From: Acidobacteriota bacterium
GTDB lineage: Bacteria > Acidobacteriota > Thermoanaerobaculia > Gp7-AA8
Direction: 5' to 3'
Length of the DNA: 64,000 nt
Assembly (NCBI GenBank): GCA_021781455.1
Contig: JAJXWV010000083.1
Span: forward strand, 62,001 to 126,000
The notes beneath the pieces were generated by a model. It saw only the letters and a program-made list of their open reading frames with translations. It had not been told where the DNA came from and did not search any database. Positions 1 through 64,000 of this stretch are shown here, in pieces. Numbering within the stretch: position 1 is the stretch's first letter; every line of letters begins with the position of its first letter. Made by a program: the position numbers and the translations under genes.

Positions 1-1
1 T

Positions 2-487
2 GTCCCGCACGTCTACGGATATCTCGCCGGATTCGGCATTGCCCGCGACACCACGGCCTCGACCTCGGACTGGGGCCGTGATCCGGACGCGCTCTCCGCG
101 GCCATGCGCGCGGCGATCGAGGACGCGGAGCTGCGGCCGGACGAGATCGACGCCATCTACGCGTCCGCGAATTCGACCCGGCGTGCCGATGCAGTCGAAG
201 CAATGGCCATCCGGAAGTCTTTCGGCGATCGCATTCCTCCAGTCGTGGCAGTGAAGGGATACTTCGGCGAATATGCGGCCGCCGGAGCGCTGCAGGTGAT
301 TGCCGCGCTGCTTGCCATCGACGAACAGATGCTCCACGCCTCCTGCGGATTCGAAAAAAGTGATCGTGCCATGAGCATCGACATCGTTCGGGAACGCCGG
401 CCGGCGCCGCTCCGCAACGTGCTCGTCAACTCCCTGTCGGCAGGCGGGGGTATCGTTTGCGCCGTGGTTTCGAAGGAGGCGGCGTGA
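2..487 (+). CDS. beta-ketoacyl synthase C-terminal part (5' truncated by window edge)
   Basis: Open frame from the window edge; ends ...VKGYFGEYAAAGALQVIAALLAI...NVLVNSLSAGGGIVCAVV, resembling a KS C-terminal half. Confidence 0.6.
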   Translation, partial: VPHVYGYLAGFGIARDTTASTSDWGRDPDALSAAMRAAIEDAELRPDEIDAIYASANSTRRADAVEAMAIRKSFGDRIPPVVAVKGYFGEYAAAGALQVIAALLAIDEQMLHASCGFEKSDRAMSIDIVRERRPAPLRNVLVNSLSAGGGIVCAVVSKEAA

Positions 488-1164
488 GCGAGCGGGTGCT
501 GGTGATGATCCCGGCATTCAACGCCGCGCCGTCGATCGGCAAGATCGTGGCCGAATGTCGCCAGCACAGCGATTCCGTAATCGTGGTCGATGACGGATCG
601 AAAGACGGAACGGGCGAGATCGCGCGTCGGGCCGGATCGGTCGTCCTGAGCCACGACGTGAACCGCGGCAAGGGTGCGGCCCTGAAAACGGGATTCGCCT
701 ACGCCATCGCCAACGGATTCGACGGCGTGGTCACGATCGACGCCGACGGCCAGCATCTGCCGAGCGAGATCCCGAAGATCCTCGCCGCACGCTCCGGGAG
801 CGGCGCCGATCTGATCATCGGCGGCCGCTCTCATCTGTTCGAGCACATGCTGCCGCGGCGTCGAATGGCCAATCGCTTCTCGGCGTGGTCGATCGCCAGG
901 GCCGCAGGCACCGCAGTCACCGATTCACAAAGCGGCTTTCGCTTCTACTCGACGAAGTTGCTGCGCTCGATCAGCCTGAACTCCGACGGCTTCGACCTGG
1001 AGAGCGAGGTCATCGTTCGCGCCGGCCGGGGTGGCTTTCACGTCACCACCGTCCCGATCGAGCTCGGCTTCGTCGACGGCCTCTGCACGAGCCACTACAA
1101 ACCGATCGCCGATACCGTGCGCATCGCCTGGACGGTGGTGAAGACGCGGTTCTTCTGGACCTGA
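484..1164 (+). CDS. glycosyltransferase family 2 (dolichyl-phosphate mannose synthase-like)
   Basis: MIPAFNAAPSIGKIV...VVDDGSKDGTGEIA...DADGQH motifs; GTG start overlaps the preceding stop. Confidence 0.85.
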   Translation: MSERVLVMIPAFNAAPSIGKIVAECRQHSDSVIVVDDGSKDGTGEIARRAGSVVLSHDVNRGKGAALKTGFAYAIANGFDGVVTIDADGQHLPSEIPKILAARSGSGADLIIGGRSHLFEHMLPRRRMANRFSAWSIARAAGTAVTDSQSGFRFYSTKLLRSISLNSDGFDLESEVIVRAGRGGFHVTTVPIELGFVDGLCTSHYKPIADTVRIAWTVVKTRFFWT

Positions 1165-1170
1165 TCGAAC

Positions 1171-1278
1171 GAGGTTGCGCGGTTGCGCGGTTACGCGGTT
1201 GCGAGGTTGCGCGGTTGCGCGGTTACGCGGTTTCCGATCTGCGCGTCCGTCTCCAAGACCGCGGAACCGCGGAACCCG
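1171..1278. repeat. 8-bp tandem array (8 units of G[CA]GGTT[GA]C) with short inverse-complement arm (GCGGAACC x2)
   Basis: gaggttgc gcggttgc gcggttac gcggttgc gaggttgc gcggttgc gcggttac gcggtttc, then accgcggaaccgcggaaccc; begins 7 bp after the stop at 1164. Confidence 0.9.
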
Positions 1279-1345
1279 ATCATTCAACCCGGCGCCGCAG
1301 CCGGCGCGAGGCCCGACGGTTTCGGGCTTATCTGACGAGGCGGAC

Positions 1346-1418
1346 GGCTGTCGGCTGTTGGCTCTTGGGGATGGGGATGCCCAAGAGCCAAGAGCCAAGA
1401 GCCAATAAAAGAGCCAAA
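1346..1418. repeat. inverted tandem repeat (7-bp CAAGAGC units; left arm GGCTCTTGGG)
   Basis: ggctgttggctcttgggg...cccaagagccaagagccaagagccaataaaagagcc. Confidence 0.85.
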
Positions 1419-1444
1419 TCCGCGCAAAAGGTAGAATCAACCCC

Positions 1445-2125
1445 GTGCAGCCGTCGTTCTTCCGCAATTTCGTCCTGTTTGCCGAGCTCGACGACCGGGA
1501 GCTGGGGTCGATAGCCGCCGTCGCCAAGACGCGGCGATACGCCAAGGACGACGTCATTTTCCACGCGGATGAGACAGGCGACGTCTTCTGCCTGATCCGC
1601 ATGGGCCGCGTCAAAGTGACGATGACCTCGCCCGAGGGGAAGGAGATCATCCTCTCGGTCCTGGGCCCGGGCGACTTCTTCGGAGAGATGTCGTTGCTCG
1701 ACAACGAGCCGCGCTCGGCGACCGTGATCGCGACCGAGGCGCTGGAAGTGGTCACGATCTGGCGCAGCGATTTCCTGCAGATCCTCAGCGAGAACTTCTC
1801 GATCACGCGCAAGGTCCTGGCCGAGATTTCGCGGCGGTTGCGGACGGCCTCGGGACGGATCGAGTCATTGGCCACGATGGATGTGTACGGGCGGCTGGCG
1901 CGCTATTTCCTCGACCTCGCGGCCCAGCAGGGAAAGATCGTCGATAACGGCTACATCGCGGTGACGCGGCCGACGCACCAGTCGATCGCGAACACGATCG
2001 GCACCTCGCGCGAAACGGTCTCGCGACTGATTCACGACCTGATGCGCCAGAACCTGCTGCTCTCCGAAGGGAAGACGATCTACCTGCGGCAGAGTGCACT
2101 CGATCAGTTCCGCGCCGAAGTCTAG
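1445..2125 (+). CDS. Crp/Fnr family transcriptional regulator
   Basis: Cyclic-nucleotide-binding-like domain (GDFFGEMSLLDNEPRSATV) plus HTH (TIGTSRETVSRLIHDL). Confidence 0.92.
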   Translation: MQPSFFRNFVLFAELDDRELGSIAAVAKTRRYAKDDVIFHADETGDVFCLIRMGRVKVTMTSPEGKEIILSVLGPGDFFGEMSLLDNEPRSATVIATEALEVVTIWRSDFLQILSENFSITRKVLAEISRRLRTASGRIESLATMDVYGRLARYFLDLAAQQGKIVDNGYIAVTRPTHQSIANTIGTSRETVSRLIHDLMRQNLLLSEGKTIYLRQSALDQFRAEV

Positions 2126-2304
2126 AAGAGAGTGCTGAGTGCTGAGTGCTGAGTGGGCGGTCATTCGTTCCTGCCCGATCTCGACTCATCCTGATGCCGC
2201 ACGTCTTGTGTTTTGCTGCTCGCCTCCTGTCTCTCCCTCTGTTTCCGGCCTTTGCCTTGACTCAGTACTCAGCACTCAGTACTCAGCACTCAGTACTCAG
2301 CACT
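2124..2304. repeat. inverted tandem repeat, AGTGCTG/AGTACTG family (left 2131-2154, right 2260-2304)
   Basis: agaagagagtgctgagtgctgagtgctgagt ... actcagtactcagcactcagtactcagcactcagtactcagcact. Confidence 0.95.
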
Positions 2305-2344
2305 TCGTGAGGTTGGGGTATAAAGGCGCCGCTCCGGCATCCAC

Positions 2345-2929
2345 ATGCTCACGATTCCCAACCTGCTGACGCTGCTGCGGCTGATTCTCGTGCCGTTCTT
2401 TCTGCTGGCGTCGATCAACCACGCCTGGACTGCGGCATTCGTGATCTTCGTGACGGCTGCGGTGACCGACATTCTCGACGGGATGCTGGCGCGGCGGCTG
2501 AACCAGCGCTCGCGGCTCGGGGCGCTCCTCGATCCGGCGGCCGACAAGACGATGATGATCTGCGGCTACCTCGTCTACACGTTCGAGGCTCACCTGCCTC
2601 TGATCGCCATTCCGCGATGGCTGACGTTCGTGGTGTTCATCCGCGACTTCATGATCCTGACGTTCGCCTATCTGCTGTACACGCGGGTGCAGGTCAAACG
2701 TTTCCCGCCCTCGTGGGCAGGCAAGACATCGACCGTGCTGCAGGCCGTGACGCTGGCCGCGACGATCGCGGTCAACGCGTTTCTGCCGCAGCTGTTTCTG
2801 TTTGCGCAGTTCCTGTTTCGCGCGGCGTTGCTGATGACGCTCTATTCCTCGTGGGATTACCTCCGCCGCGGAGAGCAGCTGCTCGAGAATGGCACCGCCG
2901 ATGCGGCACGCGGTGATGCGCAGGCTTGA
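2345..2929 (+). CDS. pgsA: CDP-alcohol phosphatidyltransferase (phosphatidylglycerophosphate synthase-like)
   Basis: MLTIPNLLTLLRLILVPFF...DILDGMLARRLNQRSRLGALLDPAADK (CDP-alcohol phosphotransferase motif). Confidence 0.88.
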   Translation: MLTIPNLLTLLRLILVPFFLLASINHAWTAAFVIFVTAAVTDILDGMLARRLNQRSRLGALLDPAADKTMMICGYLVYTFEAHLPLIAIPRWLTFVVFIRDFMILTFAYLLYTRVQVKRFPPSWAGKTSTVLQAVTLAATIAVNAFLPQLFLFAQFLFRAALLMTLYSSWDYLRRGEQLLENGTADAARGDAQA

Positions 2930-3022
2930 CCCTGCCGGAGCGCTCTCCTAGAATCCGCGCCTCGCCGCTCGACGCCCGGCGCGAAATAGTCAGCGGGTAG
3001 TGGTGGTTTGCACCGGTCCGAC

Positions 3023-3098
3023 GCCTCCGTAGCTCAATTGGTAGAGCAGTGGACTCTTAATCCATTGGTTCCAGGTTCGAGTCCTGGCGGGGGCACCA
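3023..3098 (+). tRNA. tRNA-Lys (anticodon CTT), encoded CCA
   Basis: Acceptor GCCTCCG/CGGGGGC, anticodon loop CTCTTAA, TTCGAGT T-loop, CCA end. Confidence 0.95.
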
Positions 3099-3110
3099 TC
3101 CGAGCTGGAA

Positions 3111-3194
3111 AATCAGAAACCAGAAGTCAGAAACCAGAAGGCGACCAATCGCGGATTATTCTTTCTGGTTTCTGATTTCTGGTTTCTGGTTTTT
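3111..3194. repeat. inverted tandem repeat between two tRNA genes (TCAGAAACCAGAAG units / CTTTCTGGTTTCTGA)
   Basis: aatcagaaaccagaagtcagaaaccagaag ... ctttctggtttctgatttctggtttctggttttt. Confidence 0.92.
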
Positions 3195-3197
3195 CAG

Positions 3198-3283
3198 GCG
3201 AAAGTGGCGGAATTGGCAGACGCGCTGGACTTAGGATCCAGTGGCCCAAAGCCGTGCGGGTTCGAGTCCCGCCTTTCGCACCA
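3198..3283 (+). tRNA. tRNA-Leu (anticodon TAG), encoded CCA
   Basis: Acceptor GCGAAAG/CTTTCGC, anticodon loop CTTAGGA, long variable arm, CCA. Confidence 0.95.
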
Positions 3284-3300
3284 CCCAAGGGCTGGAAGGT

Positions 3301-3361
3301 CGCAGCTCCCAGCTCGCAGGCATTTCTCTCGCCTGCGAGCTGAGAGCTGCGAGCTGAGAGC
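3301..3361. repeat. inverted repeat with internal AGCTGCGAGCTGAG repeats
   Basis: cgcagctcccagctcgcagg...cctgcgagctgagagctgcgagctgagag between tRNA-Leu and tig. Confidence 0.85.
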
Positions 3362-3378
3362 GATTTCGAAAGGTATCC

Positions 3379-4653
3379 ATGCTGCTGAACTACACCGACA
3401 TTTCCCCGGTCAAGAAATCCGTCGAAGTCGAGATCCCGGCGGATCTGATCGAAACCGAAACCAAACGCGTGACCACCGAGTTCGGACGGCAGGCGAAGAT
3501 CCCCGGCTTCCGCCCTGGCAAGGTGCCTCCCACCATCGTGCGGAACCGTTTTGCGAAGGAGATCCAGGAAGAGGTGATGAGCCGGCTCCTGCCTCGCACG
3601 TTCCACGACGCGGTTTCGGAGCGGGGCGTCGAGCCTGTGGGCGATCCGCACCTCGAGCACGTCGACACCTACGTCGAAGGTGCGCCGGTCAAATACAGGG
3701 CAGAGTTCGAGATCAAGCCGCAGATCGAACTGGGCGAATACCGCGGTCTGGAGGTTGCTGATCCGAAGATCGAGGTCGCCGACAGCGATGTCGACGCCAT
3801 GATCGACCGGCTGCGCGATCAGGCCAGCGCCTATCGCCCGGAAACCGAGCGCGGGCTCGAGGACGGAGATTTTGCGGTCATCGACATGGTCTCCTCCGTC
3901 GAAGGCGGCGAGCCGAAAAGCGACGCGGGGCACTTCCGGCTCGGCGAGGAGTCGCCGCTTCCGGAGATGCACGAGGTCATGCGCGGGAAGAAGCCGGGCG
4001 AGAGCGGATCGTTCGACAAGGCCTACGGCGAGGATGCGCAGCACGAGGAATGGCGCGGCAAGACCGTCCACCACGAGGTCACGATCAAGGAGATCCGCGT
4101 CCAGGAAAAGCCCGAGGTGAACGAGGAGTTCGCGAAGAGCGTAGGCGGATGGGACAGCGTCGAGCAGATGCGCGAAGCGATCGGCGCCGACATCCGGCGC
4201 CATCGTGAGATGGAAACGATGCGCATGAAGCGCAACCAGCTCGGCGAGCATCTCCTGGCAGCGCACGAGTTCGAAGTTCCGCAGTCGCTCGTCGAAGAAG
4301 AGCTCGGGAAGTCACTCAACAACTACGCGCGCTATCTGGTCTCGCAGGGAATCGAGATCGAGAAAGCGAATCTCGACTGGCAGAAGGTCGGCGACGACTT
4401 CCGGCCCGAAGCGACGAAGCGCGTCAAGCGCGCGCTGATCCTCGAAGCGATCGCAAAGAAGGAAGGGCTGACGGCCAGCGACGTCGAGGTCGACGCCGAG
4501 ATCCGCCGTGCCGCGAGCGAAGGAGGTCGCGAGTTCGCCGACGTGAAGCATCGCATGAAGCACGATGGCGGCTACGAATCACTGCGTGCCTCGCTGGCGC
4601 AGGAGAAGGCGCTCGAGCTGGTGCTGCGCGAAGCGAAACCGCGCAGCGAGTAG
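3379..4653 (+). CDS. tig: trigger factor
   Basis: Trigger-factor N-terminal ribosome-binding motif region (FGRQAKIPGFRPGKVPPTIVRNRF) and position before clpP-clpX. Confidence 0.95.
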   Translation: MLLNYTDISPVKKSVEVEIPADLIETETKRVTTEFGRQAKIPGFRPGKVPPTIVRNRFAKEIQEEVMSRLLPRTFHDAVSERGVEPVGDPHLEHVDTYVEGAPVKYRAEFEIKPQIELGEYRGLEVADPKIEVADSDVDAMIDRLRDQASAYRPETERGLEDGDFAVIDMVSSVEGGEPKSDAGHFRLGEESPLPEMHEVMRGKKPGESGSFDKAYGEDAQHEEWRGKTVHHEVTIKEIRVQEKPEVNEEFAKSVGGWDSVEQMREAIGADIRRHREMETMRMKRNQLGEHLLAAHEFEVPQSLVEEELGKSLNNYARYLVSQGIEIEKANLDWQKVGDDFRPEATKRVKRALILEAIAKKEGLTASDVEVDAEIRRAASEGGREFADVKHRMKHDGGYESLRASLAQEKALELVLREAKPRSE

Positions 4654-4700
4654 TTCGCCCGAAGTCTCTGGGCGATCGCGCTCGTCTGTCCGCGGAGATG

Positions 4701-4755
4701 GGTCACGAGGTCACGAGGTGTCCGACCGGCCTCATGACCTCGAAACCTCGTGACC
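4701..4755. repeat. inverted tandem repeat, GAGGTCAC units
   Basis: ggtcacgaggtcacgaggt ... cctcatgacctcgaaacctcgtgacc. Confidence 0.85.
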
Positions 4756-4887
4756 AGCGATCGCGAGATCGCGCGATTGTCCCCTGATCTTCCGGGCGGT
4801 TCCATCCGTCACATCTCGCCGTATGCTGCGGCAGATCGCTGAGAATTCGGCGATAGACTTGTGCTAGCGGAAAGTGAAGGAGATCCC

Positions 4888-5475
4888 ATGGTTTTGATTC
4901 CGATGGTGGTCGAGCAGACGTCGCGCGGCGAACGCGCCTACGACATCTACTCGCGCCTGCTGAAGGACAACGTCATCTTCATCGGCCAGGCGATCGACGA
5001 CAACATCGCCAACCTGGTTATCGCCCAGCTGCTGTTCCTGGAAGCGGAAAACCCCGAAAAGGACATCTCCATCTACATCAACTCGCCCGGGGGATCGATC
5101 ACCGCCGGCATGGCCATCTACGACACCATGCAGTATGTGAAGCCGGACATCACCACGATCTGTATCGGCCAGGCCGCTTCCATGGCTGCCGTGCTGCTCG
5201 CCGCAGGCAAGAAGGGAAAGCGCTTCGCCCTGCCGAACTCACGGGTGCTCATTCACCAGCCGCTGATGTACGGTCTCGGCGGGCAGGCCACCGAGATCGA
5301 CATTCATGCGAAGGACATCATGCGCATGAAGCGCCGCCTCAACGAGATCCTCTCCAACCACACCGGCCAGCCGATCGACAAAGTCGACCGCGACACCGAT
5401 CGCGACTACATCCTGCAGGCTGCCGAAGCGGTCGAGTACGGGCTCGTCGACCAGGTGATCTCGAAGCGGGACTGA
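4888..5475 (+). CDS. clpP: ATP-dependent Clp protease proteolytic subunit
   Basis: [22 protein letters not shown]..., [40 protein letters not shown] before ATG 4888. Confidence 0.97.
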
Positions 5476-5502
5476 CACTGCCGGGAGCGGCGGCTGTGGA
5501 GT

Positions 5503-5529
5503 GCGGCGACGGCAGTCGCCGCTTTTCTT
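5503..5529 (+). terminator. Rho-independent-type terminator after clpP
   Basis: gcggcgac-ggca-gtcgccgc followed by ttttctttt. Confidence 0.8.
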
Positions 5530-5671
5530 TTCCCCGGGACTTCGCGCTCGACCGATCGACATCGCCGCCGCGCGGCTTTGCCGTGGAATGCAGTCGTAGT
5601 GAGTTGAGTTGACTTGAGCGAGCCACGGGGCAACAATTTCTGAGCACCAAGGGAAAAAGGACCCAATCGGA

Positions 5672-6922
5672 ATGTCCAAGAAGGGGAACAGCGGCGACGT
5701 CCTGCGGTGTAGCTTCTGCAACAAGTCGCAGCGCGACGTGAAGAAGCTGATCGCCGGGCCCACGGTCTACATCTGCGATGAGTGCGTCGACATCTGCCTC
5801 GACATCATCGCCGAGGACCGCAAGGATGAGCCCGGGACGCTGGAAGGCGCTGGCCATCTCCCGAAGCCGAAAGAGATCAAGGAGTTCCTCGACCTCTACG
5901 TCATCGGTCAGGAGCGGGCGAAGAAGAAGCTCGCAGTCGCGGTCTACAACCACTACAAGCGGATCGACTACCACTCGCGCAACACGCGCCAGGACGTCGA
6001 GCTGCAGAAGTCGAACATCCTGCTGATCGGCCCGACCGGCACGGGCAAGACGCTGCTCGCGCAGACACTGGCGCGCATGCTGTCGGTGCCGTTCACGATC
6101 GTCGACGCCACCACGCTCACTGAAGCCGGCTACGTCGGAGAGGATGTCGAGAACATCATCCTCAAGCTCTACCAGGCTGCCGGCAACGACAAGGAAAAGA
6201 CCCAGCGCGGCATCGTCTACATCGACGAGGTCGACAAGATCTGCCGGAAGGGCGACAACCCATCCATCACTCGCGACGTTTCCGGCGAGGGCGTGCAGCA
6301 GGCTCTGCTGAAGATCCTCGAGGGCACGGTGGCCAACGTGCCGCCGCAGGGCGGGCGGAAGCATCCGCACCAGGAGTTCATCCAAATCGACACGACGAAC
6401 ATCCTCTTCATCTGCGGAGGCGCGTTCGTCGGCCTGGAGAACGTCATCGAGCGGCGGCTGTCGCAGACCTCGATGGGCTTCGGCGCGAAGATCGCCTCCA
6501 AGAGGGACAAGCGCACGGGAGAGCTGCTGGAGAAGGTTCATCCGGAAGACCTGATCAAGTTCGGACTCATTCCGGAGTTCGTGGGCCGTCTTCCCGTGGT
6601 TGCCACCCTGAACGAGCTCGACAAGGGCGCACTCATCGAGATTCTCCGCGAGCCGAAGAACTCGCTGGTGCGTCAGTACCAGACGATCATGGGCTTCGAG
6701 AACGTGGAGCTGCGGTTCACGGACGACGCGCTCGAGGCGATCGCGGAAGCGGCGCTGAAGCGGAATGTCGGCGCGCGCGGACTGAAGATCATCATCGAAG
6801 AGCTGATGCTCGAGATCATGTACACGGTGCCTTCGCAGAACGCGATCAGCGAGTGCGTGATCACGGGGGAAGTGGTGGAGAACCGGGCCCAGCCGATCAC
6901 GCTGTACAAGAAGGCGGGTTAG
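5672..6922 (+). CDS. clpX: ATP-dependent Clp protease ATP-binding subunit ClpX
   Basis: Zinc-binding N-terminus ([14 protein letters not shown]), Walker A GPTGTGKT, ClpX-typical [19 protein letters not shown]. Confidence 0.98.
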
Positions 6923-6987
6923 GTCTTCCTGCAGTTTATCCCGACGCCGAGCGGAGCGAGGCGGAGGGGTCACCGAAGCAGATCGTG

Positions 6988-7015
6988 AAACGGCCGCCGG
7001 CAAGGCGGCCGTTTT
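6988..7015 (+). terminator. Rho-independent-type terminator after clpX
   Basis: aaacggccgcc-ggcaa-ggcggccgtttt. Confidence 0.8.
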
Positions 7016-7215
7016 CAGTTCCAGCCCGGTTTCGCTGACTGCTCCTCTGTTGCCCGGTCATGCTCGGCTTAAACTACACGAGGGAACGAATCACTCTCCG
7101 TTTTTGTCTTACTCCCGCGCGATCTCCCTCACAGCCCGGCCCGGCCTGTCGGTTACACTGAACCCTGACCGAACGGGGGATGTGACTCGCATCGCGATCA
7201 GGTAAACAAGAGCCT

Positions 7216-9621
<2,406 letters not shown>

Positions 9622-9630
9622 ACCTCAGGC

Positions 9631-9690
9631 GACAGACCGCAGACCGCAGGAAACCCTAAACGGCGGTCCGCGGTCTGTGAGCTGCGGTCC
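9631..9690. repeat. inverted tandem repeat, CAGACCG units
   Basis: gacagaccgcagaccgcagg...cggtccgcggtctgtgagctgcggtcc, 10 bp after the lon stop. Confidence 0.85.
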
Positions 9691-9858
9691 GATTGACATC
9701 CGCTGGAGAATACCGGCACAATCTCCCGCGTTCCATCACCCGACACTTCGAATTCTTCACGAGTACCCTCTTAGTCAGCACTCCGGCTTCTGCAACCAGG
9801 TGGACCCCCTGCCGCGACTGATCAACAGCCGCGGAGTTGCAGCAAGCTTCGAATCACC

Positions 9859-10440
9859 TTGGAAATCCGGACAGTTGAATTTCATCGGGCGGCGTACGGG
9901 CCCGAAGACTTTCCACGCGATCGGCGGCCACAGTTTGCGATGGCCGGACGATCCAACGTCGGCAAGTCGAGCCTGATCAACGCCGTTCTCAACCGAAAGT
10001 CGATCGCACGCGTGAGTCAGACCCCGGGAAAGACTCAGGCCGTTCATTTCTATCTGATCAACAACCGTTTCTATCTTGTGGATCTCCCCGGTTACGGATA
10101 CGCAAAAGTGTCACAGAGCGTGAGGGGCACCTGGGCATCGCTGGTTCAGGGATATTTCGAACAGAGCAGCGACGACCTTCGGACGATCTTCCTGCTCCTC
10201 GACGCGCGGCGCATCCCGTCCGGGGACGACCTCCGGATGCACGAATGGTCGGCGCAAACCGGCGTCGACGAGCGGATTCTCCTGACCAAGACGGACAAGC
10301 TTTCGAACAGCGAGCTCGCGAAGAGCCGGAGTGCCATTGCGGCCGAGCTGCAGATCGCCCCTGAGGCGATGATCAGCTGCTCGACCGTGACCAAGAAAGG
10401 AATCGAGGAAGTGCGGCGTGAGATTGCGTCGCGACTCTGA
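9859..10440 (+). CDS. engB: ribosome biogenesis GTPase YihA/EngB
   Basis: FAMAGRSNVGKSSLINAVL, SQTPGKTQAVHFYL, VDLPGYGYAKVS; TTG start. Confidence 0.93.
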   Translation: MEIRTVEFHRAAYGPEDFPRDRRPQFAMAGRSNVGKSSLINAVLNRKSIARVSQTPGKTQAVHFYLINNRFYLVDLPGYGYAKVSQSVRGTWASLVQGYFEQSSDDLRTIFLLLDARRIPSGDDLRMHEWSAQTGVDERILLTKTDKLSNSELAKSRSAIAAELQIAPEAMISCSTVTKKGIEEVRREIASRL

Positions 10441-10452
10441 TGAGGGAAGCCC

Positions 10453-12042
10453 ATGCAACATGACAAAGAATCCAACGTAGCCGTGACCGAGGCGCCGGAC
10501 GAAATGCCGGCCGAGAAACCGGAAAAACCGCGCCGCGCACCGCGAAAACGCGCGGAAAAGACTTCCGACGAAGTCGTCGAAGCGAAGGGCGCTGCCGATG
10601 CAGCCGAGCCCGTCGCCGAACCGGCAGTGGCAGAAGTCCCGGCCGCAGCCGAGCCGGTGCCGCAGCCGATCGACGAGACCGATACCGACTCCGTGGTGGC
10701 CGAAAAGGCCGCTCCCGTCGAGGTCGAGAACGGCAAGACCAACGGCAACGGCGAGAACGGCAAGCGGAAGGCGACCCAGCAGGCCGCCGAGACCATCGAC
10801 ATCCGGCTCCTCAAGGACATGAAGCTTCCCGATCTTTCGAAGATCGCCAAGGAGCTCGGCATCGAGAACGCCTCCGGGCTGCGCAAGCAGGACCTGATCT
10901 TCGGGATCCTCCAGGCGCAGACCGAGAAGAGCGGGCTGATCTTTTCCGAGGGCGTGCTGGAGTGCCTGCCCGACGGATTCGGTTTCCTCCGCGCTCCGGA
11001 GTACAACTACCTGCCCGGTCCGGACGACATCTACGTGTCGCCCTCGCAGATCCGGCGCTTCGATCTCCGCACCGGCGACACGGTGTCCGGCCAGGTCCGT
11101 CCGCCGAAGGAAGGCGAGCGCTACTTTGCCCTGATCAAGGTCGAGGCCGTCAATTTCGAGCATCCCGACGTCGCCCGCGAAAAGACGCTGTTCGACAACC
11201 TGACGCCGCTCTATCCGCAGCACCGCATCAAGCTGGAAGTGCCGGTCAACATGTCTTCGCGCGTGCTCGACCTGGTCTCGCCGATCGGCAAGGGCCAGCG
11301 CGGTCTCATCGTCGCGGCACCACGCACGGGCAAGACCATGCTGCTGCAGGCCATCGCCAACGCGGTGACTACGAATCATCCGGAGATCACGCTGATCGTT
11401 CTGCTCATCGACGAGCGGCCCGAAGAAGTCACCGACATGCAGCGCTCGGTCAAGGGCGAGGTCATCTCCTCGACCTTCGACGAGCCGGCCTCCCGCCACG
11501 TGCAGGTCGCGGAGATGGTCATCGAGAAGGCCAAGCGCCTCGTCGAGCACAAGCGCGACGTGGTCATTCTTCTGGATTCGATCACTCGTCTGGCGCGCGC
11601 CTACAACACCGTCGTGCCGCCGTCGGGCAAGGTGCTGTCCGGCGGCGTCGACTCGAACGCGCTGCAGCGACCGAAGCGCTTCTTCGGCTCCGCGCGTAAC
11701 GTCGAGGAAGGCGGCTCGCTGACCATCATCGCCACGGCCCTGGTCGACACCGGCTCGCGCATGGACGACGTGATCTTCGAAGAGTTCAAGGGCACCGGGA
11801 ACATGGAAGTGCACCTCGACCGCAAGCTCTCCGACAAGCGCGTCTTCCCCTCCATCGACATCAACAAGTCGGGCACGCGCAAGGAAGAGCTGCTGCTCGA
11901 GAAGCAGGAGCTCAACCGGGTCTGGGTTCTGCGGAAAGTCTTTTCGCCGCTCTCGACCGTCGAATCGATGGAGCTGCTCATCGAAAAGCTCGACAAGACC
12001 AAGACCAATACCGAGTTCCTCAACGCCATGTCCTCCATGTGA
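10453..12042 (+). CDS. rho: transcription termination factor Rho with long acidic/Ala-Pro-rich N-terminal extension
   Basis: [59 protein letters not shown]. Confidence 0.97.
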
Positions 12043-12064
12043 CCGGCCGCCGTAGCGGCCGGTC
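12041..12064 (+). terminator. GC-rich hairpin overlapping the rho stop codon (no T-tract)
   Basis: gaccggccgc-cgta-gcggccggtc. Confidence 0.45.
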
Positions 12065-12110
12065 AGCCTGAGCGCCGAGCCATCAGCGAGCGCGAAGGAT
12101 CTCAAGAAAG

Positions 12111-12187
12111 GCGTGTAGCGGGTAGCGTGTAGCGGGTAGGATTCGCCCGGCGGCTTCCTGCCCACTACACGCTACCCGCTACTCGCT
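12111..12187. repeat. inverted tandem repeat, GCGTGTAGCGGGTA units, abutting the asnB start codon
   Basis: gcgtgtagcgggtagcgtgtagcgggtag...cactacacgctacccgctactcgct, then c and ATG at 12189. Confidence 0.92.
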
Positions 12188-12188
12188 C

Positions 12189-13991
12189 ATGTGCGGCATC
12201 AACCTCATCTACGCATTCTCCGAAAACGCTCCTCCGGTCGACCGTGAGGAGTTGCTGCGCACGCGCGACTCCATGAGCAGGCGCGGACCCGACGCGGTGG
12301 GCGAATGGCATTCGCCCGACGGCCGCATGTCCATGGGCCATCGCCGGCTGTCGATCATCGACATCGATGAGAGCGGGAATCAGCCGATGACGAGCCCCGA
12401 CGGGCGCTATGCCATCGTCTTCAACGGCGAGATCTACAACTACCGCGAGCTCCGCCGCGAGCTGGAGGCTTCCGGCCTGCACTTCCGCACCACCTCGGAC
12501 ACGGAAGTCCTCCTGGCGATGTTCGCCCGGGACGGCGAGCGGATGCTGATGAAGCTGCGCGGCATGTTCGCCTTCTGCGTGTGGGATGCGCGCGAGCGGA
12601 CCGTGTTCATGGCTCGCGACCCGTACGGAATCAAGCCGCTGTACTACGCGCTCACCCCGACGACGCTGCGCGTGGCCTCGCAGGTCAAGGCGCTTCTGGC
12701 AGGCGGGGGCGTGTCGCGGACCCTCGATCCGGCCGGCATCGTCGGCTTCCTTGTGCGAGGGACCGTTCCCCAGCCCTTCACGACGTACGAGGCGATCCGC
12801 GCCCTTCCGGCAGGGGGCTACGCCATCGTCGACCGCCACGGCTCGACGGCCGTGCACCGCTATTTCTCGCTGGCCGAGGTCTACCGGGAAGGCGTCGAAC
12901 GCTCGCACGATGTGAAGCCGGCGGAATGGCAGGAGATCATTCGCGAGGCGGTCCGGGAGTCGGTGCGCTACCACCTCGTGGCTGATGTCCCGTTAGGCGC
13001 GTTTCTGTCGTCGGGGAAAGACTCGACGACGGTGACTGCGCTCGCCGCGGAGGCAGGCTACAAGGAGCTGACCTGCGTCACGATCCGGTGCGCGGAGTTC
13101 GTCGGCACGAAGCAGGACGAGGTCCCGCTGGCGAAACTCGTGGCCGATGAATACGGCGTACGCCATGTCGTCCGGGCCGTGACCCGGGAGGAATTCACCG
13201 CCGACGTCCCGCGGATCCTCGCGGCCATGGACCAGCCGACGATCGACGGCTGGAACTCCTACTACGTCAACAAGGCCGCCGGTGAGCTGGGGATGAAAGT
13301 GATGCTCTCCGGCACCGGCGGCGACGAGCTGTTCGGCGGATATTCGTCATTCCGCAAGATCCCGCGCTTCGTCCGCGCGGCGCGCGTGCCTTCGAAAGTG
13401 CCGGGCCTTCCCGCGGCCGTCGATCACCTCTACCGCGCGGTGCGTTCGTCGAAATCGAGCCCCAAGAGCGGCCTGGTCCTGAGGTACTGCGGCACTTACG
13501 CCGGCGCATATTTGATGAAGCGCGGCGTGTTCATGCCGGAGGAACTGCCCTCGGTACTTCCGCGGGAAATCGCGGAGGAAGGGCTGCGCAGGCTCGATCT
13601 GCTGTCGCACATCCGCGGTGCGTTGACGCCCGATCCCGGCTCGCCGTTCGCACGCGTGGCCACGCTCGAGTCTTCGTACTTCATGCGCGACCAGCTGCTG
13701 CGCGACATCGACTGGACGAGCATGTCCCACTCGGTGGAAGTACGCGTGCCGCTCGTGGACGCGCATCTGCTGAAGAAGATCGTGCCGGTCCTCTGCGCCG
13801 CCCGCGATCACAAGAAGCTGCTGCTCCTCGGCTCGCCCGCGCGGCCATTGCCGGACGCCATCGTCAGGCGGCCGAAGACCGGTTTCCTGCTCCCCATCCG
13901 GCAGTGGCTGAAACCGCCCGCCGGTTCCGAGCACACCTTCGGCATGCGTTCGCTGGCGCTGATGCTGGCTGAGCAGCTGATGACGGCGTGA
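12189..13991 (+). CDS. asnB: asparagine synthase (glutamine-hydrolysing)
   Basis: MCGI N-terminal nucleophile, RRGPDAVGEW, FNGEIYNYRELR, synthetase domain FLSSGKDSTTV. Confidence 0.93.
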   Translation: MCGINLIYAFSENAPPVDREELLRTRDSMSRRGPDAVGEWHSPDGRMSMGHRRLSIIDIDESGNQPMTSPDGRYAIVFNGEIYNYRELRRELEASGLHFRTTSDTEVLLAMFARDGERMLMKLRGMFAFCVWDARERTVFMARDPYGIKPLYYALTPTTLRVASQVKALLAGGGVSRTLDPAGIVGFLVRGTVPQPFTTYEAIRALPAGGYAIVDRHGSTAVHRYFSLAEVYREGVERSHDVKPAEWQEIIREAVRESVRYHLVADVPLGAFLSSGKDSTTVTALAAEAGYKELTCVTIRCAEFVGTKQDEVPLAKLVADEYGVRHVVRAVTREEFTADVPRILAAMDQPTIDGWNSYYVNKAAGELGMKVMLSGTGGDELFGGYSSFRKIPRFVRAARVPSKVPGLPAAVDHLYRAVRSSKSSPKSGLVLRYCGTYAGAYLMKRGVFMPEELPSVLPREIAEEGLRRLDLLSHIRGALTPDPGSPFARVATLESSYFMRDQLLRDIDWTSMSHSVEVRVPLVDAHLLKKIVPVLCAARDHKKLLLLGSPARPLPDAIVRRPKTGFLLPIRQWLKPPAGSEHTFGMRSLALMLAEQLMTA

Positions 13992-13992
13992 G

Positions 13993-14166
13993 GTGTCATC
14001 CTGAGCCGGCGGAGCCGCGGGGATGGCGGTAAGGCGGAGCGGCGTAGCGCGGCGAAGGACCCCGTGCGATGCATCGATCAGCGTTCAACTGAGCCGGGGC
14101 CTTCGCCGCGCTCCACCGCTCCCGTCCATCCGTCCGCCCCCGCGGTTGCGCCGGCTCAGGATGACA
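13993..14166. repeat. long imperfect inverted repeat, CTGAGCCGGCG...GGAGCGGCGTAGCGCGGCGAAG family
   Basis: gtgtcatcctgagccggcggagccgcgg...gcggagcggcgtagcgcggcgaagg...ccttcgccgcgctccaccgctcc...cgccggctcaggatgacacc. Confidence 0.92.
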
Positions 14167-14236
14167 CCTGCGCCGCCCTCGTGCTCGCCTCACGCAACAA
14201 AAGCAGGTCTTCCGACGTTTGCTACTCTGACACCAC

Positions 14237-16693
14237 ATGCCCAAGCGCAACCGGTTCAAAGATTTTCTGTGGCGGCACGCGGCGGGGCTGGCCCTGCTCG
14301 TCATGGTCGCCTTCGTGGCCTTCCTCGGGTTCGTCGGCTACACGTACGTCGTCATCACGAAGAAATTCGATTCCAGCCGGCGCTGGGACCTTCCCAGCCG
14401 CGTCTACTCCGACGCCACGCCACTGGTCCCGGGCATGTCGTATCCGCGGTCGCTGCTCGAGCCGAAGCTGAACCACGTCGGCTATCACGAGGTCCGCAAC
14501 CGCGTGGCCAATCCGAGCGAGTACCGGTTCGTCGACGGTTCGCTGGAGATCTACCTGCAGAATTTCGACTATCCCGACATGGAGTTCCGGGCCATGCCGG
14601 TGAGGGTCGACTTCGACGGCCCGGAGGTGACGGCGGTGCACCGGCTCGACGACGGGGCGTCGCTGCGGGGCGTGCGCATCGAACCGGAGCTGATCACCTC
14701 GATCTACAACAACGAGATGGAGGACCGGCTGCCGGTCTCGCTCTCGGCGGTGCCGAAGGTGGTGACGAACGCCATCATCGCCACCGAGGACAGGAACTTC
14801 TACCACCACGAGGGCATCTCCATTCGCGGGACCCTCGGCGCGCTGATCACCGATTTGCGGCAGCACTCCTGGACTCACGGCGGCTCGACGCTCACGCAGC
14901 AGCTCGTCAAGAATCTCTATCTGAATCCGGAGCGGACGTGGCGCCGCAAGATCCTGGAAGCGCTGATGGCGGTCCTGCTCGAGGCGCGCTACTCGAAAAA
15001 CGAGATCCTCGAGGCCTACGTCAACGAGATCTACCTCGGCCAGAACGGCGCGGTGCAGATCATCGGCGTCGAGCAGGCCTCGCAGGTGTACTTCGGAAAG
15101 CACGTCACTTATCTGACGCTGCCGGAGGCGGCCACCCTGGCCGGGATCATCCGCTCGCCGAACGTGCTCTCTCCGCTCAAGTACCCGGAGCGGGCGAAGC
15201 CGCGCCGGGACACGGTGCTGGGGCTGATGCGCGACCAGCGCATGATCAGCGAAGCCGAATACGAAAGCGCCGTGGCCACGCCGCTGTCGGTTTCGCGGTT
15301 TCCGAGGACTTCGCGCAGCGCGCCGTTTTTCGTCGACCTGGTGATGAAGCAGCTCCGCGAAACGTATCCGGAGACGCAGCTGAAGACCGAAGGGCTGCGG
15401 ATCTTCACGACGCTCGACACGATCATGCAGCGCGCGGCCGAGCGGTCGCTCGACTCCGGCATCGCCGATCTGAAGAAGCGCTACTCGTTTCTGCGCAAGT
15501 CGCCGACGCCTCTGGAAGGCGTGGTGCTGACGATCCAGCCGGGCACTGGCTACGTGAAGGCGCTGGTCGGCGGCGAGAATTACTCGAAGACGCAGTTCAA
15601 CCGCGCCATCCAGGCGCGGCGCCAGCCGGGATCGCTGTTCAAGCCGTTCGTGTACATCACGGCAATGGACCCGGCCCGCGGGCAGCAGGCCCTCACGGCG
15701 GCGACCATTCTCGACGATTCGCCGATCTCGATCCGCACCGGCACGTCGGTCTGGGAGCCGCAGAATTACGACAACCGCTTCCACGGCCCGGTCTCGGTGC
15801 GACAGGCTCTCGCTCATTCGTACAACATCCCGGCGGTGCGCGCGGCCATCAGCGCCGGCATTCCGAACGTGGTCAAGACCGCGTCGAGAATCGGCATCGA
15901 GTCGCGGCTGGAGCCGTATCCGTCGATCGCACTCGGTGCGTTCGAAGTGACGCCGCTGGAGATCGCCTACGCCTACTCGGCGTTCGCGAACCTCGGCGTG
16001 AAGGCCGAGCCGATCTCGATCCTCGCCGTGTCGACGAGCGACGGCAAGATCCTGGAGAGCCGCGAAGTGAAGATGAAGCGCGTCGCGCCGGCCGGCGTCT
16101 GCTACGTCATGGACAACATCCTCCAGGACGACTTCACCTATGGCACTGCCTCCAGGGCGCGCGCGCTCGGTTTCAGGCGGCCGTTCGCGGGGAAGACAGG
16201 AACGACGAGCAACTACCGCGATGCCTGGTTCATCGGCTACTCGCCGCGGATTCTCTCGCTGGTCTGGATCGGCTTCGACGACGGACACAGTGTCCGCCTC
16301 GCCGGCGGTGAGGCTTGCGTGCCGATCTGGACGACGTACATGAACCAGGTCGCGGGCCTCGTGCCCGATGTGGAGTGGAAGAAGCCGGAGGATGTGGTCG
16401 ACCGGGTGATCGATCCCGAATCGGGCATGCTGGCCACACCGTATTGCCCGACGACCCGGGACGAGGTATTCGTTTCCGGCACCGAACCGACATCGGTCTG
16501 TCCATTGCACGCAGGGAGTGGCGAGCCCGTTCCCTTCTGGCGCGAGCAGCCGCCGATCATCGGGCAGCAGACCACAGCGGGCATGCCGCCGCAGCAGAAC
16601 CAGCAGCAACCGCAGCAACCCCCGATCGAGCAGCAGCGTCGGGAGCGAGGCATCCGCAGAATCATCCGGATGATTTTCGGCGGAGGACACTGA
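14237..16693 (+). CDS. class A penicillin-binding protein (transglycosylase/transpeptidase)
   Basis: ATEDRNFYHHEGISIRG, GGSTLTQQLVKNLYL, transpeptidase SLFKPFVY and GKTGTT; Gln/Pro-rich C-terminal tail. Confidence 0.93.
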   Translation: MPKRNRFKDFLWRHAAGLALLVMVAFVAFLGFVGYTYVVITKKFDSSRRWDLPSRVYSDATPLVPGMSYPRSLLEPKLNHVGYHEVRNRVANPSEYRFVDGSLEIYLQNFDYPDMEFRAMPVRVDFDGPEVTAVHRLDDGASLRGVRIEPELITSIYNNEMEDRLPVSLSAVPKVVTNAIIATEDRNFYHHEGISIRGTLGALITDLRQHSWTHGGSTLTQQLVKNLYLNPERTWRRKILEALMAVLLEARYSKNEILEAYVNEIYLGQNGAVQIIGVEQASQVYFGKHVTYLTLPEAATLAGIIRSPNVLSPLKYPERAKPRRDTVLGLMRDQRMISEAEYESAVATPLSVSRFPRTSRSAPFFVDLVMKQLRETYPETQLKTEGLRIFTTLDTIMQRAAERSLDSGIADLKKRYSFLRKSPTPLEGVVLTIQPGTGYVKALVGGENYSKTQFNRAIQARRQPGSLFKPFVYITAMDPARGQQALTAATILDDSPISIRTGTSVWEPQNYDNRFHGPVSVRQALAHSYNIPAVRAAISAGIPNVVKTASRIGIESRLEPYPSIALGAFEVTPLEIAYAYSAFANLGVKAEPISILAVSTSDGKILESREVKMKRVAPAGVCYVMDNILQDDFTYGTASRARALGFRRPFAGKTGTTSNYRDAWFIGYSPRILSLVWIGFDDGHSVRLAGGEACVPIWTTYMNQVAGLVPDVEWKKPEDVVDRVIDPESGMLATPYCPTTRDEVFVSGTEPTSVCPLHAGSGEPVPFWREQPPIIGQQTTAGMPPQQNQQQPQQPPIEQQRRERGIRRIIRMIFGGGH

Positions 16694-16770
16694 GAACGGA
16701 TCGCGGCAGGCAGCACGGCGGTTGCCCGTACAGTACGATTAACGAAACGAGCTGAGAGCAGTACGACAAG

Positions 16771-17547
16771 ATGACGGTTTTCGCACGGACCTGGACGCGC
16801 GCGGAAGACGCGCTGTACTACATCGGCGGCCTGGGCGATCTCGGCGCGCAGACGGTGCGCGGCTGGTTCCGCGGGCCGTTCGAGCGCGATACGCTCGTGG
16901 TGCAGCTCGACCAGGTCGGCGTGCGATCGCTCTCCATCGTCTCGATCACGTCGCTGTTCATCGGCATGGTCCTGGCGCTGCAGACCGCCTATTCGCTCTC
17001 TGACTTCGGGGGCAGCCTGTTCATCGGCAAGGTGGTCTCGCTCTCGCTCGTGCGCGAGCTGGCTCCGGTGCTGATGGCCCTGATGGTCGGAGGCCGTGTC
17101 GGGGCCGGCATGACGGCCGAGCTCGGCACGATGAAAGTGACCGAGCAGATCGACGCGTTGCGCGCCCTGGCCACCGATCCGGTGCGCAAGCTCGTCGTTC
17201 CCCGCGTGTTCGCCACGACCATCATGCTGCCTCTCCTGACCATCGTCTCGGGCCTCCTCGGCATCCTCGGCGGCCTGTTCATCGCCGTGGTCAACCTGCA
17301 CCTGACCGCGAATTTCTACATCCGCAGCGTGGTCGAGACGGTGAAGTTCAACGACCTGACCTCCGGCATCGGAAAGACGTTCTTCTTCGGATTTGCGATC
17401 GGACTGATCGCCTGCTTCAACGGACTGCGCACGACCGGCGGCGCCGATGGCGTCGGCCGCTCGACGACCGCGACGGTGGTCACGGCTTCGATCACCGTCC
17501 TGATCATGGACTTCTTCCTGACCAAGCTGTTTCTGCTCTTCTTCTGA
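16771..17547 (+). CDS. mlaE: MlaE-family ABC permease
   Basis: MlaE/TTG2B-like: RELAPVLMALMVGGRVGAGMTAELGTMKVTEQIDAL. Confidence 0.92.
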   Translation: MTVFARTWTRAEDALYYIGGLGDLGAQTVRGWFRGPFERDTLVVQLDQVGVRSLSIVSITSLFIGMVLALQTAYSLSDFGGSLFIGKVVSLSLVRELAPVLMALMVGGRVGAGMTAELGTMKVTEQIDALRALATDPVRKLVVPRVFATTIMLPLLTIVSGLLGILGGLFIAVVNLHLTANFYIRSVVETVKFNDLTSGIGKTFFFGFAIGLIACFNGLRTTGGADGVGRSTTATVVTASITVLIMDFFLTKLFLLFF

Positions 17548-18383
17548 TGACTGACTCCCTTGTGACCGATCGCCGTGCCGAGGAGCGGCCAGCGCCGGAC
17601 CGCCGGCAGCATCCCCGCGACGTGTTCGTGGAGTTCCGCGACGTGCACAAGGCCTACGGGCCGAAGAAAGTGCTGCAGGGCGTCGATCTCAAGGTCTATC
17701 GCGGCGAAGTGCTCGTGATCCTCGGCGGCTCCGGCACCGGGAAATCGGTCACGCTGCGGCACATGCTCGGCCTGGAAGCTCCTGATTCCGGTCAGGTGCT
17801 CGTGGAAGACGAGGACATCACCGACCTGCCGGAGGAAGAGCTGTATCGGGTGCGGATGAAGTTCGGGATGCTCTTCCAGAGCGGGGCGCTCTTCGACTCC
17901 ATGACCGTTTTCGAGAACGTCGCCTTTCCGCTGCGCGAGCACACGGACATGACGGAAGAGGAGGTCGCCCGTGCGGTTCGGGAGAAGCTCGAGCTGGTGA
18001 GCCTGCCGAACACCGAGCACCTCATGCCGGTCGATCTCTCCGGCGGCATGCGCAAACGCGTCGGCCTGGCCCGGTCGATCGTCCTCGATCCGAAGATGAT
18101 TCTCTACGACGAGCCGACGACCGGGCTCGACCCGATCACGGCGCAGAAGATCAACGAGATGATCATCGACCTGCAGTCGAAGCTGAACGTCACCTCCGTC
18201 GTGGTCACCCACGACATTCAATCGGCGTTCTCGGTCGGCGACCGCATCGCCTTTCTCGACCAGGGTGTCTTCGAGTGGGTCGGCACCATGGAGGAAGCGC
18301 GCAACTCGACTCACCCGGGGCTTCGTGATTTTCTCAAGGCCAGCGCGGTGACGGCCGCCCAGCCAACGAGTGCTGAGTCCTGA
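17547..18383 (+). CDS. mlaF: MlaF-family ABC ATP-binding protein
   Basis: Walker A GGSGTGKS, LSGGMRKRVGLARSI, DEPTTGLDP; stop codon falls inside the following repeat arm. Confidence 0.93.
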   Translation: MTDSLVTDRRAEERPAPDRRQHPRDVFVEFRDVHKAYGPKKVLQGVDLKVYRGEVLVILGGSGTGKSVTLRHMLGLEAPDSGQVLVEDEDITDLPEEELYRVRMKFGMLFQSGALFDSMTVFENVAFPLREHTDMTEEEVARAVREKLELVSLPNTEHLMPVDLSGGMRKRVGLARSIVLDPKMILYDEPTTGLDPITAQKINEMIIDLQSKLNVTSVVVTHDIQSAFSVGDRIAFLDQGVFEWVGTMEEARNSTHPGLRDFLKASAVTAAQPTSAES

Positions 18384-18442
18384 GTCCTGAGTGTCAACTC
18401 TCGCTGCACGAACTCAGGACTCGGCACTCAGGACTCAGGACT
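18369..18442. repeat. inverted tandem repeat, AGTCCTG variant of the AGTGCTG family, overlapping the mlaF 3' end
   Basis: agtgctgagtcctgagtcctgagt ... actcaggactcggcactcaggactcaggact. Confidence 0.93.
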
Positions 18443-18482
18443 GAAATGAACGGCCGCCCAGCGGCATTTGAGTGAGCGACAC

Positions 18483-19967
18483 ATGCCGAAAACCTCCAAG
18501 TCGAAGACGATCCGGGTGGGATTGCTGATCTCCGCCTCGCTGGCCGTGCTGATGATGTTTTTGTTCTTCATCGGCTCGGAGCAGAAGATCTGGTCGCGCA
18601 AGAACGAATACGAGGTGCGCTTCGTCGACGTGGCCGGCCTGGCCGAAGGGAATCCGGTGAAGATTTCCGGCGTCACGGTCGGGGTGGTCAAGGACATCAC
18701 GCTGCCGCGCGATCCGAAGACATCCGACGTCCGGATCGAGCTGATGGTCGACCGCAAGTATGCCGAGCGCATCCGCGCCGATTCGCGGGCCCGGCTGAAG
18801 AAGCTGGGACTCCTCGCCGGCGACGCCTACATCGACGTCACGCCGGGCAGCACCCGATATCCGGAGCTCGAGCCCGGCACGGTGATCCCGGCTCAGAAAC
18901 AGACCAACGTCGAGCAGCTGATCTCCTCGGGCGAGGACCTCGTCGACAACCTCGTGCAGATCTCCTATTCGATGAAGAACATCCTCAACCGGGTCGATCG
19001 CGGTGAGGGTCTCCTCGGCGAGCTGACGAGCTCGCCCGAGACCAAGCAGCGCATCACCGACACCGTCCTGACGACGCTCAACAAAACCAATGCGGTGCTC
19101 ACGCACGTGGAGAGCGGGCGGGGAGTCATCGGCCGGCTCGTTTACGACGACAAGTACGCCGAGCAACTCACCAACTCACTGGCCTCGACCGTCCAGTCCC
19201 TGCAGACTGTGTCGGCAAGCATCGAGAGGTCCTTCGCCGCCGGGAACGGGACGATCCCGGCCCTGCTCAGCGATCCGGAAGGAAAGAAGAAGATCTTTGA
19301 TCTCGTCGAAAACCTGCGGGTCACCTCGGCGAACCTCGCTCTCTTCAGCGCCAGCCTGCAGAATGGCCAGGGGCTGGTGCCACGACTTCTGAACGACAAG
19401 GCCTATGGCGACCAGGCGCTCACCGAGTTCTCGCAGCTCGTCACGCAGCTCAATCAGACGGTTCAGAAGCTCAACTCCGGGCAGGGGACGGCGGGCAAGA
19501 TGATCGCCGATCCTTCCGTCTACGAATCGATCAACGACATTCTGATCGGCATCAACGAATCGAAGCTCCTGCGCTGGCTGATCCGCAACCGACAGGAAAG
19601 CGGCATCGAAAAGCGCTACAACGAAGAGCAGAAAACGGCTCCGGCCACAGCCCCGCCGGCTCAGAAGCCCGCGGCCAGGTCGTCCGAAGAGACACCGCCT
19701 CCGCAGATTCCCGTGGTGGCGCCATCGGAGTCCGCCAACCCGGCAACAACCGCTGCCAGCCCGGCGCCTGTCGTCGCGAGCCCCACGACGGTCTCGACGA
19801 CTCCGGCTGCCGCCCAGGCGAAATCCCCTTCTTCGGATGCTTCGGCGCCCGCTCCCGCGGACACGACGGCATCTCCGACGACGACCACCGCAGCGCCCGC
19901 CACTACGGCACCGGCGACGACCACCGCGCCGCCGCCGGCGACGACGACCACACCGCCAACCCCGTAA
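18483..19967 (+). CDS. mlaD: MlaD/MCE family substrate-binding protein with Ala/Pro/Thr-rich C-terminus
   Basis: VRFVDVAGLAEGNPVKISGVTVGVVKDI (MCE domain) after a TM segment; follows mlaEF. Confidence 0.88.
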   Translation: MPKTSKSKTIRVGLLISASLAVLMMFLFFIGSEQKIWSRKNEYEVRFVDVAGLAEGNPVKISGVTVGVVKDITLPRDPKTSDVRIELMVDRKYAERIRADSRARLKKLGLLAGDAYIDVTPGSTRYPELEPGTVIPAQKQTNVEQLISSGEDLVDNLVQISYSMKNILNRVDRGEGLLGELTSSPETKQRITDTVLTTLNKTNAVLTHVESGRGVIGRLVYDDKYAEQLTNSLASTVQSLQTVSASIERSFAAGNGTIPALLSDPEGKKKIFDLVENLRVTSANLALFSASLQNGQGLVPRLLNDKAYGDQALTEFSQLVTQLNQTVQKLNSGQGTAGKMIADPSVYESINDILIGINESKLLRWLIRNRQESGIEKRYNEEQKTAPATAPPAQKPAARSSEETPPPQIPVVAPSESANPATTAASPAPVVASPTTVSTTPAAAQAKSPSSDASAPAPADTTASPTTTTAAPATTAPATTTAPPPATTTTPPTP

Positions 19968-20128
19968 GTGGCTTCGAGCGGAGAGCGGACATGCTTGTCC
20001 ACTCTCCGAGGACACTCGCATGGGCGTTCTCGAGGCCCCCCCCGTATCTCAGGCGGCGTTTCGCTGCGTGTTACGATTCGCCGCGCCCTCCGCCCGTCGC
20101 GGCGCGATCTCATCTCCCGGAGGATCAA

Positions 20129-21457
20129 GTGGATATCGCAGTCATCGGCACAGGCTATGTCGGCCTCGTGACCGGGGCCGGACTGGCCGACTTCGGCAAC
20201 GACGTCGTCTGCGTCGACATCGATGAGAAGAAGATCGACGCACTGCGCCGTGGCGTGATCCCGATCTACGAGCCGGGCCTCGACAAGCTCGTCAGCAAGA
20301 ACGTCAACGAAGGCCGCCTGGCCTTCACCACCGATCTCGCCGGCGCCATTCAGTCCGCGCGGGCCATCTTCATCGCTGTCGGAACGCCGCCGAAAGCGGA
20401 CGGCTCCGCCGATCTTCGCTATGTCGAAGATGTGGCGCGCACGATCGCGAAGCACATGAACGGGCCCAAGCTCATCGTTACGAAATCGACGGTCCCCATC
20501 GGCACCGGGCGCCTCATCGAGAAGATCATCGACGGCACCGGAAACGGCCACAAGGCCTCCGTGGCCTCGAACCCCGAGTTCCTGCGGGAAGGCTCGGCGA
20601 TCGAGGACTTCATGAAGCCGGACCGCGTCGTCATCGGCGCCTCGGATCAGGAAGCGATCGAGCTGATGCGGGAGATCTACGCTCCGCTGCACTCGCTGGA
20701 GATTCCCTTCGTCGTCACCAACGTCGAGTCCGCCGAGCTGATCAAGTACGCGGCCAACGGCTTCCTGGCCACGAAGATCACCTTCATCAATGAGATTGCG
20801 ACGATTTGCGAGAAGGTCGGCGCCAATGTGCACGACGTGGCCATCGGCATGGGCCTCGACTCGCGCATCGGCCCGAAGTTCCTCCAGGCCGGCCCGGGGT
20901 TCGGCGGCAGCTGCTTTCCGAAGGACACCTCCGCGATGGCCGACATCGCCAGGAAATACGGCTACGAGTTCCAGATCATCGAGGCTGTGCTGCGCGTCAA
21001 CGACGATGTAAAGCAGCGCATGGTCGAGAAGATCGTTCAAGCCGCCGGCGGCGACGTCAGCGGTAAGACCATTGCCGTGCTCGGTCTCGCCTTCAAACCG
21101 GAGACCGACGACATGCGCGACTCGCCGGCCATTCCGATCATCCAGGGCCTTCAGAAGCGGGGCGCCGCAATTCGCGCCTACGACCCGCAGGCAATGGAGA
21201 ACTGCAGGAGCATCTTCGAGAACGTGACTTACTGCGAGGACGCGTATGCGACCGTGGAAGGCGCCGACGTCCTGGTCATTGCCACCGAATGGAACGAGTT
21301 CCGCGCCCTCCGTCTCGGGCGGATCCGGGAGGCGCTGCGGCAGCCGGTCATCGTCGACCTGCGCAACGTCTACGATCCGGCGCGTATGAAGGCGGAAGGC
21401 TTCAGCTACACCTCCGTCGGCCGCGCCGACCAGCCGCGGAAGAGAGGACAGGCCTGA
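20129..21457 (+). CDS. UDP-glucose 6-dehydrogenase
   Basis: [44 protein letters not shown] catalytic motif; GTG start with SD AGGA. Confidence 0.94.
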
Positions 21458-22395
21458 TGGGGCGTGCGCTGATCACGGGCGGTGCGGGATTCCTCGGATC
21501 GCATCTCTGCGACCTCTTTCTTGCCCGTGGCCATGAAGTCATCTGCATGGATAACTTCATCACCGGCTCGCCGGAGAACATCAAGCACCTCTTCGGCCGC
21601 GACGGCTTCACCTTCATCAAGCACGACGTCACGAACTACATCTACGTCGATGGGCACGTCGACTACGTCCTGCACTTCGCCTCCCCGGCGAGCCCGATCG
21701 ACTATCTGGAGAAGCCGATCCAGACGTTGAAGGTCGGTTCGCTCGGCACGCACAAGACCCTCGGCCTGGCCAAGGACAAGGGGGCGCGCTACCTGATCGC
21801 GTCGACCTCCGAGGTCTATGGCGATCCCCTGATCCACCCGCAGAAAGAGGACTACTGGGGCAACGTCAATCCGGTCGGCCCGCGCGGCGTGTACGACGAG
21901 GCCAAGCGCTTCGCCGAGGCGATGACGATGGCCTACCACCGCTTCCATGGCGTCAACACGCGGATCGTGCGGATCTTCAACACCTACGGCGAGCGGATGC
22001 GCATCAACGACGGCCGCGTCGTGCCGGCTTTCATCGCCCAGGCGCTGCGCAACGAGCCGATGACGGTGTTCGGCGATGGCTCACAGACGCGGTCGTTCTG
22101 CTATGTCTCCGACCTGATCGAAGGCATCTACAGGCTGCTGATGTCCGAGGAGGTCTTCCCGACCAACATCGGCAACCCGAGCGAGATGACGGTGCTGCAG
22201 TTTGCCGAGCGGATCAAAGCGCTCGTCGGATCGACGGCGCCGATCGAGTTCCGCCCGTTGCCCGAGGACGATCCGAAGATCCGCCGTCCGGACATCGGCA
22301 AAGCGCGGAAGCTGCTCGACTGGGAGCCGCGCGTGCCGCTGGATGAAGGCCTGAAGCGGACCATCGACTACTTCCGCCGCAAGGTTCTGGACTAG
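21457..22395 (+). CDS. UDP-glucuronate decarboxylase (UDP-xylose synthase, SDR family)
   Basis: [50 protein letters not shown]; overlaps the upstream stop codon. Confidence 0.92.
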
Positions 22396-22403
22396 CGCAG
22401 CCC

Positions 22404-22716
22404 CGTCACTCTGAGCCGGCGAAGACACGGGGAAAGGGCGGGCGGGTGGAGCGGCGTAGCGCGGCGAAGAGTCTCAAAATGCGCGGATTGTGGAGTCTTG
22501 CGCTTGATCAGATTCTTCGAGCGAGGACAGCCGGCTCACCGCGATCGTGCAATCCGCAGACTGTTCACCGCGCTCCACCGCTCCCGCCCACCCAACCGCT
22601 TCCGCCGGCTCAGAGGCTGTGCAGAAATCGAGAGCGGATGAGGGGGTTGTACTGCGACTCGATCCTCGTCGGTTCATTGCTGCTCCACCGCCGCCTCCAC
22701 CGGCTCAGAGTGACGG
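22404..22716. repeat. long imperfect inverted repeat, CACTCTGAGCCGGCG / GGAGCGGCGTAGCGCGGCGAAGAGTCT family
   Basis: gtcactctgagccggcgaag...ggagcggcgtagcgcggcgaagagtct... with matching reverse-complement blocks (accgcgctccaccgctcc, ccgccggctcag, caccggctcagagtgac). Confidence 0.85.
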
Positions 22717-22755
22717 TGGGGGGGACTGCGCTCGCGATTTGCATGAGCGTTGAGC

Positions 22756-23202
22756 ATGGTCAGTCCGCGCACCTGGGCGCGCGAATGGCGCGTGCTCCTC
22801 GAATTCGTGGCCGGCTTCTGCGGCACGATCTTTTTCCACCAGCCGGCGCTCTGGCTGCTTCACATCGCCGGCATGACCCCGAACACGCCGTACGTGATGA
22901 CGCCCGTCCCGCCGTTCAGCGTCCCGTCGGTCATCTCGCTCGCCTTCTGGGGCGGCATCTGGGCGCTCATCCTGATCCCGGTGATCGCGAATGTGCGCAA
23001 CGAGGCCGGTTACTGGATTGCGGCGCTCGTCTTCGGCGCGATTGCTCCGACTGCGGTGGCCTGGTTCGTCGTCGCTCCGCTCAAGCATCAGCCGATGGCG
23101 GCGGGATGGAAGCCCGCGGCCATGGCTCTGGGGCCGATCGTCAACGGCGCGTGGGGTCTCGGGACCGCCCTGCTGTTCCGTTTCTTCGTGAGGTCGAAAT
23201 GA
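22756..23202 (+). CDS. hypothetical integral membrane protein
   Basis: 149-aa hydrophobic ORF, start/stop coupled to the next gene. Confidence 0.7.
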   Translation: MVSPRTWAREWRVLLEFVAGFCGTIFFHQPALWLLHIAGMTPNTPYVMTPVPPFSVPSVISLAFWGGIWALILIPVIANVRNEAGYWIAALVFGAIAPTAVAWFVVAPLKHQPMAAGWKPAAMALGPIVNGAWGLGTALLFRFFVRSK

Positions 23203-23537
23203 TCGCCGGCGTGAAGCGCGCGTATGAGCCGCCGTCTTCAAAAGACGGAAAGCGCGTGCTCGTCGACCGGGTCTGGCCGCGCGGTGTGAAGAAGACCTCG
23301 ATCGACGTGTGGATGAAGGACGTGGCGCCGTCGACCGCGCTCCGCAAGTGGTTCGGCCATGATCCGGCGAAGTGGAGCGACTTCCGGAAGCGCTACTTCC
23401 GCGAGCTCGAGAAGAACCCCGCCGTAACCGAGTTGAGGAAGGTTGCGAGCCGGCAGCGAGTCACGCTCGTCTACAGCGCGAAAGACGAGGAGCACAACCA
23501 GGCGGTCGCGCTCAGGGAGTACCTGAAGTCATCCTGA
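23199..23537 (+). CDS. DUF488 family protein (YeaO-like)
   Basis: VLVDRVWPRGVKK...WMKDVAPSTALRKWFGHDPAKWSDFRKRY. Confidence 0.9.
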   Translation: MIAGVKRAYEPPSSKDGKRVLVDRVWPRGVKKTSIDVWMKDVAPSTALRKWFGHDPAKWSDFRKRYFRELEKNPAVTELRKVASRQRVTLVYSAKDEEHNQAVALREYLKSS

Positions 23538-23566
23538 CAGTCCGGTGGAATTGAGAAAGCGCCCGC

Positions 23567-24841
23567 TCAGCGGACGATCGTCTCTTCCCGCCGCGGGCCC
23601 GTCGAGATGATCGAGACCGGCGCCTCGACTTCATCCTCGATGAAGCGGATGTAGTCACGGGCTGCCTGCGGAAGGTCGTCGATCGAGGTCAGGCCGACGA
23701 TCGACTTCTTCCAACCCTTGAACGTGCGGTACTCCGGCTTGTAGTCGTGGTGCGAGACGGCAAACGCCGGAAATGTCTTCCAACGCTCGCCGCGCACGTT
23801 GTAGCCGGTGCAAATGGGGATCTCGGCGAGCTCGTCGAGGACGTCGAGCTTCGTCAGGGCGATCGAGTCGATGCCGTTGAGCATGGCCGACGTGCGGAGG
23901 ACGGGAAGGTCGAGCCAGCCGCAGCGCCGCGGCCGTCCGGTGACGGTGCCGAACTCGTTGCCGCGGGCGCGCAGGTGCTCGCCCTGTTCGTCGGTCAATT
24001 CGGTGGGGAAGGCTCCTCCGCCGACGCGCGTGGTGTACGCCTTGACCACGCCGATGACGCGGTGAATGTGCTTGGGGGCGACGCCGAGGCCCGTGCAGAT
24101 GCCGCCGACGACGGTGTTCGACGAGGTTACGAACGGGTACGTGCCGTGATCGATGTCCAGCATCGTCCCCTGCGCGCCCTCGAACATCACGCTCTTCCCG
24201 TTGCGGAGGTGCTCGTTGATCCAGACGGTGCCGTTGGTGATGCGCTCGGCGAGCACCTCGCCGTAGCGCAGATAGGTCTCGAAGAGTTTCTGGGGATCGT
24301 AGGTCTCGCGGCCGTACACGCTCTTCAGGAGGAGATTCTTCTCCGCGCAGGCGAACTCGATGCGCGCCCGCAGCAGGTCGGGATCGAGCAGATCGGCGAT
24401 GCGGATGCCGTAACGGCCGACCTTGGCCTCGTACGCCGGCCCAATGCCGCGACCGGTGGTCCCGATCTTTCCCTGGCCGGCCGCTTCCTCGCGGGCCAGG
24501 TCGAGTGCCTTGTGGTAGGGGAGGATGCAGTGCGCGGAGTCGCTGATCTTGAGGTTGCTGTCGATGTGCACCCCGAGGGCGCGCAGTTTCTCGATCTCTT
24601 CGAGCAGCGCCTCGGGGTCGATGACCATGCCGTTACCGAGGAGGCAGAGTTTGTCGGCGTGAAGAATGCCGGATGGGATCAGCCGCAGCGCGAAGTGCTG
24701 GTCGGCAAACTTGACGGTGTGGCCGGCGTTGTGGCCGCCCTGATAGCGGGCGACGATGTCGAATTGCTCGCAGAGCAGGTCGACGATCTTCCCTTTTCCC
24801 TCGTCACCCCACTGGGTGCCGATGACGGCGAGATTTGGCAT
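23567..24841 (-). CDS. purA: adenylosuccinate synthetase
   Basis: GTQWGDEGKGKIVD, QGGHNAGHTV, GTTGRGIGPAYE. Confidence 0.97.
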   Translation of the reverse strand: MPNLAVIGTQWGDEGKGKIVDLLCEQFDIVARYQGGHNAGHTVKFADQHFALRLIPSGILHADKLCLLGNGMVIDPEALLEEIEKLRALGVHIDSNLKISDSAHCILPYHKALDLAREEAAGQGKIGTTGRGIGPAYEAKVGRYGIRIADLLDPDLLRARIEFACAEKNLLLKSVYGRETYDPQKLFETYLRYGEVLAERITNGTVWINEHLRNGKSVMFEGAQGTMLDIDHGTYPFVTSSNTVVGGICTGLGVAPKHIHRVIGVVKAYTTRVGGGAFPTELTDEQGEHLRARGNEFGTVTGRPRRCGWLDLPVLRTSAMLNGIDSIALTKLDVLDELAEIPICTGYNVRGERWKTFPAFAVSHHDYKPEYRTFKGWKKSIVGLTSIDDLPQAARDYIRFIEDEVEAPVSIISTGPRREETIVR

Positions 24842-24892
24842 GCGGCGCGGAGACTAGCACAGGAAACCGCGCTCGGGCTGCGAGGGGGAACG

Positions 24893-24928
24893 GAGGTTGC
24901 GAGGTTGCGAGGTCACGAGGTTTCGAGG
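24893..24928. repeat. 8-bp tandem array (GAGGTTGC/GAGGTCAC), no clear inverse arm
   Basis: gaggttgc gaggttgc gaggtcac gaggtttc gaggcg. Confidence 0.85.
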
Positions 24929-24956
24929 CGTTGCCCGGGCTCTATCGCGGTGCCTC

Positions 24957-25122
24957 CCCGTCACTCTGAGCCGGCGAAGCCGCGGGTGGCTGGGTGGTGC
25001 GCGGCGGAGCGCGGCGAAGAGTCTCTTACCGGGACGAGCTGTCCGCTGGAGACTCTTGGCCGCGCTTCGCCGCTCCCGCCAACCACCCTTCCCCGCGTCT
25101 CCGCCGGCTCAGAGTGACGGGA
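24957..25122. repeat. long inverted repeat, CGTCACTCTGAGCCGGCG family
   Basis: ccgtcactctgagccggcgaagccgcgg...gcggagcgcggcgaagagtctc...gagactcttggccgcgcttcgccgctcc...cgccggctcagagtgacgg. Confidence 0.93.
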
Positions 25123-25144
25123 TTTCGCAATTCGCAATTCGCAA
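25123..25144. repeat. 7-bp tandem array TTCGCAA x3
   Basis: atttcgcaattcgcaattcgcaat. Confidence 0.8.
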
Positions 25145-25218
25145 TCATTCCTCGATATGCTCCCGCCCTGCTCTGCACGCATCTTGCGCGAGCCGAAATC
25201 CGTCCGAGAGGATTCTCA

Positions 25219-26409
25219 ATGTCACTGCTGAACACCCTTTCCGCTGAGCTCGATCAGATGGGGAAGGCCGGCACCCTGAAGCGCGAATTGCCGCTGCGCG
25301 GCCCGCAGGGGGCGATGGTCGAGATCGAGGGCAAGGGCGAAGTCATCATGCTGACTTCGAACAACTATCTTGGCCTGGCCAACCATCCGGCCATCGTCGA
25401 AGCGGCTGAAAAGGCGGAGCGCGACTTCGGCTACGGACTCGCTTCCGTGCGCTTCATCTGCGGCACGCAGACCATCCACCGCCGCCTCGAGGAGCGCATC
25501 AGCGAGTTCTTCGGCACCGAAGAGACGATCCTCTACGGGTCGTGCTGGAACGCGAACGAAGGGCTGTTCCAGACGATTACCACGGAAGACGACGCCATCG
25601 TTTCCGACGAGCTGAACCACGCCTCGATCATCGATGGCGTGCGCCTCGCGAAGTCGCGCAAGGAGCGCTACAAGAACCGCGACATGGCCGATCTGCGCAG
25701 GGTCATGGAGGCGACCAGAGACTCGCGCAACCGCGTCATCATGACCGACGGCGTGTTCTCCATGGAGGGGTCGCTGGCGCCGCTGCCCGAGATGGTGGCC
25801 ATCGCCCGCGAGCACGGCGCATTTCTGGTCGTCGACGATTCCCACGGTACGGGCGTGCTCGGGAAAACCGGCCGCGGGACGGCGGAGGAGCTCGGGGTAT
25901 TCGGGAAGATCGACGCCTACACCTCCACGCTGGGCAAGGCTCTCGGCGGCTCGCACGGCGGCTTCACCACCGGTCCGCGCGTTCTGGTCGACTACCTGAG
26001 GCAGAAATCGCGGCCTTACCTTTTTTCGAATACCCTTCCGCCCGCAGTGGTGATGGGATCGATGGCCGCGCTCGACCTGCTGGAGAAAGACTCGACTCTG
26101 GTGTCGCGGCTGCGGGAGAACACGACTCGTTTTCGGCGTGCCCTCGCGGCGCGGGGTGTGAACATCCGCGAAGGAATTACGCCGATCGTGCCGATCCTCA
26201 TCGGCGACACGGCCAAGGCGATCGCCATGTCGGCCGAGCTTCTCGACCGCGGTGTGTACGTCTCCGGCTTCGGCTTTCCGGTCGTTCCGCAGGGGCAGGC
26301 GCGGCTGCGATGCCAGATCAGTGCAGCGCACACGACCGAGCAGCTCGATCGGGCCGCGAATGCGATCGTACAGCTCGCCGAGAAGTACGGAGTACTCGCG
26401 GACGCATGA
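25219..26409 (+). CDS. kbl: glycine C-acetyltransferase / 2-amino-3-ketobutyrate CoA ligase-like PLP enzyme
   Basis: SNNYLGLANHP, VVDDSHGTGVLGKTGRG, STLGKALGGSHGGF. Confidence 0.88.
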   Translation: MSLLNTLSAELDQMGKAGTLKRELPLRGPQGAMVEIEGKGEVIMLTSNNYLGLANHPAIVEAAEKAERDFGYGLASVRFICGTQTIHRRLEERISEFFGTEETILYGSCWNANEGLFQTITTEDDAIVSDELNHASIIDGVRLAKSRKERYKNRDMADLRRVMEATRDSRNRVIMTDGVFSMEGSLAPLPEMVAIAREHGAFLVVDDSHGTGVLGKTGRGTAEELGVFGKIDAYTSTLGKALGGSHGGFTTGPRVLVDYLRQKSRPYLFSNTLPPAVVMGSMAALDLLEKDSTLVSRLRENTTRFRRALAARGVNIREGITPIVPILIGDTAKAIAMSAELLDRGVYVSGFGFPVVPQGQARLRCQISAAHTTEQLDRAANAIVQLAEKYGVLADA

Positions 26410-26460
26410 GACCCACCGTCCTCATATTCCGCGAGCGCCCCGACAGGTACGGTCGCGGAC

Positions 26461-27336
26461 GTGCAGCTGCACCGGGTCGGATGGAGTGAAGACAATCGGG
26501 TGACACCTCTCCTGTTCATCATCAGCGTCGCCACTCTCTCGTTTATCGGCGGCTTCGTTGGATCGCTGCTCGGTCTCGGCGGCGGCATCATCGTCGTTCC
26601 GGTCCTGACGCTTCTGATGCACATCGACATTCGCCTGACGATCGGTGCATCCATCGTTTCGGTCATCGCGACCTCCAGCGGCGCCGCAGCGGCCTACGTC
26701 CGCGATCATCTGGCGAACATCCGCGTGGCGATGTTTCTCGAGCTCGGGACCGCGTCGGGCGCGATCACGGGGGCGTACCTCGCCGGCATCATCCAGCCGC
26801 GGTGGCTGTACATCCTTTTTGGCGTCGTGCTCAGCTACTCCGCCGTGGCGATGTACCGCGGCCGCCACACCGCCAAACGCCACGTCGTTCCCGGGCCTCT
26901 GGCGCGCAGACTGCGCCTCGCCAGCTCCTACTACGACGATGCCGCCAACGGCGAAATCGTCTATCAGCCCGTCCGGCCGGGGTTAGGCCTCGTGCTCATG
27001 TACATCGCAGGCGCAGCGAGCGGACTGCTCGGCATCGGCTCGGGCGCACTGAAAGTCCCGGCGATGGACCTGGCCATGGAGCTGCCGATCAAGGTGTCGA
27101 CGGCCACGAGCAACTTCATGATCGGGGTCACCGCCGCCGCCTCGGCCGGCATCTATTTCAGCCGTGGACAGATCGACCCGTTCATTGCAGCTCCGGTGGC
27201 CATCGGCGTGCTCGCCGGCGCATTCGTCGGCTCCCATACGCTCGGTAGGATCGACAGCCACGCCATCCGCGCGATCTTCGTGGTCGTCCTGCTCATCGTG
27301 GCGGCCGAGATGCTGTTCAAAGGAGTCCGATGGTGA
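26461..27336 (+). CDS. TauE/SafE family sulfite exporter (likely GTG start at 26500)
   Basis: FIGGFVGSLLGLGGGIIVVPVLTLL; repeated half AAGLLGIGSGALKVPAM-like. Confidence 0.88.
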   Translation: MQLHRVGWSEDNRVTPLLFIISVATLSFIGGFVGSLLGLGGGIIVVPVLTLLMHIDIRLTIGASIVSVIATSSGAAAAYVRDHLANIRVAMFLELGTASGAITGAYLAGIIQPRWLYILFGVVLSYSAVAMYRGRHTAKRHVVPGPLARRLRLASSYYDDAANGEIVYQPVRPGLGLVLMYIAGAASGLLGIGSGALKVPAMDLAMELPIKVSTATSNFMIGVTAAASAGIYFSRGQIDPFIAAPVAIGVLAGAFVGSHTLGRIDSHAIRAIFVVVLLIVAAEMLFKGVRW

Positions 27337-27740
27337 CTGTCGAGCCCGCATCAAGACCGGAACCGCGCTGGGTCGACATCGCGATCTCGAATCTGCTGCG
27401 CGGAGGAGTCATTCTCAGCATCACGATCGTCATCATCGGCCTCGGCGTGACGTTCGCTCACCACCGCGACTACTTTCAGTCGCGGCCGGCGCTGGGCGAG
27501 CTGACCCGGCCGGGCGAGCATTACCCGAGCTCGGTTCAGGATGCGCTCCGCGGTGTCTTGGCGTTGCGCGGCCAATCGATCGTCATGTTGGGCCTTCTGA
27601 TCCTGATCGCCACTCCGGTGGGGCGGGTGACATTTTCGATCGTAGTCTTCCTGATCGAGCACGACCGGATGTACGCGATCGTCACGACGGTGGTCTTGCT
27701 GCTGCTGCTGCTGTCGTTCGTTCTCGGCGCAACGGAATGA
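27330..27740 (+). CDS. DUF1634 domain membrane protein
   Basis: Small multi-TM protein adjacent to TauE/SafE, a common pairing (established knowledge). Confidence 0.75.
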   Translation: MVTVEPASRPEPRWVDIAISNLLRGGVILSITIVIIGLGVTFAHHRDYFQSRPALGELTRPGEHYPSSVQDALRGVLALRGQSIVMLGLLILIATPVGRVTFSIVVFLIEHDRMYAIVTTVVLLLLLLSFVLGATE

Positions 27741-27798
27741 GTGCGGCGATTGGGATGACCACGGTTGAGGAAAGCGTTTACATGGCCGAGGGTCCAGA

Positions 27799-30285
27799 TT
27801 GCAGCGAACAATCAACGGCATAGAGCGGGTGGCCACAGTCCACCTGCGCGACGGGATCGAATCGTTTCTGCGATTCGCCAAAGGCCGGCTCTGGCGCGAG
27901 GCTTCGCAGCGGGAGCGGCTGCAGGCGCTCTCGGTCGCCGTCCGGCGCGCCGCCCTCGATGCCATGCGCGACAGCGAGCGCCGCTATCGCGAGCAGGACG
28001 CCAAGCGCGTCTACTACTTCTCGATGGAGTTCCTGATGGGACGCGCGCTGGGGAACAACCTCATGAACCTCGGCATCTACGACGAGGCGCGCGCGGTGGT
28101 CTCGGAGCTGGGCGTCGACTTCGACGAGCTGCAGGCGCTCGAGCCCGATGCCGCTCTCGGCAATGGCGGCCTGGGCCGCCTGGCGGCGTGCTTCCTCGAC
28201 TCGCTGGCCACGCTCGACTATCCCGGCTTCGGCTACGGCATCAACTACGAGTTCGGCCTCTTCAAGCAGACCTTCGTCAACGGCTTCCAGCACGAGAAGC
28301 CCGACCACTGGCTGGAAGGGGGCTCGCCGTGGCTGATCGAGCGCATCGACGAGCCGGTGGCTGTGCCGGTCTACGGCGCAATCGCGCACAAGAACGACAG
28401 GAGCGGCGCCTATACGCCAAGCTGGATCGACTACAAGGTCATCATCGGCATTCCGCACGACATGCCGATCGTCGGCTACGGCGGCCGGACCGTGAACGTG
28501 CTGCGGCTGTACTCGGCGCGCTCGTCGGATGAATTCGACATCGGCATCTTCAACGCCGGCGACTACATCCGCGCGGTGCAGCACAAGATCAGCACCGAGG
28601 CGATCTCGAAGATTCTCTACCCGTCGGATCAGGTGCAGTCCGGCCGCGAGCTGCGCATGCTGCAGGAGTATTTCCTGGTGGCCTGCGCGGTCCGCGACAT
28701 CGTCAACCGCTACAAGGAACGGCACGACACGTTCGAGGAGTTCGCCAGGAAAGTGGCGATCCAGATGAACGACACGCATCCGGCGTTCACCGTGCCGGAG
28801 CTGATGCGCGTTCTGGTGGACGAGGAGCGGCTGGCGTGGGAGCACGCCTGGAGCATCACCGTCGACACGCTCGGCTACACCAATCACACGCTGCTGCCGG
28901 AGGCGCTGGAAAAATATCCGCAGGAGCTGCTGGAGCGCGTACTGCCGCGGCACCTGCAGATCATTCAGGAAATCGACCGCCGCCTCGTCGCGGAGGTGGA
29001 GCGGCGATTCCCCGGCGATCTGGGGATGATCCAGCGGGTGTCGATCCTCAACGACCACCAGGTGCACATGTCGAATCTGGCCATCGCCGGCAGCCATTCC
29101 GTCAACGGCGTTGCCTTGCTGCACTCGAACCTGGTGAAGGAAACGCTCGCGCCTGATTTCTTCAAGCTCTACCCCGACCGCTTCAACAACAAGACGAACG
29201 GTGTGACACCGCGGCGATGGCTTCTCTACGCGAACCGGCCGCTCGCATCGCTGATCACGAACGCGATCGGCGAGGGGTGGGTCCGCGATCTCGACGGGCT
29301 GCGGCAGCTCGAGCACGTGGCCGGCGATGCCTCGTTCCTGGAGAAGCTCGAGGCGGTGAAACGCCGCAACAAGGTGGCCCTGGCCCGCGTGACCAAGGAC
29401 CTCACCGGAGTGGCCATCGACCCGCGCACGATGTTCGACGTTCAGGTGAAGCGCCTTCACGAGTACAAGCGGCAGCTCCTGAACGCCCTGCACATCGTCG
29501 ACCGCTACTGGCAGATCGTGGAGGACGGCCAGACGCCGCTGGTCGCGCGAACCTTCGTCTTCGCCGGCAAGTCGGCTCCCGGATATTTCGTGGCCAAGCT
29601 GATCATCAAGCTGATCCACTCGATCGGCGAGGTGGTGAACTCGGATCCGCGCACGCGGGACTGGCTGCGCGTGGTGTTCCTTCCCGACTACCGTGTCACG
29701 CTGGCCGAGGCCATCATGCCGGCCGCAGAGCTGAGCGAACAGATCTCGACCGCAGGGAAGGAAGCATCGGGCACCGGGAACATGAAGCTGGCTCTCAACG
29801 GCGCGTTGACGATCGGAACGTGGGACGGGGCGAACATCGAGATTGCCGAGGAAGTAGGAGAGGAGAACATCTTCATCTTCGGGTTGCGGACGAACGAGGT
29901 CGCGGAGCTGCTGGCGCGCGGCTACCGGCCGGAAGACTCTCTGAACGCCAATCCTCGTCTGCGGCGCGTGATCGACTCCGTCGCTTCGGGCCATTTCTCG
30001 CGCGGCGACAAAGACATCTTTCGCCCGCTGGTCGCGAACCTGACCAGCTCTCGCGACATCTACGTCCACATCGCCGACCTGCAGGCGTACATCGAGACTC
30101 AGCAGAAGGTGGACATCGCCTACAGCGATCGCATGGCCTGGCTGCAGAAGTCGCTGCTCAACATCGCCCGCATGGGGAAGTTCTCCTCGGACCGCACGAT
30201 CCGCGAGTACGCAAACGACATCTGGCACATCAAGCCGGCGGTGATCGGCAATTTCGCGCACGCCGCGCTGACCGACGTGAAGTGA
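27799..30285 (+). CDS. glgP: glycogen/starch/alpha-glucan phosphorylase
   Basis: VYYFSMEFLMGRALGNNL, ALGNGGLGRLAACFLDSLAT, KEASGTGNMKLALNGALTIGTWDGAN PLP site. Confidence 0.97.
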   Translation: MQRTINGIERVATVHLRDGIESFLRFAKGRLWREASQRERLQALSVAVRRAALDAMRDSERRYREQDAKRVYYFSMEFLMGRALGNNLMNLGIYDEARAVVSELGVDFDELQALEPDAALGNGGLGRLAACFLDSLATLDYPGFGYGINYEFGLFKQTFVNGFQHEKPDHWLEGGSPWLIERIDEPVAVPVYGAIAHKNDRSGAYTPSWIDYKVIIGIPHDMPIVGYGGRTVNVLRLYSARSSDEFDIGIFNAGDYIRAVQHKISTEAISKILYPSDQVQSGRELRMLQEYFLVACAVRDIVNRYKERHDTFEEFARKVAIQMNDTHPAFTVPELMRVLVDEERLAWEHAWSITVDTLGYTNHTLLPEALEKYPQELLERVLPRHLQIIQEIDRRLVAEVERRFPGDLGMIQRVSILNDHQVHMSNLAIAGSHSVNGVALLHSNLVKETLAPDFFKLYPDRFNNKTNGVTPRRWLLYANRPLASLITNAIGEGWVRDLDGLRQLEHVAGDASFLEKLEAVKRRNKVALARVTKDLTGVAIDPRTMFDVQVKRLHEYKRQLLNALHIVDRYWQIVEDGQTPLVARTFVFAGKSAPGYFVAKLIIKLIHSIGEVVNSDPRTRDWLRVVFLPDYRVTLAEAIMPAAELSEQISTAGKEASGTGNMKLALNGALTIGTWDGANIEIAEEVGEENIFIFGLRTNEVAELLARGYRPEDSLNANPRLRRVIDSVASGHFSRGDKDIFRPLVANLTSSRDIYVHIADLQAYIETQQKVDIAYSDRMAWLQKSLLNIARMGKFSSDRTIREYANDIWHIKPAVIGNFAHAALTDVK

Positions 30286-30292
30286 TCGCGAT

Positions 30293-30373
30293 GTAGGGAC
30301 GCGCAGCAGCGCGTCCGCAACTCCCGGCTGTTAGACCTCGATGAAAGTTGCGGACGCGCTGCTGTGAGTCCCT
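30293..30373. repeat. BIME-like palindrome, GTAGGGACGCGCAGCAGCGCGTCCGCAACT family (copy 1, degenerate right arm)
   Basis: gtagggacgcgcagcagcgcgtccgcaact ... agttgcggacgcgctgctgtgagtccct. Confidence 0.93.
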
Positions 30374-30398
30374 GCTCCGTTGAGCGCGCTCGTCGGTT

Positions 30399-31916
30399 AT
30401 GATGCCGGCGCTCGTGCGCGCCATCGATCTCGTCATCATCGTCAGCTATCTCGCCGCGATACTCTGGATCGGCTTCTGGGCGCGCAAACGGCAGAAAACG
30501 ACCCGCCATTACTTCCTGGCCGGGCGGCATCTACCGTGGTGGGCGATCGCCGGATCCATCGTCGCCACGGAGACTTCGGCGATCACCTTCGTCTCGATCC
30601 CGGGCCTGGCCTATTCGCGCGGCGGCGACTTCACCTTCCTCCAGCTCGTTCTCGGCTATCTCGTCGGCCGGGTCGTCATCTGCATCCTCTTCATCCCGCC
30701 CTATTTCCGACGAAGCCTGCTCACGGTGTACGAACTTCTGCACGATTATTTCGGCGGCGCGGTGAAGAGCCTCGCCGCGTCGCTGTTCATCGTCATGCGC
30801 ACGGTCGCCGACGGCGTGCGGCTGCTTCTGACTTCGGTCGTCATGGCCGTGGTCTGGACGTCGTTCTTTCCGCAGATGTCGGTCTCCGCGGCGACGGCCC
30901 TCTCCATCTGCCTGATCGGCTCGGTCATGCTCGTATTCACCGCCGTGGGCGGAATGGAAGCCGTGGTCTGGACCGAGGTGCTGCACGTCGGTGTCTACAT
31001 CATCGGAGCGGTGGTGGCGGCGACCACTCTGATCTCGCTGATCCCCGGAGGATTCCACGGGGCGGTAGCGGCCGGATCCGCGCTCAACAAGTTCCGCGTT
31101 TTCGATTTCTCACTCGACCTGCACAGGCCTTACCTCTTCTGGGCCGGCCTCATCGGCGGCTGCTTTCTGAACATGAGCACACACGGCACCGATCAGTACA
31201 TGGTGCAGCGGTATTTGTGCACCACGAGTGCGAACAAGGCGCGGGTGGCGCTGCTCGTGTCGGGCGTGGTCATCTTCCTGCAGTTCATCGGCTTCCTCTT
31301 CATCGGCGTGCTGCTGTTCGCGTACTACCGTCCGGACCGGCTGGCCACGTATGCCACGGGCGCCGCGGCAGCGCCGTTTCTCGCTCCCGACCAGGTCTTC
31401 CCGGACTTCATCATCAATCACCTGCCGTGGGGGATTTCGGGGCTGCTCGTCGCCGCCGTGCTGGCCGCGGCGACCTCGCCGTCCGTCAACTCGATCGCGG
31501 CGACCGCCGTGTCGGATCTCTACAGGCCAATCGTCCACGGCAGGGAAGACGCCCATTACCTGCGCGTCTCCAGGATTCTCACCGTGGCCGCAGGATTGGC
31601 GCAGATCAGCGTCGCCCTTCTGCTCCGAAGGCAACACCGCTCGGCCGTCGATCTGGCTCTCTCAGTTGCTTCGCTGATCAACGGTCCGATCCTCGGCGTC
31701 TTTCTGCTCGCGGCCGTGAAGCGCGGCGGCAGAACCGCGGCGCTCGTCGGCATGATCTGCGGTCTCGCCGCGGTGACCTATGTGTGGCTCGGGACTTCGA
31801 TCGCCTGGCCGTGGTACACGGTCGTGGGCAGCCTCGTGACGCTCGGCGCAGGAACACTGTTCGGGATGCGCCGGCACGACCCGGTTGGGGTGCTGCCGCC
31901 CGTTGCCGAGGAGTAG
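30399..31916 (+). CDS. sodium:solute symporter family protein
   Basis: SSS-family pattern: FLAGRHLPWWAIAGSIVATETSAITFVSIPG; ~13 TM. Confidence 0.88.
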   Translation: MMPALVRAIDLVIIVSYLAAILWIGFWARKRQKTTRHYFLAGRHLPWWAIAGSIVATETSAITFVSIPGLAYSRGGDFTFLQLVLGYLVGRVVICILFIPPYFRRSLLTVYELLHDYFGGAVKSLAASLFIVMRTVADGVRLLLTSVVMAVVWTSFFPQMSVSAATALSICLIGSVMLVFTAVGGMEAVVWTEVLHVGVYIIGAVVAATTLISLIPGGFHGAVAAGSALNKFRVFDFSLDLHRPYLFWAGLIGGCFLNMSTHGTDQYMVQRYLCTTSANKARVALLVSGVVIFLQFIGFLFIGVLLFAYYRPDRLATYATGAAAAPFLAPDQVFPDFIINHLPWGISGLLVAAVLAAATSPSVNSIAATAVSDLYRPIVHGREDAHYLRVSRILTVAAGLAQISVALLLRRQHRSAVDLALSVASLINGPILGVFLLAAVKRGGRTAALVGMICGLAAVTYVWLGTSIAWPWYTVVGSLVTLGAGTLFGMRRHDPVGVLPPVAEE

Positions 31917-32043
31917 CAGCTGCCGCGGCTGATCCGAGTTCGGCGAGCGGATCGTCAGAGCCGTGTGTGCGAAGTCACGTGATGACTGTGATAATGAGCA
32001 CGCAAATTGATCGTGGCAGTCACAGTGGCGTTGTGGCGACGGT

Positions 32044-32067
32044 AGGACTCTACTGAGCAGGAGTCCT
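32044..32067 (+). promoter_or_regulatory. hairpin overlapping the putative SD of the 105-aa ORF
   Basis: AGGACTC-tactgagcag-GAGTCCT; AGGAG at 32059-32063, ATG at 32072. Confidence 0.4.
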
Positions 32068-32071
32068 GCAA

Positions 32072-32389
32072 ATGGATGAGCTTTTCCTTCTCCTCGTTGA
32101 AGCAGAACACCACGCCGACACCGTTCTCGCCCGCTGCACTGACCCGATGACGCGCCGGCATGCGGAAGAGGTCCGCATGATGGCCGAGGATCTGCGCAAG
32201 CGCGCGTTCGGCGACAATCCGCCGACTTCTGAAATCGTTGCCGCCGGTCTTCAGGGATTGGGCGACTTCATCGAAGATGCAGCGACGCGGTGCGAAGATC
32301 CGTACTTCGACAGCATCCTCCGTTTCAGTTGCGAGAGCGTTCGCGATTTCGCACAGCTGCTGACCAGCGGCCGCATCGTCGTCGCCTGA
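32072..32389 (+). CDS. hypothetical protein (105 aa) upstream of the formate dehydrogenase operon
   Basis: SD AGGAG then ATG; regular helical composition. Confidence 0.65.
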   Translation: MDELFLLLVEAEHHADTVLARCTDPMTRRHAEEVRMMAEDLRKRAFGDNPPTSEIVAAGLQGLGDFIEDAATRCEDPYFDSILRFSCESVRDFAQLLTSGRIVVA

Positions 32390-32608
32390 CTCTGGCTGAA
32401 GGACTCCGCCCCGTCTGCGACCGGGCTGCAGCTCCGGCGTGCCGAATCGCTTTTCTAGAGCCTGAGCCGACGCTGCTGCTGCGGGCGCGCGCCAGAGGTC
32501 GTTCCACCCGTTGCAGACGAGGCAACTACGGCGGGGTCTTGACAGCGCGATTTCCGCGGAGCATCGTGGCGGGCAGAACCCACCAAAAACACGTACTGGA
32601 GGTGCCTC

Positions 32609-35600
32609 GTGGACCTGTCGCGTCGATCATTCCTCAAAGCGACGACCGTGGGCGGAGCTGTCGCCTTGGGCTTCGATCTCTCCCGTGCCCGAGCCGAGGT
32701 GCGGGAATTCAAGATCTCCCGCACCACCGAGACCCGCAGCATCTGCCCGTACTGCGCCGTGTCGTGCGGCGTGATCGTCCATACGCTGGGTGACCGCTCC
32801 AAGAACGCCACGCCGGCGGTCGTGCACATCGAGGGCGATCCCGATCACCCGATCAGCCGCGGCAGCCTCTGTCCGAAAGGCATCACGCTCAAGGACGACA
32901 TCAACAATCCCGCCCGGCTGAAGTCTCCGAAGGTCCGCCGTCCCGGCTCCGACCATTGGGAAGAGATCAGCTGGGACGAGGCGATCTCCGGCATCGCGCG
33001 CCATCTGAAGGACACGCGCGACCGCACCTTCGTGGCGAAGAACGCGAAGGGCCAGGTCGTCAACCGCACACCAGGCATCGCCATGATCGGCGGCTGCACC
33101 GACACGAACGAGTTCAATTTCCTGCAGTGGAAGGCGATCTCGGCCTGGGGAGTGCCCTACAGGGACAGCCAGGCTAGGGTTTGACACGGCCCCACGGTGG
33201 CCAGTTTGGCCGCCACATTCGGTCGCGGTGCAATGACCAATGGCTGGGTCGACATCAAGAACGCCGACGTGATTCTGGCGATGGGCGGCAATCCCGCCGA
33301 GAACCATCCGGTCGGCTTCAAGTGGTTCATGGAAGCGCGGCGGACTCGCAATGCGAAGCTGGTCGTCGTCGATCCGCGCTTCACGCGGACCGCGTCGGTC
33401 GCTGACCTTTATGCGCGGGTGCGCTCCGGCTCCGACATCGCTTTCCTGCTGGGCATCATTCGCTACGCAATCAACACGGGCCGCTTCCACAGCGACTACG
33501 TCAAGCTCTTCACGAATGGGCCATACATCATCAGCGACAAGTTCTCTTTCAACGACGGGCTCTTCTCCGGATTCGACGGGACCAAGAACCAGTATGTGAA
33601 GGACAGCTGGGCGTACGAAGCGGATCCGAAGAGCAAGGCCTACGCACTCGACCAGACGATGCAGCATCCGCGCTGCGTGTTCCAGCTCCTGAAGAAGCAC
33701 GTCGATCGCTACACGCCGGAAGTCGTCGAGCAGATCTGCGGGACACCGAAGGAAACGTTCCTCAAAGTCGCCGAGATCGTCACCTCGACTGGAAACGCCG
33801 AGCGATGCGGCACGATCACCTACGCCCTCGGCTGGACGCAGCACTCCATCGGCGTGCAGATCATCCGCGCCGGCGCCATGCTGCAGCTCCTGCTCGGAAA
33901 CGTCGGGCGTCCCGGCGGCGGCGTGAACGCCTTCCGCGGTCACTCGAACATCCAGGGTGCTACCGATACCGGCGGCACGTTCGAGATTCTTCCGGGCTAC
34001 CTCAAGACTCCTACGGCAGACCTGCAGACGCTCGCTGACTACAACAAGGCCGGTCCTCCGACGACGCTCAACAACGTGCCGTGGGCGAGCATGAACTACT
34101 GGGTCAATTACCCGAAGTTCATGGCCTCGCTCCTCAAGTCCATCTACGGCAACGCTGCCACGAAGGAGAACGACTTCGGATACGCCTGGCTCCCGAAGGT
34201 CGATGGCAACTACTCCTGGATGTATATCTACGACGACATGTACCGCGGCAGCTCGATGCGCGCGGGCGGCAAGGAGGCGGCGCCGGAAGGCTTCCTCACC
34301 TTCGGCATGAACCCGGTGGGCCTCGGCCCGAACGTCAAGAAGATCATCGCCGCGCTGTCGAAGTTGAAGTGGATGGTGGTGGTCGAGAACGTGGAGATCG
34401 AGACCGCTCGATTCTGGGGCGCCCCGAAGGAGTATGGCGGCGCGCCTCCAGCGCAGATCCAGACCGAGGTCTATCTGCTGCCCGCTTCCGGCTTCGCGGA
34501 AAAGGATGGCACGTTCACCAACTCCGCGCGATGGCTGCAATGGAAGTGGAAGGCGCTCGATCCTCCGGGACAGGCGAAGACCGATCAGGAGATCCTGTCC
34601 CGCATCTTCCTCGCCGTTCAGAATCTCTATCGCAAGGAAGGCGGCGCGCTCCCGGAGCAGGTCCTGAACGTCTCCTGGGCCTACACCAATCCGGTGAACC
34701 CCGACCTCGGCGAGGTCCTCAAGGAGATGAACGGAAAGGCGCTCGTGGACCTGAAAGATCCCAAGGACCCGACCAAGGTCATCAAGGCAGCCGGGCAGCA
34801 GATCGACGGGTTCATCCAGCTCATGGACGACGGCAGCACGATGTGCGGCAACTGGCTGCACTCCGGCGTCTACACGGAAGCGGGCAACAACGCTCAACGA
34901 AGGAACAACGCCGATCCGACAGGGCTCGGCATGTTCCACAACTGGGGTTTCTCTTGGCCTGCCAATCGCCGGATCATGTACAACCGCGCATCCGCGGACG
35001 CGCAGGGAAAACCGTGGGATCCGACGCGCATCGGCATTCAATGGAACGGGCAGAAGTGGGTCGGCGACGTGCCGGACATGAAGCCCGACGCTCCTCCCGG
35101 GACCTACGGCGCCTTTATCATGCTGCCCGAAGGAGTCGGGCGCCTGTTCGCCGGCGTCCTTGCCGACGGGCCCTTCCCCGAGCACTACGAGCCGGTCGAG
35201 GCTCCGATCACGAATCCGCTGCACCCGAAGGTGACATCCAATCCGGTGGCGCTGAAGTTCGCCTCGGACAAGGACTCCATCGGCAAGGTCGACGAGTTTC
35301 CGATCATCTGCACGACCTACCGCCTGACCGAGATGTACCACTACTGGACCAAGCATCAGCAGGGCGGCGTGCTGAACGAGTTGCAGCCGGGCTTCTTCGT
35401 GGAGATCCCGGAACAGCTCGCAGCCGAGAAGGGAATTGCGAACGGCTCGCAGGTGCGCGTTACGTCGGCACGCGGCTCGATCGAGGGCGTGGCCATGGTC
35501 ACGCAGCGCCTCCAGCCGATGAAGATCGACGGAAAACAGCTGTGGCAGATCGGCTTCCCCCTGCACTGGGGTTTTGCCGCCGCCAAGGGACACACCGGCC

Positions 35601-35692
35601 CTCTGGCGAATTTCCTGACCGCTTCGGTGGGCGACCCGAACACCTGGACGCCGGAGTACAAGGCCTTCCTGGTGAAGCTGGAAAAGGCTTGA
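32609..35692 (+). CDS. fdnG: formate dehydrogenase alpha subunit, selenocysteine-containing (Sec at in-frame TGA 33182-33184), Tat signal
   Basis: GTG start with SD GGAGG; RRSFLK Tat motif; Fe-S site CPYCAVSCG; SQARV-U-HGPTVASLAATFGRGAMTN matches the FdnG/FdhF-type Sec context; the frame continues through the TGA to 35692. Confidence 0.95.
33182..33227 (+). promoter_or_regulatory. putative bacterial SECIS element
   Basis: UGACACGGCCCCACGGUGGCCAGUUUGGCCGCCACAUUCGGUCG; 7-bp stem GGUGGCC/GGCCGCC with loop AGUUU containing GU. Confidence 0.8.
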
Positions 35693-35703
35693 GGAGGTAG
35701 ATC

Positions 35704-36582
35704 ATGGCGCAAACGCTCGAGATCAAACGCTCCTCCGCCTCCATGTGGGGCAGCCACACCGGAATTCGCACCTCGCCGACGGTCGCGAAGTACATCGACA
35801 CCACCACCTGCATTGGTTGCAAGGCCTGCGAGGCAGCCTGTCAGGAATGGAACGACCTGCGCCGCGTGCCACACCAGCAGATCGGTACCTATCAAACGCT
35901 GCCGGAGCTGCACGCCGATTTCTGGAACCTGATCCGATTCAAGGAGCAGGAAGTCAACGGCGATTTCAACTGGCTGATGCGCAAGGACCAGTGCATGCAC
36001 TGCGCGGATCCGGGCTGCCTGGCGGCGTGTCCGGCTCCCGGCGCGATCGTGCAGTACGAGAACGGCATCGTCGACGTCAACCAGGACAAGTGCATCGGCT
36101 GCGGCTACTGCGCCACCGGTTGCCCGTTCGACGTGCCGAAGTTCCACGCCAAGGGCGGCAAGATGGCGAAGTGCACGCTGTGTGTCGACCGCGTGGAAGT
36201 GGGATTGGAGCCGGCGTGCATCAAAGCCTGCCCGACGGGTTGCCTGAACTTCGGAACGAAGGAAGACATGGTGGCCCTCGGCAACACGCGCGTGAAGGCG
36301 CTGCAGGCGAACGGGTTCAAGGATGCCGTGCTCTATGACCCGCAGGGTGTGGGTGGCACGAGCGTGGTGACCGTCCTCAAATACGACAAACCGGAGTGGT
36401 ACAAGCTGCCGGCCGACCCGCATGTAGGACTGCTGGTGCGAGCCTGGAAGAACGTGCTGCGGCCGCTCGGCGTCGTTGCCGCGGCCGCCGCGGTCATCGG
36501 TACGTTCGCACACTTCGCGACGTACGGGCCGAAGGTGCCGCCGGAGGATCGCGACGACGCGAGCTCCGGGAGTGGACGCTGA
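35704..36582 (+). CDS. fdnH: formate dehydrogenase beta subunit (4Fe-4S ferredoxin type, C-terminal TM)
   Basis: CIGCKACEAACQEW, CMHCADPGCLAACP, CIGCGYCATGCPF, CTLCVDR. Confidence 0.95.
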   Translation: MAQTLEIKRSSASMWGSHTGIRTSPTVAKYIDTTTCIGCKACEAACQEWNDLRRVPHQQIGTYQTLPELHADFWNLIRFKEQEVNGDFNWLMRKDQCMHCADPGCLAACPAPGAIVQYENGIVDVNQDKCIGCGYCATGCPFDVPKFHAKGGKMAKCTLCVDRVEVGLEPACIKACPTGCLNFGTKEDMVALGNTRVKALQANGFKDAVLYDPQGVGGTSVVTVLKYDKPEWYKLPADPHVGLLVRAWKNVLRPLGVVAAAAAVIGTFAHFATYGPKVPPEDRDDASSGSGR

Positions 36583-36592
36583 GGAGGAAACG

Positions 36593-37291
36593 ATGAGCAC
36601 TACCATGCCGGTTGAGCCCCTCAATCCTGCGGTTCTCGCGGCCCGCCACAACGAAGACATCCTCGTCGGCGACGAGCTCGTGCGGCACAGCCGCGTTTCC
36701 AGGCTCCTTCACTGGGCGGTAGCGATCAGCTTCTTCGTCGGCCTCTTCACGGGGCTGCCGATCTGGACGCCACTGTTCGGATGGATGGCCTATCTGTTCG
36801 GCGGCCTGGAAGTCTGCCGCTGGCTCCATCCGTGGGCCGGAGTGGCCTTCGCCTTGTTCTCTGTCTGGATGTTCTTCTACTGGCTCGGGGACATGCGCAT
36901 GTTGCCGGGAGAGACACGCGAGTGGTTCGGCCCCAAGCTGTGGACCTACATGAAGTACGAAGACGAGCCCGACGCGGGGAAATACAACGGCGGACAGAAG
37001 CTCTTCTTCTATGCCGTTTCGCTGGGCATGCTGGGACTTCTTCTCACCGGGCTGGTGATGTGGTTCCCGCTGCTGTTCCCGCGCTGGCTGCGTGGCCTGT
37101 CGATCGTGCTGCACGATTTCACCTTCATCTGCTTCATGGTCGGGATCGTGATGCACATCTACCTCGGCACAACGGCGGAGCCGGGAACATTCCGCTCGAT
37201 GACGCAGGGCACGGTCACCAAGCCCTGGGCGCGCCTGCACCATCCCGGCTGGCTGCGCACGGTCACGGAGAACAAGGACCGACGGGCGTAG
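36593..37291 (+). CDS. fdnI: formate dehydrogenase gamma subunit (cytochrome b)
   Basis: RVSRLLHWAVAISFFVGLFTGLP; LHDFTFICFMVGIVMHIYLG haem-ligand region; third in the operon. Confidence 0.92.
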   Translation: MSTTMPVEPLNPAVLAARHNEDILVGDELVRHSRVSRLLHWAVAISFFVGLFTGLPIWTPLFGWMAYLFGGLEVCRWLHPWAGVAFALFSVWMFFYWLGDMRMLPGETREWFGPKLWTYMKYEDEPDAGKYNGGQKLFFYAVSLGMLGLLLTGLVMWFPLLFPRWLRGLSIVLHDFTFICFMVGIVMHIYLGTTAEPGTFRSMTQGTVTKPWARLHHPGWLRTVTENKDRRA

Positions 37292-37321
37292 CCGCTCCAC
37301 CTTCTCGACATGCGAATCGTG

Positions 37322-37381
37322 GCCCTTCTCCCCGCGGCAGCGGGGAGAAGGTGGCCGCAGGCCGGATGAGGGGTCGTGGAT
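37322..37381. repeat. palindromic dispersed-type repeat CCTTCTCCCCGCGGCAGCGGGGAGAAGGTGGCCGCAGGCCGGATGAGGGG
   Basis: Two consecutive stems (cttctccccgc/gcggggagaag; ggccgcaggcc). Confidence 0.85.
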
Positions 37382-37396
37382 CCGAGGCATGCTTCG

Positions 37397-37843
37397 ATGA
37401 TGCAGCTCCATTCCATTGAATCCCTCGCCTCCGGACAGCGCGCACTGCGCAGCCGGTTCGATGATTTCCGGCAGGCTCTCCGCAACAGGAACAAGACCGC
37501 ACTCGAGATCGCGCTTTTCGATTTCGAGCAACAACTGCGGCGGTGGACGGAGGCGGAGGAAGCATCGCTGGTCCCGGCGGTCGAGCGCGCGGGTGTGCCC
37601 GGACGTGATCCGCGGCGCGAGCTGCGGCTCGAGTTCGTGCAGTTGCGCGAGCTGGCCGGCTTCATCGTCAAACAGGTTGCGTCGGATGTCCCGGCGCGGG
37701 ACCTCACCGGCTACATCGAGAACCTCGATCGCCGTCTGCACGCGCACGAAGATGGACTCCGAACCGTGTACTACCCGGCCGCTTCGACGAGCCTGACCAC
37801 CGATGAATGGAGCGCGCTGCTGGCGGCGCGGCCCGAGCCGTGA
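37397..37843 (+). CDS. hemerythrin-like helical bundle protein (ligands partly absent)
   Basis: FEQQLRRWTEAEEASLVPAVE and LDRRLHAHEDGLRTVYYP resemble hemerythrin helices. Confidence 0.6.
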   Translation: MMQLHSIESLASGQRALRSRFDDFRQALRNRNKTALEIALFDFEQQLRRWTEAEEASLVPAVERAGVPGRDPRRELRLEFVQLRELAGFIVKQVASDVPARDLTGYIENLDRRLHAHEDGLRTVYYPAASTSLTTDEWSALLAARPEP

Positions 37844-37869
37844 GGCCGGTTCGCTGTTAAGCTCTTGTC

Positions 37870-38682
37870 ATGAGCACGTCCGTCTCTGCCAAATCGCCTG
37901 CCGGCGAATTCGAGCGCCGGTCCAAACGCGCCGAGCAGCTATCGGCGGATGCGCCGGTCACGCGCGAGCCCCTCGTGTTCGCGGCAGCGCTGTGCCGCGA
38001 ACAGAGCACGGTAGCGCTGTCGATCGAAGAAGCCCACCTGTCGCGACCGCTCACCGGCCGGCTTGTCGAGGACATCGGACGGGTTCTTCCGCTGCTCTCG
38101 CCGGTCGTTCGCCTCGCCGCGGAGCACGGTCCGCCGGAACTGGCGGAGCACGCTCGAAATCGTGTCGGCGAAGATCCGTCGGTCGCGTCGAGCCGTCTCT
38201 CGAGTCTCTGGAGCGGTGAAGCAAGTGCGCGCGAGGATTACCTCTCCCGGGCCATGCTCCGGCCGTATGCCGAAGTGCTCCGCGCTTACGGAGTGAGTCC
38301 GGATCGGCTTCATCGTCAGGGATACTGCCCGTTCTGCGGCGGTGCCCCGGCGGTCAGCGCGCGCAAGGAGATGCCCGATTCGAATGCGGCAGCGCGCATT
38401 CTGCAGTGCGGCCTGTGCGGTTGCGACTGGAATGCAGTGCGCGCAATCTGTCCGGCGTGTGCGGAAGGTGATCCGCAGAAACTGCCGATCTTCACGAGCG
38501 ACGCGTATCCATCCATGCGCATCGAAGCGTGCGAGACGTGCCGTCGGTACGTGAAATCCGTCGATCTGACAGCCGACGCGCGGATGATTCCCGAGATCGA
38601 CGAGTTGCTCGCGCTCTCGATGGACCTCTGGGCGATCGAGGAAGGCTTCACGCGGATCGAGCCGGGCCTGGCAGGGTTGTGA
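37870..38682 (+). CDS. fdhE: formate dehydrogenase accessory protein FdhE
   Basis: Cys motifs CPFCGG, CGLCG, CPAC, CETC; in the fdh locus. Confidence 0.88.
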   Translation: MSTSVSAKSPAGEFERRSKRAEQLSADAPVTREPLVFAAALCREQSTVALSIEEAHLSRPLTGRLVEDIGRVLPLLSPVVRLAAEHGPPELAEHARNRVGEDPSVASSRLSSLWSGEASAREDYLSRAMLRPYAEVLRAYGVSPDRLHRQGYCPFCGGAPAVSARKEMPDSNAAARILQCGLCGCDWNAVRAICPACAEGDPQKLPIFTSDAYPSMRIEACETCRRYVKSVDLTADARMIPEIDELLALSMDLWAIEEGFTRIEPGLAGL

Positions 38683-38685
38683 AGC

Positions 38686-38767
38686 GAAATTGAAAATTGA
38701 GAATTGAAAATTGGAAATTGAGAATCAGACCGTGATGCTCGTTTTCAATTTTCAATTTTCAATTCTT
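38686..38767. repeat. inverted tandem repeat, AAAATTG(A/G) units, between convergent fdhE and fdhD
   Basis: gaaattgaaaattgagaattgaaaattggaaattgagaat ... ttttcaattttcaattttcaattctt. Confidence 0.93.
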
Positions 38768-39578
38768 ACCCCACCTCTCCCGCATAAACATTGAACCGTC
38801 CGTCGCGGACGAAGCCGAGCAGCGTCAGGCCGAACTCGCGGGCGAGATCGACGGCCAGCGATGACGGCGCGCCGACCGCCGCCAGCAGTGGGATTCCGGC
38901 CACGATCGCCTTCTGCACGAGCTCGAAGCTGGCACGGCTGCTGACCATGAGAATCGAATGCGACAGCGGCGTGGCATGCTCGAGAAACAGCGAGCCGATC
39001 ACCTTGTCGACCGCGTTGTGACGCCCGACGTCCTCGCGCAGCCGGCGCATCGTCCCTTCTTCGTCGAACAGCGCCGCGCCGTGCAGCCCCCCGGTGGCCA
39101 GGAAGCCGCTCTGGCCATCGCGTAAGGCCACCGGCAGACGATGAATGAGATCGCCGGCCGGAGGTTTGCCGCGCGGCAGTTTGTTCGCCGCAACGCGCAG
39201 GGCGTCGATGGAAGTCTTCCCGCAGACGCCGCAGCTCGAAGTCGTGTAGAAGTGGCGGTCGAGCTTCGCGGAGTCGATCTTCGCCCCTTCGCTCAGCGCA
39301 ACGCGCACGATGTTCGGCGAGCCCCAGTGCCGCACCGATTCGATGTCGTCGGCGGACCGGATCAGCCCTTCGGTGAAGAGGAATCCCGCGGCGAGGTCGT
39401 AGTCGTCGCCGGGAGTGCGCATCGTGACCGAGATCGCCTTTTCGCGCTGCTCGCCATCGGAACGCCATCCGGCGCGAATCTCCAGCGGCTCTTCGACCAC
39501 CAGCACGTCGTCTCCGCGCGTCGTGGACGCTCCGCTGACGCGCGTCACCGCGACCCTGGCGATTCGCTCTTCCGGCAT
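38766..39578 (-). CDS. fdhD: formate dehydrogenase accessory sulfurtransferase FdhD
   Basis: SSCGVCGK motif, GGLHGAALFDEEG, EDVGRHNAVDKVIG. Confidence 0.95.
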   Translation of the reverse strand: MPEERIARVAVTRVSGASTTRGDDVLVVEEPLEIRAGWRSDGEQREKAISVTMRTPGDDYDLAAGFLFTEGLIRSADDIESVRHWGSPNIVRVALSEGAKIDSAKLDRHFYTTSSCGVCGKTSIDALRVAANKLPRGKPPAGDLIHRLPVALRDGQSGFLATGGLHGAALFDEEGTMRRLREDVGRHNAVDKVIGSLFLEHATPLSHSILMVSSRASFELVQKAIVAGIPLLAAVGAPSSLAVDLAREFGLTLLGFVRDGRFNVYAGEVG

Positions 39579-39607
39579 GCAGCGATTGTACGAGGTCGCA
39601 GGTCGCT

Positions 39608-39681
39608 GGGTCTTGGGTGTCGGGTGTCGGGATCTGGTCGACACACGCAGCCGACACCCGACACCTGACACCCGACACCCC
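39608..39681. repeat. inverted tandem repeat, GGGTGTC units, in the divergent fdhD / acyl-CoA synthetase intergenic region
   Basis: gggtcttgggtgtcgggtgtcggg ... ccgacacccgacacctgacacccgacacccc. Confidence 0.93.
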
Positions 39682-39772
39682 GAATCACACTCAAACGTGA
39701 GTGTCGCGCGCGGCAGCTTCGCCGGCCCCGGTAGATCGTATATTCGCTTCTGCGATTGCGATCGGAGCTGAC

Positions 39773-41509
39773 ATGAACACTCCCTGGCTCGACCACTACG
39801 ACAGCGGGATTCCGCACACGATCGGCACCTACCCGGACAAGACGCTCGTCGAGTTTCTGGCGCAGCACGCCGCCGCTCGTCCGGAATCGGCAGCGATCGC
39901 ATTCAAAGGGCGTCATCTGACCTTCCGCGAGCTCGATGCCGAAAGCGATGCTCTCGCCGCGGCCTTCACAGCACTCGGCATCAAGTCAGGGGACCGCGTC
40001 GCGCTTCTGCTGCCGAATTGTCCTCAGTTCCTGATCGCGGAATTTGCCGCCTGGAAAATCGGGGCGATCGCGGCGCCGCAGAATCCGCTCTACACCGAGC
40101 GTGAGCTCGAGGAAACGCTGGGCACGACCAGGCCGGAGACCATCGTCGTTCTCACGCCGTTCTACGAGCGCGTGAAGGCGTGCCAGAGCGCGACCTCGAT
40201 CAAGCGCGTCATCGCCACGAACATCAAGGAGTACCTGCCGTCGCATCTGAAGATCGCGTTCACACTGCTGAAGGAAAAGAAAGACGGCCACCGCATCACG
40301 CTGCAGAAAGGCGACCTCTGGCTGCAGGGACTGATCCGCTCCGGTGCGGCCTCTCCGAAGCGGCCCTCTCTGGCGAAGCCGGACGAGGCGGCGGTCGTCC
40401 TGATGAGCGGCGGCACGACCGGGACGGCCAAGGCAGTCATCAGTACGCACCGCGGCCTGGTCATGGCCGGAACGCAGCTGTCCACCTGGTTGGGCGAGCC
40501 GCTGGCGGCGCGACACCCGTCGATCATGCTTCCGCTTCCGCTGTTCCACACGTACGGCTGCGCCGGGGCGCAGAGCATGACCATCATCAACGGCATTCCG
40601 CTCGTGCTCGTCCCGAATCCGCGCGACATCGGCGACGTGCTCCAGACGATCCATCATGAAAAGCCCGCGCTCTTCTGCTCGGTTCCGACGCTGTTCTCCG
40701 CGATCCTGGAGCATCCCTCCGTACAGCGGGGCAAGATCGACTTCTCGTCGGTGGCGGGCTGCTTCTCGGGCGCGGCTCCCCTGATGGCGGAGACGAAGAA
40801 GCGTTTCGAGCGGCTGACCGGCGGGCGCATCGTCGAGGGCTATTCACTGACCGAAGCCACGATGGCCTGCTGCGTGAACCCGTTCGCCGGCACGAACAAG
40901 ATCGGCTCCGTAGGGCTGCCGCTGCCCGACATCAGCGTGAAGATCGTCGACGCGGACGAGCCCGATCACGAAATCGGCACGGGACTGGTGGGAGAGATCA
41001 TCCTCTCGGCGCCTCAGCTCATGCCCGGCTTCTGGAACGACCCCGCGGAGACCGCCAACGCCCTGCGCCTCAGGTCCGACGGCTCGCTCTGGCTGCACAC
41101 GGGCGACCTCGGCTACCTCGACGATGAGGGATACCTCTTCATCGTCGACCGCAAGAAGGACCTCATCAAGACCAGCGGGTTTCAGGTGTGGCCGCGGGAG
41201 ATCGAGGAGGTGCTCGCCTCGCATCCCTCCGTCGCCGAGGTGGGCGTTGCCGGTGTGCCGGACGAGCGCCGGGGAGAAGTGGTGCGCGCCTGGGTGGTGC
41301 TGCGCTCCGATGCGCCTGCCGTCGACCAGGCGCACCTTCGCGCGTACTGCAAGGAGCGGCTCGCTCCGTACAAAGTGCCGGCGCAGGTCGAATTCCGCAG
41401 CGAGCTGCCGAAGACGATGATCGGGAAAGTCCTCCGCCGGAAGCTCGTGGCCGAGGCGAAGGCGATGGCGGGCACGGCGTCGGTCGAGCGAGAGCCATCG
41501 GTCGTGTAA
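39773..41509 (+). CDS. AMP-dependent synthetase/ligase (long-chain acyl-CoA synthetase-like)
   Basis: VLMSGGTTGTAKAVISTHRGLV; EGYSLTEA; GDLGYLDDEGYLFIVDRKKDLIKTSGFQVWP. Confidence 0.92.
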   Translation: MNTPWLDHYDSGIPHTIGTYPDKTLVEFLAQHAAARPESAAIAFKGRHLTFRELDAESDALAAAFTALGIKSGDRVALLLPNCPQFLIAEFAAWKIGAIAAPQNPLYTERELEETLGTTRPETIVVLTPFYERVKACQSATSIKRVIATNIKEYLPSHLKIAFTLLKEKKDGHRITLQKGDLWLQGLIRSGAASPKRPSLAKPDEAAVVLMSGGTTGTAKAVISTHRGLVMAGTQLSTWLGEPLAARHPSIMLPLPLFHTYGCAGAQSMTIINGIPLVLVPNPRDIGDVLQTIHHEKPALFCSVPTLFSAILEHPSVQRGKIDFSSVAGCFSGAAPLMAETKKRFERLTGGRIVEGYSLTEATMACCVNPFAGTNKIGSVGLPLPDISVKIVDADEPDHEIGTGLVGEIILSAPQLMPGFWNDPAETANALRLRSDGSLWLHTGDLGYLDDEGYLFIVDRKKDLIKTSGFQVWPREIEEVLASHPSVAEVGVAGVPDERRGEVVRAWVVLRSDAPAVDQAHLRAYCKERLAPYKVPAQVEFRSELPKTMIGKVLRRKLVAEAKAMAGTASVEREPSVV

Positions 41510-41630
41510 CCGGTTGTGCGGTTGCGCGGTTCCGCGGTGTAAGACGCCGGGCTGCTGGTCATCTCCACAGGGAATCGAGCCCTTTTGGGTGACGTACACC
41601 GCGGAACCCCGCCGCAACCGCGCAACCGCT
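41510..41630. repeat. inverted tandem repeat, GCGGTTGC units, spanning the convergent intergenic region stop to stop
   Basis: ccggttgtgcggttgcgcggttccgcggtgta ... tacaccgcggaaccccgccgcaaccgcgcaaccgc. Confidence 0.93.
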
Positions 41631-43250
41631 TCAAAACGCCTGTCCGCTCGAGAACGACACCACCACGCCGCGCCTTCCGAATGCGTCGCGGTTCAGCGGC
41701 AGGGCCACGTCGAAGCGCAGGGAGTTTTTCGGGGTGCGCGGAAGGCCGAGCCGCAGGCCGATGCCGATGTCGGTTTTGAGGCGCATCAGCCGCGCAAAAC
41801 CGCCATAGGTCGCGTTCCCGGAATCGACGAACGCCACCACGCCCGGCGAGACGAGTTGCAGGAGCTCGCGACCGAGGTAGAGGCGATCCTCGAGGTTCAT
41901 GATGATGTTGCGGCTGCCCGCGAAGCTGTGCAACCTGTATCCCCGGAGGCCGTTGCCTCCGTCGGCGAAGAACTGCACGTCGTGATCGAGTCGCCAGCCA
42001 CTGTTGACGACGATGCGGCCAACAAGCGTCTGAGGACGGTCGGTGTCGAAGCGGTGCACGTACTTCGCTCCGGCGAAGACGATCCCGTTCTGCAGCCCGT
42101 GATCCAGCCGAGTCTCGAAACCGGCTTGCGGCAGGACGAATGATCCTGGCCGGAGCAGAATGCCACGTGCCTCGGAGACGCGAACGAGCCCGGTGGTCGA
42201 CGGAGATCCGAAGGAACGGGGTGACAAGGCCAGCTCGGTCGAGAATTGCTCGCCCAGGTTGAAGTCCTGCAGGCGCATGTCGCGGTCGACGTAGTCCATC
42301 GTCACGAAGTCGTTGTCGATCCGGTCGAATCGGGTGAAGAGGTAGTGGAACTTGCGATCACCCGGAAGAAAGTCGTAGGGGTTGCGGTGTGTGTCGCCGA
42401 AGGAATCGAACAGGAGGTGATAGCCAAAGGTGAGGCGATTGGCGGTGTAGTCGTTCGGAGCCAGCGCCACGCCATATGAGGCGATCGCCTCCTGATGGTG
42501 CTGCGCGAAAATCTCGGAGACGCGCCCGGCTTCGTAGAGCGTGTCGTGCTGCCGCAGGTTGGTGAAGAAGAAGGTGAAGGCGCTCGGGGTGGTGAACGAG
42601 TAGAAGGGCTTGATGACGCCGGCGGTGCGCTCGAAGCCGTCGGAATTCTGGGCCCAGGTCAGCCGCGTATGCCAGTAGGGAAACGGGAGCGCCGGATCGC
42701 GGTAATCGATCGCGGCACGGTTTCGAGTCACACCCTTGTCGTAACTCAGGCCCAGCTGCCGCCCCCACCCGAGCAGGTTCGTGTCGGTCAGGCTCACGCC
42801 GAACGTGCTCACGCCGCCCTTCATCCCGGCGTCGCTGGCCGGCTCGAGAGACCAGGAATCCTGCGTCACCACGGTCACGTCGACGACTCCGTCGTGCGGT
42901 GCTTCGGCCGTGACCTTGGCAGACTTCAGGAAAGACAGTGCACGCAGGTTGCGCTCTGTCTCCTCCAGCCGCTCCGGAATGTAGGGATCGCCCTCTTTGA
43001 AAAGAAGGAAGCCGCGGATCAGCGACGGCCGCGTCTCGATGTGCAGCTTGTCCGTGAGCCTGTAGAAGCCACCGCGCAGCTCCTCGGCCGGTGAGTAGAC
43101 ATCGAGGCTCTGCACGCGAATCGTGCCGATGCGCAGCGGAGGGCCGTCGGCATGGAGTCGCGAGGCGCCCAGGAGGCAGAGCAGCGCGACTGCGGCAATC
43201 CGCGGCGAACGCCGCGCTGTGAACGCGGCTCGTATCGGCGTGCGGCTCAT
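41631..43250 (-). CDS. BamA/Omp85-like outer membrane surface antigen protein (POTRA plus barrel)
   Basis: Signal peptide; POTRA-like GFLLFKEGDPYIPERLEETERNLRALSFLKSAKV; barrel C-terminus GIGLRLGLPRTPKNSLRFDVALPL. Confidence 0.75.
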   Translation of the reverse strand: MSRTPIRAAFTARRSPRIAAVALLCLLGASRLHADGPPLRIGTIRVQSLDVYSPAEELRGGFYRLTDKLHIETRPSLIRGFLLFKEGDPYIPERLEETERNLRALSFLKSAKVTAEAPHDGVVDVTVVTQDSWSLEPASDAGMKGGVSTFGVSLTDTNLLGWGRQLGLSYDKGVTRNRAAIDYRDPALPFPYWHTRLTWAQNSDGFERTAGVIKPFYSFTTPSAFTFFFTNLRQHDTLYEAGRVSEIFAQHHQEAIASYGVALAPNDYTANRLTFGYHLLFDSFGDTHRNPYDFLPGDRKFHYLFTRFDRIDNDFVTMDYVDRDMRLQDFNLGEQFSTELALSPRSFGSPSTTGLVRVSEARGILLRPGSFVLPQAGFETRLDHGLQNGIVFAGAKYVHRFDTDRPQTLVGRIVVNSGWRLDHDVQFFADGGNGLRGYRLHSFAGSRNIIMNLEDRLYLGRELLQLVSPGVVAFVDSGNATYGGFARLMRLKTDIGIGLRLGLPRTPKNSLRFDVALPLNRDAFGRRGVVVSFSSGQAF

Positions 43251-43412
43251 TCTGAGGTGAAAAACGGTCAATCCCGCCCGCGGGCGAGGTGCAGGATTTC
43301 AGTTTCCACCGCTAACAGACGCACGCAGCGGGTATTCCGAAATCGACCTGCCGGTGGTATCCACGAAACGATTCGCTCGGTTACACTCGCGCCTTCATTT
43401 CGAGGAGGAACG

Positions 43413-45407
43413 ATGCGGCGTTGGCTCGTAGCGGCTCTTGTCCTGATCTCGGGAGTGTCCCTGTCTGCGTCGCAATCGCGCGACTCGGTCATCGACCAGA
43501 CCATCGCCACGCTCTTGCGCGTGCGGTCATTCGGCGGAGTGGCAATCTCGCCCGACGCCTCGCGAGTGGCGTTCGCAGAACGTGGTGAGTCGAACGGACA
43601 CGCCCGCCCGGCTTCGTCGATCTTCGTCGTCCCGCTGAACGACGGCAGCACACCCGTTCGCATTTCCGCTGCGGGATTGGCGCCGAAGAACAAGAGCAAG
43701 TCAGCGACGAACGCAGCGGACGAATCGTCGATGGCCTGGTCGCCCGACAGCAACGAGATCGCGTTCATCTCGACGGCCGCCGGCGACCCGCAGCTGTACG
43801 TCAGTTCGAGAGACGGCCGCAGCGTGCGGGCACTGACGAGCTTGAAGCGCGCCGTGATCTCCGCTCCGAAATGGTCGCCGGATGGGCGGCGGATCGCCAT
43901 GCTCATCATCGAGAACGCCTCACGACGCGGGGGTGCGCTCGAGGCGATGACTCCGCCGTCGGGCGATGTCGAGAAACAGATCGAGGAGCAGCGGATCGCG
44001 GTCGTCGACGTCGCCGCGAAATCGCTGCAGCTCGCCACGCCGGCGAACATGTATGTCTACGACTATGACTGGTCGCCCGACAGCCGCAGCCTCGTGGCCG
44101 AGGCGGCCGTCGGGTCGGGAGAAAACAACTACTGGATCGCGCAGCTCGACCGGTTCGAGATCGGCGACACGACCCCGCACCTGATCTACAGGCCGGTGCT
44201 GCAGGTGGCCTGGCCGCGCTGGTCGCCGGACGGCAAGAGCATCGCCTTCATCGAAGGGCTGATGAGCGACCAGGGATCGAACGGTGGCGACGTCATGATC
44301 GTGCCGTCCAGCGGCGGTGCGGCCACCAACCTGACGCCCGGCATGCGCGCCAGCGCGGCCACGCTGACATGGCTCGGCGACTCCCGCACGATTCTGGCCG
44401 GCGTCGACATCAACGGCATGTCGGGGTTCGCTCGTGTATCGGCGAGCGGTGGAGTGGAGCAGGTGTGGAGCGGAGCGGAGCATGTCTCGACCGGCCGTGC
44501 AATCTCGTTGTCGATTGCGCGCGACGGCGTGACGACCGCCGCCGTTCGCGATTCCTTCCTGCAGCCGCAGGAAGTGTGGGCGGGCCCGATCGGCAGCTGG
44601 AAACAGATCACGCACGACAACGACGCCGTGAAGCCGCTGTGGGGCGGTGCGGAAAACCTCAACTGGACCAACGAAGGATTCCGCATCGAGGGCTGGCTCC
44701 TGTATCCGCGCGATTTCGACCGATCGAAGAAGTACCCGATGGTGGTGCAGGTGCACGGCGGCCCGTCGGCCGCGGCGCTGTCATCGTGGCCGGCGCTGAA
44801 TCTCGCTTCGCTCGTGGCCAGCGGCTATGTCGTCCTCCTTCCGAACCCGCGAGGCAGCTTCGGGCAGGGCGAGGCCTTCGCGAAGGCGAATGTGAAGGAC
44901 TTCGGATACGGCGATTTCCGCGACATCCTGGCCGGAGTCGACGCCGCGGTGGCCAAAGCGCCGGTCGATCCGAAGCGCGTCGGCATCTGGGGATGGAGCT
45001 ACGGCGGTTACATGACGATGTGGGCCGTCACGCAGACCGACCGCTTCCGCGCCGCGGTGGCCGGGGCCGGGCTGTCGAACTGGCAGAGCTACTACGGCGA
45101 GAACAGCATCGACCAGTGGATGATCCCGTTTTTCGGCGCCTCGGTGTACGACGATCCGTGGATCTACGCACGCAGCTCGCCGATCACGTTCATCAAGAAC
45201 GTGAAGACGCCGACGCTGGTGTTGGTCGGCGACCGCGACGGCGAGGTGCCGGCCCCGCAGTCCTTCGAGTTCTGGCACGCGCTGAAGACGCTCGGCGTGA
45301 AGACGCAGCTGGTGGTCTACCCGAATGAGGGCCACGCCATCCGCAATCCCGCGCACCGCCGCGACATCGCGCGGAGGCTGGTGATGTGGTTCGACGAAAA
45401 CATGTGA
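43413..45407 (+). CDS. S9 family prolyl oligopeptidase / acylaminoacyl peptidase
   Basis: WD-like propeller repeats; catalytic GWSYGGYMT, DRDGEVP, GEGHA-like NEGHAIR. Confidence 0.93.
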   Translation: MRRWLVAALVLISGVSLSASQSRDSVIDQTIATLLRVRSFGGVAISPDASRVAFAERGESNGHARPASSIFVVPLNDGSTPVRISAAGLAPKNKSKSATNAADESSMAWSPDSNEIAFISTAAGDPQLYVSSRDGRSVRALTSLKRAVISAPKWSPDGRRIAMLIIENASRRGGALEAMTPPSGDVEKQIEEQRIAVVDVAAKSLQLATPANMYVYDYDWSPDSRSLVAEAAVGSGENNYWIAQLDRFEIGDTTPHLIYRPVLQVAWPRWSPDGKSIAFIEGLMSDQGSNGGDVMIVPSSGGAATNLTPGMRASAATLTWLGDSRTILAGVDINGMSGFARVSASGGVEQVWSGAEHVSTGRAISLSIARDGVTTAAVRDSFLQPQEVWAGPIGSWKQITHDNDAVKPLWGGAENLNWTNEGFRIEGWLLYPRDFDRSKKYPMVVQVHGGPSAAALSSWPALNLASLVASGYVVLLPNPRGSFGQGEAFAKANVKDFGYGDFRDILAGVDAAVAKAPVDPKRVGIWGWSYGGYMTMWAVTQTDRFRAAVAGAGLSNWQSYYGENSIDQWMIPFFGASVYDDPWIYARSSPITFIKNVKTPTLVLVGDRDGEVPAPQSFEFWHALKTLGVKTQLVVYPNEGHAIRNPAHRRDIARRLVMWFDENM

Positions 45408-45497
45408 GTCGGTAGGGACGCGCAGCAGCGCGTCCGCAACTCTCGTCGTCTGCCGCGGACAGGGCTGCGGACGCGCTGCTGCGCGTCCCTACCGACT
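45407..45497. repeat. BIME-like palindrome, GTAGGGACGCGCAGCAGCGCGTCC family (copy 2), stop to stop between convergent genes
   Basis: agtcggtagggacgcgcagcagcgcgtccgcaact ... gctgcggacgcgctgctgcgcgtccctaccgact. Confidence 0.95.
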
Positions 45498-47325
45498 ATC
45501 GCTCTCTCGCCACCGGATACAGCCGCCACTGCGGATCGAAGTACGGCGTCCGCTCGTAGAAAAATCGCAGCCGGGCTTCGGGATTGGCGCGGAAGGCCTC
45601 GTCCGTGGCGAGCTTCTGCCGGAACTCCTCGGCCAGTTTCGGATCGGCCGCCAGCATCTGCGCGGCCATCGGCTCGACCGCGTAATCCTCGAAATACTCG
45701 GTGCGCTGCAAAATCTCAGGGAAGAACCCCCACTGCAGGAACGAATCGGCGGAGGACGGCTCGAGCAGCGCCGTCACCAGTTCGCCGAGCGGCTGATCCG
45801 TCGGGATCCGCCACGATCCGATCGGGTAGTGCTCGGTCCGGTGCTCCACGGTCGTTTTTGTCTGCAGCCGCACGTGTCCTTCAAATGCCTCGCTGTCGAG
45901 CTTCGGATCCTGCAGCCGGTACATGTCGACGTCGACGTCGCGCGGCTCCGTGATGCGCTCCATTCGTACGCCGTGCATTTCCAGGCGCGCGGCGATGTCG
46001 CTCCAGGCCACCGGAATCCAGTAGGCCTTTGCGCGCGGTACCGAGAGCGCGACCTCGCTGAGGCGAACGACGGGGATGCGCATGGTGACCGGCTTGCCGA
46101 GCCATTCGATCTGCTGCGTGCCGGAGATCGGTGAGAGGACGCTTTTCGACTCGATGCCGAGAAACTCCATCGTCTCCGCGCGTTCAGGTGCCGTCGCCTG
46201 CGGCGCGCGCCAGTCGAGCGGAATGGGATTGGTCCGGAGCGCCTCGTCGTCGGTGGTGGCGCGCTTGAGCCCCGTTCCCGATCGGGCCAGCGCCTCCATG
46301 GCCGCCTGCAGAAACACCAGCGTGCCGAGCACGCGCTGGTCGTACGGCTTGAGCGAGTGGTTCTCGACGAGCACCGTGGCGATGTGCCGGATGTCGCCGT
46401 AGCCGTTGGAGAACCGCGGTGGCGCGTTGGCGACGGCGATTCCTCGTGCGAGGTCGTTGTCCTGGACGGGAAAGACCAGCGGTCCCGGGATGTGCCCGTA
46501 GCCCCGGAGGTCGCTGTCCACGACCGGTCCGAACGAGCGGTCGAGCCACCGCGCGATCGACGGCGAATAGCCGTACCGGTTCCAGCCGTATGTGACGTCG
46601 TACTGGTAATCCGCCCCGTCCGTGACGTGAATGTCGACATAGAGGTCGGGCTTCCACAGATCGAGCACCGCGACCATGGCGCGCATTTCCGGTGTGTCCA
46701 GCTTCGTATAGTCCCGGTTGAGATTGAGATTCTGAGCGTTGGTCCGCCACCCGCTGACCTCGGGACCGCGCTGGTTGATGCGGCTGTAGCGCGAGGTTCG
46801 CTCGTGGCCGTCTACGTTGAGGATGGGCACGAAGAGGAGGTTGACGCGCTCGAGAAGGTCGCGCAGGCGGCCGTTCACCGTCAGGTCGCGCAGCAGCATC
46901 AGCCCGGCGTCCTTGCCGTCGATCTCGCCGGCATGGATTCCCGCCTGTACGAGAAGGATCGGCTTGCCGATCCGGCGCATCGTCTCGGGCGTGAAGACGT
47001 GATCGCGCGAGGCTACGACCATGAGGATGTCGCGTCCTTCTTCGCTCTTTCCGATCGACATCATGCGAAGGTCTGGCGTCGCGTTCACCAGCCTTCTCAG
47101 CCAGGCCACCGTCTCGTCGTACGAGGGCGTCGTCCGGAAGCCTGCTTTTTCGGCAGGCGTGATCCACGGATCGCTCGGCTTCGCCACCAGGGTTCGGCTC
47201 CTGCCGTTCCACGGGGCAAGCGGGGGAAGTGGTGCGGTCAATGGCTGCGTGTCCGCGGCGACGGCGGACACGGCGAGAGTCAGAAGCGCGGAGAGCGTCA
47301 GCAGGAGCCGTTTGCGCGCGGACAT
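45496..47325 (-). CDS. M14 family zinc carboxypeptidase
   Basis: Signal peptide; QAGIHAGEIDGKDAGL, NVDGHERTSRYSRINQRGPE. Confidence 0.9.
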   Translation of the reverse strand: MSARKRLLLTLSALLTLAVSAVAADTQPLTAPLPPLAPWNGRSRTLVAKPSDPWITPAEKAGFRTTPSYDETVAWLRRLVNATPDLRMMSIGKSEEGRDILMVVASRDHVFTPETMRRIGKPILLVQAGIHAGEIDGKDAGLMLLRDLTVNGRLRDLLERVNLLFVPILNVDGHERTSRYSRINQRGPEVSGWRTNAQNLNLNRDYTKLDTPEMRAMVAVLDLWKPDLYVDIHVTDGADYQYDVTYGWNRYGYSPSIARWLDRSFGPVVDSDLRGYGHIPGPLVFPVQDNDLARGIAVANAPPRFSNGYGDIRHIATVLVENHSLKPYDQRVLGTLVFLQAAMEALARSGTGLKRATTDDEALRTNPIPLDWRAPQATAPERAETMEFLGIESKSVLSPISGTQQIEWLGKPVTMRIPVVRLSEVALSVPRAKAYWIPVAWSDIAARLEMHGVRMERITEPRDVDVDMYRLQDPKLDSEAFEGHVRLQTKTTVEHRTEHYPIGSWRIPTDQPLGELVTALLEPSSADSFLQWGFFPEILQRTEYFEDYAVEPMAAQMLAADPKLAEEFRQKLATDEAFRANPEARLRFFYERTPYFDPQWRLYPVARER

Positions 47326-47505
47326 CCTCTGATTCTATGGGATGGATGAGTCAGGCAGGACCCGGCTCGGCCGTCAGGCCCGGTCCCGACGGCCCAGAAG
47401 AGATGGGAAGTGAAGGGACCTTCCACCGGTTTGCAACTTTCGGCTCGCGCAATCGTTCAATGCCATCGGAGCCGTTCCTTCACTCTCGCTGATCGGAGTT
47501 TACGT

Positions 47506-48849
47506 ATGAGCGAATACCCTCGCTCGAAGAGCCCCAGGTCGAAAAAGAAGCTGCTGCTGTTCATTGGCGCGCCGCTGCTGATCATTCTTTCCGTCGGCGC
47601 CGTGGTGGTCTCTCGCAATCGCGAGAAGCCGATCATGATCACGACGGACAAGGCCTTCCGGGCGAATATCACCCAGCTGGTCACCGCGACCGGAAAGATC
47701 CAGCCGGAGGTCGAGGTCAAGATCGCTCCTGAAGTCTCGGGCGAGATTATCGAGATTCCGGTGAAGGAAGGGCAGGTCGTGCGCAAGGGTGACCTGCTGA
47801 TGAAGATCAAGCCGGACAGCTACCTGGCCCAGGTGGAACAGCAGACGGCGGCTCTCAATGGCGCCAAGGCGGCCAGCGTGCAGCACCGCGCCGAGGTCGA
47901 CAAGGCTTCGCAGGACTATGACCGCGCCAAGCGGCTATTCAAAGACAGCCTGATTCCGGAATCCGACCGCAAGACTGCGCAGACGAACTACGAGATGGCG
48001 AAGGCGGCGCTGGAGTCGTCGCTCTTCGAGATTCAGCGCGCCCAGGGAGCGCTGAGCCAGATTGAAGACGCGCTCTCGAAGACGACCATCTACTCGCCCG
48101 CGGACGGCACGATCAGCACGCTGCCGGCGCGCGTCGGCGAGCGGGTCGTCGGCACGAGCCAGTTCGCCGGGACCGAAGTCATGCGCGTGGCCAACCTCGA
48201 CGACATGGAAGCCCAGGTCGACGTCAACGAAAACGACGTGGTGAACGTGAAGGTCGGCGACACCGCGCGGATTACAGTCGACGCCTATCCGGACAAGGTC
48301 CTCAGGGGAGTCGTCCGTGAGATTGCCAGCACGGCCACCACGAACAACGCGGGCACGCAGGAACAGGTCACGAATTTCCAGGTCAAGATCAGCATTCCCC
48401 ACCCCACCGTGCGGCTGAGGCCGGGCATGAGCGCGACCGCGGACATCGAGACCGCGACGGTCAGCAACGTGGTCGCCGTCCCCATCCAGAGCGTCACGGT
48501 GCGGACGATCGGCAGCACTCTCTCGCCTGAGGAGCGCGACAAGCAATCGGCCAAGCAGAAGGCGGATGACGCAGCCCCCGACAACCGCGCCGACGTGACC
48601 GTCAGCCAGGCCCAGCAGAAGGCGAAGGAGCGCGCCGAGCGTGAGAAGCTCCAGCGCGTCGTCTTCATCAAGAACGGCGACAAGGTCCGCCAGCAGAAGG
48701 TCGAGACCGGAATCGCCGACAACACCTATATCGAGATCAAGAAGGGCCTCAAACCGGGCGACGTAGTCGTTTCCGGCAGCTACACCGCCATCAGCCGCAA
48801 GCTCAAGGACGGTGCGCGCGTGGCCATCGAGAAGCAGGGCAAAGGCTAG
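47506..48849 (+). CDS. HlyD/MacA-type periplasmic adaptor subunit
   Basis: N-terminal TM; biotinyl-lipoyl-like PEVSGEIIEIPVKEGQVVRKGDLLMKIKPDSY; alpha-hairpin. Confidence 0.92.
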   Translation: MSEYPRSKSPRSKKKLLLFIGAPLLIILSVGAVVVSRNREKPIMITTDKAFRANITQLVTATGKIQPEVEVKIAPEVSGEIIEIPVKEGQVVRKGDLLMKIKPDSYLAQVEQQTAALNGAKAASVQHRAEVDKASQDYDRAKRLFKDSLIPESDRKTAQTNYEMAKAALESSLFEIQRAQGALSQIEDALSKTTIYSPADGTISTLPARVGERVVGTSQFAGTEVMRVANLDDMEAQVDVNENDVVNVKVGDTARITVDAYPDKVLRGVVREIASTATTNNAGTQEQVTNFQVKISIPHPTVRLRPGMSATADIETATVSNVVAVPIQSVTVRTIGSTLSPEERDKQSAKQKADDAAPDNRADVTVSQAQQKAKERAEREKLQRVVFIKNGDKVRQQKVETGIADNTYIEIKKGLKPGDVVVSGSYTAISRKLKDGARVAIEKQGKG

Positions 48850-48947
48850 AAGAGAGTGCTGAGTGCTGAGTGCTGAGTACTGAGTAAAACCGCGTGAAAG
48901 CCACTCAGTACTCAGCACTCAGTACTCAGCACTCAGTACTCAGCACT
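48848..48947. repeat. inverted tandem repeat, AGTGCTG/AGTACTG family
   Basis: agaagagagtgctgagtgctgagtgctgagtactgagt ... actcagtactcagcactcagtactcagcactcagtactcagcact. Confidence 0.96.
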
Positions 48948-48961
48948 GGGGAAACGCATCC

Positions 48962-50239
48962 TTGAGACACAACAAGTTCATCGAGCTCGTCACCGATCTC
49001 GAAATCGAGATCACGGAGGGATTCCGGATCGCGTTGCTGCAGATTCGCGCGCACAAGATGCGCTCGATCCTGACGGCTCTCGGCGTCATCATCGGCATCA
49101 TCGCCGTCACGCTGATGGGATCGGCGATCTCGGGAATCGAGACCGGGTTCGAGCGCAGCCTCGCGGTCATTGGCGACGACATCCTCTACGTCGAGAAATG
49201 GCCGTGGCACCACGTCGACGACTGGTGGAACTACCGGAACCGCCGCAGGATGGAAACCGCGTATGCCGACCAGCTCAACCGGATCATCCAGGCGACGCCG
49301 AACTCGCAGCTCATCATCGCCGTACCGACGCTCAACACCGTCCGTTCGGTGAAGTTCGGCACGCAGGAAGTGAAGGGCGTGTACACACAGGGAACGACCC
49401 AGGACTTCGTCGTGACCTCGACGACGGCATTCCACGAGGGCCGCTTCATGACGGACGCGGAAGCGCGGGCAGGGCGCAACGTAGTCATCCTCGGCTACGA
49501 CGTCGCCGAAGCACTTTTCCCGACCGGGTCGGCACTCGACAAGACGGTGATGATCGACAGCAACCCCTTCCGCGTCGTCGGCGTCTACGCGAAACAGGGA
49601 ACGTTCCTCGGCCTGTTCAGCTTCGACACCTGGGCGGTCGTGCCGCTGGCCGCATTCCAGAAGACATTCAGCCGGCATATCGATGCGTCGATCCGCGTGA
49701 AGATCAAGGACAAGAACCGCACCCAGGACGCGATCTCCGAGCTCACCGGTGCGATGCGCCGCGTGCGTGGTCTCCAGCCCGAACAGAAGGACGACTTTTC
49801 CATCAACGAGCAGGAGGCGCTTCGCAGCACCATCGGGCCGATCAAGTCGGGAATCGCCATCGCCGGTCTCTTCGTCACGGGCCTGGCCCTGTTCGTCGGC
49901 GCCATCGGCATCATGAACATCACCTACGTCAGCGTGAAGGAGCGCACGCGCGAGATCGGCACTCGGAAGGCCGTGGGTGCGAAACGGCGCACGATCCTGC
50001 TGCAGTTCCTCATCGAGGCGGTTTCGATCTGCCTGATCGGTGGCGCGGTGGGACTGCTGTTGTCGTGGGGGATGTGCGCAGCGGTGGCCGCGGCGTTCCC
50101 GTCGTTTCCCATGCAGTTCTCACTGGGTCTCGTTGGCATCGGTCTGATCGTATCGACGCTGACCGGGATCTTCTCGGGCTTTGCGCCGGCGGTTTCGGCG
50201 TCGAGGCTCGATCCCATCGAGGCGCTGCGATATGAGTGA
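48962..50239 (+). CDS. MacB-type ABC transporter permease (no ATPase domain)
   Basis: FtsX-like C-terminus GIMNITYVSVKERTREIGTRKAVGAKRRTILLQFLIEA; TTG start. Confidence 0.9.
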   Translation: MRHNKFIELVTDLEIEITEGFRIALLQIRAHKMRSILTALGVIIGIIAVTLMGSAISGIETGFERSLAVIGDDILYVEKWPWHHVDDWWNYRNRRRMETAYADQLNRIIQATPNSQLIIAVPTLNTVRSVKFGTQEVKGVYTQGTTQDFVVTSTTAFHEGRFMTDAEARAGRNVVILGYDVAEALFPTGSALDKTVMIDSNPFRVVGVYAKQGTFLGLFSFDTWAVVPLAAFQKTFSRHIDASIRVKIKDKNRTQDAISELTGAMRRVRGLQPEQKDDFSINEQEALRSTIGPIKSGIAIAGLFVTGLALFVGAIGIMNITYVSVKERTREIGTRKAVGAKRRTILLQFLIEAVSICLIGGAVGLLLSWGMCAAVAAAFPSFPMQFSLGLVGIGLIVSTLTGIFSGFAPAVSASRLDPIEALRYE

Positions 50240-50333
50240 TGGGACGAATGGGACAGATGGGACGAATGGGACCAATGGGACAGCTCCGGTAGTGTTGTCC
50301 CATCGGTCCCATTCGTCCCATCAGTCCCATCGG
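50238..50333. repeat. inverted 9-bp tandem repeat (GATGGGACG units; 5 left, 4 right)
   Basis: gatgggacg aatgggaca gatgggacg aatgggacc aatgggaca ... tgtcccatc ggtcccatt cgtcccatc agtcccatc gg. Confidence 0.95.
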
Positions 50334-50356
50334 AACTCCCACGACGAGAGCACACG

Positions 50357-51586
50357 ATGAACCTGAGTGAAGTTTTCCGCATGGCCGCGCGCGCGCTGCA
50401 CACGAACCGGCTTCGTTCGATCCTGACGATGCTGGGCATCGCCATCGGCGTGTTCTCGGTCATCGGAGTCATGACCGCGCTCAGCGTGATCCAGAGCTCG
50501 ATCGAATCCGGCCTGAGCTTCCTTGGCAGCAACCTCTTCCAGTTTGCGAAGTATCCTGTGATCCAGACCGGCGGCCGCGACGACGACAAGTACGAGAACC
50601 GGAAGGACATCTCGTTCGCGCAGGCGATGGCGTTCAAACGGCTGATGGAGCAGGACGCCCCGGTGATCTGCCTGAAGGTGTTCAGCTACGGCAAGCCCGT
50701 GAGCTACGACCGGAAGAAGTTCCAGGGGTACGAGATCGTCGGCACGAACGAGCACTTCCTGACGGCGAACGCGTATTCGCTGGCCTACGGGCGGAACATC
50801 ACGGCCGAGGACGTCGATCTCGGGCGCTCGGTCGCCGTCGTCGGGGCGGATATCGAGAAGAAGCTTTTCCCGAACCTGTCACCGATCGGCAAGACGATCA
50901 AGATGAACGACAAGCCGTACCAGATCGTTGGCGTGATGGAGTCGAAGGGGAGCGCGTTCGGCAGTACTCAGGACAACCTCGTGACCGTCCCGATCACGAA
51001 ATTCTTCTCCGATTTCGGGGCGGCGCATCGGTCGGTCAACATCGCCGTGCAGGCCCCTTCACAGCAACTCTACAACCAGACGCTCGACAAGGCCATTGGC
51101 GCAATGCGCCTCGCCCGCGGGCTGAGCGTGGCACAGGACAACGATTTCGAGGTCTACTCCAATGACACGCTGCTGACCGCGTTCGCTCAGATCGCCGGCA
51201 CGATCCGCATCGGCGCCTTCGTCATCAGCGCCATCGCTCTCCTCGCTGCGGGCATCGGCATCATGAACATCATGCTGGTCAGCGTCACGGAACGGACGCG
51301 CGAGATCGGCGTGCGCAAGGCCATCGGAGCGCGAAAGCGCGACATCATCCGGCAGTTCCTCATCGAAGCGATCCTGCTGTCGGAGATCGGCGGGCTGTTC
51401 GGCATCCTCACCGGCGTGATCGGCGGCAATGGCATAGCCCTCTGGTTCGGCATTTCCATGATCTTCCCGTGGGGATGGGCGATCACCGGCCTGACGGTTT
51501 GCTCGATGATCGGAATCGGCTTCGGCTGGTACCCGGCCTTCAAGGCAGCCCAACTCCATCCCATCGACGCGTTGCGCTTCGAGTGA
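50357..51586 (+). CDS. MacB-type ABC transporter permease (no ATPase domain)
   Basis: [39 protein letters not shown]. Confidence 0.9.
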
Positions 51587-51683
51587 GCGGACAGCGTCAG
51601 GCCTGAGGGCCTCGATCGGGCGTGGACGGCGAGCGGATGAGGCGCCTGACCACCGCGGCCGCCGCCGCAATTGTCGGCGATCT

Positions 51684-51732
51684 GGAGCGCAGAGCCTGCT
51701 TGCCGCTTGCTGCCCTCTGCCCTCTGCGCTCT
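51684..51732. repeat. short inverted repeat with CTGCCCT units
   Basis: gagcgcagag...ctgccctctgccctctgcgctc. Confidence 0.7.
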
Positions 51733-51737
51733 TCGTC

Positions 51738-52063
51738 TCAGCGGTTCATGAACGGGAACGCCGCGTCCCGCCTGGCCATCAGGTTGGCAGCCTCTCCGAT
51801 GGCGATCTCGGGCGCGTCCTTCTCCAGGCCCTCCACGATCTGCATGGCCGCCGTCTCGGCCGACATGGCGCTGGCGTTGACCTGTGGCGGCCGGTGCACG
51901 GCTCCGAGCTCGCTGGCCACGATCGGCGGAATGACCTCGAACACTCGGACCGACGTTGCGCGCAGCTGGTGGCGCATCGACATCGTCAGCGAGTGCATCG
52001 CCGCCTTCGTCGCGCAGTAGACCGGCATGTGCGCCAGGGGAGCGAATCCGAGACCATTAGACC
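51738..52063 (-). pseudogene. truncated short-chain dehydrogenase (C-terminal remnant)
   Basis: Frame from ~52063: GLGFAPLAHMPVYCATKAAMHSLTMSMRHQL...; catalytic YxxxK retained, Rossmann N-terminal half absent. Confidence 0.75.
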
Positions 52064-52198
52064 GATCCGGACGTACTGAGGTTCCGTCGGCTCCCGTTCC
52101 GTATCCAGATGGATACCCTCGGCGGCGCCGAGCGATATCATCCGCGGTCTACCGAACTTCGTCCCCGACGTCCCCAAAGAAATTAAAGGAGATAGGGA

Positions 52199-52975
52199 AT
52201 GCGTAGAGCCACGTTGCTGCTGGCAGGGCTCGCTGTTCTGCTCGCCCTCCCACTGTCCGCCCAGACCGTCGACGAGATCGTCGCCAGGTACATCAAGACG
52301 ATCGGCGGCATGGACAAGATCGACGCCGTCAAGACGCTCCGCCGTACCGGCAGGTTCACCGGCGGAGGCGGCTTTCAGGCCACCGTTGTGTTCGAGAGCA
52401 AGCGGCCCGACAAGGTCCGCCAGGACTTCATCCTTCAGGGGATGGACGGAGTGACCGCATACGATGGCCACGCCGGCTGGAAAATCGAGCCGTGGGAAGG
52501 GAAGAAGGATGCCGAGTCCCTCGGAGAGGAGGAGTTCAAATCCATCGTCGAGGACTCCGACTTCGACGGCCCCCTCGTCAACTGGAAGACCAAGGGAAAC
52601 AAGGTCGAGTACGACGGCATGGAACCGGTCGAGGGAACTGACGCGTACAAGCTGAAGGTCACCGTGCCGAACGGCGACGTCTTCGACTACTACCTCGACA
52701 CCGATTACTACGTGCCGATCAAGATCCACACGACGCGCTTCGTGCGCGGCGAGCAGCGCGAGTACGAGACCTCTCTTGGCGACTACAAGGAAGTCAACGG
52801 CTGGTATCTCCCGTTCGCGAGCGAGACAGGAATGAAGGGGAGCAGCCAGACCTCGAAAATCAACTGGGAGAAGATCGAAGCGAACGTCGAGATCCCCGAC
52901 TCCCGCTTCACACGGCCGCCCGAGCCGGGCGCCGTCCCCGCGGCGCAGCCCGGTCCTGCAGCGGAGGTGAGGTGA
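52199..52975 (+). CDS. secreted protein, outer-membrane lipoprotein-sorting-like / hypothetical
   Basis: Signal peptide; LolA-like beta-rich pattern (DKVRQDFILQGMDGVTAYDGHAGWKIEPW); SD AAAGGAG. Confidence 0.65.
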   Translation: MRRATLLLAGLAVLLALPLSAQTVDEIVARYIKTIGGMDKIDAVKTLRRTGRFTGGGGFQATVVFESKRPDKVRQDFILQGMDGVTAYDGHAGWKIEPWEGKKDAESLGEEEFKSIVEDSDFDGPLVNWKTKGNKVEYDGMEPVEGTDAYKLKVTVPNGDVFDYYLDTDYYVPIKIHTTRFVRGEQREYETSLGDYKEVNGWYLPFASETGMKGSSQTSKINWEKIEANVEIPDSRFTRPPEPGAVPAAQPGPAAEVR

Positions 52976-55900
52976 TGAGAATGCGAACACTCGAGCTTTC
53001 GATCATTGCCGCGGCACTCGTCGCCGCGGCCGGTTTCGCCCAGCCCCAGCCCGCCGCGCCGAACGCTCCCGTGAAGGTCGATTCCGATACGATCTCCGGC
53101 CTCGGCGCGCGCAACATCGGATCGGCCACCATGAGCGGCCGCATCGCTGCGATCGACGCGGTTCACGAAGGCGACCGCCTTACCGTCTACATCGGGTCGG
53201 CCAGCGGCGGAGTGTGGAAGTCGACGAACGGCGGCACCACGTACAAGCCGGTCTTCGACAAGGAACCGGTGCAGTCGATCGGCGCAGTGGCCGTCGACCC
53301 GAGCAACCACAAGATCGTCTGGGTCGGCACGGGCGAGTCGTGGACCCGCAACAGCGTCTCGATCGGTGACGGGATCTACAAGTCGACCGACGGCGGCGAA
53401 ACCTGGACGAACATGGGACTCAGGAACTCGGAACGGATCGCGAAGGTCATCGTCGACCCCAGCGATTCGAACACCGTCTACGCCTGCGTTCCGGGAAAAC
53501 TCTGGAGCGACAGCGACGATCGCGGCCTGTACAAGACCAGCGACGGCGGAAAGACGTGGTCGAAGATCCTGAAGGGGAGCAACCTCTCGACCGGCTGCTC
53601 GATGATCTCGCTCGACCGGCAGAACCCGAAGACGATCTACGCCGGCCTGTGGGACTTCCGCCGCAAGGGATGGACGTTCCGCTCGGGCGGCGAAGGGCCG
53701 GATTCACCGAGCGGCAGCGGGCTCTTCAGGAGCACCGACGGCGGTGCCACATGGACGGATCTCAACGACAAGAGCGCGCCGGGCCTGCCGACGAAGCCGT
53801 GGGGCCGCATCGCGGTCACCTCCGCACCGTCGAAGCCGAACGTGGTGTACGCGCTCATCGAGGCAGAGCCGCCGAAAAACGGCCTCTACCGCTCTGATGA
53901 CGGCGGCAGGACGTGGCAGCTGCGCGACCGCAGCCAGAAGATGATCTGGCGCCCGTTCTACTTCGCGAACCTCATCGTCGACCCGAAGAACGAGAACAAG
54001 GTCTACAAGCCCGACCTCGGCCTCATCGCCAGCAACGACGGCGGCAACAGCTTCAGCGACATCACCGGCGGCGCGCACGGCGACTTCCACGATGTCTGGG
54101 TCGATCCAAACAACACCGATCACCTCATCGCCGGTGACGATGGAGGGGTGTGGTACTCGTACGACGCCGGAAACCGCTGGTGGAAGGCGGAAAACCTGCC
54201 CGTCTCGCAGTTCTACCACGTGAGCGTCGACATGGACCGGCCTTACCACGTCTATGGCGGACTGCAGGACAACAGCTGCTGGGTCGGCGACTCCGCTTAT
54301 CCAGGCGGTATCACGAATGCCCAATGGGAGAACATGTACGGCGGCGACGGCTTCTGGATGTTCGTCGATCCCTCCGATCCCGACTACATCTACGCCGAAT
54401 CCCAGGGCGGCGAGATCGGCCGCGTCAACCGCAAGACTCACGAGACCCGCAGCCTCAAGCCTCTTCCGCGGTACGGCGAAAAACGGCTTCGCTTCAACTG
54501 GAACACGCCGATCTTCGTGAGCCCCACCGGAACCGTCTACATCGGCGCGCAATACCTCTACCGCTCCAACGACCACGGGCAGACGTGGGACCGCATCTCG
54601 CCCGACCTGACCACGAACGACCCGGCCAAGCAGCAGCAGGAGCTCTCCGGTGGTGTCACGGTCGACAACTCCTATGCCGAGATGCACACCACGATCTTCG
54701 CCATCGCAGAGTCGCCGAAGAACGCGAACGTGATCTGGGTCGGAACCGACGACGGGAACGTGCAGATCACGCGCGACGGCGGCAAGACCTGGACCAACGT
54801 CGTCGCCAACATCCCCGGCCTGCCGAAGAACGCCTGGGTCACGACCATCGACCCCAGCGCCTTCGACGAGGGAACCGCGTACGCCACGTTCGACATGCAC
54901 ACGTTCGGCGACATGCGGCCGTACGCGTACCGCACGGCGGATTACGGCAGGACGTGGACTCCCGTGGTCTCGCCCGACGGTCCGGTGCGCGGCTTCGCGC
55001 ACGTGATCAAGCAGGACCTCGTGAATCCCGACCTCCTCTTCCTCGGCACCGAGTTCGGGCTGTGGGTGTCGCTCGACGGCGGGAAGCAATGGGCGCAGTA
55101 CAAGGGCGGGAACATGCCGGACGTGGCCGTGGACGACCTGGTCATCCACCCGCGCGACAACGACCTCGTGGTGGCGACTCACGGCCGCGGCATCTGGATC
55201 ATCGACGACATCACGCCGCTGCGCGCACTGACGCCTGAGGTTCTGGCGAAGGACGCCGCGTTCCTCGTCACGCAGCCGGCGGTGCAGCGCATCCAGGCGT
55301 TCGGCGGATGGTCGAACGGCGACGCCACCTACGTCGGGCCGAATCCGCATGACGGCGCCGTCATCACGTATTACCAGCGGCGGCGGCACATCTTCGGAGA
55401 CCTGAATATCGAAGTGCTCGACTCGAACGGGAAGAGGGTCGGCACCGTACCGGCGAGCGTGCGCCTCGGACTGAACCGCACCACCTGGTCGATGCGCGTG
55501 AAGCCACCGCAGGTTCCTCCCGGCGCGAGCGCCCTGTACGGGGCCACGATGGGCCCGCGCGTCGTTCCGGGCACCTACACCGTGAAGATGACGAAGAACA
55601 AGGAGGTCTACACGACGCCGCTGACCGTCGTCATCGATCCGCGCGCGAGCTACACGCTCGCCGACCGCCAGGCGAACTTCGATCTCTCGATGCGCGTCTA
55701 CAGCCTCCTCGGCGACATGAAGTACGCCACCGACCGGATCAACGGCGTGCGCGTTGCTCTCGACCAGCGCGCGGCGAAGCTGCCGGCCGGAGATGCGCTC
55801 ACCAGGAGGCTGCGGACCGCCTCCAATCAGGTCGACGAGCTTCGCAAGAAGATCGTGGCCACGAAGGAAGGCGGCATGATCACCGGTGAAGAGCGCCTCC

Positions 55901-56181
55901 GCGAGAACCTTGGCGACGTCTATGGCGAAGTCATCTCCTACGAGGGCCGGCCGACGCAGATGCAGATCGACCGGACCGACTCGCTGACCCGGGAGCTGGC
56001 CGACGTCGTCGCGCAGTTCGACGCCTGGGCCGCGAAGGAGCTGCCTGGGCTCAATTCGGCGCTGCAGGCAAAGAAGCTCGCACCGATCACAGTGATGACT
56101 CACGACGAGTGGCAGAAGAGCACTGCCCGGCAGGCCGCGTCGGATCCGCCGCAGAACGAGCGGTGGGCGGAACACGATTGA
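52972..56181 (+). CDS. secreted BNR/sortilin-like beta-propeller protein
   Basis: Repeated S-x-DGG-x-TW motifs (STDGGETWTNMG, TSDGGKTWSKIL, STDGGATWTDLN, SDDGGRTWQLRD). Confidence 0.9.
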   Translation: MMRMRTLELSIIAAALVAAAGFAQPQPAAPNAPVKVDSDTISGLGARNIGSATMSGRIAAIDAVHEGDRLTVYIGSASGGVWKSTNGGTTYKPVFDKEPVQSIGAVAVDPSNHKIVWVGTGESWTRNSVSIGDGIYKSTDGGETWTNMGLRNSERIAKVIVDPSDSNTVYACVPGKLWSDSDDRGLYKTSDGGKTWSKILKGSNLSTGCSMISLDRQNPKTIYAGLWDFRRKGWTFRSGGEGPDSPSGSGLFRSTDGGATWTDLNDKSAPGLPTKPWGRIAVTSAPSKPNVVYALIEAEPPKNGLYRSDDGGRTWQLRDRSQKMIWRPFYFANLIVDPKNENKVYKPDLGLIASNDGGNSFSDITGGAHGDFHDVWVDPNNTDHLIAGDDGGVWYSYDAGNRWWKAENLPVSQFYHVSVDMDRPYHVYGGLQDNSCWVGDSAYPGGITNAQWENMYGGDGFWMFVDPSDPDYIYAESQGGEIGRVNRKTHETRSLKPLPRYGEKRLRFNWNTPIFVSPTGTVYIGAQYLYRSNDHGQTWDRISPDLTTNDPAKQQQELSGGVTVDNSYAEMHTTIFAIAESPKNANVIWVGTDDGNVQITRDGGKTWTNVVANIPGLPKNAWVTTIDPSAFDEGTAYATFDMHTFGDMRPYAYRTADYGRTWTPVVSPDGPVRGFAHVIKQDLVNPDLLFLGTEFGLWVSLDGGKQWAQYKGGNMPDVAVDDLVIHPRDNDLVVATHGRGIWIIDDITPLRALTPEVLAKDAAFLVTQPAVQRIQAFGGWSNGDATYVGPNPHDGAVITYYQRRRHIFGDLNIEVLDSNGKRVGTVPASVRLGLNRTTWSMRVKPPQVPPGASALYGATMGPRVVPGTYTVKMTKNKEVYTTPLTVVIDPRASYTLADRQANFDLSMRVYSLLGDMKYATDRINGVRVALDQRAAKLPAGDALTRRLRTASNQVDELRKKIVATKEGGMITGEERLRENLGDVYGEVISYEGRPTQMQIDRTDSLTRELADVVAQFDAWAAKELPGLNSALQAKKLAPITVMTHDEWQKSTARQAASDPPQNERWAEHD

Positions 56182-56201
56182 GATCGATCCATTCGTAACG
56201 A

Positions 56202-56235
56202 AAGACGGCCGGCAGCGATGCCGGCCGTTTTCTTT
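56202..56235 (+). terminator. Rho-independent-type terminator
   Basis: acggccggca-gcga-tgccggccgt-tttcttt. Confidence 0.82.
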
Positions 56236-56238
56236 GAG

Positions 56239-56321
56239 GCGTAGGGACGCGCAGCAGCGCGTCCGCAACCCTGGGGGCATGCGACGAGAGGTGCGGACGC
56301 GCTGCTGCGCGTCCCTACGCC
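56239..56321. repeat. BIME-like palindrome, GTAGGGACGCGCAGCAGCGCGTCC family (copy 3)
   Basis: ggcgtagggacgcgcagcagcgcgtccgcaacc ... ggtgcggacgcgctgctgcgcgtccctacgcc. Confidence 0.95.
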
Positions 56322-56410
56322 GCGGTGAAACCGGTTGCATGAAAGGTTTCGGTGCAGGATTGACGCTTCACCGACGGAATCTTGTCGGACGTGGCGTACA
56401 GTCACCGCCC

Positions 56411-56704
56411 ATGGTCAGGGATCGTCGGATCCGCTATATCCCCGAACGTGCTGCCGCCTGCCTCGCCTGTGCCTGCGAGGACCGCCGCAACGACGCCGCT
56501 CGTCACCTTCTCCGAAGCACCAACGCCCTGAGCTCGACCGGCGTTCTCGCCGCGATCGTCATCGCTGCGAGCGAGGCCCATCTGGAGATCGTCGAGCTCG
56601 CGCGCGCCGCGATCAACGAGCAACGGGAGCTCTGCCGGGAGCACGGGCCCTTCCGGTCCCACCGTTGCGGTGATCACGGGCTGGCGGCGTTGCAGCGACC
56701 GTAG
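56411..56704 (+). CDS. hypothetical protein
   Basis: 97-aa ORF with plausible ATG; weak support only. Confidence 0.3.
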   Translation: MVRDRRIRYIPERAAACLACACEDRRNDAARHLLRSTNALSSTGVLAAIVIAASEAHLEIVELARAAINEQRELCREHGPFRSHRCGDHGLAALQRP

Positions 56705-56714
56705 TAAGAGCGAT

Positions 56715-57036
56715 CAATGATTATGGCTCTCCACGATTTTCAGTGGATTCGCGTGGATATCAGTGGATTCGCGTGGATAGTGGAGAAGGGCGCTCCAGCC
56801 GCGGAGCGGCGAAATCCAAGTAGCCCAATGCCTCAGCGTTGGGATGATTGGTACCCTATCCAGCGTACGAGCCGCGGAGCGGCGGCATCTCCGAGAGACC
56901 AATGTCGCCGCTCCGCGGCTTAACGCTGTGCCTCGCTTCATCCCCCAAGGCTCACGCCTTGGGCTAATGAGATTTCGCCGCTCCGCGGCTCAACGGCGAG
57001 GCTTCATCCACTGAAAATCCCGAAGCGCCATGGTCA
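56715..57036. repeat. ~320 bp nested palindromic element (MITE-like or structured RNA)
   Basis: Outer arms attttcagtggat...atccactgaaaat, with further terminal similarity caatgattatggc.../...gccatggtcaattg; internal ccgcggagcggcg/cgccgctccgcgg copies and cccaatgcctcagcgttggg, cccaaggctcacgccttggg hairpins. Confidence 0.85.
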
Positions 57037-57498
57037 ATTGTCCGGCCACTTCGCCGCAGGCTTCCCCATCCAGACCCAGGCGATGAAGTCGAGCGTCGGC
57101 GGCTCGGATCCCATTTCGCGGAGCTTCGTCAGCACCTGTCCGCGATGGTTCGTGCTGTGCCACGGCACCTGCATGAGGGTTTCGGCAACGGTGCTGTCAT
57201 GGACCGTTCCGAACTGAGCGCTCAGTCGTTCCGCCCAGGGCAGGACTGCGATCTGGTCGAGTTTCTCCTCCGTCAGTCCGGCGAGAAAGCGGGCCATTCG
57301 CCGGTGCTGCTCGCGTCCCCAGCGCGCCAGGGCAGCGCTGTCTTCGAAGGCGGACACTTCCTTGTACTTCAGCTCCGCGCGCGTCCAGATCGTGAAGTAC
57401 GCGCTCTGCACGGCGTGAATGTGGTGCAGGCGCTCGCGAATGCCGGAGTCCGCGGCGGTTCGGTCGTTCGACAGCACCGCTCCGAATACGCTTGTCAT
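57034..57498 (-). CDS. DinB family protein
   Basis: LMQVPWHSTNHRGQVLTKLREMGSEPPTLDFIAW (DinB-type H..H..Q pattern). Confidence 0.85.
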   Translation of the reverse strand: MTSVFGAVLSNDRTAADSGIRERLHHIHAVQSAYFTIWTRAELKYKEVSAFEDSAALARWGREQHRRMARFLAGLTEEKLDQIAVLPWAERLSAQFGTVHDSTVAETLMQVPWHSTNHRGQVLTKLREMGSEPPTLDFIAWVWMGKPAAKWPDN

Positions 57499-57640
57499 GC
57501 CACGCGCTCGAATCGGACTGGAAAGCCCGCTCCACGCGATCGAAAGGCGGGAGCCCTCTGCGCTCTCTCCCACTCTTTTCCCCAAACCTGCCTCGTCCTG
57601 TGCGAACATTCCGCGACCAAAACGGCCTGCGGAGGTTCTG

Positions 57641-59218
57641 TTGAGCACTGCAATCGCAACGGAAGGGCAGTCGACCGGCGGATTCGTCCGGGATCTGGGG
57701 CTGCTCGATTCGACGATGATCGTGGCCGGGTCAATGATCGGCTCCGGCATCTTCATCGTCCCCTCGGGAATCGCGCGGCAGGTCGGCTCGGCCGGATGGC
57801 TCATCGCCGTCTGGATCGTGACCGGCCTTCTGACGATCGCCGCCGCGCTGGCCTACGGTGAGCTGGCTTCGATGATGCCGCACGCCGGGGGACAGTACGT
57901 CTACCTCCGCGAATCGTATTCGCCACTGCTCGGCTTCCTCTACGGATGGACCCTGTTTCTGGTCATCCAGACCGGCACCATCGCCGCTGTGGCGGTGGCC
58001 TTCGCGCGTTATCTCGGCGTGCTCCTTCCGTGGATCTCACCGACGAACTGGATCGTCGCGCCGATCGACATCTCCAGGACGTACGCCATCAGCCTCTCCA
58101 CCCAGCAGCTGATCGGCGTGGTCATGCTGGTCGCGCTGACGTTCTTCAACACCTTCGGCGTTCACATCGGCAAGCTCATTCAGAACACGTTCACGTCCGC
58201 GAAGACTCTGTCGCTGATCGCACTGATCATCCTCGGCATCTTCATCGGCCGGAACAGCGGAGCGATCTCTGCGAACTTCGGCAGCCACTTCTGGTCGCCG
58301 CGGAATGCCGTGACGATCCAGCCGGAGATCTCCGGCCTTCCGGCGGCCATCGCCTCCGCCGGTATCTTCGGCATGCTCATCGCCTTTTGCGTGTCGCAGG
58401 TGGGATCGCTCTTCTCGGCCGACGCCTGGAACAACATCACCTTCACCGCAGGGGAGGTGAAGAACCCGAAGCGCAACATCCCGCTGTCGCTGGCCCTGGG
58501 CGTCGGGCTGGTCATCACGCTCTACGTTCTCGCCAATGTCGCCTATGTCTGCGTGCTTCCACTGGAACAGATCCAGGGTGCGCCCGACGACAAGGTGGCC
58601 ACAGCGGCCCTCCAGCACATGTTCGGGCCTGTAGCGGCGCTGATCATGGCCGTGGCCATCGTCGTCTCGACCTTCGGCTGCAACAACGGCCTGATTCTGG
58701 CCGGGGCGCGCGTCTACTACGCGATGGCGAAGGACCGGCTGTTCTTCAAGGCCACCGGAAAGCTGAACAAATACCACGTGCCAGCCACGGGACTGGCACT
58801 GCAGTGCGTGTGGGCCGCGCTTCTGGTGCTGCCGCGGACTCGATTGCGCGATGCGGCGGGCGCGCCGCTGCTCGACCCGGCCACGCATGCTCCGCAATAT
58901 GGCAACCTCTACAGCAACCTCCTCGACTACGTCGTCTTCTCGGTGCTGATCTTCTACGTTCTGACCATTGCCGGCGTCTTCATCCTCCGGCGCAAGCGTC
59001 CCGATGTCGAGCGGCCGTACAAGGCCTTCGGTTATCCACTGGTACCGATCGCGTACATCGTCGCGGCGCTGGTCATCCTGACCGTTCTCCTGCTATATCT
59101 GACGTCGACCACATGGCCCGGACTGCTGATCGTCCTGACCGGTATTCCGGTTTACTTCCTCTGGCGGTGGAGGAACGGCTCGAAGGCCGACTCCGCCACG
59201 GAGGGCATTTCCGCCTGA
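57641..59218 (+). CDS. APC family amino acid permease
   Basis: GLLDSTMIVAGSMIGSGIFIVPSGIARQVGSAGWL; TTG start with SD GGAGG. Confidence 0.9.
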   Translation: MSTAIATEGQSTGGFVRDLGLLDSTMIVAGSMIGSGIFIVPSGIARQVGSAGWLIAVWIVTGLLTIAAALAYGELASMMPHAGGQYVYLRESYSPLLGFLYGWTLFLVIQTGTIAAVAVAFARYLGVLLPWISPTNWIVAPIDISRTYAISLSTQQLIGVVMLVALTFFNTFGVHIGKLIQNTFTSAKTLSLIALIILGIFIGRNSGAISANFGSHFWSPRNAVTIQPEISGLPAAIASAGIFGMLIAFCVSQVGSLFSADAWNNITFTAGEVKNPKRNIPLSLALGVGLVITLYVLANVAYVCVLPLEQIQGAPDDKVATAALQHMFGPVAALIMAVAIVVSTFGCNNGLILAGARVYYAMAKDRLFFKATGKLNKYHVPATGLALQCVWAALLVLPRTRLRDAAGAPLLDPATHAPQYGNLYSNLLDYVVFSVLIFYVLTIAGVFILRRKRPDVERPYKAFGYPLVPIAYIVAALVILTVLLLYLTSTTWPGLLIVLTGIPVYFLWRWRNGSKADSATEGISA

Positions 59219-59263
59219 TGTGAATCGGTTCAAACAACTCACAACGAACTTCAGGAGATACGC

Positions 59264-60802
59264 ATGAGGAATCTTTTTGCGAGGAAACCGCTGGAGGTGC
59301 TCCTCGAAGAGATGAAGGGCGAGCACCGGTTGCGCCGTGTTCTCGGTCCCGTGCAGCTGACCAGCCTCGGCGTCGGGGCGATCATCGGCGCCGGCATCTT
59401 CGTCGCCACGGGGGCTGCGGCTCACAACGTCGCCGGACCGGCGTTGATGTTGTCATACGTCGTTTCCGGCATCACCTGTGTCTTCGCCGCGCTCTGCTAT
59501 GCCGAGTTCGCGTCGATGGTGCCGGTGGCCGGCTCCGCGTACACATACGCCTATGCCACGCTCGGCGAGCTGTTCGCCTGGATTATCGGCTGGGATCTCG
59601 TTCTCGAGTACGCGGTCGGCAGCGCCACCGTCGCGACGGGCTGGTCGGGATACTTCCAGAACGTTCTGGCGAAGCTCGGGATCACCCTCCCCGCCGCAGT
59701 GCAAAGCAGTCCCTGGCGTTTCGACGACGGCCGCTTCGTCTCCACCCACTCGTACATCAACCTGCCGGCGATCGTGATCGTCATGATCGTCACCATGATC
59801 CTGGTCAAGGGAATTCAGGAGAGCGCCTCGTTCAACGCCGCGATGGTCATGATCAAGGTGGCCGCGGTCATCATGGTCGTGATCGTCGGCGCGTTCTACA
59901 TCCACAAAGCGAACTGGCATCCCTTCGCGCCGTACGGCTGGACCGGCATCACCTTCTTCGGCAAACACATCGCCGGTCAGACCAACGCAGGCGGCCAGCC
60001 GGTGGGCATGCTGGCCGGGGCGGCAATCATCTTCTTTGCGTACATCGGCTTCGACTCGGTCTCGACGCACACCGAGGAAGCGAAGAACCCGCAGCGCGAC
60101 GTGCCGATCGGGATCGTGGTCTCGCTGATCGTCTGTACGGTCCTCTACATCCTGGTCGTGGCCGTCCTGACCGGAATGGAGAAGTACGACAAGCTCGACA
60201 TCAACGCTCCGGTGAGTCTCGCCTTCAAGAGCGCGGGAGTGGGATGGGCCGAGGGCATCATTGCTCTGGCCGGCGTGGCCGGAATCACCTCGGTGCTGCT
60301 GGTGATGATGCTTTCCGGCCCGCGAGTCTTCCTGGCGATGGCGCGCGACGGCCTGGTCTCCCGCAAATTCTTCGCCGACGTGCATCCGCGCTTCCGTACA
60401 CCGTGGAAGTCGACGATTCTCATCGGCATCGGCGTGATCATCATGGCCGGGCTTCTCCCGATCGACGCCCTGCTGCTGCTGACCAACATCGGAACGCTCT
60501 TCGCCTTCGTGATCGTCTGTGCGGCCGTGCTGATCATGCGGAAGAAGTATCCGGACGCCGAGCGGCCCTTCCGTTGCCCGTGGGTGCCGTTCGTTCCCAT
60601 CATGGGCGTGCTGGCCTGCCTGATGCTGATGTTCTCGCTGCCGTGGGACAACTGGGTGCGGCTGTTCGGCTGGATGGCGATCGGCCTCTGCATCTACTTC
60701 TTCTACGGCCGCAAGCACAGCGTCATGGCCACGCACCTGGAGCACGAAATCGCCGCGCATGGTGCCGGCGGAGCGTACGTGTCCGGAGTCAACGAGCCTT
60801 AA
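59264..60802 (+). CDS. APC family (cationic-type) amino acid permease
   Basis: LGVGAIIGAGIFVATGAAAHNVAGPALMLSYVVSGI; FAYIGFDSVSTHTEEAKNPQRDVPIGI. Confidence 0.93.
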   Translation: MRNLFARKPLEVLLEEMKGEHRLRRVLGPVQLTSLGVGAIIGAGIFVATGAAAHNVAGPALMLSYVVSGITCVFAALCYAEFASMVPVAGSAYTYAYATLGELFAWIIGWDLVLEYAVGSATVATGWSGYFQNVLAKLGITLPAAVQSSPWRFDDGRFVSTHSYINLPAIVIVMIVTMILVKGIQESASFNAAMVMIKVAAVIMVVIVGAFYIHKANWHPFAPYGWTGITFFGKHIAGQTNAGGQPVGMLAGAAIIFFAYIGFDSVSTHTEEAKNPQRDVPIGIVVSLIVCTVLYILVVAVLTGMEKYDKLDINAPVSLAFKSAGVGWAEGIIALAGVAGITSVLLVMMLSGPRVFLAMARDGLVSRKFFADVHPRFRTPWKSTILIGIGVIIMAGLLPIDALLLLTNIGTLFAFVIVCAAVLIMRKKYPDAERPFRCPWVPFVPIMGVLACLMLMFSLPWDNWVRLFGWMAIGLCIYFFYGRKHSVMATHLEHEIAAHGAGGAYVSGVNEP

Positions 60803-60808
60803 AGGCGA

Positions 60809-60891
60809 GTGCTGAGTACTGAGTGCTGAGTACTGAGTCGATGGACTCGTACTCGAAGTGACTCAGTACTCAGCACTCAGTACTCAGCACT
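60809..60891. repeat. perfect inverted tandem repeat (32-bp arms), AGTGCTG/AGTACTG family, between convergent genes
   Basis: agtgctgagtactgagtgctgagtactgagtc ... gactcagtactcagcactcagtactcagcact-ctttt. Confidence 0.97.
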
Positions 60892-60900
60892 CTTTTCAGG

Positions 60901-61794
60901 TCACTTCCCGACGGTCGGCGTGTCCGGCGCCTTGCTCCACTCGAAATAGGAGCCGTCGTAGAGCTGCACGTCGTGTCCGAGATAGCGCAGCGTGAAGTAA
61001 TCGACCGAGGCTTCCATCCCGGTACGGCAGTACGTCACGACGGGCGCATCGTCCTTCACACCGGCGTCGCGATAGACCGCGCGCAGCTCGTCTTCGGGGC
61101 GGAGCAGCGGCACCGTGTCAGCGGTGAGGTTCTTCGAGGAAGGCACGTTGACCGCGCCGGGGATGTGTCCGGCCCGCGTGATGTCCTCACCCGCTTCTGC
61201 GGCGGTGAAGAACTCCACGGGACGGGCATCGACGATGGCGGCCTTGGGAGCTCCGGCTTGCGCGGCCTGCGCCAGGCCTTTCATCGCGTCGAGCTTGACG
61301 AGGACAGCCGGATCGGGGTGCGCCCTGAAGGAACCGAGCGTGGTGAGCTTCATTCCGGCTTCGACGGGGTGTTTTTCCTCGACCCACTTCGCGTAGCCGC
61401 CGTCGAGTAACGCGCAGTCGCCGCGGCGGCCGAGGTACTCGAGCGTCATGAAGGCGCGGGCAGCCGGAACGATCTCACGGCCATAAATGACGATGCGACC
61501 CCTGTCCGAAAGCCCTGCGTCCGCGAAGACTTCTTGGAGTTTGGCGGCATCCGGCAATTCGTTGGGGATTCCGTCGCGCGTCGTCACCAGGTCGCGCAAG
61601 GCGATGAACTTCGCGCCGGGGATGTGCCCCTCGCCGAAGTTGTCGGAGTCGGTGACGTCGATGATCGTCACCGCCGGATCGTTGAGGTGCTTCGCGAGCC
61701 AGAGGGTGGAGACGAGCAAGTCGCGCCGCTCCGCGGCGAATGAGGAAGCGGCAATGAGGAGCACGGCGAAGAAGAAGGCGAAATGTCGTCGCAT
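60901..61794 (-). CDS. sulfurtransferase (two rhodanese domains), secreted
   Basis: Signal peptide; LVSTLWLAKHLNDPAVTIIDV; active-site CRTGMEAS. Confidence 0.9.
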   Translation of the reverse strand: MRRHFAFFFAVLLIAASSFAAERRDLLVSTLWLAKHLNDPAVTIIDVTDSDNFGEGHIPGAKFIALRDLVTTRDGIPNELPDAAKLQEVFADAGLSDRGRIVIYGREIVPAARAFMTLEYLGRRGDCALLDGGYAKWVEEKHPVEAGMKLTTLGSFRAHPDPAVLVKLDAMKGLAQAAQAGAPKAAIVDARPVEFFTAAEAGEDITRAGHIPGAVNVPSSKNLTADTVPLLRPEDELRAVYRDAGVKDDAPVVTYCRTGMEASVDYFTLRYLGHDVQLYDGSYFEWSKAPDTPTVGK

Positions 61795-62031
61795 GGCGAA
61801 CCTCCGGCTGACAGTTTGCGTCAGCATAAGACCATAATGCCACGGTGATCACGATAACGGCGTGATAGGCATTGCTCGCCACCTCATTCGTCAGGAGATG
61901 GAAACTTCGGCGCGGTCTCCACGGAATGGCCGCCTGGCGTCGCAGGCCGCCGTGCTTCCGCAGAATCCTTCGACTCGGTTGATGTCGAACGACCTTTCGC
62001 ACACTCGCTATTTGCGCTCGGCGTAAGGTCG

Positions 62032-63426
62032 CTATTCCACCGCCGCAACCATGTACTGTTCGAGCTTTCCGTCGGGCATCGCATAGGTCCAGGCCCGCAC
62101 GGTCTTCTGTGCGAAGCGGACGCGGTAGCGGCGCAGGGTCATGCCGCCGCGGAGCGCCTGCGATTGCTGCGTGAATTCCTGCGGCTTGCCGAGCGGGCCA
62201 AGGCTGGAGGCGAAGTCCTTCAGCGCCTGTTCGCTGAAATAGGCATTGGCGTTCGCGGTGAAAAGCGATCGGTCGATCTTGCCGTGCTGCAGTCCTTCGA
62301 AGATCTGTTTTGCCTGATCGAGCGCCTTCCCGGCCGCCGGGTCCTTTTCGGCGAAGAGGATGTCGGCGATGCGGGTGCCGAGCTGCTCGGAGGCCGTGGT
62401 GGCGTCGAGGTTGGTCAGCACGACCACGGCCGCGCGCTGGTCGGGGTAGACGCGGTTGTTGGCCGTGAAGCCCGACACCTCGCCGCCGTGGGAAATGACC
62501 CGGCGTCCGTCGGTCATGCCGACCGACACGCCTAACCCATACCGCGCTCCCACGCCGTTGGCCAGCAGGGCTTCCGATTCCATCTGGCGGTACGAGGCGG
62601 GCTGCAGCACGGTCTGGTCGATCATGGAGACGTCCCAGCGCGCCAGGTCGCCGGCGGTCATGGCCAGTTCACCGGCGGCGAACATCCATCCTCGGCCTTC
62701 TTTCGGCGCAGGGCGCAGCGGGCCTAGCGCATAGCGAAGATAGCGCTGCGGCTCGCCTGGCCCGAGCGGCGCCGCGTCCGAGTCGAACACGCTGGTCATG
62801 TTCAGCGGCCCGAATATGTTCTTTTGCAGGAATTCGAGCAGCGGCGTGGCGCTGACCTTCTCCACGATCTGCCCGGCGATCACGTAATTGGTGTTGCTGT
62901 ACTGGTAGCGGGTCCCGGGCTCGAAATCGAGCGGCTTTTTCGCCCATCCGTCCAGGATGGCCTGGGCCGTGGTCGGCTGCAGCATCATCGGCATCACGTA
63001 GTCCTGCGGCCAGAAGTCCTGGTATCCGGAGGTCATGGAGAGGATCTCGCGAATGGTGACGTCGTTGGCGCGGGTCAGGTCGGGGAACCAGCGCACGAGC
63101 TTGTCGTCGAGGGAGAGCTTCCCCTGCTGCTCGAGGAGCAGCACCGCCGCAGCGGTGAACTGCTTGCTGATCGAGCCGATGCTGTAGCGCATCTCGGGAC
63201 TGGCCGCAGTCTTCGACTCGAGGTCCGCCGTCCCGTATGCGTGGACGTAGGCGATCTTTCCGTCACGGACGACGGCGATGGATGCGCTCGGCGCTCCGGT
63301 TTTGGCGATGATCTCGGTGGCAGCCTTGTCGATCCTGTCGCGCATCTCGGCCGGAATGGCCTCCTGCGCCGAGAGCGGTGCGGCGATGGCGATGAGAACA
63401 AGCGCAAATCGTACGGCAAGGCGCAT
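62032..63426 (-). CDS. serine hydrolase / class C beta-lactamase-like protein
   Basis: Signal peptide; SISK nucleophile motif (YSIGSISKQFTAAAVLLL), YSNTNY motif. Confidence 0.92.
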   Translation of the reverse strand: MRLAVRFALVLIAIAAPLSAQEAIPAEMRDRIDKAATEIIAKTGAPSASIAVVRDGKIAYVHAYGTADLESKTAASPEMRYSIGSISKQFTAAAVLLLEQQGKLSLDDKLVRWFPDLTRANDVTIREILSMTSGYQDFWPQDYVMPMMLQPTTAQAILDGWAKKPLDFEPGTRYQYSNTNYVIAGQIVEKVSATPLLEFLQKNIFGPLNMTSVFDSDAAPLGPGEPQRYLRYALGPLRPAPKEGRGWMFAAGELAMTAGDLARWDVSMIDQTVLQPASYRQMESEALLANGVGARYGLGVSVGMTDGRRVISHGGEVSGFTANNRVYPDQRAAVVVLTNLDATTASEQLGTRIADILFAEKDPAAGKALDQAKQIFEGLQHGKIDRSLFTANANAYFSEQALKDFASSLGPLGKPQEFTQQSQALRGGMTLRRYRVRFAQKTVRAWTYAMPDGKLEQYMVAAVE

Positions 63427-63485
63427 TGATTCCTCCCGATTGGACGGTGGGATTCTAACGTGTCATTCCGATGTGACAAACGTTC

Positions 63486-63552
63486 AGAAGAGAGATGTTG
63501 AATGTTCAATGTTCAACGTTGAATGGACGGGGGAAGGCCGGATTCATTCAAC
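63486..63552. repeat. inverted short repeat, GTTGAATGTTCAAT units, preceded by AGAAGAGAG
   Basis: agaagagagatgttgaatgttcaatgttcaacgttgaatgg...cattcaacactcc. Confidence 0.8.
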
Positions 63553-63599
63553 ACTCCGCATTCGTCCTCTTGTTTGCGGACGCGATAAACTCCGAGGTA

Positions 63600-64000
63600 A
63601 TGAGCCGCCGTGCCGCCCTTCTGGTGTGCGCCGTCATCGTCCTGGTCACCTCCTGCATTTCGCTTCGTCCCCGGCCGCACCGCGCGCGGGAGCTGCGCGG
63701 CCTGTGGGTGGCCACGGTGAACAATGGCGACTGGCCTTCGCGCCGCGACCTGACCGTCGACCAGCAGAAGCAGGAGCTCGTGGCCATCTTCGATCGCGCG
63801 GCCGCGCTGCACCTCAACGCGATCTTCCTGCAGATCCGCCCTGCGGCCGACGCGTTCTATCCGTCGTCGCTCGAGCCGTGGTCGGAGTTCCTGACCGGAA
63901 CCAGCGGCAAGGCCCCCGAGCCGCTTTACGACCCGCTGGCGTTCGCCATCGACGAAGCGCACAAGCGCGGCCTCGAGCTGCACGCCTGGTTCAATCCCTT
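63600..64000 (+). CDS. glycoside hydrolase-like family 10 (DUF187) lipoprotein, N-terminal part (runs off window)
   Basis: Lipobox-like VTSC; RELRGLWVATVNNGDWPSRRDLTVDQQKQELVAIFDRAAALHLNAIFLQIRPAADAFYPSS. Confidence 0.85.
   Translation, partial: MSRRAALLVCAVIVLVTSCISLRPRPHRARELRGLWVATVNNGDWPSRRDLTVDQQKQELVAIFDRAAALHLNAIFLQIRPAADAFYPSSLEPWSEFLTGTSGKAPEPLYDPLAFAIDEAHKRGLELHAWFNP

Follow-up and report, generated by a model that had tools for sequence, protein, structure and literature searches.

The window (the whole stretch of DNA that was analysed, 64,000 nt) belongs to a 4.88-Mb draft genome of an Acidobacteriota bacterium, referred to below as the host genome. Within it, a gene-less element of 305 bp lies between a small conserved ORF and a DinB-family gene. 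The features of the locus were as follows, with the evidence for each in brackets.

56411..56707, plus strand: small conserved ORF, syntenic with a homologue in the same-genus genome G149 whose C-terminus is different and longer (ORF list and comparison with G149)
56717..56724, no strand: 8-mer on the left flank, ATGATTAT, a candidate for a target-site duplication (TSD) that has decayed (5/8 match to 57030-57037)
56725..57029, no strand: whole composite non-autonomous element, 305 bp, an outer MITE with a REP-like core nested centrally (ends from comparison of genomic copies)
56725..56746, plus strand: left terminal inverted repeat (TIR) of the outer MITE, GGCTCTCCACGATTTTCAGTGG (pattern search of the host genome)
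56740..56779, plus strand: 20-bp tandem duplication in the left arm of the outer MITE (repeat analysis)
56797..56990, no strand: core, two inverted REP-like units, read as both termini of a subclass 1.2 TnpA element that has lost its gene (repeats, RF01687 and R1 matches, other copies)
56797..56843, minus strand: left REP-like unit, RF01687 Acido-Lenti-1, 24.9 bits, below gathering (Rfam model)
56798..56810, no strand: left outer hairpin hp2, GCCGCGGAGCGGC (repeat analysis)
56820..56843, plus strand: GTAG (56820-56823) followed directly by the hp1 hairpin CCCAATGCCTCAGCGTTGGG, in REP-like orientation (sequence)
56871..56883, no strand: left inner hairpin hp2' (placed with respect to hp1 like the hairpin that, at the TnpA gene on contig C13, separates hp1 from the start codon)
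56907..56919, no strand: right inner hairpin hp2'' (the order hp2''-hp1-hp2 is also found 3' of a TnpA relic, L315, in genome G154)
56944..56990, plus strand: right REP-like unit, RF01687 Acido-Lenti-1, 44 bits, above the gathering threshold of 37 (Rfam model)
56944..56967, minus strand: TTAG followed directly by the hp1 hairpin of the right unit (sequence read on the minus strand)
56977..56989, no strand: right outer hairpin hp2, GCCGCTCCGCGGC (repeat analysis)
57008..57029, minus strand: right TIR of the outer MITE, GGCGCTTCGGGATTTTCAGTGG read on the minus strand (pattern search and TIR-anchored flank comparison)
57030..57037, no strand: right flank 8-mer ATGGTCAA, candidate decayed TSD (flank comparison)
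57034..57498, minus strand: DinB-family gene (PF05163), the element lying just downstream of its stop codon (ORF list and domain match)

The initial annotation had described a nested palindromic element of about 320 bp at 56715-57036, possibly a MITE or a structured RNA. The element itself stood, with its true ends placed slightly inside that interval (56725 and 57029) by the comparison of copies. The internal repeats were as described, comprising outer arms of 31 nt (81 % complementary), two direct repeats of 20 bp (56740-56759 and 56760-56779, 100 % identical), four copies of a CCGCGGAGCGGCG hairpin, two in each orientation, and two small stem-loops that differ in sequence (56824-56843 and 56944-56963). 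A distance of 4 bp separates the right end from the DinB-family stop codon, in agreement with the claim that the element ends there, and inspection of ORFs likewise revealed no convincing coding potential inside it. The suggested TIRs were present as imperfect 22-bp repeats, whereas the further similarity of the two ends (caatgattatggc and gccatggtcaattg) lies mostly outside the element and may be a decayed 8-bp TSD; the 5/8 match was not convincing alone, random 8-mers reaching five or more identities in about 4 % of cases. The 20-bp tandem duplication looks local, as it is missing from the arms in most of the other copies.

The element is not single-copy. Blastn returned 60 matches in the host genome, one example sharing 89 % identity over 230 bp, and the window copy thus combines TIRs, the lack of a coding gene and multiple copies, as is characteristic of MITEs. 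In G149, the homologues of the left gene and of the DinB-family gene are adjacent and the short gap between them contains no element, giving an empty orthologous site. The end of the left ORF (window 56690-56724) reads AALQRP followed by two stops, and in G149 AALQRNLHAPDIEYEGAADAE followed by a single stop; with these unlike C-termini, the two genomes differ here in more than the insertion.

Two other elements were seen in the window. A SECIS_3 selenocysteine insertion element (RF01989, 75.1 bits) was detected at 33179-33237, and a classical GTAG REPIN is located at 56241-56318, 400 bp upstream of the element, as the inverted pair GTAG-GGACGCGC-AGCA-GCGCGTCC. Genome-wide, the REPIN pattern was found 221 times in forward and 222 times in reverse orientation (control 0), although it is palindromic and some places are counted twice. 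It was not near any of the 14 Y1_Tnp loci in the host genome.

In its gene-less form without a core, the outer MITE is about 88 bp long, with the TIR GGCTCTTCAGGAT... A search with the imperfect 22-bp TIR pattern GGCTCTYCAGGATNTTCARTGG (up to three mismatches) located 39 places in the host genome, compared with one for a reversed-pattern control. Sister copies possessed TSDs of 8/8 (L187, 105 bp; L189 and L195, 413 bp each) or 7/8 (L192, L198 and L034), a count that was not blind since the scan was TIR-anchored and right ends were picked by similarity to known termini; the chance of 8/8 between random 8-mers is about 1e-4. As 8-bp TSDs also surrounded copies filled with a core, the filled copies moved as units. 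The start of the TIR, GGCTCTTC, presumably resembles ISL3 termini, and an ISL3-derived MITE with an autonomous ISL3 element of matching TIR was considered as a source; no match to the ISL3 transposase (PF01610) was found in the host genome, the genome searched. The outer MITE is therefore like MITEs of DDE insertion sequences with ISL3-like termini in its short TIRs starting with this motif and its 8-bp TSDs, but differs in that its genome lacks an ISL3 transposase. Several outer-MITE copies (e.g. L183, L190, L192, L197 and L211) adjoin short AATTGAG-type tandem repeats, possibly reflecting a target preference.

The TIRs and 8-bp TSDs that bound whole units, filled ones included, would also be expected if the whole were one ordinary MITE derived from a DDE insertion sequence, whose interior simply contained the hairpins, unrelated to any Y1 transposase. 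This is highly improbable, as the two layers occur apart from one another. Empty outer copies without a core were found on C66 and C24 (L199 and L184, 88-89 bp), and L187 has a single small hairpin in its middle. Meanwhile, core-type copies without outer arms were found on C43, C63 and C69 and around the transposase gene on C13. In addition, two different cores, of families A (that of the window) and C, occur inside the outer MITE. The window element is thus made up of two nested gene-less mobile parts. The earlier MITE reading agrees with the TIRs, the many copies, the 8-bp TSDs of the sister copies and the empty syntenic site, and was correct; the presence of two nested elements, with a core belonging to a named Rfam family, went beyond it.

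The second type of composite in the host genome (L189, L195, L198 and others, about 413 bp) shares the outer left arm and has a family C core, TTTAG-CGGCGGCCGTCAGGCCGCCG, which matches the ends of the C61 transposase; its composites carry 8/8 and 7/8 TSDs.

Both halves of the window core match RF01687 (Acido-Lenti-1), only the right half above gathering. With R1, a model built in this work from Acidobacteriota transposase flanks and the two window units, the left and right units scored 46.9 and 49.5 bits, both having been used in its construction. Each unit consists of hp2 (a short stem with a 3-nt loop), a linker, NTAG, hp1 (an 8-bp stem with mostly a 4-nt loop), about 25 nt and hp2'. The order in the window core, hp2-hp1-hp2'-hp2''-hp1-hp2, is that of both ends of an element from which the gene has gone. 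RF01687 had 33 matches in the host genome, many of them paired, one minus and one plus, at a spacing of about 147-155 bp as in the window copy. Acido-Lenti-1 has been listed as an RNA, not cis-regulatory, in Acidobacteria and Lentisphaerae (Weinberg 2010, PMC2864571), and no link between RF01687 and a transposase was found in the literature searched.

On C13, copies of RF01687 directly flank a gene for a 149-aa Y1_Tnp protein on both sides. The protein matched PF01797 and NF033573 (E = 1.7e-26 and 3e-20, respectively), which places it among IS200/IS605 Y1_Tnp transposases, and resembled ISHp608 TnpA structures (E = 8e-10). It carries WQ and YIQNQREHH, and Y114, Q118, H121, H122, W94 and Q95 were invariant across 22 TnpA sequences; the HuH motif is HAH in the C13 protein and HVH or HIH in most others. 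These proteins were assigned to subclass 1.2 by motif (Y...Q..HH, WQ, HuH and a length of about 148 aa, all of which were found) rather than by the MCL clustering used by the authors of the classification (PMC6006769). Subclass 1.2 has been described as having WQ, YIKNQKEHH and a median length of 148 aa, as occurring mostly in Cyanobacteria and Bacteroidetes, and as lacking REPs or typical IS200 end structures (PMC6006769).

Gene-less core copies could be related to the ends of particular transposase genes. Those of family B (C43, C63 and C69) match the ends of the C13 TnpA in the host genome, and those of family C match the C61 TnpA ends, with local scores of 91-126 against a shuffle maximum of 52. 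None of the four close homologues in the draft host genome has ends of family A, that of the window. In G154, from a sister genus, a 5'-truncated TnpA relic is followed by hp2''-hp1-hp2, aligning with window 56902-56990. One further subclass 1.2 gene in the host genome (C87:31453-31785, L060/L137) is flanked by tandem arrays of GTAG hairpin units, GGTAGCCGGCAGTCGCC..., which differ from the other units in sequence and match them in architecture.

The association between RF01687 and TnpA was investigated in 149 genomes of the phylum, with homologues accepted at E<=1e-15. Both were present in 24 genomes, RF01687 only in 10, TnpA only in five and neither in 110 (Fisher p = 3e-15, kinship uncorrected). 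One of the RF01687-positive genomes (G140, a draft of 650 contigs) contained at least 38 RF01687 copies and no subclass 1.2 homologue even at E<=1e-8, a pattern for which a lost gene, a draft gap or mobilisation by another enzyme would each account. At the TnpA loci of the phylum, the upstream units were on the minus strand and the downstream units on the plus strand, both at short and similar distances from the gene.

An independent set of 80 TnpA loci was taken from another collection, picked by protein alone. Within 200 bp of the gene, 99 R1 matches had the expected inverted orientation and 17 the wrong one; these 116 near matches fell in 38.5 kb, compared with 45 in 182 kb of more distant sequence. 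Of the 58 loci outside Bacteroidota, R1 found one or more correctly placed units at 48 and both at 35, whilst Bacteroidota loci had units upstream in 0/22 and downstream in 3/22 cases; shared ancestry is uncorrected in these pair counts. The R1 counts are partly circular, TnpA flanks having gone into that model; the RF01687 results alone avoid this. The unmodified Rfam model detected both ends at 14 of 20 loci from outside Acidobacteriota, in records of Calditrichaceae, Planctomycetes, Verrucomicrobia, Deltaproteobacteria and Zixibacteria. At least six bacterial groups thus have RF01687 units as inverted DNA ends around Y1 transposase genes, and the published absence of REP-like or end structures in subclass 1.2 is not upheld outside Bacteroidota.

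The hairpins themselves have a hallmark of REPs. TAG lay directly 5' of 51 of the 83 perfect hairpins (8 bp or longer) beside 70 TnpA genes and of 68 of 104 in the independent set, and a TAG hairpin was found in one of 407 control segments; the TAG abutting hp1 is a relaxed form of the REP hallmark. Classical REPs and REPINs with their RAYTs are similar in that a hairpin is immediately preceded by a tetranucleotide with TAG as its last three bases, and in their inverted pairs, flanked Y1 gene and dispersed gene-less copies. The units described here differ in the initial base of the tetranucleotide, which need not be G, in the two extra hairpins (hp2 and hp2') of each unit and in the subclass of the transposase. 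A classical REPIN, moved by a class 2 RAYT (TnpA_REP), is an extremely improbable identity for the core: the inverted NTAG hairpins and the large classical GTAG REPIN family of the host genome would be in keeping with this, but the genes flanked by RF01687 carry the Y...Q..HH and WQ of subclass 1.2 and not the Y...NP of class 2 (PMC6006769), and in each unit the NTAG hairpin is bordered on both sides by a further hairpin.

Other systems were also compared. The proteins share with described subclass 1.2 TnpA_Y1 a length of about 149 aa, WQ, Y...Q..HH and a conserved C-terminal tail (PMC6006769), and differ in that paired hairpins at the ends accompany most of the homologues from outside Bacteroidota. 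Elements of the IS200/IS605 type also have a Y1_Tnp transposase; the same-strand, non-inverted end hairpins of that group are not what was found, since the ends here are inverted (upstream minus, downstream plus). TIRtrons, with their TIRYT genes, resemble the present elements in that tyrosine transposase genes are flanked by inverted repeats that also occur dispersed; they include Acidobacteria such as Koribacter versatilis, and the motif common to TIRtrons is GGGGWSAS (Di Nocera 2013, PMC3733652). The TIRYTs were, however, placed in other subclasses, with 20 of the 26 in 2.1, six divided between 2.2 and 2.5 and none in 1.2 (PMC6006769).

As the Rfam label implies, the hairpins could act in a transcript, as a structured non-coding RNA. 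In support of this, the right unit scores above gathering, covariation is strong (in hp1 of 28 units, 56 cells were changed on both sides) and the fold is very stable (-191 kcal/mol for a single strand of the region, compared with -127.9 +/- 5.2 for shuffled sequences, z = -12). A stable fold and covariation are, however, equally expected of DNA hairpins, and the pairing is nearly without G.U on the annotated strand: G.U accounted for 0 of 224 hp1 cells and, on the Rfam strand of 137 distinct units from the independent set, five G.U/U.G pairs were counted against 22 A.C/C.A (the units are related, kinship uncorrected). An A.C excess on the Rfam strand is a G.T excess on the opposite strand, whereas selection on an RNA read from the Rfam strand should favour G.U over A.C; the counts are those expected if it is DNA, or the opposite strand, that folds. 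The reading as an RNA is also opposed by the inverted pairs of units flanking transposase genes at similar, short distances, by the dispersal of the copies and by the absence of the window copy from the syntenic site of the relative. A read-through RNA, or a reverse-complement RNA from the opposite strand, may still fit the data. Taken as a whole, a structured RNA is very improbable; that part of the initial annotation coincides with a database label (RF01687), but the evidence favours a DNA recognition hairpin of a transposase over an RNA gene. Matches of the element to models of miRNA, VA RNA, P35 and isrG were weak, far below gathering, and were discarded as long-palindrome artefacts.

The best explanation, and a very probable one, is a composite gene-less mobile element in which ends of the subclass 1.2 TnpA type, with the gene deleted, are nested in an unrelated MITE of about 88 bp, Acido-Lenti-1 being such ends. 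The copies, boundaries, sister TSDs, empty site, TnpA association, architecture and covariation are results of the comparisons above; as regards enzymology, active strand and order of events, we infer the following course. The core (56797-56990) would be an internally deleted derivative of an IS200-like element with a Y1/HUH TnpA of subclass 1.2, its inverted hp2 - linker - NTAG-hp1 - spacer - hp2' units being the element ends, with about two dozen bases left in place of the gene in the window copy. If it acts like TnpA_REP, TnpA would bind NTAG and hp1 on ssDNA, e.g. the lagging-strand template, and would mobilise the two inverted ends as proposed for REP/RAYT systems, with gene-deleted pairs spreading as passengers. 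On this view RF01687 would be no RNA gene: the model would describe an element end as it reads on the strand complementary to the one with the NTAG hairpin. One core pair may have entered the centre of the unrelated MITE, after which copies with and without cores would have spread by conventional transposition leaving 8-bp TSDs, probably through a DDE-type enzyme, and the window copy would have inserted between the small conserved gene and the DinB-family gene.

Acido-Lenti-1 would thus most likely be the ssDNA recognition end of REP-like elements, belonging to a transposase subclass that had been described as having none. In wider terms, it is probable that Acido-Lenti-1, rather than being an RNA family, is the ssDNA terminus on which subclass 1.2 Y1 transposases operate in a separate REP-like system, found in Acidobacteriota, Planctomycetota, Verrucomicrobiota and other groups; gene-less derivatives of this system can be carried inside unrelated MITEs. 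The window element provides a clear case of nesting of mobile elements, with both layers resolved by sister copies, and the count of G.U against A.C pairs is a cheap test applicable to other curated RNA families that are possibly DNA repeats. The proposed identity joins two orphans, a curated RNA family without a known function and a transposase subclass said to be without end sequences. If it is correct, RF01687 annotations would have to be re-labelled as mobile-element ends, and NTAG-hp1 ssDNA would be a candidate substrate for work on the origin of REP systems from IS200-like enzymes.
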